Assembly: GCF_016429285.1 (NCBI RefSeq)
Contig: NZ_JAELUI010000034.1
Location: forward strand, 1 to 45,326
Length of the DNA stretch: 45,326 nucleotides
Reading direction: 5' to 3'
Source of the DNA: Ralstonia sp. ASV6
GTDB lineage: Bacteria > Pseudomonadota > Gammaproteobacteria > Burkholderiales > Burkholderiaceae
Shown in pieces: positions 1-45,326 of the stretch. The notes beneath the pieces are model-generated. The model saw nothing but the letters and a program-made list of their open reading frames with translations. It searched no databases and was not told the origin of the DNA. Numbering within the stretch: the stretch's first letter is position 1; every line of letters begins with the position of its first letter. The position numbers and the translations under genes were made by a program.

Positions 1-80
1 TTGCCGCATGCGCGGCATTTGAGCCGCCCATCGGAGAGTTTGTAGGGCCTGCTTGCGGAACAATCCGGGCATCGCTTCAT
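1..80 (-). CDS. Zinc-ribbon protein, probable IS1595-type transposase (5' part only)
   Basis: An ATG at 78-80 on the minus strand opens a frame that runs off the left edge. The 26 visible residues begin MKRCPDC and end CRACG, so two CxxC pairs form a zinc ribbon, with YKLSDGRLKCRACG between and around the second pair. IS1595/ISXO2-type transposases usually start with such a ribbon, and the KLSDGR-x-KCR signature is typical of them. This is recognition from memory on a very short piece. It could also be another zinc-ribbon protein. No DDE catalytic residues are in the window. Confidence 0.45.
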   Translation of the reverse strand, partial: MKRCPDCSASRPYKLSDGRLKCRACG

Positions 81-84
81 GGTC

Positions 85-105
85 GGACCAGGGTAACTCT
101 GGTCC
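85..105. repeat. 21-bp near-perfect palindrome beside the zinc-ribbon gene
   Basis: GGACCAG at 85-91 and CTGGTCC at 99-105 are perfect 7-bp inverted arms, and the 7-nt centre is itself nearly symmetrical. It lies just upstream of the minus-strand zinc-ribbon start, between that gene and the 3' end of the helicase gene. It may be part of an insertion-sequence end or an operator. Neither is proven. Confidence 0.5.
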
Positions 106-147
106 GGTTTGGGTAGGAATTACCTTTATTTGTGCGTCACGTCAACA

Positions 148-2265
148 TCAGTCTGAACCGGCGTCTACCGGCAGCGTATCGGGTTGCAGCGAGCGCAAAA
201 AGCCCGCTGCGGTATCAGCTTCACGCGTGCGCTTGAAGGGCGGCAGACTTTGCCAGATTTGCCGGCCGTAGTTCTTCTCCACCAGGCGTGGGTCGCAGAT
301 CATCAGCACGCCGCGATCGGTCTCGGAGCGAATCAACCGCCCCGCCCCTTGCTTGAGCGTGATGACGGCGTGCGGCAACTGGTGTACGGCGAATGGGCTC
401 AAGCCCTTCTTTTCCAGTGCTTCCATGCGCGCACTCAGCACCGGATCATCGGGCGGCGCAAACGGCAACTTATCGATCACGACCAGCGACAACGCCTCGC
501 CGCGCACGTCCACGCCCTCCCAGAAACTCTGGCTGCCGATCAGCACGGCATTACCGAGCGTGCGGAAACGATCGAGCAGCTCGGTGCGGCTGGCCTGCCC
601 CTGCACTAGCAACGGAAAATCCCAGCCACGCTGGGCAAACTCATCGGCCAGTCGTTCGGCTGCGCGGTTGACGGCACGCAGCGTCGTGCACAGCACGAAG
701 GTCTTGCCACCCGCCGCCTCAATCATCGGCAACGCAGCGTCGAGCACGGCATCCGTAAAGCGCGGATCGCTCGGTTGCGGCAGATCACGCGGCACATACA
801 GCAAGCCCTGCGACGCGTAGTCGAACGGGCTGTCCAGCGTCATCGACTGATCGCGATTGAGCCCAAGTTGTGCCGCGTAATGGGTGAAGTTGCCGCGCAC
901 CGACAGCGTGGCTGAGGTGAATATCCATGCGCGCGGCTGGCCCGCACGCTGGCGCGAAAAGATCGGCGCAATCGACAGCGGCGTCAGATGCAGTTGCACA
1001 GAATTGGCAAAGACCTCGACCCAGCGCACGCGCTCATCGAACGGTGCGGTTTCCACCGTCTCACCCTCTTCGTTCTTCACCACGGGCGCCGGCTTGGGGT
1101 TGGCCCACGCATCCAGCTGGTCGCACAGCGCGGCGGCACGCCGATGGCACTGCTCGATGGTCTCGGCGCGCTCGGCCTGGGCCTCCAACGCGCCTGTGAA
1201 ATCCGACAGCGCTTGCTCCAGCTTCGGCAGCACTTCGTAGAACGGCTTGGCTGTCTCCTGATCGTTGTCGATCTGCTTGATCGACAGGCGCGCGCCGTCC
1301 TGGCGGAACACCAGGCGCAGATCACGTGCGGCACGCTCCAGCGGTGCGGCAATCGCAACCCAATCCACCGCATCACGCGCATGCGACAGCCCCTCAGCCA
1401 CGGCATCGCGTGCCAGCTCCAGAATCTGGTTGGTCGAAATCGTCTCGCCAAAGAACAGCGTGGCGGTTTCGGGCAACTGGTGCGCTTCGTCGAAGATGAT
1501 CGTATTGGCCGCCGGCAGTAACTCGGCCATTCCCGTGTCCTTCAACATCACATCTGCAAAGAACAGGTGATGGTTGACCACCACCACATCGGCCTGCTGC
1601 GCCTCCTTGCGGGCGCGCATGACGAAGCAGTCCTTGTAGTACGCGCAATCGGAACCAAGGCAGTTGTCGCGCGTGGACGTCACGAGATTCCACACCGGCG
1701 CGTTCTCGGGCACGGTGGACATCTCGGCCTTGTCGCCCGTCTTCGTGGTCTTCAGGAAGAGATTGATCTGGCGCAGCCACGCCGCATCCTGACGCGACGA
1801 CAGGCGCCCGTTCTGCGACGTGCGTTCCAGGTGGTAATGGCAGACGTAGTTCGCACGCCCCTTGAGCAGCGCCACCGAGACCGGCGCATTCAGCGCCTTG
1901 CGCACCGTCGGAATGTCACGCAGGAAGAGTTGATCCTGCAGGTTCTTCGTCCCCGTGGACAGGATCACCTTGCCGCCCCACAGCATCGCCGGAACAAGGT
2001 ACGCGTAAGTCTTGCCCGTGCCCGTGCCGGCCTCGACGATGAGCGAATCGGCGGCCTCAATGGCATTGGCCACCGCCTGCGCCATCGTCAGCTGCGAGCT
2101 GCGCGGCCGATACGAGTCGATGCCTTTGGCCAGCGTGCCGTCGTCGGCGAAGAGTGTCGCCAGTTCACCATGATGGGCATCGGCGGGGACGGCGGCGGGA
2201 GCAGAGCTGTCACCAGCCGCACCGGAATCACTCGGCGGCTCGGCGAGCGGGGAAAGCGAAGTCAA
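148..2265 (-). CDS. dinG: ATP-dependent DNA helicase, DinG/YoaA (XPD-like) family
   Basis: Superfamily 2 helicase of the XPD/DinG type, expected to unwind 5' overhang, D-loop, R-loop or G-quadruplex substrates in repair. Walker A AGTGTGKT lies near residues 79-86. Walker B is DEAH. The late helicase motif QGAGRLIRSETDRG is near the C-terminus. A cysteine set (VCHYHLER, then CLGSDCAYYKDC) fits the XPD-type 4Fe-4S cluster that distinguishes this family. The start is taken as TTG at 2265, with AAGGGA about 10 nt upstream, giving 705 residues, close to E. coli DinG. The frame stays open to 2469, but that extension reads as low-complexity Ser/Arg/Cys and overlaps the 3' half of the YdcH-like gene. 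DinG and YoaA cannot be separated with certainty here. Confidence 0.88.
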   Translation of the reverse strand: MTSLSPLAEPPSDSGAAGDSSAPAAVPADAHHGELATLFADDGTLAKGIDSYRPRSSQLTMAQAVANAIEAADSLIVEAGTGTGKTYAYLVPAMLWGGKVILSTGTKNLQDQLFLRDIPTVRKALNAPVSVALLKGRANYVCHYHLERTSQNGRLSSRQDAAWLRQINLFLKTTKTGDKAEMSTVPENAPVWNLVTSTRDNCLGSDCAYYKDCFVMRARKEAQQADVVVVNHHLFFADVMLKDTGMAELLPAANTIIFDEAHQLPETATLFFGETISTNQILELARDAVAEGLSHARDAVDWVAIAAPLERAARDLRLVFRQDGARLSIKQIDNDQETAKPFYEVLPKLEQALSDFTGALEAQAERAETIEQCHRRAAALCDQLDAWANPKPAPVVKNEEGETVETAPFDERVRWVEVFANSVQLHLTPLSIAPIFSRQRAGQPRAWIFTSATLSVRGNFTHYAAQLGLNRDQSMTLDSPFDYASQGLLYVPRDLPQPSDPRFTDAVLDAALPMIEAAGGKTFVLCTTLRAVNRAAERLADEFAQRGWDFPLLVQGQASRTELLDRFRTLGNAVLIGSQSFWEGVDVRGEALSLVVIDKLPFAPPDDPVLSARMEALEKKGLSPFAVHQLPHAVITLKQGAGRLIRSETDRGVLMICDPRLVEKNYGRQIWQSLPPFKRTREADTAAGFLRSLQPDTLPVDAGSD

Positions 2266-2341
2266 CGGAGAAAAGTCCCTTGGGGGCAAATGAAGGAAGC
2301 CGCACGTGCTGGCGGCTTCTCGATGTTGGGGTAGGCGATGC

Positions 2342-2545
2342 TTAAGCCGGCACGTCCGGCTCAAGCTGCAACTGTAGCAGCGTGATGGCGTCCTTGAGTT
2401 TGAGCTTGCGCTTCTTGAGCCGCCGCAACTGCAGCTCGTCGTGATCGATTTCCGACGCCAGCTTGTCAATCAGGAAATCGAGATCACGATGCTCGATCTG
2501 CAGTTCGATGATGCGACGTGAGATCGTGTTCAGATCGCTGTCCAT
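2342..2545 (-). CDS. DUF465 (YdcH-like) small protein
   Basis: A 67-residue, highly charged, entirely helical protein starting MDSDLNTISRR. It contains the family-typical pattern of a first helix, a short turn and a second helix rich in Leu/Lys (LKKRKLKLKD). The DUF465/YdcH family has no firm biochemical function. The ATG at 2545 has a strong GGGAGG ribosome binding site just upstream, which decides the start against the much longer open frame behind it. It lies between the secreted coiled-coil gene and dinG on the same strand. Confidence 0.85.
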   Translation of the reverse strand: MDSDLNTISRRIIELQIEHRDLDFLIDKLASEIDHDELQLRRLKKRKLKLKDAITLLQLQLEPDVPA

Positions 2546-2583
2546 CACTTCCTCCCGGGACACACCCGTCCACGCTTCCGAGT

Positions 2584-3360
2584 TTAGAACCCCAGCGGGC
2601 TCGCGTTGCCGTTGTTTTGTTCGTTGCGGCGCTTGGTCTGCTCGCGGCGCTCTTCCAGTTCCTTCTGGCGCTGCACGGCGTCCTGCTGCTTCTCCTGGAA
2701 CTGCTTGACGTTCTCTGCGCGCTTGGCGGCATTGGCGGCGCCCTGCTCTTGCGCGGCCTTGAGCTTGGCGTCGTGCTCCGCATGCTTCTGAGCGTTCGCT
2801 TGCGCGTTGGCGGCACGCTGCGGCGCTTCGGCCTGGCGTTGCGCTTCGTTCAAGCGCTGCTGTTCCTGCTTGTTCTGGAAGTCGGTGCGGTTCTTCTGCT
2901 CGGCGGCTTCGCGCTGTGGACGCTCGGCGTTGTACTGGGCTTCGCGGATGGCGCGATCCTGATCGCGGCGTGCAGCGCTGTCGGCACGCTCCGCTTCGTC
3001 CAGCGCCAGCTCGCGCTCGCGGATGGTGTGGAGTTCCGTTCGGCGCACATCCTTGGCTTTGTCGATGCAGTGTGTAACGAAGAACTTGTCGTAACACGCG
3101 CGCTCGGCCTGCGCATAGCGGTACTCGGCCCACGATTTGGCACTGTTGATGCGGTCGTGTTCCGCGCCGAAATCCGGTGGCGTGGCAGGCACGGCGGAAG
3201 CCGATGCGGACGTTGACGCAACAGCCGGCTGAGATTGGCTCCATGCGGGTGCGGCACAGAGCGCGGCAATCAGCAGAACCAGGCGGGAAACACGGCGCGC
3301 ACCGGCGCGGCCAACCGTGTGGCAATGGGCAGAAAACGGGAGCGTAGGCATAACGTGCAT
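2584..3360 (-). CDS. Secreted Ala/Gln/Glu-rich coiled-coil protein, TolA-like
   Basis: 258 residues. A basic N-terminus and hydrophobic stretch ([15 protein letters not shown]) look like a signal peptide cut after about residue 38. A segment with two Cys ([19 protein letters not shown]) follows, then about 150 residues of Ala/Gln/Glu/Arg-rich helix such as [15 protein letters not shown], predicted to be coiled coil and resembling the middle domain of TolA. The two cysteines could form a periplasmic disulfide. The start at 3360 is preferred because GGTGA stands 4 nt upstream; ATG 3351 has no such site. No enzyme motif is seen. Similar proteins are often labelled hypothetical or colicin-import-like on composition alone, so no function is assigned. 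Confidence 0.75.
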
Positions 3361-3470
3361 TTTATCACCGCGCCTGTGCGGCAAACGTCGCGTGGGGGGC
3401 GCAGTCAGCGCCGGAACAGATTGTGCCTTATGGCAAAATGCGCGGCTTCCCATCGCACTCTCTGGAAGCA

Positions 3471-5807
3471 ATGACCGATTCCGTGTTGCAGAAGATCGTC
3501 TCCCGCATTGCCGTTGAACTGGCGGTCAAGCCACATCAGGTTGCCGCCGCCGTGCAACTGCTGGACGAAGGCGCCACCGTGCCGTTTATCGCACGCTACC
3601 GCAAGGAAGTGACGGACAACCTGGACGACACGCAACTGCGTAACCTGGAAGAGCGCCTGCTGTATCTGCGCGAGCTGGAAGACCGTCGCGCGGCCATCCT
3701 GGCTTCCATCGAAGAGCAAGGCAAGCTGACCGACGCGCTGCGCACGGCCATCGAAGCCGCCGAGACCAAGCAGGTGCTGGAAGACCTCTACCTGCCCTAC
3801 AAGCCCAAGCGCCGCACGCGCGCGCAGATCGCCCGCGAATGCGGCCTGGAGCCGCTGGCACTGGCGCTACTGGCGGATCCGACACTTGACCCGCAGGCCG
3901 AAGCCGCCAAGTTCGTCAACGGCAATCCGACCGCAGACGGGGGCGTGCCCGATGTGAAGGCCGCGCTGGACGGCGCACGCGACATCCTCTCCGAACAGTT
4001 TGGCGAAACGGCCGAGCTGCTGGGCAAGGTGCGCGAGCACCTGTGGAACCAGGGCTTGGTCTCGTCAACGGTGGTGGAAGGCAAGGAAACCGCCGAGGAA
4101 GAGAAATTCCGCGATTACTACGCCTACAGCGAGCCGATCCGCAACGTGCCGTCGCACCGTGCGCTGGCGCTGTTCCGCGGCCGCAATGCGGGCGTGCTGT
4201 TCGTCAAGCTGGGCCTGGGCGAAGAACAGGATGCGATGAGCCCGCACCCGTGCGAAACCATGATCGCGCGCCATGTCGGCATCGAAAACAAGGGTCGCGC
4301 GGCCGACAAATGGCTGTCGGACGTGTGCCGCTGGTGCTGGCGCGTCAAGGTGCAGCCACACATCGAGACGGAACTGCTGACGCAGTTGCGCGAATCGGCT
4401 GAAGCTGAGGCCATCAAGATCTTCGGCCGCAACCTGCACGACCTGCTGCTGGCCGCACCCGCTGGCCCGAAGGCTGTGATGGGCGTCGACCCGGGCATCC
4501 GTACGGGCTGCAAGATTGCGGTGGTGGATCACACCGGCAAGCTGCTGGAAACCGCCACGATCTACCCGCACGAGCCGCGCCGCGACTGGAACGGCTCCCT
4601 CGCGACGATGGCACGCCTGGCCAAGCAGCACGGCGTGGCGCTGGTTTCCATCGGTAACGGCACGGCCAGCCGCGAGACCGACAAGCTGGTGCAAGACCTC
4701 ATGCGCAACATGCCCGAGCTGAAGCTCACCAAGATCGTGGTGAGCGAGGCTGGCGCGTCGGTGTATTCGGCGTCGGAACTGGCCGCCAAGGAATTTCCGG
4801 AGCTGGATGTGTCGCTGCGTGGCGCGGTGTCGATCGCACGCCGCCTGCAAGACCCGCTGGCCGAGCTCGTGAAGATCGACCCGAAGTCGATCGGCGTTGG
4901 CCAATACCAGCACGACGTGAACCAGCGCGAGCTGGCCCGCGCGCTGGATGCGATTGTCGAGGATTGCGTGAACGCGGTCGGCGTGGATGTGAACACCGCC
5001 TCTGCCCCGCTGCTGGCGCGCGTGTCGGGCCTGAACTCGATCCTCGCCAAGAACATCGTCGAATACCGCGATGCCAACGGCGCATTCTCCAACCGCGATG
5101 CACTGAAGAAGGTGCCACGCCTGGGCGACAAGACGTTCGAGCAAGCCGCCGGCTTCCTGCGCATCAATGATGGCGACAACCCGCTCGATCGCTCGTCCGT
5201 CCACCCGGAAGCGTATCCGGTGGTCAAGCGCATTCTGGACAGCATCAAGAAAGGCATCGGCGACGTGCTCGGCAACCGCGAGGCACTGCGCGGCCTGACC
5301 GCCCGTGACTTCACCGACGAGAAGTTCGGCCTGCCGACCGTGGTCGACATCCTCTCGGAACTGGAAAAACCCGGCCGCGACCCGCGCCCCGAGTTCAAGA
5401 CCGCGACCTTCCAGGACGGCGTGGAAGACATCAAGGACCTGCAGCCAGGCATGGTGCTCGAAGGCGTGGTGACGAACGTGGCCGCGTTTGGCGCGTTCAT
5501 CGACATCGGCGTGCATCAGGATGGTCTGGTGCACGTGTCGGCGCTGTCGACCAAGTTCGTGCGCGACCCGCACGAGGTGGTCAAGCCCGGCCAGATCGTC
5601 AAAGTCAAGGTGATGGAGGTGGACGTCAAGCGCAACCGCATCGGTTTGACGATGCGCCTGTCGGACGAGCCGGGCCAGACGCCTGCCCGCACCGGCGGCG
5701 GTGATCGCCCGAATAGCGGCAGCAATCGCCAAGGCGGGCAGCAACGCCGTGAGGCAGCACCGGCAGGCGGCGCCATGGCGGCCGCCTTCGCCAAGCTCAA
5801 GCGCTAA
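3471..5807 (+). CDS. tex: Tex, S1-domain RNA-binding transcription accessory protein
   Basis: 778 residues with the complete Tex architecture. The N-terminal helical region includes the family stretch [13 protein letters not shown] YqgF-like domain begins near residue 337 ([14 protein letters not shown]). Helix-hairpin-helix motifs follow ([15 protein letters not shown] and [14 protein letters not shown]). A C-terminal S1 domain lies at about residues 655-728 ([21 protein letters not shown]), followed by a Gly/Gln/Arg-rich tail. Tex is a cytoplasmic nucleic-acid binding protein linked to transcription, stress tolerance and toxin gene expression in several bacteria. The ATG at 3471 begins MTDSVLQKI as in homologues; the upstream in-frame ATG at 3423 adds 16 unrelated residues. 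It is divergent from the coiled-coil gene and ends at a strong terminator. Confidence 0.95.
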
Positions 5808-5828
5808 ACGCGCGTTTCGCTGGACAGA

Positions 5829-5861
5829 ACCCGCCCGGTCTTCGGACCCGGCGGGCTTTTT
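5829..5861 (+). terminator. Rho-independent terminator of tex
   Basis: An 11-bp stem with one mismatch, a TTCG tetraloop (5841-5844) and a T run (5857-5861), starting 22 nt after the tex stop codon. Confidence 0.88.
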
Positions 5862-5892
5862 GTTGGCCCATCTCGAACTATGCGGAGTGCGT

Positions 5893-5936
5893 TACAAGTC
5901 CTTACTTGTATGGAACTTTCTTAACACTCGCGCGTC
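5893..5936 (+). promoter_or_regulatory. Candidate ECF-sigma promoter with an adjoining inverted repeat
   Basis: GGAAC at 5912-5916 and CGTC at 5933-5936 are separated by exactly 16 nt, which matches the general -35/-10 pattern of many extracytoplasmic-function sigma factors. Directly upstream is a perfect inverted repeat TACAAGT-CCTT-ACTTGTA (5893-5910) ending one base before the -35 element, a plausible activator or repressor site. The transcription start would be near 5943, about 67 nt before the ATG of the secreted repeat protein. The sequence match is direct; the function is inferred. Confidence 0.45.
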
Positions 5937-6009
5937 GTCGGCGCGTCTTTTCGGCCCGTTAAGGAGGCACAGGCACACATCGCGCCTGGCACCCACGAGG
6001 AGAAACACC

Positions 6010-6450
6010 ATGAAGACGAGCCATACCCTGATCGCCATCCTGCTTGCTGCCGCTGGCACCGCTGCCTTCGCCCAGACCAGCCCAGCCACGCAAGTCCAGC
6101 AAGACAACCAGCAGATTCGCCAGGACAACCGTGACATCCGTCACGACAACCGCGATATCCGCCGTGACCGTGCAGACATTGGCGCAGACAAGGCCGCCCT
6201 GGCTGACGAACGTGCTGAACGCAACGCCGCCCAACGCCGCGAAGATCGCGATCTGGCCCATGGCAACGTCAAGGGGGCCGAATACTGGAACAAGCAGCGC
6301 GCTCAAGACCAGCACCAGATCAACGCCGACCGCCGCGACCTGCACAATGATCGTCGCGACCTGCATCACGACGTCAAGGACCGCAACCACGACGTGCACG
6401 CGCGCAACGACGAAGTGCATGAGCGCAACAAGGCTGCGTCGAAGATGTAA
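6010..6450 (+). CDS. Small secreted protein with degenerate Asp/Asn/Arg/His repeats
   Basis: 146 residues. A typical signal peptide (MKTSHTLIAILLAAAGTAAFA) is cut before QTSP. The mature part is strongly hydrophilic and helical, built of short repeats of the kind QDNRDIRHDNRDIRRD, and later RRDLHNDRRDLHHD, with a roughly seven-residue period. His and Asp are abundant toward the C-terminus, so metal or polyanion binding is conceivable, but no known motif was found. The start is supported by AGGAG 7 nt upstream. It is a single-gene unit between two terminators, with its own candidate stress promoter at 5912-5936. Function unknown; probably periplasmic and stress-related by context. Confidence 0.82.
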   Translation: MKTSHTLIAILLAAAGTAAFAQTSPATQVQQDNQQIRQDNRDIRHDNRDIRRDRADIGADKAALADERAERNAAQRREDRDLAHGNVKGAEYWNKQRAQDQHQINADRRDLHNDRRDLHHDVKDRNHDVHARNDEVHERNKAASKM

Positions 6451-6480
6451 TTCCGATGGTGTTTGCGGTACGCCTCAAGC

Positions 6481-6522
6481 AAAACGGCCCGTGCGTCTCT
6501 CTCGCACGGGCCGTTTTGTTTT
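6481..6522. terminator. Bidirectional terminator between the secreted repeat gene and kup
   Basis: A perfect 15-bp stem (6481-6495 with 6503-6517) and a 7-nt loop, A-rich on one side and T-rich on the other, so it can serve both converging genes. Confidence 0.9.
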
Positions 6523-6537
6523 TCAGTGACGACGGTC

Positions 6538-8442
6538 TTAAATCTCGACCTTGGTCCCCAGTTCCACCACGCGGTTGGCGGGGATATGGAAGAAGTCCGA
6601 AGGCTTGGCGCCGTTCTGGTGCATCCAGGCAAACAGACGCTCGCGCCACATCGACATCCCCGGCAGCTTGGACGGCACCACCGATTCACGCGCGATGAAG
6701 AATGACGTGTCCATCAGTTCGCAGCGCGTGCCGATCTGCGGCTGACCCAGTTCGAGCACACGGTACACGTCCGGCGTTTCCTTGAAGCCATATTCGGCCT
6801 TGACGATGTAGATGCCACCGCCCAGGTCACGCACCGTCACGCGGTGCTTGTCATCTACGTACGGAATGTCGCGCGTGACAAAGCTGATGAAAATCACGCG
6901 TTCGTGCAGCACGCGGTTGTGCTTCAGGTTATGCAGCAGCGACACCGGCACAAAGTCGGTATTGCCGGTCAGGAACACCGCCGTGCCTTCCACGCGATGC
7001 GGCGGATGCGCCAGCAGGCCCGCCAGGAACGGCTCCAGCGGAATGCCGTCTTCCAGGCTGCGCGCGCGCAACAACTTCTTGCCCTTGTACCAGGTCATCA
7101 GCAGGAAGAACACGCCGGCACCCAGCATCAGCGGGAACCAGCCACCATCGCGGATCTTCAGCAGGTTGGCCGCGAAGAACGCCAGGTCGACCACCAGGAA
7201 GCCCACGCACACCAACGACACCAGCACCGGGTTCCAGCGCCACACCGAGCGCATCACCACCGCCGCCAGTACCGTGGTGATGACCATCGTGGTCGTCACG
7301 GCAATACCGTAGGCCGCGGCCAGGTTGTCGGACTTCTTGAACGCCAGCACCACGCCAATCACCAGGATCAGCAGCATCCAGTTGACCATCGGCACGTAGA
7401 TCTGGCCGATCTCAGCTTCCGACGTATAACGGATGCGCATGCGCGGCACAAAGCCCAGCTGAATCGCTTGGCTCGTCAGCGAGAACGCCCCCGAGATCAC
7501 GGCCTGCGAGGCAATGACCGTTGCGGCCGCGGCCAGCACCACCATCGGCAGCTGCAGCGCCTCCGGCACGGAGCGGTAGAACGGGTTCTCGATCGTGCTC
7601 GGGTCGGTCAGCATCATGGCGCCTTGGCCGAAGTAGTTCAGCAACAGGCTCGGTGCCACGATAAAGAACCACGCCCAGCGGATCGGGCGCGCGCCAAAGT
7701 GGCCCATGTCGGCGTACAGCGCTTCCGCGCCGGTCAGCACCAGAAACACCGAACCCAGCACGATGAATGCCTGCAGCGCGTGGTCATGCAGGAACGAAAT
7801 CGCATACATCGGGTTGATGGCCACCAGAATCTGGGGAGCCTTCACTAGGTTCATCAGGCCCAGCGCTGCCAGTGCGGCAAACCACACCAACATCACTGGA
7901 CCAAACAGCTTGCCGACCACCGATGTACCGCTGCGCTGGATCAGGAACAGCGCTGTCAGGATTACCAGCGTAACCGGCAGCACGAACGGCGATAGCGCAG
8001 GCGCCGCGATTTCCAGGCCCTCCATGGCTGAAAGCACCGAGATGGCCGGCGTGATCACCGCATCGCCATAGAACATGCACGCCCCGAAGACGCCGAGCAT
8101 CATCAGCAGCGACACGCGTTTTGAGTTCGGATTGGCCGTGCGCAGCGACAGCGCCATCAGCGCGAGGATGCCGCCTTCGCCGTTGTTGTCGGCGCGCATG
8201 ACAAACAGCACGTACTTGAGCGACACCACGATCACCATCGCCCAGAAAAGCATCGAAATGATGCCGAGCACCGCGGTATTGGAAAAGGGAATGCCGTGCT
8301 CCGGATTGAAGGCTTCCTTGAGCGAGTACAGCGGGCTGGTCCCGATGTCGCCGAACACCACACCGACCGCGCCGATCACCATGGCGCGCAGGTTTACGTT
8401 GGTCTTGGGGGGGGACCCCGCTGCTGTAAGAGCTTGACTCAT
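6538..8442 (-). CDS. kup: Low-affinity K+ uptake protein Kup
   Basis: 634 residues, the family length. The signature [18 protein letters not shown] opens the first membrane helix, and about 12 hydrophobic segments follow, with a hydrophilic C-terminal domain. Kup proteins import potassium with protons across the inner membrane. The start ATG at 8442 gives MSQALTAAG before the conserved core; upstream in-frame codons lie in the intergenic region. It stands alone, convergent with the secreted repeat gene. A run of eight G on the plus strand (8407-8414), that is eight C in the coding strand, falls at about codons 10-12 in the variable N-terminus. Confidence 0.95.
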
Positions 8443-8755
8443 GTGCTTGTAAATCGGCCAAAGTACTGGCCGCTCAAAAAATAGTGCAATGCACAATGAG
8501 GGCGGATTGTACTCCGCGCCTTTCTCACGCCAACCCCTCAAACGGGCAGTCGTTGCCGCGCTGCATCAGGACAAATCCCCCCTTGCCATTGGCGTTTTGG
8601 GGCGCCCGCGTCGAATCGCATCGACAAACAGCCGTTTGATATCTGTAACGGAAACCGGAGCAAAGCCAAGCGCTATGCACCTTGTTGCCGGATCAGGCGT
8701 GCTGTACTGCACATAGCCAAACGTAGGACAGCAGCGGACAGAAATTTGTAGGAGA
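8443..8755. other. Intergenic region between kup and the small membrane protein
   Basis: 313 bases between divergent genes. It must hold the promoters of both, but I find no convincing -35/-10 pair, no terminator and no credible reading frame. Short open frames here lack coding character and ribosome binding sites. Confidence 0.6.
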
Positions 8756-9076
8756 ATGACCGACAAAGCTGAATTGCAAACTTCTTTGCCAGACCGCCCG
8801 GACGGCGACGCGGCAATTCCTGAACAAGGTCGGGCTTTGTCCTATTCATCCATCCGCATCTGGGGACGTACACAGACCGCACTGGCCGCACTGATCGTGC
8901 TGCTGGTCGTCGCTGTGGTGCTGTTCGCCATTCCGCGCGTGATCCTGCCCTGGACGCAGTCGGCGTTCGCGCAGCGTCTCGATCCGGCGGTGTGGGCGGA
9001 CTACACAGGCCCGTATGACGTGGCGGCGGCCGTGGTGGCCGTCAGCGCCATCGTCATCTACCTGACCCGGCGCTAG
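8756..9076 (+). CDS. Small two-helix membrane protein, unknown function
   Basis: 106 residues. A polar N-terminal tail of about 38 residues is followed by a strong membrane segment (TALAALIVLLVVAVVLFAIPRVIL) and a second near the C-terminus (DVAAAVVAVSAIVIYLT), ending in two arginines. No family recognised. AGGAG sits very close to the ATG, which is tight spacing but leaves no better alternative. It is divergent from kup and convergent with pyrD. Confidence 0.65.
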   Translation: MTDKAELQTSLPDRPDGDAAIPEQGRALSYSSIRIWGRTQTALAALIVLLVVAVVLFAIPRVILPWTQSAFAQRLDPAVWADYTGPYDVAAAVVAVSAIVIYLTRR

Positions 9077-9092
9077 GGCCGGTTGACACGGT

Positions 9093-10127
9093 TCAACGTG
9101 CCAGCGCGCGAGCGCACTCCGCCACCAACGACGGACCACGATAGATCAGCCCGGTATAGAGCTGCACAAGCTGTGCGCCAGCGTCGATCTTCTCGCGCGC
9201 GTGCTCACCCGCCAGAATGCCGCCCACGCCGATGATCGGCACGGTATCGCCCAGCAAACCGCGCAGCGCGCGAATCACTCGCGTCGAACCTTCACGCACC
9301 GGCTGACCCGACAGGCCGCCCGCCTCTTCCGCATGCGCCAAGCCGGTCACAGCTTCGCGGCGGATCGTCGTGTTGGTCGCGATCACGCCATCCATCTTGT
9401 GGCGCAACAACGCATCGGCCACGTTGGCAATCTGATCGTCGTCGAGATCCGGCGCGATCTTCAACGCCACCGGCACGTAGCGCTTGTGCTGATCGGCCAG
9501 GCGCTGCTGGGCATAGCGCAGCGTACCGAGCAGGCTATCGAGTTCGCTCGCACCCTGGAGCTGACGCAAGTTCTTCGTATTCGGCGACGAGATGTTCACC
9601 GTCACGTAGCTGGCATGCGGGTACACGCGCTCCAGGCAGTGCAGATAATCGTCGACGGCGCGTTCGATGGGCGTATCGGCGTTCTTGCCGATGTTCAGGC
9701 CGAGCACACCACCCGCCTCGCGCCACTTCGATGCCTTGACATTATTGATGAAGGCATCGACACCACCGTTGTTGAAACCCATGCGGTTGATCAGCGCATT
9801 CGCGGCCGGCAAGCGGAACATGCGCGGACGCGGGTTGCCCGACTGCGCGCGCGGCGTGACCGTGCCCACCTCGATGAAGCCGAAGCCAAGCGCGCCGAGC
9901 GCGTCAATATAGGCACCGTCCTTGTCTAGGCCAGCAGCCAGCCCCACCGGGTTCGGAAACGTCACACCCATCACCGTGCGCGGTTGCGGCGCAATGCGCG
10001 CACCAATGCAACTGGAGAACCCCATCGCATGCGCCCGCTTGAGCTGGTTCAACGTGAAGTGGTGCGCGTCTTCGGGGTCCATCGAAAACAGCAGCGGGCG
10101 GGCAAGCGGGTACAGGGCGTTGAGCAC
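9093..10127 (-). CDS. pyrD: Dihydroorotate dehydrogenase (quinone), class 2
   Basis: 344 residues. It oxidises dihydroorotate to orotate in pyrimidine synthesis, passing electrons to quinone at the inner membrane. The N-terminal helix ([21 protein letters not shown]) is the membrane-associating extension of class 2 enzymes. FMN-site motifs follow: [15 protein letters not shown], the NISSPNT loop with the catalytic serine, [12 protein letters not shown], and the GVGGI phosphate loop near the end. The start is the GTG at 10127, chosen by family length; no good ribosome binding site precedes it, and the open frame continues upstream to 10235. Confidence 0.94.
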
Positions 10128-10312
10128 GGTCAGAGTCAGGAGAAAACGCGAAAGGCCGCATTGTAAACGGCGCGCGCATTGCAATGCATCGTGTGCGCCG
10201 CATTCGAACATCACGATACTGGATGCGTCTAACAATCAGGCACGGCTTGCCCTCGTAGGCACATCGCACAAGCATCACGCACCACCACAGTGACGATTGC
10301 ACGAGAAAGATG

Positions 10313-10341
10313 TTGCATCGCCACAGCAGTTTCGATATACT
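10313..10341 (+). promoter_or_regulatory. Sigma-70 promoter of the initiator tRNA pair
   Basis: TTGCAT (10313-10318) and TATACT (10336-10341) with an ideal 17-nt spacer, ending 15 nt before the first tRNA. Confidence 0.8.
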
Positions 10342-10356
10342 CTTTTATTCGACGGA

Positions 10357-10433
<77 letters not shown>

Positions 10434-10461
10434 GCCAGAAGTCGAACGTGTTTTTTACGGA

Positions 10462-10539
<78 letters not shown>

Positions 10540-10596
10540 CGACGAAAGTCAAACGGCTCGCTCCAAGACCTGGGCCGAATAAGAAACACTGCAGCA

Positions 10597-10622
10597 AAGC
10601 CCGCAACTAGCGGGCTTTTTGC
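10597..10622 (+). terminator. Terminator of the tRNA-fMet operon
   Basis: An 8-bp stem (AAGCCCGC with GCGGGCTT), a 5-nt loop and a T run, 58 nt after the second tRNA. Confidence 0.85.
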
Positions 10623-10734
10623 TTTTCTGCGTGCCGCCACAGCCCGCAGCTCAGTCGATACCCCGACCATGCGGGACCACACCACCTCGGTGATACACTG
10701 AGATATTCCACCTGCCTGAGTGCACATGGTTCCC

Positions 10735-11322
10735 ATGAAATTCTGTTCCAACTGCGGCCAGCCAGTCGTCTCGCGCATCCCCGCCGGCGATAACCGACTG
10801 CGCGACGTGTGCGATCACTGCAATACGATTCACTACGTGAATCCGCGCAACGTGGTCGGCACTGTGCCCGTGTGGAACGATCAGGTCCTGCTGTGCAAAC
10901 GCGCCATCGAGCCGCGCTACGGTTTCTGGACCTTGCCCGCAGGCTTCATGGAAATTGGAGAGACGACCGCGCAAGCCGCCGAGCGAGAAACGCTGGAAGA
11001 AGCTGGCGCCAGCATCGAGATCGGTGAACTGTATTCGGTGCTGAATGTGCCGCACGTGCATCAGGTGCACCTGTTCTACCTGGCCAAGTTGAGCAATCTC
11101 AATTTCGCTGCGGGCGAGGAAAGCCTGGAAGTCGCGCTCTTCAATGAAGCCGACATCCCCTGGGATGACCTCGCCTTCCCGACCGTCATCCATACGCTTC
11201 GCTGCTTCTTTGCCGACCGCGCGGCAGGCAAGCTGACCGACGGCAGCTTCCGCCTCCACACGCTGGACATCTACAAGCCAATGCGCTCGGCCACGGTCGA
11301 CACACCGGCCACGACGTCGTAA
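10735..11322 (+). CDS. Nudix hydrolase with N-terminal zinc ribbon
   Basis: 195 residues. An N-terminal zinc ribbon (C4, C7, C26, C29) precedes a Nudix domain whose box at residues 70-92 is complete: GFMEIGE, seven residues, then RETLEEAGA. Such enzymes cleave nucleoside diphosphates linked to another group. The zinc ribbon resembles NudC-type NADH pyrophosphatases and ADP-ribose pyrophosphatase-like proteins, but the substrate cannot be read from sequence. The start ATG at 10735 makes the ribbon begin right after Met-Lys-Phe; alternative starts at 10720 (GTG) and 10726 add a few residues, and none has a clear ribosome binding site. It precedes aat by 25 nt and may be co-transcribed. Confidence 0.85.
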
Positions 11323-11347
11323 TCCGGCCTCAACATTTCTCCGCATC

Positions 11348-12094
11348 ATGATCGCCTGGCTGGATCCGCACGATCCCTTTCCGCCGGTCGATCGCGCGCT
11401 CGGGCCTGAATCCGAGGCGCCGGGCCTGCTTGCCGCAAGCGCCGAACTTTCTCCGCAGCGGCTGCTGATTGCGTATCGGCAAGGCATCTTTCCCTGGTAT
11501 GCGCAGGGCCAGCCGGTGCTGTGGTGGAGCACTGATCCGCGCATGGTGCTGCGCCCGGAGGACTTTCGCGTATCAGCTACGTTCCGCAAGACACTGCGCC
11601 GCGTGCTCGATAACCCCGCCTGGGAAATCCGCATCGACCACGCATTCCGCGAAACGATGGTCGACTGCGCCACCACCGCGCGTCCTGGCCAGCACGGCAC
11701 GTGGATCACCGAAGACGTGATCCAGGCGTATACCGCCCTGCACCGTCGCGGCTATGCCCACAGCGTCGAGACCTGGTATGCCGGCAAGCGCGTAGGCGGT
11801 CTGTACGGCGTATCTTTGGGCCGTATGTTCTACGGTGAATCCATGTTCGCCCACCGTACCGACGCCTCAAAAATCGCCTTGGCGGCACTGTGCGCCTTCC
11901 TCGGCAGTCAGGGCGTCGCGATGATAGACTGCCAGCAGGAGACCGAACATCTGGCGTCGCTGGGAGGAGCCCCGGTGCCGCGCGCAGCGTTTCTCGCGCA
12001 TGTGCGGGAAGCGGCCAACGCGCCGGCCATCGTGCCGTGGCACTTCGACAAATCCGCGCTTCGTCGATGGACCGTGCGCAATGAGCAAGCTTAA
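11348..12094 (+). CDS. aat: Leucyl/phenylalanyl-tRNA--protein transferase
   Basis: 248 residues. It transfers Leu or Phe from aminoacyl-tRNA to proteins with N-terminal Arg or Lys, marking them for ClpS/ClpAP. Family motifs visible are [20 protein letters not shown], the [20 protein letters not shown] region (around residues 123-142) and [11 protein letters not shown]. Length and order are standard. Its last 14 nt overlap the start of bpt, which implies translational coupling. Confidence 0.95.
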
Positions 12095-12842
12095 GGAACT
12101 TCCTCTCTCGGCATTGCAGTTCTATGCCACCGCGCCTTACGCGTGCAGCTACCTGGATGGCCGCTTGGCGCGCTCGCAGGTCGCCACGCCGGCGCACCTG
12201 ATCAACGCGGACGTCTACTCCAAGCTCGTGCGCGCCGGGTTCCGGCGCAGCGGCATCTTCACGTATCGCCCCCACTGTGACGACTGCCACGCATGCACGC
12301 CCTGTCGCGTCGTGGTCGATCAGTTTTCGCCTTCACGCACGCAACGCCGCGCTGTGGAGCGGCATCAGTCGCTCGAGGCGCTGGTCGCTCCGCTCACCTA
12401 TGTCGAAGAGCACTACCAGCTCTACCTGCTTTACCAATCCGTCCGCCACGCCGGCGGCGGCATGGATCATGACAGCCGCGACCAGTACGAGCAGTTCCTG
12501 CTGCAAAGCCGGGTGAATTCGCGTCTAGTCGAGTTTCGCGAGCCACCCGAATCGCCATTGGCGGGCAAGCTGCGCATGGTAAGCATGATCGACGTGCTGG
12601 AGGACGGTTTGTCGTCCGTCTACACGTTCTACGATCCGATGGAGCACAAGGCGAGCTACGGAACATACAATGTGCTCTGGCAGATCGCCCAGGCGCAGGC
12701 GTTGGACCTGCCCTATGTCTACCTCGGCTACTGGATCGAACAGAGCCGCAAGATGGCCTACAAGGCTTTGTTCCAGCCGCTGGAGTTGCTGGTCAATGGG
12801 GAGTGGCGGCGATTTGAGGACGTAGCACCGGCCACGGAGTAA
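12081..12842 (+). CDS. bpt: Aspartate/glutamate leucyltransferase
   Basis: 253 residues of the ATE/Bpt family. It adds Leu from leucyl-tRNA to proteins with N-terminal Asp or Glu, complementing Aat in the N-degron pathway. The N-terminal motif YACSYLDGR and the cysteine motif [11 protein letters not shown] (about residues 66-76) are the family hallmarks. Near the C-terminus is [10 protein letters not shown]. The ATG at 12081 lies inside aat in another frame. Eukaryotic-like ATE proteins transfer Arg, but this length and the proteobacterial context favour Bpt activity. Confidence 0.93.
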
Positions 12843-12845
12843 GCC

Positions 12846-13013
12846 TCAGCGAGAGGTTCGCTCAATCCCGGCATCGATCACGCCGTATGCGCTGATATTG
12901 GAGCTCTGGCTGTATTGCTCGCGCGAGGTCGTGCAACCTGCCAGCGCGGCACCCACGCACACCAACCCCGCGGCCCACAGCACGGCACGTTTCCATCCAG
13001 TCGTTCGGTTCAT
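12846..13013 (-). CDS. Small lipoprotein, unknown function
   Basis: 55 residues. A signal peptide ends in a lipobox LAGC with the lipidated Cys at 27. The mature peptide is only about 29 residues (CTTSREQYSQSSNI...). AGGAG precedes the ATG by about 9 nt. It lies 14 nt downstream of the TM2-domain gene on the same strand and converges with bpt, 3 nt from its stop. No motif beyond the lipobox. Confidence 0.72.
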   Translation of the reverse strand: MNRTTGWKRAVLWAAGLVCVGAALAGCTTSREQYSQSSNISAYGVIDAGIERTSR

Positions 13014-13027
13014 CGGGTCAACTCCTC

Positions 13028-13342
13028 TCATGGCGTGGTTGTGAGCCGTTCGGCCAGCACCGTGTTGTATGCGCGGACCATCCCCGGGATCAGGAATACA
13101 TCCACCAAAACCCACAGCCCGCCGATGACGGCCAGCACCCAGCCCGCCGTATTGCTCATGTCGCGAAACGCCAGCCAGGTCCCGCCAATGTTGGCGACCG
13201 CCTGCGCGATGCCGCTGCCCGGCCGTTTCACGTAGAAACGATGCGCCCCGAGAAAGCCCAACAGGAACCACCAGAGGTAGGCGACGCCGGTGGTCTTCTT
13301 TTGGGCGTCGTACAGCATGATTTCGCGGGCAGTTTCGTTCAT
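13028..13342 (-). CDS. TM2 domain-containing membrane protein
   Basis: 104 residues. The TM2 pattern is clear: a hydrophobic segment (VAYLWWFLLGFLGAHRFYVKR) with the conserved GAHRFY turn, then a second part (GWVLAVIGGLWVLVDVFLIPGMV) in which the D-x-F-x-I-P signature closes the domain. TM2 proteins are small inner-membrane proteins without settled function in bacteria. It is followed closely by the lipoprotein gene and preceded by the lutB-linked hypothetical on the same strand. Confidence 0.85.
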   Translation of the reverse strand: MNETAREIMLYDAQKKTTGVAYLWWFLLGFLGAHRFYVKRPGSGIAQAVANIGGTWLAFRDMSNTAGWVLAVIGGLWVLVDVFLIPGMVRAYNTVLAERLTTTP

Positions 13343-13411
13343 AGGGTCGGTAAGCGTGGGCGTTTCCGGTCAGACAGCAGCGCGGCTCGCGCGTTCCATG
13401 TCGCGTATCGA

Positions 13412-13693
13412 TTACATGCTGGCGAGCTTGGCCTCTGCCTTGTCGGCCCACAGGCGCATCTCGGCAAGCAGCGACGCCGGCGAGAACGAGCAACTCTCCT
13501 CACTGAACGACACGGCCATGTCCAGCCGCTGCAGCATCGACCGGCGGACCTGGTCGTATGCCGGCGGCAGCACGGCCAGCGGCGCAAGCGTGGTTTCATC
13601 GCGCCAATGCTTGAGCAAGCGCGGAATGTCAGGCGATTGCGCATGGCGATCCAGCGCGTCACGCAGCGTTTGCAGGGATTCAGCAGCGGTCAT
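13412..13693 (-). CDS. Hypothetical protein coupled to lutB
   Basis: 93 residues starting MTAAESLQTLRDALD, rich in Ala and Leu, predicted helical, without membrane segments or recognised motifs. Its ATG overlaps the lutB stop by 4 nt, so it is almost certainly translated with lutB. The position is where lutC is found in many lut operons, but the sequence is too short and shows none of the LUD-domain motifs, so it is not a LutC. An accessory role in the LutAB complex is only a guess from position. Confidence 0.7.
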   Translation of the reverse strand: MTAAESLQTLRDALDRHAQSPDIPRLLKHWRDETTLAPLAVLPPAYDQVRRSMLQRLDMAVSFSEESCSFSPASLLAEMRLWADKAEAKLASM

Positions 13694-15099
13694 GCACGCG
13701 CCCTCTTCTCACGGTACAACTCACGGAATGTTTTACCGGCGGGGGCCGGCATGTCTCGTGTATCGGTCCACCCCTTGCCGACCGGCAGCGAATGGATCAG
13801 CTTCTTGTCGCCGCCCATCCAGCGCAGTGCACGCGCCGCAACCCATGTACCCGCTGAATACAGCGCCGGCCGCCGCGCCATGAAGCCCCATACGCGCAAG
13901 CCGAAACGCTCGGATTGCGGGCGCAGTTCGCGCTCCATCTGCTTCTCGCGCAGCTTGCGCAGCAGGTCCGACAAGGGAATCGATGCCGGGCAGACGCGAT
14001 TACATTCGCCGCACAGCGTAGCCGCCTGCGGCAGGTCCAGCGCGTTCGACAGTCCGACGTAGCTCGGCGTGAGCACACTGCCCATCGGGCCTGGATACAC
14101 CCAACCATAGGCATGCCCACCGATCTTCTGATAGACCGGGCAATGGTTCATGCATGCGCCACAGCGGATACAACGCAGCATCTCCTGAAACTCGCCACCG
14201 ATCAAACCACTGCGGCCACCATCGACGATGACGAAGTACATGTGCTCAGGGCCGTCTTTCTCGCCGGGCGCGCGCGGACCGGTCAACAACGAGAAGTAAT
14301 TCGAGATGGCCTGCCCTGTGGCCGAGCGCGGCAACAGGCGCATCACGGTCGCCAGATCTTCGAGTGTCGGCAATACTTTTTCGATGCCCGTCACGGCGAC
14401 GTGCACGCGCGGCATGATCGTGCACATGCCTTCATTGCCTTCGTTGGTAACGACGGCGACCGAGCCCGTCTCGGCAATGATGAAGTTGCCGCCCGTCACA
14501 CCCATGTCGGCAGAAAGAAACTCGGGGCGCAGCACCTCGCGCGCCTCGCGGGTCATTTCAGGGATGTCGGTCAGGCGCGGCTTGTTGTGCGTCTTGGCGA
14601 AGAGGTCTGCGATCTCTTCCTTATCCTTGTGCACCACCGGCGCGATGATGTGCGACGGTGGCTCGCTGTCGTTGATCTGGAGGATGTATTCCCCCAGATC
14701 CGTTTCGATGCTTTGCACGCCCATCTCGCCGAGCACCTGATTCAGACGCATCTCTTCGGTCACCATCGACTTGCTTTTGATGACCTTCTTGACCTCGTGC
14801 TTGCGGGCGATTTCCGCCACCAGGCGAGCGGCATCGGCCGTCGTTTCAGCAAAGAGCACCTTGGCGCCGCGGCGCGTGGCCTCAGCCTCGAATGTGGCGA
14901 GCCATACATCAAGGTTCTCCAGCGCGCGGTTGCGACGTTCTTTCAACGCCTCGCGCGTGGCCGGGAAATCAATCTCCTGAATGGCCGTCGCGCGTGCGGT
15001 GACGAACTTGGTCGAGAGCTTGGTGAGATTCTGCTGCAGGCGCTTGTCGGCAAGCTTCTGCCCGGCACGCGCCTTGAATTCCATGCTGCGGACTTGCAT
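13690..15099 (-). CDS. lutB: Lactate utilization iron-sulfur protein LutB
   Basis: 469 residues. Part of the LutABC (YkgEFG) L-lactate oxidation system that feeds electrons to the membrane chain. The N-terminal LUD-type domain includes SKSMVTEEM and ADMGVTGGNFIIAETGSV. Two 4Fe-4S motifs follow: CIRCGACMNHCP at about residues 310-321 and CGECNRVCP near 359-367. The C-terminal tail is basic. The start has GGAG 10 nt upstream. The gene follows lutA by 30 nt and overlaps the next small gene. Confidence 0.93.
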   Translation of the reverse strand: MQVRSMEFKARAGQKLADKRLQQNLTKLSTKFVTARATAIQEIDFPATREALKERRNRALENLDVWLATFEAEATRRGAKVLFAETTADAARLVAEIARKHEVKKVIKSKSMVTEEMRLNQVLGEMGVQSIETDLGEYILQINDSEPPSHIIAPVVHKDKEEIADLFAKTHNKPRLTDIPEMTREAREVLRPEFLSADMGVTGGNFIIAETGSVAVVTNEGNEGMCTIMPRVHVAVTGIEKVLPTLEDLATVMRLLPRSATGQAISNYFSLLTGPRAPGEKDGPEHMYFVIVDGGRSGLIGGEFQEMLRCIRCGACMNHCPVYQKIGGHAYGWVYPGPMGSVLTPSYVGLSNALDLPQAATLCGECNRVCPASIPLSDLLRKLREKQMERELRPQSERFGLRVWGFMARRPALYSAGTWVAARALRWMGGDKKLIHSLPVGKGWTDTRDMPAPAGKTFRELYREKRARA

Positions 15100-15129
15100 G
15101 CGATTGCGTCTCCGTCGTGTTCTTGGCGC

Positions 15130-15855
15130 TCAGGCGTCGCCGGCAAGGACCTGCGCGATATGCAGCACACGCGTGCTCGTATCGCCCGTGCGGCGCAGCC
15201 GACCTTCGATGTTGAGCATGCAGCCCACATCACCAAGCACCACGGCATCAGCGCCACTGGCCTTGATGTTGGCGCACTTCTCGTCGGCGATGGCAGTGGA
15301 AATATCGCCGTACTTAATCGAGAACGTGCCGCCGAAGCCGCAACACGCCTCGCACGACGGCATCTCGGTCAGTTGCACGCCGGGCAGCTTGCCGAGCAAC
15401 TCGCGCGGCTGCGTCTTTACGCCCAGCTCGCGCAGGCCCGAGCATGAATCGTGATACGTGACGTGGCCTTTGAATTCGGAATCGAGCGACTCGATACGCG
15501 CGACATTGACAAGGAAATCGGTCAGCTCGTGCACGCGGGGCGCCAAGCGCTCGTAGCGGCCGGCAAGCTCCGGATCATCGCGAAAGAGATCGGCGTAACC
15601 CTTGCGGATCATGCCGCCGCACGAGCCGGACGGGATGACCACGTAATCAAACTGTTCGAATTCCTTGAGCGTTTTCTCGGCCAGATCGCGCGCCAGCGGG
15701 CGATCACCCGAGTTGTAGGCAGGCTGGCCGCAGCACGTCTGGGCCGGCGGCACCACCACGTCGTAACCGGCCTTTTCCAGCAGCTTGAGCACCGAAAAAC
15801 CGATGTCAGGCCGCATCAGATCAACCAGGCAAGTGACGAACAGTCCTACGCGCAT
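15130..15855 (-). CDS. lutA: Lactate utilization (Fe-S)-binding protein LutA
   Basis: 241 residues with two cysteine-rich CCG domains: TCCGQPAYNSG with SGSCGG in the first half and CEACCGFGGTFS in the second. This matches LutA/YkgE and the glycolate oxidase GlpC/GlcF-type subunits. It is the first gene of the lutA-lutB unit, divergent from an IclR regulator 240 bp away, which probably controls it. LutC is not found in this window. Confidence 0.92.
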   Translation of the reverse strand: MRVGLFVTCLVDLMRPDIGFSVLKLLEKAGYDVVVPPAQTCCGQPAYNSGDRPLARDLAEKTLKEFEQFDYVVIPSGSCGGMIRKGYADLFRDDPELAGRYERLAPRVHELTDFLVNVARIESLDSEFKGHVTYHDSCSGLRELGVKTQPRELLGKLPGVQLTEMPSCEACCGFGGTFSIKYGDISTAIADEKCANIKASGADAVVLGDVGCMLNIEGRLRRTGDTSTRVLHIAQVLAGDA

Positions 15856-16095
15856 GGGGAGTCTCGTGTGTTCTTGGAAGCCGTCATTATGCGCCCGACG
15901 CCCAGCCAGCGCGGGTTTTCAGGCATAGAACTTCTTCATGCCGCCCATGAGTGCGCTTCACGATGCCCTCTTAAGCACAACGCAGGCGCGACCGAGAATG
16001 CCCTCGAAAATATCCGGAATCACGTATCAGGATGGTGCGCATTTTCACATCGTGGGATAAAATTTTGCATCGCATTCGCACCTATCCCGGCACCC

Positions 16096-16893
16096 ATGGC
16101 AGAAGCAGATAAGGACCCCGGCAAGACGTCCATCCAGGTCATCGAACGCATGATGATGCTGCTTGACGCACTGGCCGAGCACGCCGATCCGGTCAGCCTG
16201 AAGGCGCTGTCCGCCAGCACCGGACTGCACCCGTCCACCGCCCACCGCATCCTGAACGACATGGTGGCGTGCCGCTTTGTCGATCGCTCCGACCCGGGCA
16301 GCTATCGCCTCGGCATGCGCCTGCTGGAACTCGGCAATCTGGTCAAGGCGCGCCTGTCAGTGCGTGAAGCCGCGCTGACGCCCATGCGCGCGCTGCATCG
16401 CCTGACCGGCCAGACCGTCAACCTTTCCGTACGCCAGGGCGATGAAATCGTCTACATCGAGCGCGCCTACTCTGAGCGCTCCGGCATGCAGGTCGTGCGC
16501 GCCATTGGTGGTCGCGCGCCGCTGCATCTGACATCGGTCGGCAAGCTGTTCCTGGCGGCAGACGAGATCGGCCGCGTGCGTGCCTATGCCACGCGCACCG
16601 GGCTGTCGGGCCACACGCGTACGTCGATTACCGATCTGCCCAAGCTGGAGCGTGAGTTGAATTGGGTGCGCACCAACGGCTACGCACGTGACAACGAAGA
16701 GCTGGAACTCGGCGTGCGCTGTATCGCTGCCGGCATCTACGACGATTCGCGCCGGCTGGTGGCGGGCCTGTCGTTGTCCGCACCGGCAGACCGGCTGCAG
16801 GACAGCTGGCTCGACAATCTCAAGGACACCGCCCTGCAGATTTCCAAGGGCATGGGCTACACCTATGACGAGGAGCCGGTACGCGCAGAATGA
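16096..16893 (+). CDS. IclR-family transcriptional regulator
   Basis: 265 residues. An N-terminal winged helix (about residues 14-75) includes VSLKALSASTGLHPSTAHRILNDM, the IclR HTH pattern. The C-terminal effector domain contains TGQTVNLSVRQGDEIVYIER and LHLTSVGKLFLA. The divergent position before lutAB suggests it senses an acid such as lactate or a related compound, but the ligand is not readable. The ATG at 16096 gives the normal family length; the open frame extends far upstream without coding sense. Confidence 0.92.
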   Translation: MAEADKDPGKTSIQVIERMMMLLDALAEHADPVSLKALSASTGLHPSTAHRILNDMVACRFVDRSDPGSYRLGMRLLELGNLVKARLSVREAALTPMRALHRLTGQTVNLSVRQGDEIVYIERAYSERSGMQVVRAIGGRAPLHLTSVGKLFLAADEIGRVRAYATRTGLSGHTRTSITDLPKLERELNWVRTNGYARDNEELELGVRCIAAGIYDDSRRLVAGLSLSAPADRLQDSWLDNLKDTALQISKGMGYTYDEEPVRAE

Positions 16894-16905
16894 GCGCCAG
16901 CTTTA

Positions 16906-16947
16906 CCCAACAAAAAAGCGCGTCATCGGACGCGCTTTTTTGTTGGG
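16906..16947. terminator. Strong bidirectional terminator between the iclR gene and pbpG
   Basis: A perfect 19-bp inverted repeat (16906-16924 with 16929-16947) around the 4-nt loop ATCG. A6 and T6 runs lie inside the stem, so it works for both converging genes. Confidence 0.93.
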
Positions 16948-16962
16948 CGATCAGACTGCAAC

Positions 16963-18153
16963 TCAGGCGCCGCGCTGCTCCGAAGCCAGCACCGTCGTCG
17001 GTTGCGTCGACACCGGCACGTTGCGCAGCGGCGCAGCAGCCTGCGTAGCGGCCTCGACATGCGGATTGCGTTCCAGCCAGTTGCGCACGCGCGTGGCATC
17101 CGCAAAGCGCGTCAGGTTGCCAGCGGAATCCAAGAACACCATCACCACGTTGCGGCCATGCACGTTGGCCTGCATCACCAGGCAGCGGCCCGCTTCGTTG
17201 ATGAAGCCGGTCTTCTGCAGACCGATGTCCCATTCGCCGCCACGCACCAGGCGGTTGGTATTCACGTAGTGCAGCGAGCGGCCGTTGGCGTTGACAGTGT
17301 GCTCGGTGGTGGTTGTGAACTGGCGGATCGTGGGGACCTTGTAAGCGGCAACGACGATCTTGGCCAGATCCTGTGCGCTCGATACGTTGCTGCTCGACAG
17401 GCCGTTCGAATCGACGTAGTGCGTGTCGTTCATGCCGAGTTCATGCGCCTTGCGGTTCATGGCGGCAACGAATGCCGGACGGCCGCCCGGATAGTTGCGC
17501 CCCAGCGCCGAAGCCGCACGGTTCTCAGACGACATCAGCGCCAGCAGCAGCAAGTCTTCACGCGTGAGCATCGTGCCAAAGCGCAGACGCGAGCCGGTGT
17601 TGCGCTCGTAGTCGCGGTCTTCTTCAGTGATCTCAAGCAGTTCGTCCATCGGCTGATGCGCTTCGGTCACGACCAGCGCGGTCATCAGCTTGGTGATCGA
17701 GGCGATCGGCAACACAGCGGCCGAATTCTTCTGAAACAGGACTTCACCAGTGTTCTGATCCATCACCAGTGCGACAGACGAACGCAGCGCCAGCGCATCC
17801 GGCGTGGAACGCAGACCCATCGCCTCGCCCAGCGTCGGGCTGGCCGGCACAAAGGCCGCGCGCACCGGGCGTGCACCGCGTTCAACCACGATCACGCGGC
17901 GCTTGCCCTTTACGGTCACGACCTTGCGGACCTTGGAGGTGGCAGTTTCATCGCTGCTGGCAGCCGCGACCTTGGCGCTGGCTTTCTTGCTGGCGACAGT
18001 CTTGCCTTTGGATTTTGCTTTCTTGCTGGCGGCGGGCTTTTTGTCAGCAGTGGCAGCATGGGCCACGGAGGCGACGGAAACAGCGGCGAGCGCGACGGTC
18101 ATCAGCGAAGCTAGGCCGAGACGTCGGAAAAATGAGGATACAGACCGTGACAT
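16963..18153 (-). CDS. pbpG: D-alanyl-D-alanine endopeptidase PbpG (PBP7-like, S11)
   Basis: 396 residues. A signal peptide ends at AHA (residue 33). A Lys/Ala-rich linker (about 35-85) includes KKAKSKGK-like repeats. The penicillin-binding S11 domain carries SITK (S152, K155), SEN (209-211) and a KTG triad element (LQKTGF). These enzymes cut DD-crosslinks in peptidoglycan in the periplasm. The basic linker is longer than in E. coli PbpG and may bind the wall or nucleic acid. Single gene, convergent with the IclR regulator. Confidence 0.92.
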   Translation of the reverse strand: MSRSVSSFFRRLGLASLMTVALAAVSVASVAHAATADKKPAASKKAKSKGKTVASKKASAKVAAASSDETATSKVRKVVTVKGKRRVIVVERGARPVRAAFVPASPTLGEAMGLRSTPDALALRSSVALVMDQNTGEVLFQKNSAAVLPIASITKLMTALVVTEAHQPMDELLEITEEDRDYERNTGSRLRFGTMLTREDLLLLALMSSENRAASALGRNYPGGRPAFVAAMNRKAHELGMNDTHYVDSNGLSSSNVSSAQDLAKIVVAAYKVPTIRQFTTTTEHTVNANGRSLHYVNTNRLVRGGEWDIGLQKTGFINEAGRCLVMQANVHGRNVVMVFLDSAGNLTRFADATRVRNWLERNPHVEAATQAAAPLRNVPVSTQPTTVLASEQRGA

Positions 18154-18585
18154 GATTCGATCACCCGCGCGTGAGATGGCGCAAGTGTAGGCAAAAACAA
18201 AATTCTTAGCAAGATGAAGGACTTAGCTCACAGCCTTAAAGTTTGACCTGTGGAGCCTTATCATTCAGACATCATTTCGACGCAATTCCCTGCTACGGCA
18301 GGCCACAATTTGCGAAGAAAGTTGCGCATAGGGCACTTTCTGAGTAACGCGTCAAAACGTATTGCGAAGGCTCCGGAACAGAGCACCTCATCCCGCTCGA
18401 ATACGGTTTACAACGTCGTCCAACACTTCCTCACAATGCGCCCGCGCTTACACGCCGACTGCATGATGGAAGTCTAACGACACACCGACTGAATCTGTTG
18501 ACACAGCTTGACGATTTTTTGTCCTCTATTCGCTCTTTGCACGAAGATGTGCGCTGTAGCGTGCAGGCGATGGCGCGTTGGCGCG
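18154..18585. other. 432-bp intergenic region, no gene found
   Basis: Noticeably richer in A/T than the neighbouring genes. It should contain the pbpG promoter near its left end. A TTGACA stands at 18498-18503, but no -10 at proper distance follows. Short open frames on both strands lack ribosome binding sites and protein-like composition. The right part is the unterminated 3' flank of the nitroreductase gene. Confidence 0.55.
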
Positions 18586-19293
18586 TCAATCGAGAAATCG
18601 AGTGAAGTCTGAGACAGGTGCACGCTCGGTGATCAGCGTGTTTTCGATGGCGGACGGGTCGGCATACCCCATCGACATACCGCACACGACCATTTCGTCA
18701 TCAGACAACGCCAGGTGCGCTTTGATGATGCGATGGAATGGCGTGAAGGCCGCTTGCGGACACGTATCGATGCCGCGTGCACGCGCCGCTACCATCACGG
18801 CTTCGAGGAACATGCCGTAGTCGAGCCAACTGCCCTGCTCCATCACGCGATCGATGCTAAAGATGAGACCGACCGGCGCATCGAAGAAGCGGAAATTGCG
18901 TGCGTGCTGCGCATGCATGCGCGCCTTCTCTGCACGCCCAATACCGAGCAGGCCGTATAAGTCCCAACCGACCTTGCGACGACGGCTTTGATACGGATCG
19001 ACCCACGTGCGCGGATAGTACGGATACTCTTCGCGATGCAGCGTATCGACCTCCGGATGGTCATACGCAGCCAGCACAGATTCCGACAAACGCGCCTTTG
19101 ATTCGCCCATCAGCACGTAGACCTTCCACGGCTGCGTATTGCTACCTGAGGGCGCGCGGCGTGCGACATCCAGAATGGCTTCGATATCCTCCCGCGCGAC
19201 AGGCTTGGGTAGGAACGCGCGAATTGAGCGGCGCGACGTGATGGCCTGGTCGACGAGCTCGACCTCGGCGGGGCTGGGGCATCGATCGTTCAT
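18586..19293 (-). CDS. Nitroreductase-family FMN oxidoreductase
   Basis: 235 residues. The N-terminal SRRSIRAFLPKPV and APSGSNTQPWKVYVL motifs are the FMN-binding signature of the nitroreductase family. The C-terminal part has CGMSMGYAD. Substrate unknown; such enzymes reduce nitroaromatics, quinones or flavins with NAD(P)H. The ATG at 19293 is chosen; a TTG at 19308 would overlap the thioesterase stop. It follows the thioesterase by 15 nt and is the last gene of the minus-strand run from 21695. Confidence 0.88.
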   Translation of the reverse strand: MNDRCPSPAEVELVDQAITSRRSIRAFLPKPVAREDIEAILDVARRAPSGSNTQPWKVYVLMGESKARLSESVLAAYDHPEVDTLHREEYPYYPRTWVDPYQSRRRKVGWDLYGLLGIGRAEKARMHAQHARNFRFFDAPVGLIFSIDRVMEQGSWLDYGMFLEAVMVAARARGIDTCPQAAFTPFHRIIKAHLALSDDEMVVCGMSMGYADPSAIENTLITERAPVSDFTRFLD

Positions 19294-19308
19294 GACAAGG
19301 CAGGTCAA

Positions 19309-19752
19309 TCAAGCAACGACGTTGGCGACCAATGGTTCCAGCACGGCACGCAACGCCTCTGGCAGCGGCACGGGCCGGCGCGTTTCTCGATCAACGTAGA
19401 CGTGCACGAAGTGCCCTTGCGCTGCCGCCTCGCGTGCATCGCCACGGAACAGCCCTACCTCATAGCGCACGCTGGTGTTGCCCAGGCGCGCAACGCGCAA
19501 GCCCGCGACCACTGGATCAGGAAACGATAGCGGCGCGAAGTAGTTGCACTGCGTTTCGATGACGAGGCCGATGGTGTCGCTGTGCTCAGGGTCCAGCACG
19601 CCCTGCTCGATCAGGTAGGCGTTCACCACGGTATCAAAGTAGCTGTAGTAGACGACGTTGTTGACGTGGCCGTAGACGTCGTTGTCCATCCAGCGCGTGG
19701 TGATGGTGTGGAAGTGGCGGTAGTCGTCGCGCGTCTGTCGGGGCGTGCTCAT
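19309..19752 (-). CDS. Acyl-CoA thioesterase, 4HBT hot-dog family
   Basis: 147 residues. The hot-dog fold signature is complete: TRWMDNDVYGHVNNVVYYSYFDT, in which the Asp of DNDVYGHVNN is the usual catalytic position, followed by the conserved strand pattern around CNYFAPLSFPD and FVHVYVD. It hydrolyses acyl-CoA thioesters; chain specificity cannot be told. Placed between the EamA gene (66 nt upstream) and the nitroreductase gene, probably one transcript. Confidence 0.88.
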   Translation of the reverse strand: MSTPRQTRDDYRHFHTITTRWMDNDVYGHVNNVVYYSYFDTVVNAYLIEQGVLDPEHSDTIGLVIETQCNYFAPLSFPDPVVAGLRVARLGNTSVRYEVGLFRGDAREAAAQGHFVHVYVDRETRRPVPLPEALRAVLEPLVANVVA

Positions 19753-19818
19753 GCTGGCGTGCGCTCTGGAGATTGGAAAACTACGAGGATACGCCAGCCG
19801 TTTTCAAGTCAGCGGCGC

Positions 19819-20736
19819 TCACTTGCGGATCACCAGTGCCACACCACACGCAGCGATCACCATGCCGAGTGCGGCCAGCGGCGGAAAGCGCTCACCGAAC
19901 AGGGCCCAGGCCATGACCGCAGTCGTTGGCGGCGTCAGGTACAGCAGAGACGTCACCTTGGTCGCCGCGCCCTGACGGATCAATACAAACAGCAGCGAGA
20001 TCGCGCCGATGGACAGTGCCAGCACCGACCACACCAGCGAGCCGATCATCTGCGCAGTCCAGTGCACCTCGCGCGTCTCGAACAGGAACATGAACGGCAG
20101 ACACAGCAGCGCCGACGCGCCGAATTGAATGCATGCGCCCATGCGCAGATCGAACACCGGGCAATGGCGCTTCTGGTACAGCGTGCCAATCGTGATCGAC
20201 AGCAGTGCGCCCACGCATAGCGCCAGCGTCGTCACGCCCACGCCGGCCAGGTGCAACTTATTCGCCACAACCAGCCCCACCCCGGCGATACCGCACAGCA
20301 GGCCCAGCCACTGGCGCCCCGTCACGCGCTCGCCACGCATCGATACATACAACGCCGTGAGGATCGGCTGCATGCCGACAATCAGTGCCGTCATGCCTGC
20401 CGGCATACCCAGTTTGACCGCCGCCCACACCCCGGCCAGATAGCCCCACTGCATCAACACACCCGCTACGGCAAGGTGGCCAACGGTTGCCCAATCGACT
20501 TCATTCGTGCCCGCGCGACGCGGCAACGGCACCCGCGCCAACCACACGAGCGGCAGCAGGCACACCAGCACGCCAACAAAGCGCAGGAAGAGGAACGTGA
20601 TGGGCTCAGCGTACGGCATGCCGTACTTGGCCACGATAAAGCCAGTGCTCCAGATCAGCACGAACAGCCACGGCATCGCAGCCACGAAGAGGGAATCGCG
20701 AGCCGGCGCCGGCACAGCGGAATACGCTTGGGTCAT
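19819..20736 (-). CDS. EamA/DMT-family transporter
   Basis: 305 residues with about ten hydrophobic helices in two homologous EamA halves. The first begins [20 protein letters not shown], and the second contains [21 protein letters not shown] and [19 protein letters not shown] exporters move amino acids, metabolites or drugs out of the cytoplasm. The ATG overlaps the stop of the deacetylase-like gene (ATGA at 20736-20733), a sign of translational coupling and perhaps a shared substrate. Confidence 0.87.
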
Positions 20737-21695
20737 GCGGAAAGCGGAAAAGAGATCGATGCGGTGGCAGCCTTGTCGCGCGCCGCCCAACGCTGTGCAT
20801 GCCGGGCAGCCAGCGCGACCGTCTGCGCGTGGACGGCCACGGTGTCGTCGATATTGTTGCCGTAGCCGCCCGCCATGGTAACGGCAATCGGAATCCGTCG
20901 TTGATACGCAAAATCGAACACCTGTTGGTCGCGCGCGGCCAGCCCCGCCATCGTCAGCTTGAGCCTGCCCAGACGATCTCCTTCGTGTGGATCGGCGCCA
21001 GCCAGATAGATGATCAGGCTTGGCTTGAATCGCCCCGCCAGGATGTCGAGCGCGCCGGTCAGTGCTTCCAGATAGTCGTGATCGCCGCAGCCGTCGTGCA
21101 GGCCCACGTCCAAGTCAGATGCCTCTTTGCGGAACGGGTAGTTCTTCTCACCGTGCACCGACAACGTGAACACCGAGGCATCGTCACGCAGGATCGACGC
21201 GGTGCCATTGCCCTGGTGCACATCCAGGTCAATGATCGCAACAGGAAACTCGGCGGGCACCCTGCCCGGCTGACGCTGCATCCAACGCGAAGCAATGGCT
21301 GCGTCGTTGAAGACACAAAAACCAGCGCCCTTGTCTGCATAAGCGTGATGCGTACCGCCCGCCAGATTGACGGCAATGCCATCGGTCATCGCCGCTTCGC
21401 ATGCGGCCATCGTTGCGCCGGCGGACCGGCGGCTACGCTCCACCATCTCCGGCGACCACGGGAAGCCGATTTCACGCTGGCGTGCCGGATCCAGCAGGCC
21501 GGCACTCACCGCCTGGACATAGTCAAGCCCATGCGCCAGTAGCAAAGCCTGGTCGTCGGCGCGCGGGGCTTCATGCATCGCCAACCCGGGTACCTCGGTC
21601 AACACCCGCTCGCGTAGCTCACTGTATTTACGCATCGGAAACCGGTGACCAGGGGGCAGCGGCAGCACAAAGTGATCGGTATAGAACGCCCGCAT
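20733..21695 (-). CDS. Histone-deacetylase-like amidohydrolase
   Basis: 320 residues of the zinc-dependent HDAC/AcuC/acetylpolyamine amidohydrolase superfamily. Key features: [19 protein letters not shown] with the catalytic His pair (116-117), DLDVHQGNG with zinc ligands D158 and H160, GADPHEGD with the third ligand D235, and the late AGGYG motif. It removes acetyl or acyl groups from a small amine or from lysine; the natural substrate in bacteria is mostly unknown. ATG 21695 gives [20 protein letters not shown], the normal family start. It heads the run that includes the EamA transporter. Confidence 0.88.
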
Positions 21696-21907
21696 GAGAG
21701 ATAGCAAATAATTGCAGCGCAACAGAATTGGCGAACGGACGCATCCTAACCTAGGCTGCGTCAGTATGTTTTTTGAGACGAAATTGCCGCTTATTGCGTG
21801 AGAACAACTTCGTCACGCACCACAAATGCGCATTCTTTTGCCACAAAAAGTTACGGCAAACGGTTTGCTGCGCAATTCCTGTGCACGAAAAATCAGCCAA
21901 TTCTGAT

Positions 21908-21926
21908 TTTTGTGCGATGCACAAAA
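21908..21926 (+). promoter_or_regulatory. 19-bp perfect palindrome, candidate PhaR operator upstream of phaP
   Basis: Arms TTTTGTGC and GCACAAAA around GAT, with the core TGC-GAT-GCA. It ends 5 bp before the -35 of the phasin promoter. The 10-mer TGCGATGCAC recurs at 21969-21978 just after the predicted start point. PhaR proteins are known to recognise TGC-N3-GCA-type sites at phasin promoters; assigning it here is inference. Confidence 0.5.
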
Positions 21927-21931
21927 GCCGC

Positions 21932-21960
21932 TTGACACTGGTTTGACGTTCAACAACAAT
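21932..21960 (+). promoter_or_regulatory. Sigma-70 promoter of phaP
   Basis: TTGACA (21932-21937), a 17-nt spacer, AACAAT (21955-21960). Transcription would begin near 21967, leaving a leader of about 134 nt. The -10 element overlaps the left arm of a perfect CAACAAT-GGA-ATTGTTG palindrome (21954-21970). Confidence 0.6.
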
Positions 21961-21970
21961 GGAATTGTTG
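21954..21970 (+). promoter_or_regulatory. 17-bp palindrome over the phaP -10 region
   Basis: CAACAAT-GGA-ATTGTTG, perfect 7-bp arms. The position over the -10 and start point suits a repressor site. It is immediately followed by the second TGCGATGCAC motif (21969-21978). Confidence 0.45.
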
Positions 21971-22100
21971 CGATGCACCATCTTTAAGCCATCGTGATGT
22001 CGCCTGGAAGGCCCGACGCAGACCGTCATGCTTTGTACATCTGGGCGATCTAAATTTTTGATTTTGATTCCCCCCGTCCACCTTGCATTGGAGAGACAAC

Positions 22101-22679
22101 ATGCTGACTCAGGAACAGATCGCTGCGGCGCACAAGGCCAACCTGGAAACCTTCTTTGGCCTGACCAACAAGGCTTTTGAAGGCGTCGAGAAACTGGTCG
22201 AACTGAACCTGCAAGTCGTCAAGGCTACCCTGGCCGAAAACGTCGAGCACGCCAAGAAGGCCCTGACTGCCAAAGACGCACAAGAACTGCTGTCGGTGCA
22301 AACTGCTGCTGTTCAGCCGCTGGCAGAAAAGGTTCTGGCTTACAGCCGCCACCTGTACGAAATCGCTTCGGACACGCAAACCGAATTCAGCAAGGCTGCA
22401 GAATCGCAAATCGCCGAAAACAGCCGCAAGCTGCAAGCGCTGGTCGACAACGTGTCGAAGAACGCCCCGGCTGGTTCGGAATCGGCTGTTGCTCTGGTGA
22501 AGTCGGCTCTGTCGGCCGCCAACAACGCGTACGACTCGGTCCAAAAGGCCACCAAGCAAGCTGTGGAACTGGCTGAAAGCAACTTCCACGCTGCTGCCAA
22601 CGCTGCCAGCAAGGCAACCGCCCAAGCTTCGGCTCAAGCGCGTGCTGCCACCAGCAAGAAGACCACGACCGCTGCCTAA
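22101..22679 (+). CDS. phaP: Phasin, PHA granule-associated protein
   Basis: 192 residues beginning [36 protein letters not shown], the standard opening of PhaP phasins. The protein is amphipathic-helical throughout, with an Ala/Thr/Lys-rich C-terminus. Phasins coat polyhydroxybutyrate granules and set their number and size. The ATG has GGAGAG 7 nt upstream. Codon use is that of a highly expressed gene (few rare codons). Single gene with its own promoter, operator-like sites and terminator. No PHA synthesis genes are in the window. Confidence 0.94.
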
Positions 22680-22703
22680 TCGGTCTGAAACTTTCTGCTC
22701 AAG

Positions 22704-22735
22704 CGGGCCTCCTTCGGGAGGCCCGTTTTGTTTTT
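22704..22735 (+). terminator. Terminator of phaP
   Basis: A perfect 9-bp stem CGGGCCTCC/GGAGGCCCG, TTCG loop and TTTTGTTTTT tail, 24 nt after the stop codon. Confidence 0.92.
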
Positions 22736-22889
22736 GGCGCTCGAAACAATCCTCCAAACATATCGTTTGCGTGCATTTGCGCGGAACCGAAACGCACGCA
22801 CGGCGGTCAATTCCACTGTGTTCGTTGGTTTGTCTCCTCGGTACCGCCAGAGAAAACCTGTCCTCAGTGGTGATCAGTGGGTACCTTTG
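22736..22889 (+). other. Gene-free segment ending at an orphan terminator; possible small RNA
   Basis: No plausible reading frame. The stretch holds complementary pieces GGCGGT (22802-22807) with ACCGCC (22843-22848), and CCACTG (22813-22818) with CAGTGG (22865-22870 and 22875-22880, in a direct repeat of TCAGTGG). It ends directly at a strong terminator that no coding gene needs. A promoter could not be pinned down. Confidence 0.3.
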
Positions 22890-22912
22890 ACCCGGCTTCG
22901 GCCGGGTTTTTT
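22890..22912 (+). terminator. Orphan Rho-independent terminator
   Basis: A 7-bp stem ACCCGGC/GCCGGGT with a TTCG loop and six T. It lies 155 nt beyond the phaP terminator and 98 nt before the next start codon. Confidence 0.82.
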
Positions 22913-22953
22913 GTGTGCGCTCGAATCGCCCCAGCGCTTCAAACTGCGAACTT

Positions 22954-22983
22954 TTGTGGATACCCGGCGCTCCATCCTATATT
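22954..22983 (+). promoter_or_regulatory. Possible promoter of the 23011 membrane protein
   Basis: TTGTGG (22954-22959), 18-nt spacer, TATATT (22978-22983). The spacing is acceptable and the -10 good; the -35 is weak. It leaves a leader of about 20 nt. Confidence 0.4.
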
Positions 22984-23010
22984 GCGGATTACCGCCCCAG
23001 CCCCACACCG

Positions 23011-23571
23011 ATGTCCCGCGAATCCCTGGCCAAACGCGGCCTGATCTTCCTGGCCGCGCTCATCCTGCTCTTCGAAGAATGGATCTGGAACGCCATGCTG
23101 CGGGTTACTGCCCGACTGGCCAAGCACCCTTGGGTGCAAGTAGTAGAGAAACGCCTGGCAGCGCTTGAACCGATCGAGGCCCTTTGCGCGTTCGCTCTGC
23201 CGATGCTGGCGTTGCTGCCATTCAAGTTGGCAGCCGTCTACGTGCTGGCACGCGGTAAATTCATTGCTGGGACGCTGGTCCTGATCTTGGCAAAGGTCGT
23301 CAGCACGGCATTGGGTGCGCGCATCTACATTGCGGTACGGCCGCAGTTGCAGGCGATCGCTTGGTACGCACGCTGGGAAGCCGCTTTCCTGGCCTGGAAG
23401 CAGCGTATGGTTGCCGCCTTGCGAGCCACGCCGACCTGGCAAGCACTGCAGGCTCGCATCGCCGTCTGGCGTGCGCACCGTCGTGGGCTGGCACGGCTGG
23501 CTTGGCGCCGGCTAACCGCCGCATTGCGATTGCTACGGCGGCACCGCCGCCCAGCCCAACCCCGCCAGTAA
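23011..23571 (+). CDS. Membrane protein with Arg-rich C-terminal tail, unknown
   Basis: 186 residues. A first hydrophobic helix is near residues 8-28 (GLIFLAALILLFEEWIWNAML). Two more lie at about 55-75 and 80-100 (CAFALPMLALLPFKLAAVYVLA and FIAGTLVLILAKVVSTALG). The long amphipathic C-terminus is rich in Trp, Arg and Ala and ends RRHRRPAQPRQ, probably cytoplasmic and able to touch nucleic acid or phospholipid. No family recognised. The ATG at 23011 (MSRESLAKRG) fits the short leader; the upstream open frame lacks coding character. Confidence 0.7.
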   Translation: MSRESLAKRGLIFLAALILLFEEWIWNAMLRVTARLAKHPWVQVVEKRLAALEPIEALCAFALPMLALLPFKLAAVYVLARGKFIAGTLVLILAKVVSTALGARIYIAVRPQLQAIAWYARWEAAFLAWKQRMVAALRATPTWQALQARIAVWRAHRRGLARLAWRRLTAALRLLRRHRRPAQPRQ

Positions 23572-23588
23572 ATCGCCACTCCAATGAA

Positions 23589-23620
23589 AAAGGGCCGCCC
23601 AATCGAGCGGCCCTTTCCTT
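23589..23620. terminator. Terminator between the membrane protein gene and lpdA
   Basis: A perfect 10-bp stem AAAGGGCCGC/GCGGCCCTTT (23589-23598, 23607-23616) and an 8-nt loop, in the gap between converging genes. Confidence 0.8.
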
Positions 23621-23669
23621 TGCCAGTCAGTTTTCAGAGTCTGCCTGAAATATGGCGGTTAATTGCACA

Positions 23670-25451
23670 TCAACGCTTGCGAGCGGGCGGCACATCCGTG
23701 CAAACGCCTTCGTAGATTTCCGCAGCCATACCCACCGACTCACCCAGCGTCGGATGCGGGTGGATGGTCTTACCGATATCCACAGCGTCTGCACCCATCT
23801 CGATGGCCAGGCAGACCTCGCCGATCAGGTCGCCCGCATGCGTGCCGACAATACCGCCACCGATGATGCGATGCGTTTCCTCATCGAAGATGAGCTTGGT
23901 GAAGCCCTCGTCGCGACCGTTGGCGATGGCGCGACCCGAGGCGGCCCATGGGAACACGCCCTTGCCGTACTTGATGCCCTGTGCCTTGCACTGGTCTTCG
24001 GTCAGGCCAGCCCACGCCACTTCCGGATCGGTATAGGCCACCGACGGAATCTGCTTGGCATCGAAGTACGCCTTCTCGCCGTGCGCGGCTTCGGCTGCCA
24101 CGTGGCCCTCGTGCACGGCCTTGTGCGCCAGCATCGGTTGACCGACGATGTCGCCGATCGCGTAGATATGCGGTACGTTGGTGCGCTGCTGCTTATCGAC
24201 CTCGATAAAGCCGCGGTCGGTCACGGCCACGCCGGCCCTCTCGGCGCCGATGCGCTTGCCGTTCGGGCTGCGGCCGACAGCCACCAACACCATGTCGTAG
24301 CGTTGCGGCTCAGCCGGTGCAGCCTCGCCTTCGAACTTGACGTAGATGCCGTCCGGCTTGGCTTCGACCCCGACCGTCTTGGTCTTGAGCATGACCTTGT
24401 CGAAGCGGCCCTTATTCATCTTGTCCCACACCTTGACGAGGTCGCGGTCGGCGCCCTGCATCAGGCCGTCGAGCATTTCCACCACGTCGATGCGTGCGCC
24501 GAGCGTGCTGTACACCGTGGCCATTTCCAGGCCGATGATGCCACCGCCGATGACCAGCATCTTGGCCGGCACTTCACGCAGTTCCAGCGCGCCGGTCGAA
24601 TCGACAATGCGCGGATCTTCCGGAATGAACGGCAGCTTCACGGCCTCGCTGCCCGCCGCGATGATCGCCTTGGCAAAGCGGATGACCTTCTTCTCGCCGG
24701 TCGCGGCCTTGCCGTCACCGCCCGTCAGTTGCACTTCGAGGTGGTTCGGATCGAGGAACGTGCCGACACCGCGCACGACCTGCACCTTGCGCGACTTGGC
24801 CATGCCGGCCAGGCCGCCAGTCAGCTTGCCGATCACGGATTCCTTATGCTTGCGCAGCTGGTCGATATCAACCTTCGGCTCGCTATAGACGATGCCGTGT
24901 GCGGCCATCGCCTTCACTTCTTCCATTACGGCAGCGGTGTGCAACAGCGCCTTCGACGGGATGCAGCCCACGTTCAGGCAGACACCGCCCAGCGTGGAGA
25001 AACGCTCGACCAGCACAGTGTTCATGCCGAGATCGGCACTGCGGAAAGCGGCCGAGTAACCGCCCGGGCCGGAGCCGAGGACGAGCATGTCGCATTCGAT
25101 GTCAGCACCACCGGCGTGTTTGGCCGCTTGCGGTGCAGGTGCGGAGGCTGCCGGTGCAGCAGCAGGTGCTGCGGCCGGAGCCGGTGCTTGCGCAGGCGCG
25201 GGAGCAGCGGTTGCGCCCGCTTCCGCCGTGGCAATCACGGCGCCCTTGGCGACCTTGTCACCGACTTTGACCTTCACGTCGACGATCTTGCCAGCCACGT
25301 CCGACGGCACTTCCATGCTGGCCTTGTCGGACTCCAGCACGATCAGCGACTGCTCTTTCTCAACGGCGTCGCCCGCCTTGATCAGCACTTCGATGACTTC
25401 TACCGCATCGAAATCGCCGATATCCGGCACCTTGATTTCCACCAAGCTCAT
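23670..25451 (-). CDS. lpdA: Dihydrolipoamide dehydrogenase (E3) with N-terminal lipoyl domain
   Basis: 593 residues. It regenerates lipoamide for pyruvate dehydrogenase, reducing NAD+. A lipoyl domain occupies residues 1-78, with the lipoylated Lys43 in [11 protein letters not shown]. An Ala/Pro linker (about 80-112) leads to the FAD enzyme: [10 protein letters not shown] dinucleotide fold, [16 protein letters not shown] with the redox pair C158/C163, a second NAD fold ([11 protein letters not shown]) and the C-terminal HPHPTLGES with the active-site His. The lipoyl extension is the type known for the PDH-specific E3 of Cupriavidus and Neisseria. AAGGAG precedes the ATG. Last gene of the aceE-aceF-BPH-lpdA run. 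Confidence 0.96.
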
Positions 25452-25507
25452 TCCTGACTCCTTGTTCTTGTCGTCGGCTGCAGGCACTGCCTTGGCCGCC
25501 GACGCTT

Positions 25508-26080
25508 TCAATCCTGCAGACGTACTGTGTGCACTTCGATCGGGCCGCCAGAACTTTTGTCGAACTCAACACCGGCTGCCACGCCAACCTGTGCGACATC
25601 CGCCGCCGTCTTGCCCGGCATGTCGAACACCGCCGACATGGCGCCCAACGCGAAATTGCGCCCGGAGCCAATACCCCAGAAGCGGTCGAACGAAAACACT
25701 TCGCGGTATGAATAGACGCCGTAGATGCCCGTTGCATTGGCGATCAGGCAGGTGATCTGCGACGACTCGTACGGATCATCGTCGTCTTCCTTGGTGTTGA
25801 CGAAATACTCGTCTTTGAGCTTTTCGTGCACCTTGAGGAAGGTCCGGAAAACGTCGTCGCGCGTGCCGAGCCGGCACTCATCCGCCAGTCCGGTCAGCAG
25901 GCTGCGCATGACCGGAAAGTGAGCCGTCGTACCCGCCAGCGCGATCAGCGACTCGCCCACCTGGAAGATCTTCTGGTTCTGCTCGTAGCCGCGCGCCAGG
26001 CGCGTATCACCGAACGTCACCAGCGAATCGGCTGCGATTGCCACTTCGCCATCTTTCTTGACCACCACGCACGTTGTCAT
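25508..26080 (-). CDS. HslV/proteasome-like threonine peptidase, BPH type
   Basis: 190 residues of the Ntn-hydrolase fold. After Met removal, Thr1 is the nucleophile ([18 protein letters not shown]). Asp17 of AADS aligns exactly with HslV Asp17. Lys36 in NQKIFQV corresponds to HslV Lys33 with three extra residues. The later [11 protein letters not shown] matches the conserved proteasome GSGGNYALAA region. No ATPase partner (HslU) is adjacent. It differs from HslV in the acidic insertion [11 protein letters not shown] and in its tail. It best fits BPH, the betaproteobacterial proteasome homologue described as a double-ring self-assembling particle; such genes are often mislabelled MFS transporter. 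It sits in the PDH operon, 56 nt before lpdA and 78 nt after aceF, with its own AGGAC site. Substrates unknown. Confidence 0.82.
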
Positions 26081-26158
26081 GTCGTCCTCGCCAAAAGTCA
26101 GCCGACTGGGCCGGCACGCTCGGGCTCGAAGCCAGACGCGTGCCGTGCCCGTGCAGGC

Positions 26159-27817
26159 TTACAGGCTGACGCGGCGGAAATCCGCCAGCACGCTGGCCAG
26201 ATACGCGTTGAAGCGCGCTGCTTCCGCGCCGTCGATCACGCGGTGATCGTACGACAGCGACAGCGGCAGCGTCAGGCGCGGCACGAACTGCTTGCCGTCC
26301 CACACCGGCTTCTGATAGCCACGCGACAGGCCCAGGATGGCCACTTCCGGCGCGTTGATGATCGGCGTGAAGTTCGTACCACCGATGCCGCCCAGCGACG
26401 AAATCGAGAAGCAGCCGCCCTGCATCTGGTCTGGCTTGAGCTTGCCGTCACGCGCAGCTTTCGACAATTCCGCCATTTCGCGGGCGATATCGACCAGGCC
26501 CTTCTTGTCCGCATCGCGGATCACCGGCACCACCAGCCCGTTGGGCGTATCCGCCGCGAAGCCGATGTGGAAGTACTGCTTGAACACCAGGTTGTCGCCG
26601 TCCAGGCTCGCGTTGAAGGTCGGGAACTTCTTCAGTGCGCCGACCACGGCCTTGATCACGAATGCCAGCATCGTGAACTTCACGCCGGCCTTTTCGTTTT
26701 CCTTGTTCAGCGTCACGCGCAGGGCTTCGAGGTCGGTGATGTCCGCTTCGTCGTTGTTGGTGACGTGCGGGATCATGACCCAGTTGCGGTGCAGGTTCGC
26801 GCCCGAGATCTTCTTGATGCGCGACAGCGGCTTCGGATCGACCGGGCCGAACTTGGTGAAATCCACCTTCGGCCACGGCAGCAGGTTCAGCTCGCCACCA
26901 CCAGCCGGTGCGCCAGCAGCAGCCTTGCCCGGCGCTGCAGCCTGGCCGCTCATCACGCCCTTGACGTAGCGCTGCACGTCTTCTTGCGTGATACGGTTCT
27001 TCGGGCCCGTGCCGCCAACGAGGTTCACGTTGACGCCCAGTTCGCGTGCGTACTTGCGCACCGAAGGGCTGGCGTGGGCGGCCTTGCCCACCGTACCGAC
27101 CGTATCAGCGGTGTACGTGGCGGGTGCAGCTGCGGGGGCCGCGGCAGGGGCCGGGCTCGGTGCAGCGGCAGCCGGCGCAGAGGCCGGAGCTTGCGCAGGG
27201 GTCGGTGCAGCAACCGTGCCGCCAGCGCCTTCCAGCACAACGATCAGCGTGCCTTGCGACACGGCATCGCCCACCTTCACACGAATTTCCTTGACGACAC
27301 CGGCAGCCGGCGACGGTACATCCATCGTGGCCTTGTCCGATTCGAGCGTGATCAGCGACTGCTCGGCTTCCACCTTGTCGCCCACCTTCACGCTGATCTC
27401 GATGACCGGCACGTCGGTGTAGTCGCCGATGTCCGGGACCTTCACTTCAACCGTGCCGCCACCTGCAGCCACCGGCGCGGGTGCCGGGGCTTGCGCAGCA
27501 GGCGCGGGTGCCGGCGCAGCGGCGGCCGGAGCCGGTGCCGGAGCTTGTGCGGCAGGCGCCGGAGCAGCGGCAGCGCCCTGCTCTTCGAGCAGCAGCACCA
27601 GCGCGCCTTCTGACACGGTGTCGCCCACCTTGATCTTCACTTCCTTGACGACGCCGCTCTTGGGCGACGGCACATCCATGGTCGCCTTGTCCGATTCCAG
27701 CGTGACCAGCGAATCCTCGGCGTTGACGGTATCGCCCGCCTTGACCAGCACTTCGATCACCGGGACGTCTTTGTAGTCGCCGATGTCCGGCACCTTGATT
27801 TCTACGACTTGACTCAT
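26159..27817 (-). CDS. aceF: Pyruvate dehydrogenase E2, dihydrolipoamide acetyltransferase
   Basis: 552 residues. It accepts the acetyl group from E1 on its swinging lipoyl arms and transfers it to CoA. Two lipoyl domains are present (Lys44 and Lys162, each in ESDKATMDVPSP). Long Ala/Pro linkers lie at about 82-120 and 200-235. A peripheral subunit-binding domain spans about 248-285 (ASPSVRKYARELGVN). The catalytic domain (about 320-552) ends with YDHRVIDGAEAARF, which holds the active-site His. GGAG stands 8 nt before the ATG at 27817. It is 153 nt downstream of aceE. Confidence 0.96.
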   Translation of the reverse strand: MSQVVEIKVPDIGDYKDVPVIEVLVKAGDTVNAEDSLVTLESDKATMDVPSPKSGVVKEVKIKVGDTVSEGALVLLLEEQGAAAAPAPAAQAPAPAPAAAAPAPAPAAQAPAPAPVAAGGGTVEVKVPDIGDYTDVPVIEISVKVGDKVEAEQSLITLESDKATMDVPSPAAGVVKEIRVKVGDAVSQGTLIVVLEGAGGTVAAPTPAQAPASAPAAAAPSPAPAAAPAAAPATYTADTVGTVGKAAHASPSVRKYARELGVNVNLVGGTGPKNRITQEDVQRYVKGVMSGQAAAPGKAAAGAPAGGGELNLLPWPKVDFTKFGPVDPKPLSRIKKISGANLHRNWVMIPHVTNNDEADITDLEALRVTLNKENEKAGVKFTMLAFVIKAVVGALKKFPTFNASLDGDNLVFKQYFHIGFAADTPNGLVVPVIRDADKKGLVDIAREMAELSKAARDGKLKPDQMQGGCFSISSLGGIGGTNFTPIINAPEVAILGLSRGYQKPVWDGKQFVPRLTLPLSLSYDHRVIDGAEAARFNAYLASVLADFRRVSL

Positions 27818-27970
27818 TCTTCTGTCTCCAGAGGGTCTGGCGGCGAGAGCATCCGGCGGCGGACACACAGTGCCCCGCAGGCTACCGCATCGTGCAGGCA
27901 AATGCACGTCGCGGAAAGTCTGCCGGAGCGGTGTCCGGCCGGGACGCAACCCGCGCGCCCGGCGGCTCCG

Positions 27971-30661
<2,691 letters not shown>

Positions 30662-30705
30662 GGCGGTCTCCTTGGTAGCAGTAACGGTAGGTGCGTCTCG
30701 TTAGA

Positions 30706-30720
30706 TTGGGGGTACCCCAA
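30706..30720 (-). promoter_or_regulatory. 15-bp palindrome in the aceE leader, candidate operator
   Basis: TTGGGG-GTA-CCCCAA, perfect 6-bp arms, 45 bp upstream of the aceE start codon. It lies just downstream of the start point predicted from the weak promoter at 30732-30761, so a bound protein would block transcription. No regulator is known from the sequence alone. Confidence 0.45.
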
Positions 30721-30731
30721 CTTTTGCGCTG

Positions 30732-30761
30732 ATTCTATGGGGACACGCAAATACAGCACAA
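30732..30761 (-). promoter_or_regulatory. Possible promoter of the PDH operon
   Basis: On the minus strand, TTGTGC (30761-30756), 18-nt spacer, TAGAAT (30737-30732). The -10 is good and the -35 poor. A TATAAT on the plus strand (30792-30797) could serve the divergent kinase gene but lacks a clear -35. Confidence 0.35.
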
Positions 30762-30943
30762 GCGGAATTTTCAAATTGCGATATTGTTTTTTATAATGTG
30801 GAATATTGCGGCGATGCAAAACAAATCAGTTTTAACGCTGCAGCGCAGCATTTCCCTGCTGGCGAAATGTGCGTCACCAAGCGGTTTCCCCAAGCGACCA
30901 GCACGTTAATTGCCGTTACACTTGGTTTTGCGCAGTTGCACAG

Positions 30944-33544
30944 ATGTCCACACCCTTACCTCCGCAGAATTCCGGCGTTCGTCCGCCCATCATGCTTTCC
31001 CCCCGCCACGCCCAGCAGGACCCGGCCCGGTCATCTGAAGTGTCCGAGTTGTCCGAGCCGCCGACGCCTGCCGCACCTGCGTCTGCAAATACAGCGGTGC
31101 CCGCGCCAGAGCTGCCGCCTGATGAGGGCGTGCGCCCCAGCATGCCACGCCGGCTCTGGATGACGCGCCTGGGCCGACTATGGACGACCAACTGGTTCAT
31201 GTTCATTCCGCTGGTGGCAATCGTCCTGTTTGCCGGCGCGATGATCTTCATCCTGTATCAGTTGCACGCCACCGAGGTGCAGCAGCAGCGCGACGCCCTC
31301 TACCGCGATGCCGCCTGGGCCGAGCAGAAGGTGCGCCTGTCACTGCAGAGCAACCAGGATCAGGTGGCGGCGCTGGCCCGCGACATTGGCGCCGCGCAGC
31401 TTGACCCAAGCGCCTACCGCGACGCCGCGCGCCAACTGCTGCGCGAGAACCCCGAACTGGTCTTTATCAATTGGCTGGACGCCACCCGCCGCCCGCGCTG
31501 GGCTTTCCCCGCCAGCTCTGAATTCGTCACCCGCATACGCGAGACGCGTGAGCACCCGCTTGAACCCGAGATTCAATCCGCCTACGACGCCGCGCGTGAG
31601 ACGCAGCGCGCCGTCTATTCCCGCCCCATCCAGAACGAGCGCGGCGAGAGCTTCATGCTCATGGAAGTACCGATCGTGCGCGACAACGAGTTCCTCGGCA
31701 CGGTGGGCGCCATGTACTCGGTCACCGGCATTCTTACGCAGCTGCTGCCGGGGGAGTTGACGGACCGCTACCGCTTCTCCCTTGTCGACAAGAACAACGT
31801 GATCCGCGCCAGCACATCGCTACGGCCGGTGCCGAAGGCGGCTGCGTCGTACGAAGTGCTGCTGGACCCGCCGGGGCATTCGTTGTCGCTGCGGGCGGAG
31901 GCGTATCCGGCGCCGTCCAACCTGCCCAACAACATGCTGATGTGGCTGGTGGCGGGCCTGTCGTGCTTCGTGATCTGGAGCCTGTGGAGCGTTTGGCGGC
32001 ACACCAGCCGCCGCTCCGAAGCGCAGCGCGCGCTGCTGGCCGAAACCTCGTTCCGCCGCGCCATGGAAAACTCCATGGTGATCGGCATGCGCGCGCTCGA
32101 CCTCAACGGCCGCATCACCTATGTGAATCCCGCCTTCTGCCGCATGATCGGCTGGACGGAGGCCGAACTGGTCGGCCGCATGCCGCCCTTCCCGTACTGG
32201 CCACCCAACGAAATCGGCGAGATGCAGAAGCACATCGAGCTGACCCTGCGCGGCAAGGCCCCAGCCAATGGCATGGAGCTGCGAATGATGCGCCGTGACG
32301 GCACGAGCTTCTACGCACGGATGTACGTCTCGCCACTGATCGATGCACGCGGTCGGCACACTGGTTGGATGAGTTCGATCACCGACATCACCGAACCCAA
32401 GCGCGCACGCGAAGATCTGGCCGCCGCACACGACCGCTTCACCACTGTGCTGGAAAGCTTGGACGCCGCCGTGTCCGTGCTCTCCACCGACAAGGCCGAG
32501 TTGCTGTTTGCCAACCGCTACTACCGTCAGCTCTTCGGCTGGGAGGCCTTTGGCCACCTGCAGCTCTCGGGCCAGGACGTCAACACGGAAGATGTATCCA
32601 GCGATGCCCTGGACATGGTGGACGGCTACGCCGGCCTGCCCGCTTCCGAGCTGACGCCGCACGCCGCCGATGCTCGCGAAATCTACGTCCCAGCGATGCA
32701 GAAATGGTTTGAAGTGCGCCGCCGCTACATCCAATGGGTGGACGGCCACCTCGCGCAGATGCAAATCGCCACCGACATCACCGTGCGCAAGGCCGCTGAA
32801 GAAATGACGCGCCAGCACGAAGAGCGCCTGCAGTTCACCAGCCGCCTGACGACTATGGGCGAGATGGCATCGTCCCTGGCGCACGAATTGAACCAGCCGC
32901 TGGCCGCCATCAATAACTACTGCATGGGTGCAGTCGGCCGCCTCAAGAGTGGGCGCAGCACGGCGGAAGAATTGATCCCCGTGCTGGAAAAGACCTCCGC
33001 CCAGGCCGTGCGTGCCGGTACGATCATCCAGCGCATCCGCGGTTTCGTGAAACGCAGCCAGCCGCAGCGGCGCGAATCCGATCTGCGCGACATCGTGGCC
33101 GATGCCGTAGGCCTGGCGGAGCTGGAGGCCACGCGTCGCGGCATCACCATCCTCACGCGCCTGCCGGCCGAGCTGCCGCCTCTGTACGTCGACCCGGTGC
33201 TGATCGAACAGGTGCTGGTCAACCTGCTCAAGAATGCCGCCGAAGCCATGGCCGCCCACCCGCGCTTGCGCGCCGCGAGCGTCCTGCGCCTGCACGCCAA
33301 CCTGATCGACGATCCGGACAACTCCGTGCTCATCGAAGTCATCGACCAGGGCCCGGGTGTGGACGACAGCACCAAGGAGCGCCTGTTCGAGCCCTTCTTC
33401 AGCACCAAATCCGACGGCATGGGCATGGGCCTGAACATCTGCCGCTCCATCATAGAATCCCACCTCGGCAGGCTCTGGGTAGAAAACAATGCCGATGGCA
33501 TCGGCTGTACGTTTAAAATCATCCTGCCGCTGAACCCGCTGTAA
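30944..33544 (+). CDS. PAS-domain sensor histidine kinase, FixL/DctB-like
   Basis: 866 residues. A proline-rich N-terminus is followed by TM1 (about 84-106), a periplasmic sensor domain (about 107-328) and TM2 (about 331-351). Two PAS domains come next (about 370-480 and 498-615, the first with NPAFCRMIGWTEAELVG and DITEPKRA). The kinase core has the H-box GEMASSLAHELNQPLAAINN with the phosphorylated His near 647, the N-box NLLKNAAEAM near 760 and the GMGMGLNI G-box near 826. The signal is unknown. The start at 30944 is uncertain (30992 is an alternative); neither has a good ribosome site. It is divergent from the PDH operon and 37 nt before its response regulator. Confidence 0.9.
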   Translation: MSTPLPPQNSGVRPPIMLSPRHAQQDPARSSEVSELSEPPTPAAPASANTAVPAPELPPDEGVRPSMPRRLWMTRLGRLWTTNWFMFIPLVAIVLFAGAMIFILYQLHATEVQQQRDALYRDAAWAEQKVRLSLQSNQDQVAALARDIGAAQLDPSAYRDAARQLLRENPELVFINWLDATRRPRWAFPASSEFVTRIRETREHPLEPEIQSAYDAARETQRAVYSRPIQNERGESFMLMEVPIVRDNEFLGTVGAMYSVTGILTQLLPGELTDRYRFSLVDKNNVIRASTSLRPVPKAAASYEVLLDPPGHSLSLRAEAYPAPSNLPNNMLMWLVAGLSCFVIWSLWSVWRHTSRRSEAQRALLAETSFRRAMENSMVIGMRALDLNGRITYVNPAFCRMIGWTEAELVGRMPPFPYWPPNEIGEMQKHIELTLRGKAPANGMELRMMRRDGTSFYARMYVSPLIDARGRHTGWMSSITDITEPKRAREDLAAAHDRFTTVLESLDAAVSVLSTDKAELLFANRYYRQLFGWEAFGHLQLSGQDVNTEDVSSDALDMVDGYAGLPASELTPHAADAREIYVPAMQKWFEVRRRYIQWVDGHLAQMQIATDITVRKAAEEMTRQHEERLQFTSRLTTMGEMASSLAHELNQPLAAINNYCMGAVGRLKSGRSTAEELIPVLEKTSAQAVRAGTIIQRIRGFVKRSQPQRRESDLRDIVADAVGLAELEATRRGITILTRLPAELPPLYVDPVLIEQVLVNLLKNAAEAMAAHPRLRAASVLRLHANLIDDPDNSVLIEVIDQGPGVDDSTKERLFEPFFSTKSDGMGMGLNICRSIIESHLGRLWVENNADGIGCTFKIILPLNPL

Positions 33545-33581
33545 ATCGTTTTTAAAACAGAACGTAGACCGAGGACTCTCC

Positions 33582-34217
33582 ATGAGCACAACGCCCGCAG
33601 CAGTTGCTCCGCGCAACGAAACCGTGTTCGTCGTCGACGACGATGAGGCCATGCGTGACTCATTGACGTGGCTGCTCGAAGGCAACGGCTACACCGTGCG
33701 CACCTACCGCAGCGCTGAAGAATTTCTCGTGGACGACAAGCGCACCGACGGCGTCGGTTGCCTGATCCTCGACGTACGCATGCAAGGCATGAGCGGCCCC
33801 GAGCTGCAAGACCGCCTCATGGCCGAAAACAGCCGCCTGCCGATCGTGTTCGTGACCGGCCACGGCGACGTGCCGATGGCGGTGTCGACCATGAAGAAAG
33901 GCGCGGTCGACTTCATCGAGAAGCCGTTCGACGAATCGGAACTGCGTGAACTGGTCGAGCGCATGCTCAGCAAGGCCCGCTCGGAAGACTCCGTCGCACG
34001 CGAGCAGAAGGCCGCCAAGGACCTGCTCGGCCGCCTGACCACACGTGAGCAACAAGTGCTCGAGCGCATCGTTGCCGGCCGCCTGAACAAGCAGATCGCC
34101 GATGACCTGGGCATTTCCATCAAGACGGTGGAAGCCCATCGCGCCAACATCATGGAAAAGCTCAACGTGAACACCGTGGCTGACCTGCTGCGCCTGGCCC
34201 TCTCGCGCAATAGCTGA
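33582..34217 (+). CDS. FixJ/NarL-type response regulator
   Basis: 211 residues. Receiver domain: acidic pair DDDE at 19-22, phosphoacceptor Asp64 in LILDVRMQGMSG, the switch VTGHGD and the Lys in FIEKPFD. C-terminal LuxR-type HTH (about 152-195): LTTREQQVLERIVAGRLNKQIADDLGISIKTVEAHRANIMEKL-like, cut here to its main elements TREQQVLE and KTVEAHR. It binds DNA when phosphorylated by the upstream kinase. AGGAC precedes the ATG. The target genes are unknown; the nearby PDH operon is a natural candidate by position. Confidence 0.93.
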   Translation: MSTTPAAVAPRNETVFVVDDDEAMRDSLTWLLEGNGYTVRTYRSAEEFLVDDKRTDGVGCLILDVRMQGMSGPELQDRLMAENSRLPIVFVTGHGDVPMAVSTMKKGAVDFIEKPFDESELRELVERMLSKARSEDSVAREQKAAKDLLGRLTTREQQVLERIVAGRLNKQIADDLGISIKTVEAHRANIMEKLNVNTVADLLRLALSRNS

Positions 34218-34311
34218 TCCGTTTTGTGGGCCGGTTGTGAGCAACCAGGGCGGCTGGAAGGGAGGCGCCGATTTATAATCGCGGTTTGCCCTCACCCTCC
34301 TCCGCCCAGCC

Positions 34312-35181
34312 ATGACCGCCCAACTCATTGACGGCAACGCGCTTGCCAAGCAACTCCGCGCCGAAGCCGCACAACGCGCTGCCGCCCTCACCGCGCGCGG
34401 CCACCAGCCCGGCCTGGCCGTCATCCTCGTCGGCGAAGACCCGGCCAGCCAGGTCTACGTGCGCAACAAGATCAAGGCCTGCGAAGACAATGGTTTCCTC
34501 TCCGTCTTCGACCGCTACCCGGCTGACCTGACCGAAGCCGACCTGCTCGGCCGCATCGACGCCCTGAACCGCGACCCACGCATCCACGGCATCCTGGTCC
34601 AGCTTCCGCTGCCCAAGCACATCGACAGCCACAAGGTGCTCGAAGCCATCGCGCCCGAGAAGGACGTCGACGGTTTCCACGTGGCCAACGCCGGCGCGCT
34701 GATGACCGGCGCCCCGCTGTTCCGCCCATGCACGCCGTACGGCTGCATGAAGATGCTGGAATCGATCAACTACCCAGTGCGCGGTGCCAATGCCGTGGTG
34801 GTGGGCGCCTCGAACATCGTCGGCAAGCCGATGGCGATGCTGCTGCTGCAAGCCGGCGCCACCATCACGATCTGCAACAGCAAGACGCGCGACCTGTCCG
34901 CCCACACGCGTGAGGCCGACATCATCGTGGCCGCCGTGGGCCGCCGCAACATCATCACCGCCGACATGGTCAAACCCGGCGCCGTCGTGATCGACGTGGG
35001 CATGAACCGTGACGATGCCGGCAAGCTCTGCGGCGATGTCGACTTTGCCGGCGTCAAGGAAGTCGCCGGCTACATCACCCCGGTGCCGGGCGGCGTCGGC
35101 CCGATGACGATCACCATGCTGCTGATCAACACCCTGGAAGCTGCTGAACGCGTTGCCGCAGGAGGTTCGCTGGCAGCGTAA
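34312..35181 (+). CDS. folD: FolD, methylene-THF dehydrogenase/cyclohydrolase
   Basis: 289 residues, bifunctional enzyme interconverting 5,10-methylene-THF and 10-formyl-THF with NADP+. Family motifs: [17 protein letters not shown] with the catalytic Lys, [33 protein letters not shown], the NADP-binding [18 protein letters not shown] and [12 protein letters not shown] near the end. A TATAAT hexamer stands at 34274-34279 upstream but without a recognisable -35. Followed by a terminator. Confidence 0.96.
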
Positions 35182-35207
35182 GCTTCACTTTCCACCATTG
35201 GAAACGG

Positions 35208-35245
35208 AAAAAGCGTCCCAACCTGATGGATCGGACGCTTTTTTT
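35208..35245 (+). terminator. Terminator of folD
   Basis: An 11-bp perfect stem AAAAAGCGTCC/GGACGCTTTTT with a 14-nt loop and T run, between folD and prlC. It ends only about 30 nt before the prlC start. Confidence 0.85.
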
Positions 35246-35273
35246 GTCTCCGATTTTTCCTACTGAGCCCGCC

Positions 35274-37376
35274 ATGACCGATACCTCGCTCCAAGCCAAT
35301 AATCCGCTGCTTGATTTCTCCGGTCTGCCGCGCTTTGCAGATATCCGCCCTGAGCACATCACGCCGGCCATCGACGTGCTGCTTGAACGCGCCGCAGCGG
35401 CGGTCTCCAAGGTCAAGGACCCAGCCACACCAGTCTCCTGGAATACCGTTGTCACCGCGCTGGAAGACGCCACTGAGCCGCTGGGCCGCGCCTGGGGCAT
35501 CGTCGGACATCTGAGCGCGGTAGCCGACACGCCGGCCCTGCGCGAAGCGCACGCCGCCAACCTGCCACGCGTCACCGAATTCTGGTCGGGCCTGGGGCAG
35601 GATCTCGCACTGTTCGAGAAGTACAAAGCCATCGCGCAAAGTGCCGAATACGCCACCCTGAATGCCGCCCGCAAGAAGTTGCTCGACAACGAACTACGCG
35701 GCTTCCGCCTGGGTGGCGCCGAGTTGCCGGAGGATCAGAAACCGCGTTTTGCCGCCGTCCAGGAGCAGCAGGCGCAACTGACCAAGGCGTTCAGCGACCA
35801 CGTGCTGGACGCCACCAACGCCTACGCGCTGCTGATCGACGACGAAGCCCGCCTGGCCGGCCTGCCCGACGACGCCAAGCAGGCCGCGCAGGAAGCCGCC
35901 CGTCGCGACAACCCGAACGCGACCGGCTGGAAGTTCACCCTGCACTTCCCGTCGTACTTCCCGGTGCTGCAATACGCAGATGACCGCGCGCTGCGCCGCA
36001 CGCTGTACGAAGCCAACGTCACGCGCGCGTCCGAACTGGGCACGCAGTACGGCGGCGGCAAGGCGGAGTGGGACAACACCGCCAACATGGCAGAACAGCT
36101 CGCGCTGCGTGCGGAAGAAGCCCACATGCTCGGCTACCGCAACTTTGGCGAGGTCTCGCTCGTGCCGAAAATGGCGGATTCGCCGGAAGACGTCCTGCGC
36201 TTCCTGAGTGAGCTGGCCGACCGTGCCCGCCCCTTTGCCGAGAAGGATTGGGAAGAGCTGCAGGCTTTCGCCAAGACCACACTCGGCATCGACAAGCTCG
36301 AACCATGGGACATGGCCTACGCCTCGGAAAAGCTGCGCGAGGCACGCTATGCGTTCTCGGAGCAAGAGGTGAAGCAGTACTTCCCCGAGCCGGCTGTGCT
36401 GGACGGCCTGTTCAACGTCGTGCAGACGCTGTTCTCGGTGAAGATTCGCCCGGAACAAGCTGCGGTGTGGCACCCGGACGTGCGCTTCTTCCGCGTCGAA
36501 TCGGCCCAGGGCGAGCTGCTCGCACAGTTCTACATCGACCTGTACGCCCGAGACGGCAAGCGTGGCGGCGCCTGGATGGATGACGCGCGCGGCCGCAAGG
36601 CGCTGGCAGATTCGCGCGTGCAAACCCCGGTGGCCTACCTGACCTGCAATTTCTCCGGCCCGGTCGGCGACAAACCCGCGCTGTTCACGCACGACGAGGT
36701 CATCACCCTCTTCCATGAATTCGGCCATGGCCTGCACCACATGCTCACGCGTGTGGACGAGCTGGGCGTGTCCGGCATCAACGGCGTGGAATGGGATGCG
36801 GTGGAGCTGCCCTCGCAGTTCATGGAGAACTTCTGTTGGGAGTGGGAAGTCCTGTCGCGCATGACCCGCCATGTCAATTCCGGCGAGCCCCTGCCGCGCA
36901 AGCTGTACGACAGCATGCTGGCGGCGAAGAACTTCCAGAACGGCATGATGACGCTGCGCCAGATCGTGTTCTCGACGTTCGACATGCATCTGCATACGGA
37001 TTTCGACCCGAAGGGTTCAACGTCGGTGCTGGAGCTTTCGCGCCAGGTCAACAACCGCTTCCACGTGGTACCCCAGGCCGAACTGTCGCGCTGGCCGAAT
37101 ACGTTCAGCCACATCTTCGCGGGCGGCTATGCAGCGGGCTATTACAGCTACAAGTGGGCCGAGGTGCTGTCGGCAGATGCCTACGCGGCGTTTGAAGAAG
37201 CCAGCAAGCTGAGCGGCTCGGTACTCGACACTGAAACCGGTGCGCGCTACCGCCGCGAAGTGCTGGAAGTTGGCGGCAGCCGCCCGGCGATCGAATCGTT
37301 CACAGCCTTCCGAGGGCGTGCACCGAGCATCGACGCGCTGCTGCGCCACGGCGGCATGGTGGCCGAGGCCGCTTGA
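35274..37376 (+). CDS. prlC: Oligopeptidase A (M3 metallopeptidase)
   Basis: 700 residues, full-length thimet-type oligopeptidase. The zinc motif HEFGHGLHHML begins near residue 481, followed by the downstream Glu ligand region SQFMENFCWE. The N-terminal PLLDFSGLPRFADIRPEHI is the usual PrlC opening. It degrades short peptides and signal-peptide fragments in the cytoplasm. Start MTDTSLQ at 35274 is preferred over the 16-codon extension at 35226, which overlaps the folD terminator. Confidence 0.95.
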   Translation: MTDTSLQANNPLLDFSGLPRFADIRPEHITPAIDVLLERAAAAVSKVKDPATPVSWNTVVTALEDATEPLGRAWGIVGHLSAVADTPALREAHAANLPRVTEFWSGLGQDLALFEKYKAIAQSAEYATLNAARKKLLDNELRGFRLGGAELPEDQKPRFAAVQEQQAQLTKAFSDHVLDATNAYALLIDDEARLAGLPDDAKQAAQEAARRDNPNATGWKFTLHFPSYFPVLQYADDRALRRTLYEANVTRASELGTQYGGGKAEWDNTANMAEQLALRAEEAHMLGYRNFGEVSLVPKMADSPEDVLRFLSELADRARPFAEKDWEELQAFAKTTLGIDKLEPWDMAYASEKLREARYAFSEQEVKQYFPEPAVLDGLFNVVQTLFSVKIRPEQAAVWHPDVRFFRVESAQGELLAQFYIDLYARDGKRGGAWMDDARGRKALADSRVQTPVAYLTCNFSGPVGDKPALFTHDEVITLFHEFGHGLHHMLTRVDELGVSGINGVEWDAVELPSQFMENFCWEWEVLSRMTRHVNSGEPLPRKLYDSMLAAKNFQNGMMTLRQIVFSTFDMHLHTDFDPKGSTSVLELSRQVNNRFHVVPQAELSRWPNTFSHIFAGGYAAGYYSYKWAEVLSADAYAAFEEASKLSGSVLDTETGARYRREVLEVGGSRPAIESFTAFRGRAPSIDALLRHGGMVAEAA

Positions 37377-37395
37377 CGGTCTACGGTGCAAGAAC

Positions 37396-37431
37396 AACGC
37401 CGCTTCGCGCGCAAGCCGAAGCGGCGTTTTT
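37396..37431. terminator. Bidirectional terminator between prlC and the cytosine-deaminase-like gene
   Basis: A 12-bp perfect stem AACGCCGCTTCG/CGAAGCGGCGTT with a 9-nt loop and T run. It touches the stop codon of the convergent minus-strand gene. Confidence 0.88.
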
Positions 37432-38705
37432 CATTGGGGCAAACGAAAATCGACGCGCGCAGACCGGCCTGGCAGTGATAGCGCTGCATGTGGCGCCGGC
37501 GTACGCGCCACCACCTGACCCCGTCGCATCACCAGCGTGCGCGTTGCGCGCAAGCGGATCGCCTCAATGGGATCACGCGCATCCAGCACCACCAGATCCG
37601 CATGGCACCCCAGCGCGATGCCGTAGCCCTCCAACCCCAGGATGCGCGCGGGCGCCTCGGTCACCGCTGCAAAACACTGGCGCATAGCGTCTTGTCCGGT
37701 CATCTGCGCAACATGCAGACCCATGTGGGCGACCTCCAGCATGTCACCAGAGCCAAGGCTGTACCAAGGGTCCATCACGCAATCATGGCCGAAGGCGACA
37801 TCGATACCGGCCGCCAGCAGCTCAGGCACGCGCGTCATGCCACGTCGCTTCGGATACGTATCGGACCGCCCCTGCAGCGTGATGTTGATCAGCGGATTGG
37901 CAATCGCCGCCACACCCGCCTCGCGCATCAGCGGCAACAGCTTGCTGACGTAGTAGTTGTCCATCGAGTGCATCGACGTCAGGTGCGAGCCGGCCACGCG
38001 ACCGTGCAAACCGAGGCGATGCGTTTGCGCGGCAAGTGTTTCGATATGGCGTGAGGACGGGTCATCAGACTCATCACAGTGCATGTCGATGCGCAGGCCG
38101 CACTCGGCTGCGAATTCGCATAGCAGACGCACAGACTCGGCGCCGTCGGCCATCGTCCGCTCGAAATGCGGGATGCCTCCAACAACGTCCACGCCCATGC
38201 TGATGGCGCGCTTGAGGTTGTCGAAGGCGCCCGGGCTGCGCAGCAGACCGTCCTGCGGGAAGGCGACAAGCTGCAGATCCAGATACGGCGCCACTTGACG
38301 CTTGACGTGCAGCAGCGCCTCGACGGCCAACAGACGCGAGTCGCACACGTCCACATGGGAGCGGATTGCCAGCAGGCCACGCGCGACGGCCCAGTCGCAG
38401 TAATGCAAGGCGCGTTCGACCAGCGCATCTTGCGTAAGCGCTGGCTTGAGTTCGCCCCACAGCGCGATGCCCTCGAGCAGCGTGCCGGACTGGTTCACAC
38501 GCGGCAAGCCGTACGACAAGGTCGCATCCATGTGGAAATGCGCGTCGACAAACGGCGGCGACACGAGCGCCCCGGCTGCATCGAACTCGTCAACACCGCG
38601 TACGGGCAAGTTCGGCTGCACGGCGGCAATGCGGCCAGATTCGATGCCGATGTCAATACCGGTGCATCCATCGGGCAGATTGGCATTGCGGATCACGAAA
38701 TCCAT
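37431..38705 (-). CDS. codA: Cytosine deaminase-like amidohydrolase
   Basis: 424 residues, metal-dependent amidohydrolase. FVDAHFHMD gives metal ligands H56 and H58. HCDES, GSHLTSMHS and GHDCVMDPW are the other active-site blocks characteristic of cytosine deaminase (CodA). It would deaminate cytosine, or a related heterocycle such as isoguanine or creatinine, in the cytoplasm. No codB permease is next to it. It is a single gene divergent from xthA, so the exact substrate stays open. Confidence 0.85.
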   Translation of the reverse strand: MDFVIRNANLPDGCTGIDIGIESGRIAAVQPNLPVRGVDEFDAAGALVSPPFVDAHFHMDATLSYGLPRVNQSGTLLEGIALWGELKPALTQDALVERALHYCDWAVARGLLAIRSHVDVCDSRLLAVEALLHVKRQVAPYLDLQLVAFPQDGLLRSPGAFDNLKRAISMGVDVVGGIPHFERTMADGAESVRLLCEFAAECGLRIDMHCDESDDPSSRHIETLAAQTHRLGLHGRVAGSHLTSMHSMDNYYVSKLLPLMREAGVAAIANPLINITLQGRSDTYPKRRGMTRVPELLAAGIDVAFGHDCVMDPWYSLGSGDMLEVAHMGLHVAQMTGQDAMRQCFAAVTEAPARILGLEGYGIALGCHADLVVLDARDPIEAIRLRATRTLVMRRGQVVARTPAPHAALSLPGRSARVDFRLPQ

Positions 38706-38845
38706 ATGGGCTCCTGTGGCTACGCTTGCGCCAATCTAACCCAAGCCGGCGATGGCGGCGGCGATGGCGCTTGATGGCACAATAACGTTCGATTTGGACG
38801 GCGCCGCTTCTACGCGCCGTCGCCATTTGCAAGGATCGCTCCCTC

Positions 38846-39655
38846 ATGCGCGTCGCCACCTGGAACGTCAACTCCCTCAAAGTCCGCTTGCCGCAGGTGC
38901 TGCAATGGCTGGCCGAACGCGAGGCTGACGGCACCCCCATCGACCTGCTTTGCCTGCAGGAACTCAAGCTGCCTGACGACCGCTACCCGCTGGCAGAACT
39001 GGATGCCGCGGGCTACGCGTCGCTCTTCACGGGACAGAAGACCTATAACGGCGTGGCCATCCTCGCGCGCAAGGCGGCCGTGCCCGAAGGCCGCGACGTC
39101 GTAAAGAACATTCCTGGCTTTGCCGACGAGCAGCAACGCATCGTGGCCGCCACCTATGACATGGCCGGTGGCCCGGTGCGAGTGATCTCCGCCTACATCC
39201 CAAACGGCCAAGCGCTGGACTCCGACAAATTTGTCTATAAGCTGCGCTGGCTTGAAGCGCTGCAAGCATGGCTGAAAGACGAGATGGCCGTGCATCCGCG
39301 CCTGATGCTACTGGGCGACTTCAACATCGCTCCGGAAGATCGCGACGTGCACGACCCGAAGAAGTGGGAGGGCCAGAACCTGGTATCGCCGGAGGAGCGT
39401 GCGGCGTTTCGGGCGATGGAGCGTGCTGGGCTGGTTGATGCATTCCGCATGTTCGAGCAGGAAGACAAGCTCTTCTCGTGGTGGGACTACCGTATGTTCG
39501 GCTTCAGACGCAACGCCGGCCTGCGTATCGACCACATCATGCTGTCGCCCGAACTCGCCAAGCTGTGCGAGTCGTGCCATATCGACAAGGTGCCGCGCGG
39601 TTGGGAGCAGCCGTCTGACCACACGCCCGTAGTCGCAGCCTTGCGCGACGCATAA
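38846..39655 (+). CDS. xthA: Exodeoxyribonuclease III
   Basis: 269 residues of the EEP nuclease family, acting as AP endonuclease and 3'-5' exonuclease in base-excision repair. Motifs: MRVATWNVNSLK, LCLQELKLPDD with the metal-binding Glu, LLGDFNIAPEDRDV, LRIDHIMLS and the terminal SDHTPV with the catalytic Asp-His. AAGGATCG-type ribosome site upstream. Its stop is 12 nt before hpaR, so the two may be co-transcribed. Confidence 0.95.
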   Translation: MRVATWNVNSLKVRLPQVLQWLAEREADGTPIDLLCLQELKLPDDRYPLAELDAAGYASLFTGQKTYNGVAILARKAAVPEGRDVVKNIPGFADEQQRIVAATYDMAGGPVRVISAYIPNGQALDSDKFVYKLRWLEALQAWLKDEMAVHPRLMLLGDFNIAPEDRDVHDPKKWEGQNLVSPEERAAFRAMERAGLVDAFRMFEQEDKLFSWWDYRMFGFRRNAGLRIDHIMLSPELAKLCESCHIDKVPRGWEQPSDHTPVVAALRDA

Positions 39656-39667
39656 GGCAGACTCCGC

Positions 39668-40132
39668 ATGGCATCCACCTTCAAGCATCGCAACCTGCCG
39701 CATCTGCTACTGCGTGCGCGTGAGACCTTCATGGCGCGCTTCCGGCCGATCCTGCGCGAGCACGGCATCACCGAGCAGCAATGGCGCGTGCTGCGCACGC
39801 TCAACGACACCGGCGACATGGAGCCCAACCAGCTCGCCGACGCATGCCTGATCCTGAGTCCGAGCCTGACGCGCATGCTGGCGGCAATGGAACAGTCGGA
39901 GATGATCGTGCGTACGCGCTCGTCGGTGGATCAGCGCCGGCAGGTGATCTCGCTCACGCCCAAGAGCCGCAGGTTCCTGGCCGATGTGGAGCCTCAGGTG
40001 GACGCGGAGTATGCGCGCATCGAAGCCCAGCTCGGGCGCGCGCGCCTGGATGCGCTCTACGTTGCCATCGACGAATCCATCCGAGTCATGGAAACGCACA
40101 CGCCGATGTCGCGTTTTACCGGTGACGAATAA
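39668..40132 (+). CDS. hpaR: MarR-family regulator of homoprotocatechuate degradation
   Basis: 154 residues, winged-helix MarR protein. The opening FKHRNLPHLLLRARE is typical of HpaR, and the HTH includes LADACLILSPSLTRMLAAME with the wing RSSVDQRRQVISLTPK. HpaR proteins repress the meta-cleavage operon until an aromatic inducer binds. It lies tail-to-tail with hpaI (6 nt between stops), so its operator would be far away at the head of the hpa run, outside this window. Confidence 0.9.
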   Translation: MASTFKHRNLPHLLLRARETFMARFRPILREHGITEQQWRVLRTLNDTGDMEPNQLADACLILSPSLTRMLAAMEQSEMIVRTRSSVDQRRQVISLTPKSRRFLADVEPQVDAEYARIEAQLGRARLDALYVAIDESIRVMETHTPMSRFTGDE

Positions 40133-40138
40133 CGCCCG

Positions 40139-40942
40139 TCAGTAGACGCTGCCGCCCCTCTGCGGCTTGGCGCCCTCGCCCTTGAACGCCTGAGCCAGTT
40201 GCTCGGCGCTGCGAGCCAGCAAGGTCACATCCGTTCCGACCGCCACGAAGGTCGCCCCGAGCGACAAGTAGTGCCTAGCCTGCGCCTGGTCAGCCGAGAG
40301 AATGCCCGCCGCCCGGCCAGAGGCCACGATGCGGCGAATCGTATCGTCGATCGTCTTGCGGACTTCCGGATGGCCGGGCTCACCCAGGTGGCCCATGGAC
40401 GCCGCCAGGTCCCCCGGGCCGATGAAGACGCCGTCCACCCCATCCACCGCAAGAATCGCATCGAGATGCGTCAGGCCCTCGGTGGTTTCCACCTGCACCA
40501 GCGTGCACATTTCTGCGTTGGCACGGCGGAGGTAGTCGTCAACGCGGTTCCAGCGCGACGCGCGTGCCAATGCGCTGCCCACGCCGCGAATGCCCTCGGG
40601 CGGATAACGCATCGCCTCAACGGCCGCACGGGCCTCGTCTGCGCTTTGCACCATCGGCACCAGCAGCGTCTGTGCGCCGATGTCCATCAGGCGCTTGATC
40701 TCCACCGCGTCATTCCAGGCTGGCCGCACGATCGGGTGAGAGGGATACGGCGCGACGGCCTGCAGCTGGGCCAGCGTGGATTGCAACTGGTTCGGCGCGT
40801 GCTCGTTGTCGATCAGCAGCCAGTCGAAGCCAGCCCCCGCGACGATCTCGGCTGGATACGGATGCGTCATCGCCAGCCAGAGGCCGATCTGCGGGCGACC
40901 CTCGGCCAGCGCGCGCTTGAAGTGGTTCACCGGGAGCTGCAT
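40139..40942 (-). CDS. hpaI: 4-Hydroxy-2-oxo-heptane-1,7-dioate aldolase
   Basis: 267 residues, class II HpcH/HpaI aldolase. It splits the last intermediate into pyruvate and succinic semialdehyde. Visible motifs: [34 protein letters not shown] with the catalytic His/Asp region, [24 protein letters not shown] and the metal-site [13 protein letters not shown]. The last gene of the hpa operon; starts 29 nt after the stop of hpaH. Confidence 0.95.
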
Positions 40943-40971
40943 GACGGAGGCATCCTTTGAGCGTTAGACGG

Positions 40972-41775
40972 TTAGACGAAATGGCAGGCGATGCTGCCGA
41001 GCGGACCATAGTCGCAGTGGAATGTATCACCGGGGCGGGCGGGCACCGGGCGCGTGAACGAGCCACCCAGAATGACTTGCCCTGGCTCCAGCGCCACACC
41101 GTGCGGGGCCAGCTTGTTGGCCAACCAGACCACGCCGTTGGCAGGATGGTTCAGCACGCCCGCCGCCACGCCGGTCTCTTCAATCACCGCATTGCGCGAC
41201 AGGATGGCACCGACCCAGCGCAGATCCACATCACGCATGCGGATTGGGCGGCCGCCCATCACCACGCCGGCATTGGCGGCGTTATCCGCGATCGTGTCGA
41301 ACACCTTGCGCGGGCGACCGCTGTCCGGGTCAATCGACTGTGAACGTGCGTCGATGATCTCCAAGGCCGGGATCACGTGATCCACCGCGCCGTACACATC
41401 GAACAGCGTCACCTCCGGCCCTTCCAGCCGCTTGCCGAGCACGAAGGCCAGCTCCACTTCCACGCGCGGCACGATGAAGCGGTTGGTAGGAATCTCGCTG
41501 CCTTCGGCAAAAAACATGTCGTCGAGCAGCGCGCCGTAGTCTGGCTCGTCGATCTGCGAGGACTGCTGCATCGCGCGCGAGGTCAGGCCGATCTTGTGGC
41601 CCTTCAGGCGCCGGCCCTCCTCCAGCTTCATGGTCACCCATTCACGCTGGATGGCGTAGGCATCTTCGATGGTGATCCCGGGGTGGTCGAGTGAAACCTG
41701 ACGGATCTGCTTGCGGTCGATCTCGGCCTGGTGCAGGCGACGCGCAATGGTCTGGATGATCGTGGGTTCGAGCAT
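40972..41775 (-). CDS. hpaH: 2-Oxo-hept-4-ene-1,7-dioate hydratase
   Basis: 267 residues of the FAH-related hydratase family (MhpD type). It adds water to the dienoate intermediate before aldol cleavage. Motifs: GHKIGLTSRAMQ, PRVEVELAFVLG with metal ligands, and LVPHGVALEPGQVILGGSFT-like end (seen as APHGVALEPGQVILGG). It starts 3 nt after the hpaF stop codon. Confidence 0.94.
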   Translation of the reverse strand: MLEPTIIQTIARRLHQAEIDRKQIRQVSLDHPGITIEDAYAIQREWVTMKLEEGRRLKGHKIGLTSRAMQQSSQIDEPDYGALLDDMFFAEGSEIPTNRFIVPRVEVELAFVLGKRLEGPEVTLFDVYGAVDHVIPALEIIDARSQSIDPDSGRPRKVFDTIADNAANAGVVMGGRPIRMRDVDLRWVGAILSRNAVIEETGVAAGVLNHPANGVVWLANKLAPHGVALEPGQVILGGSFTRPVPARPGDTFHCDYGPLGSIACHFV

Positions 41776-41778
41776 GGG

Positions 41779-42168
41779 TCAGGCTTTGCGGAAACGCGCG
41801 TGGATATTGTTGTGCTTGTAGCTGCCGCCTTCATCGAATTCGGTCAGCTCCATCGAGAGCGCCAGATAGCGCCTGGCAAACGCCTCGGCAAAATGCGTCT
41901 TGATGGCGTCGAATAGCGCATCGCAGGCGGCTTTCTTGACCGCGGCCGCGCGACCAGCGCCGATCTTCAGCGTGACGTGGACGAAGGCGTCGTCTTCCTT
42001 GCCATCGGCAACACGGTAGTCCGTCAACCGGATGGCGCGCGAACGGACGCCCCCGGTCGGGAACACGCCGTTCTGCGCGATCAAGGTCTCGTTGAGGACC
42101 TGTAGCAGTTGCGGAATACGGGCGTCGTCGCCCAGGTTGTCGGTGTATTCGACGATGACGTGCGGCAT
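41779..42168 (-). CDS. hpaF: 5-Carboxymethyl-2-hydroxymuconate delta-isomerase
   Basis: 129 residues. The N-terminus PHVIVEYTDNL places Pro1 after Met removal as the catalytic base, as in the tautomerase superfamily. GGVRSRAIRLTDYRVADG and the terminal NNIHARFRK are family marks. It shifts a double bond in 5-carboxymethyl-2-hydroxymuconate. AGGAG lies 6 nt before ATG 42168. The open frame continues upstream to 42618, but that is the antisense-like shadow of hpaD in another frame. Confidence 0.94.
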   Translation of the reverse strand: MPHVIVEYTDNLGDDARIPQLLQVLNETLIAQNGVFPTGGVRSRAIRLTDYRVADGKEDDAFVHVTLKIGAGRAAAVKKAACDALFDAIKTHFAEAFARRYLALSMELTEFDEGGSYKHNNIHARFRKA

Positions 42169-42181
42169 GACGGTCTCCTGC

Positions 42182-43051
42182 TCAAGCCCCGGTTTGACCC
42201 CGTTCGGGCAGCGGAAAGATCGCGTTGATCTGGCCCGTACCGGAACTGGGGAAATAGTCGGTGATGACTTCGACACCCTTGTCGTAGGCATCCCAGCCGA
42301 GCAGGCCAAGCAGCATGGCCGTGTCGTGCATGCCGCCCTCGCCCTCGCACAACGCCGCATACTCCGGCAACATCGCGCAAAAGGTCCTCCAGTCGCCCTG
42401 CTTCCACAGGTCCACCACGCGCAGGTCGACCTGCCTGAAGAACTCGCGGCTGATCTGGTGGATGGACGCTTCCGGGCTGCCGTTGTCGTTGAAGCGGTGC
42501 GAGAGCGATCCGCTGGCGAGGAACGCGACGGTGCTGTCACTCGCCTCGATGGCCTCCAGCAGCGCGGCGCCAAAGCGGCGGCTCTCGTCCAGCTTGTGCC
42601 ACGCGCACCAGCCGGCAATCGACACCACCTTGAAATGCTGGTCGCTGTTCATGTAGCGCATCGGCACCAGCGTGCCGTACTCGAGTTCCAGGCTGTCGAT
42701 CTCGTGCGCACGCGTGAACACGCCGCGCGCCGTTGCCGTCTCGGCAATCAGTCGGCCGAGCACCGGGTTTCCCGGATACGCATACCGCATGTCCTTGATG
42801 AAATGTGGCAGCTCGTTGCTCGTGTAGATGCCTTCGAAGCGCGCATTGCAATTGACGTGGTAACCGGCGTTGACCAGCCAGTGCACGTCGGACACGACGA
42901 TGGTGTCCACGCCCAGATCCCGGCAACGCTGCCCAATGGTGCGGTGCCCATCGATGGCCGCCGCCCGGCAGCCGTAGTGCTTGCCGGGAAGTTCTGACAG
43001 GTACATCGACGGTACGTGGGTGATCTTCGCGGCCAAGGCCAGCTTTCCCAT
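42182..43051 (-). CDS. hpaD: 3,4-Dihydroxyphenylacetate 2,3-dioxygenase
   Basis: 289 residues of the class III extradiol (LigB-type) dioxygenases. It opens the ring of homoprotocatechuate next to the hydroxyls using Fe(II) or Mn(II). KITHVPSMYLSE contains the first metal His, and SDVHWL the second; SGSLSHRFND is another conserved catalytic block. AAGGAG before ATG 43051 decides the start. Lies 52 nt after hpaE and 13 nt before hpaF. Confidence 0.95.
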   Translation of the reverse strand: MGKLALAAKITHVPSMYLSELPGKHYGCRAAAIDGHRTIGQRCRDLGVDTIVVSDVHWLVNAGYHVNCNARFEGIYTSNELPHFIKDMRYAYPGNPVLGRLIAETATARGVFTRAHEIDSLELEYGTLVPMRYMNSDQHFKVVSIAGWCAWHKLDESRRFGAALLEAIEASDSTVAFLASGSLSHRFNDNGSPEASIHQISREFFRQVDLRVVDLWKQGDWRTFCAMLPEYAALCEGEGGMHDTAMLLGLLGWDAYDKGVEVITDYFPSSGTGQINAIFPLPERGQTGA

Positions 43052-43103
43052 GGTGTCTCCTTCCGCCCTTGTCTTTGATTGTCTTGCGTTGTCTTGCGGC
43101 GTG

Positions 43104-44597
43104 TCACACGCCCCAGCGCGGGATATGGTGGCTGCCCATTGAAATGCAGACGTTCTTGATCTCGGCAAATACCTCCAGACTGTACTCGCCGCCCTCGCGC
43201 CCGGTGCCGGAAGCCTTCACGCCGCCAAACGGCTGACGCAGGTCGCGTACGTTCTGGCTGTTGACGAACACCATGCCCGCCTCAATGCCGCGTGCCAGCC
43301 GGTGCACCTTGCCCACATCTTGTGTCCAGACATATGAGGCCAGGCCGTATTCCACGTCGTTGGCGAGCTTCAGGCCATCCGCCTCGTCCTTGAACGGGAT
43401 CAGGCACGCCACGGGGCCAAAGATCTCTTCCTGGGCCACGCACATGCGGTTATCTACGTCAGCCAGCACCGTAGGCCCGACAAAATTGCCGTTCTTCAGG
43501 TGCTCCGGCAGACCTGCCGGCTTATCCGCCCCCCCCGCTAGAATCTTGGCGCCTTCCTGCTCGCCCAGGCGGATGTATCCCGTCACCTTTTCCCAGTGCG
43601 CGCGCGTGATCATCGAGCCGACGTTGGTTTTCTCATCCCCTGGGTCACCCACCACAAGGCGCTTGGCCCGCTCGGCAAACTTGCGCACAAAGTCGTCATA
43701 CACGCTCTCCTGCACGAAGATGCGCGAGCCGGCGGTGCAGCGCTCACCGTTGATCGAGAAGATGGTGAAGAGCGATGCGTCCAACGCGCGCTCCAGATCG
43801 GCGTCATCAAAGATCAGCACGGGCGATTTGCCGCCCAGTTCCATCGAAAACTTCTTCAGGCCGGCGCGCTCCATGATCCGCTTGCCGGTGGCGGTGCCGC
43901 CCGTGAAGGACACCACGCGGACGTCCGGATGCCGCACAAGCGCATCGCCAGCGGTTGCGCCGTAGCCTTGCACCACATTCAGTACACCGGGTGGAATGCC
44001 GGCTTCCAGCGCCAGACGGCCCAGCTGATCCGCCGTCAACGGTGACAGCTCCGACATCTTCAGCACCGCCGTGTTGCCCAGCGCCAGGCACGGCGCAACC
44101 TTCCAGGTGGCCGTCATGAATGGCACGTTCCACGGCGAGATCAGCGCGCACACGCCCACCGGCTGATACAGCGTGTAGTTCAGCATCTGGTCGTCGACCG
44201 GGTATGTGCGGCCGTTGATCTGCGTGCATACCTCGGCAAAGAAGTGGAAGTTCTCCGATGCGCGCGGAATCAGCTGCTTGCTCGTCTGAGCGATCGGCAA
44301 ACCGGTGTCCATCGTCTCCAGCGCGGCAAGGTGCGGCACGTTCTGCTCGATCAGCTCGCCCAGGCGGCGCATCAGCTTGGCGCGTTGCTTGGCCGGGGTA
44401 TTGGCCCACGCGGGGAATGCCGCCTTGGCCGCCGCCACTGCTGCGTTGATCTCCGCCTCGCCGCCCGAAGCCACCTCGGCAATCGCCTCACCCGTGGCCG
44501 GGTTGGTGGTAATGAAACGCTCGGCGCTGTCGATTTGACGGCCGTCGATCCAGTGTTTGACGGGGTCCATGCTGACGGCATGCATGCGCGTGTTCAT
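43104..44597 (-). CDS. hpaE: 5-Carboxymethyl-2-hydroxymuconate semialdehyde dehydrogenase
   Basis: 497 residues, NAD-dependent aldehyde dehydrogenase. It oxidises the ring-cleavage semialdehyde to the acid. SPWNVPF, FTGGTATG (NAD site), MELGGKSPV with the general base Glu253 and GERCTAGSR with the nucleophile Cys287 are all present. GGAG precedes ATG 44597. Its first 4 nt overlap the hpaG stop. A run of eight C on the plus strand (43529-43536) gives G8 in the coding strand inside a Gly-Gly codon pair. Confidence 0.95.
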   Translation of the reverse strand: MNTRMHAVSMDPVKHWIDGRQIDSAERFITTNPATGEAIAEVASGGEAEINAAVAAAKAAFPAWANTPAKQRAKLMRRLGELIEQNVPHLAALETMDTGLPIAQTSKQLIPRASENFHFFAEVCTQINGRTYPVDDQMLNYTLYQPVGVCALISPWNVPFMTATWKVAPCLALGNTAVLKMSELSPLTADQLGRLALEAGIPPGVLNVVQGYGATAGDALVRHPDVRVVSFTGGTATGKRIMERAGLKKFSMELGGKSPVLIFDDADLERALDASLFTIFSINGERCTAGSRIFVQESVYDDFVRKFAERAKRLVVGDPGDEKTNVGSMITRAHWEKVTGYIRLGEQEGAKILAGGADKPAGLPEHLKNGNFVGPTVLADVDNRMCVAQEEIFGPVACLIPFKDEADGLKLANDVEYGLASYVWTQDVGKVHRLARGIEAGMVFVNSQNVRDLRQPFGGVKASGTGREGGEYSLEVFAEIKNVCISMGSHHIPRWGV

Positions 44598-45326
44598 GCG
44601 GGCTCCTTGCTCGATTGTTCTGCGGCGATGGTGCTGACCAATCGCCCGATGCCTTCGATTTCGGTGACGACCTCGTCGCCGGGTTGCGTGTCGGCCAAGC
44701 CCTCGGGCGTACCGGTCAGGATCATGTCACCGGCTTCGATCGTCATGAAGCTGGAGAACCATGCGATCAGCGCCGGGATGTCGAAGATCATGTCGCGCGT
44801 ACTGCCTCCCTGCGTAACACGGCCGTTGACGGTGGTGCGCAGGGCGAGGTTCATCGGGTCGGGCACGTCGTCGCGGTCGACCAGCCATGGACCGATGGGC
44901 GTGCACGTGTCACGGCTCTTCACGCGTAGATTCGGGCGGTAGTAGTTTTCGAGGTAATCGCGAATGGCATAGTCATTGGCCACGGTGTAGCCAGCCACAA
45001 CCTCATAGGCACGTTCACGCGGCACGTCGCGTGCAGTCTTGCCGATCACCACAACCAGTTCGCACTCGTAATGCATGAAGGCCACACCCGCGGGGCGCAC
45101 GGTGTGTGCGCGGTGACCGATCAGCGTGTTCGGCCCCTTCAGGAATGCGAGCGGCTCTTCAGGCGCCTTGAAAGCGAGTTCCTTGGCGTGATCGGCATAG
45201 TTCAAGCCCAACGCGAAGATCGTGCGCGGCTCGACCGGTGGCAACCAGATCACTTCGTTTTCATGCAGCACGCGGCCATCGGCAAGCTGCAAACGAGTGT
45301 CATCACCAGGTACGGCGGTCGCTGCA
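44594..45326 (-). CDS. hpaG: HpaG, 5-oxopent-3-ene-1,2,5-tricarboxylate decarboxylase (5' end outside)
   Basis: At least 244 residues of the fumarylacetoacetate hydrolase family; the frame remains open to the right edge (AATAVPGDDTRLQLADGRVL), so the true start lies beyond. The TTG at 45292 is not preferred. Metal-binding motif HYECELVVVIGKTARDVP and the family stretch VANDYAIRD are clear, as is ILTGTPEGL near the end. It decarboxylates the tricarboxylate produced by HpaF. In enteric bacteria HpaG has two fused domains; the visible part is one full domain, so a separate partner gene or a fused N-terminal half may lie outside. Confidence 0.9.
   Translation of the reverse strand, partial: AATAVPGDDTRLQLADGRVLHENEVIWLPPVEPRTIFALGLNYADHAKELAFKAPEEPLAFLKGPNTLIGHRAHTVRPAGVAFMHYECELVVVIGKTARDVPRERAYEVVAGYTVANDYAIRDYLENYYRPNLRVKSRDTCTPIGPWLVDRDDVPDPMNLALRTTVNGRVTQGGSTRDMIFDIPALIAWFSSFMTIEAGDMILTGTPEGLADTQPGDEVVTEIEGIGRLVSTIAAEQSSKEPA

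Follow-up and report, generated by a model that had tools for sequence, protein, structure and literature searches.

A bacterial proteasome homologue gene between aceF and lpdA of Ralstonia sp. ASV6 and its linkage to pyruvate dehydrogenase genes in Burkholderiales

Introduction

Why does a gene for a proteasome-like hydrolase lie among the genes of the pyruvate dehydrogenase (PDH) complex, and is PDH its substrate? The gene in question occupies positions 25508..26080 (minus strand) of a stretch of 45,326 nucleotides of Ralstonia sp. ASV6 (contig NZ_JAELUI010000034.1), which as a whole is called the window. An initial annotation, made from the letters alone, had named it a bacterial proteasome homologue (BPH) and proposed a part in PDH turnover or assembly. 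Hein and Steinbuechel reportedly worked on pdhL and ORF3, and a paper by Valas and Bourne (2008) is cited by Fuchs et al.

According to the available text of Fuchs et al. (PMC5777263), BPH descends from HslV, and the PDH operon of C. metallidurans is one of three BPH contexts, the others being argG and Hsp33. The solved BPHs of C. metallidurans and T. denitrificans are described there as 14-subunit double rings with Thr1 exposed without a propeptide and with the active sites inside a closed chamber; Thr1 reacts covalently with epoxomicin and also with MG132. The initial annotation had called the role unexplained, in agreement with the accessible portions of this paper and of a later survey (PMC8665760), which give no substrate; the latter names no interacting unfoldase and gives BPH a proposed function. 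Since both the family and its PDH operon context appear in the text available from PMC5777263, the finding itself is already known. Our additions to that account are modest and concern a single clade, an invariant gene order, a dispensable slot and dN/dS.

Results

Identity of the gene

The gene starts with ATG and encodes 190 amino acids. The open reading frame list, the Pfam Proteasome family (PF00227; E 6.9e-11, 42.6 bits against a cut-off of 22.4), the solved structures 5ovu and 5ovs, the catalytic residues and an AlphaFold2 model indicated that it is almost certainly a BPH, an HslV-derived chambered N-terminal threonine hydrolase, standing third in the order aceE-aceF-BPH-lpdA. The best solved relative was 5ovu (E 1.6e-97), entered in the PDB as a betaproteobacterial proteasome homologue and assigned to C. 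metallidurans in PMC5777263, with 144 of 188 residues identical (77%), followed by 5ovs (E 3.3e-34), while HslV chains ranked after both with E 0.0016 or weaker. The closest named BPHs among the matches listed were those of Ralstonia, with 97-98% identity. Together with the Pfam matches of the neighbouring genes, these results bear out the HslV-like threonine hydrolase that had been placed between aceF and lpdA.

The protein begins with MTT, and Thr1 would be exposed once Met is removed, without a propeptide. Alignment to 5ovu revealed Thr1, Asp17, Lys36, Gly49 and Ser138 at the same positions in both proteins; the first three had been named in the initial annotation, which had also pointed to a GSG-NFALGA block that can be read in the translation and had staked its reading on the catalytic triad, which the alignment shows intact. 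A long, acidic pore loop is present at residues 97-107, its counterpart in 5ovu being KEDEDDPYESS. The match to 5ovu predicts a proteasome-like fold for the window BPH. The AlphaFold2 monomer model, built from 22 BPHs, had a mean pLDDT of 87.2, with low values only around residues 97-105 (the pore loop, lowest at 97-99 and 101-105) and in parts of 21-40.

A true or misnamed HslV was ruled out. The NCBIfam HslV equivalog models gave 29.1 and 30.3 bits against cut-offs of 157.75 and 137, and the stretch matched by HslV models was limited to residues 1-54. The genome carries its true hslV, followed by hslU, on another contig (C193, L001), with scores of 294.9 bits for HslV and 681.2 bits for HslU. 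An Anbu gene was also found, on contig C3 (L003:1153-2049, minus strand; best solved match 5loy, E 8e-95). Since HslV, BPH and Anbu co-occur, the genome holds three proteasome-like proteins.

The PDH genes around the BPH gene

All four genes of the order aceE-aceF-BPH-lpdA are on the minus strand of the window. The gene aceE (27971..30661) encodes a pyruvate dehydrogenase E1 of 896 amino acids (Pfam PDH_E1_M, E 3.7e-111), and aceF (26159..27817) an E2 acyltransferase of 552 amino acids with two lipoyl domains (2-oxoacid_dh, E 4.5e-81; Biotin_lipoyl in two stretches; E3_binding). On the other side of the BPH gene, lpdA (23670..25451) encodes an E3 dihydrolipoamide dehydrogenase of 593 amino acids with a lipoyl domain of its own (Pyr_redox_2, E 1.4e-58; Biotin_lipoyl). 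A divergent gene for a PAS-domain histidine kinase precedes aceE, and beyond lpdA lies a phasin gene. Elsewhere in the window, at 10357-10430 and 10462-10535, two tRNA genes of equal Rfam score stand about 30 bp apart.

The gap between aceF and the BPH gene is 78 bp (26081..26158, minus strand) and contains GAGG, a Shine-Dalgarno-like sequence, a short distance ahead of the BPH start codon; the gap between the BPH gene and lpdA is 56 bp (25452..25507, minus strand), with AAGGAG, likewise Shine-Dalgarno-like, before the lpdA ATG. Scans of the two gaps revealed promoter-like matches in neither and no terminator-like match in the BPH-lpdA gap. One weak terminator-like match was obtained in the aceF-BPH gap (26115-26101), which is within chance because the region has 8 such matches against 9.0 in shuffles. 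From the spacing we infer that aceF, BPH and lpdA are probably carried on a single transcript. As the initial annotation had observed, no AAA+ unfoldase gene adjoins the BPH gene, its neighbours being aceF and lpdA, with hslVU on a separate contig. The Cupriavidus necator order pdhA-pdhB-ORF3-pdhL, which it had mentioned, was recovered in the two C. necator records of our set (L149 and L150). The available text of an RNA-seq study of C. necator H16 (PMC3734047) gives the tags A1374 for pdhA1, A1375 for pdhB and A1377 for pdhL, which would leave A1376 for the gene in between.

Genomic contexts of BPH genes

The survey covered 399 genomes of the order, of which 152 had a BPH match (E <= 1e-6). 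The gene neighbourhood was examined at 181 loci, which comprise the window, 100 stretches and the best 80 of at least 425 relatives from named genomes. The 100 stretches were taken down the ranking, with skips, from the matches listed in the 399-genome survey, while the 80 named-genome loci were all PDH-type and are biased to close kin. A context was assigned from same-strand tblastn matches of the query proteins within 8 kb of the BPH gene; the neighbour names argG, hslO, argF, argD, cinA, gluQ, yajQ, folD, hslV, hslU and Anbu were checked on one example each. Since the lipoyl domains of aceF and lpdA get confused with each other, E2 and E3 were placed in the PDH-type loci by their catalytic domains.

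On this basis 96 loci were PDH-type, 35 had hslO, 30 had arg genes together with yajQ, 7 had gluQ without hslO and 13 had none of these; within the 100 survey stretches the corresponding numbers were 15, 35, 30, 7 and 13. In every PDH-type locus (96/96) the E2 catalytic domain was upstream and the E3 dehydrogenase downstream of BPH on the same strand, in keeping with the conservation in other genera suggested by the initial annotation. The genera with aceF-BPH-lpdA include Ralstonia, Cupriavidus, Pandoraea, Collimonas, Noviherbaspirillum, Herminiimonas, Undibacterium, Ideonella and Aquabacterium. The gene aceE was in view in 87 of the 96, and the stretches of the remaining 9 stop 1.6 kb or less upstream of BPH, too close to it to show aceE. 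Median gaps were 79 bp (aceF-BPH) and 33 bp (BPH-lpdA), some of them approximate because the start of lpdA was set at its first ATG, and overlaps of 4 bases were found in 7 PDH-type loci on each side of BPH. The kinase gene stood beside aceE in 45 of the 76 PDH-type loci with room for it and the phasin gene was present in 33 of 85.

The hslO-type loci (in L050-L101) carried hslO after BPH, at 100 bp or less in 29 of 35; cinA or gluQ was also in view in 19 of these 35. Downstream of BPH in the arg-type loci (L102-L119, L121-L123, L125-L133), yajQ, of a cyclic di-GMP-binding family, was found on the same strand in 30 of 30, and in 27 of them at 100 bp or less. For the arg context the available text of PMC5777263 names argG, argD and argF only.

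Relatives without BPH

Thirty genomes were chosen as BPH-less controls, and 26 of them gave an E2 match. E3 followed within about 280 bp of E2, without BPH in between, in 24 of these 26. Of the other two, L239 had no E3 in view near E2, and L222 carried an ORF of 291 codons (489-1361, minus strand) between aceF and lpdA that gave no Pfam match at E <= 1e-5. A search for BPH remnants in the BPH-less relatives (tblastn, E <= 10) returned only one match of 16 residues, in L235. Because 24 of the 26 keep aceF and lpdA together, PDH does not need BPH, which is thus dispensable for the complex; the unrelated ORF of L222 indicates that the slot can host other genes.

Phylogeny, selection and conserved residues

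The tree of the 181 BPHs showed that the PDH-type sequences are separated from all others by one branch (SH-aLRT 97), and the arg-type sequences likewise (SH-aLRT 99). The hslO, gluQ and other contexts were mixed on the tree, with 4 changes each, while the PDH label needed one change, and a repeated independent association of BPH with PDH was therefore not upheld. A single clade points to one lasting event and not to repeated convergence. It suggests one entry of BPH among the PDH genes followed by descent, with the root unsure because, in this quick tree, the HslV outgroup sits on a very long branch (10 changes per column).

Pairwise distances over 93 loci gave overall correlations of r 0.63 for E2-BPH, 0.66 for E2-E3 and 0.56 for E3-BPH. 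Beyond an E2 distance of 0.15 the corresponding values were 0.20, 0.49 and 0.33.

The median dN/dS of BPH was 0.027 in Ralstonia, 0.092 in Cupriavidus, 0.022 in Pandoraea and 0.072 in Collimonas/Noviherbaspirillum, and that of the three PDH genes in the same four groups was 0.029-0.250, the upper value, for lpdA of Collimonas/Noviherbaspirillum, coming with a very high dN that may reflect an alignment or paralogue artefact. BPH is under purifying selection of about the same strength as the PDH genes. Thr1 was present in 178 of the 181 BPHs (Ser in 3), Asp17, Lys36 and Gly49 in all 181 each and Ser138 in 173, in PDH-linked and other contexts alike. The acidic loop was also kept in the PDH-type sequences, with a net 4 to 5 acidic residues over 14. 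With its catalytic residues kept and its dN/dS low, BPH is very probably a working enzyme, and a dead enzyme was ruled out on the same two grounds.

The three BPHs that start with Ser are L120 (G157), L124 (G118) and L121 (G011), L120 and L124 each being the second BPH copy of its genome; Ser1 is given in the available text of PMC5777263 for BPHs outside Betaproteobacteria. A less acidic pore-loop motif, PRKDSDDAYKTTRM, was seen twice among the loci with none of the four named contexts.

Discussion

What does the PDH context mean for the function of BPH? The explanation that we favour, and to which we give about an even chance, is that BPH acts as a chambered peptidase of general use, which needs no ATP and whose dose is tied to central metabolism, and not as a dedicated PDH-turnover factor. 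Several unrelated gene contexts argue for a general range of clients, and those contexts together with the lack of an unfoldase point to unfolded or oxidised chains as the substrate class. The mechanism itself we put forward more tentatively, at somewhat less than even. The window BPH would form the same 14-subunit chamber as the solved BPHs, its acidic pore would take in chains already unfolded or oxidatively damaged without ATP, and these would be cleaved inside at Thr1. By way of its place in the PDH operon, its dose would follow growth and carbon flux; in other loci BPH sits with hslO or argF-argG and yajQ. Residence in the PDH operon would not make PDH its dedicated substrate. Against this explanation, the available text of the cited papers shows no proteolysis by any BPH; in PMC5777263 the proteins of C. 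metallidurans and T. denitrificans cleaved neither peptides nor casein, and carbonylation patterns were unaltered by BPH. Also on the negative side, the co-occurrence with Hsp33 that could back a stress role shared with BPH is weak (130 of 152 BPH-positive and 187 of 247 BPH-negative genomes; p 0.02, kinship ignored). Low dN/dS and the context data fit any conserved function of BPH, proteolytic or not.

A role of the kind proposed by the initial annotation, in which BPH would serve dedicated PDH quality control by degrading damaged or unassembled E1, E2 or E3 while being made in step with its client, appears unlikely to us. Its case lies in the invariant order of the 96 PDH-type loci and their short gaps, in a core kept better than its flanks (kinase 45/76, phasin 33/85), although the 96 were picked for this link, and in the citation of PDH subunits as prone to carbonylation in the available text of PMC5777263. 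The same text reports that pull-downs with tagged C. metallidurans BPH yielded no PDH subunit. The published pull-downs and the 24 of 26 BPH-less relatives with E2 and E3 side by side weaken the dedicated role, as do the confinement of the PDH linkage to one clade, the same catalytic residues in BPHs of other contexts and the weak tracking of BPH and E2 distances at depth (r 0.20 against 0.49 for E2-E3).

Equally unlikely in our estimate is that BPH is a housekeeping passenger, unrelated to PDH, which stays in the operon for its useful promoter and good expression. BPH genes are headed as constitutively expressed in the available text of PMC5777263, and L222 carries an unrelated ORF in the aceF-lpdA slot, which agrees with such a passenger, but in several lineages the genes overlap or are very closely spaced, and no exit from the operon was seen within the PDH clade (96/96), which suggests more than chance residence.

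A narrower proposal, which we regard as a long shot, is that the PDH-linked clade has become specialised for PDH, with a chamber that acts under oxidative stress or a carbon shift to process or remove one particular portion of E2 or E3, such as a damaged lipoyl arm or a linker. If true, this would provide the first known natural substrate of a BPH.

A partnership of BPH with HslU, or with a different AAA+ unfoldase whose gene lies elsewhere, is very improbable: hslU is at hand beside hslV in the window's genome and BPH descends from HslV (PMC5777263, available text), but according to the same text BPH does not conserve the residues that contact HslU, pull-downs did not recover HslU and the BPH genomes offered no candidate ATPase. 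Least credible of all is a non-proteolytic N-terminal hydrolase or ligase, for instance an amidase on the lipoyl-lysine of E2 and E3, for which speak the inertness on standard peptides and casein of a protein whose Thr1 binds epoxomicin and MG132 (PMC5777263, available text) and the ligase activity of connectase, a relative in the wider family (PMC8665760, available text), and against which speak a closed chamber with inward active sites that suits peptide chains over folded lipoyl domains (PMC5777263, available text) and the same catalytic residues in BPHs without PDH linkage.

For the general peptidase dosed with central metabolism, as for its competitors, the survey limits how the PDH context may be read: a single association, under strong selection and present in many genera, is dispensable for PDH. 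BPH is a solved yet orphan chambered hydrolase, with structure, reactive threonine and gene context in hand, and this pattern directs attention to conditional phenotypes rather than to any need for BPH in assembling PDH.

Comparison with known systems

By sequence match, HslV and BPH belong to one proteasome-like fold family and have a similar N-terminal stretch; they differ in that hslU adjoins hslV in the window's genome and no unfoldase gene lies beside BPH. Anbu is likewise a member of a proteasome-like family with no known unfoldase in the available text of PMC8665760, and differs from BPH in being encoded by a separate gene of the same genome. The T. denitrificans BPH (5ovs, 5ovt) belongs to the same family as the window BPH (E 3.3e-34 for 5ovs), while its gene sits with argG, argF and argD according to the available text of PMC5777263, unlike the PDH setting of the window. 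Cupriavidus BPHs in our set often have a C-terminal tail, which the window protein lacks; among those of L141-L157, the tail stretch ATNNDGA was seen in L143, L146 and L149. The C. metallidurans BPH (5ovu), although from a different genus, has the same catalytic residues as the window BPH, an acidic pore loop and, in the available text of PMC5777263, the same PDH operon context.
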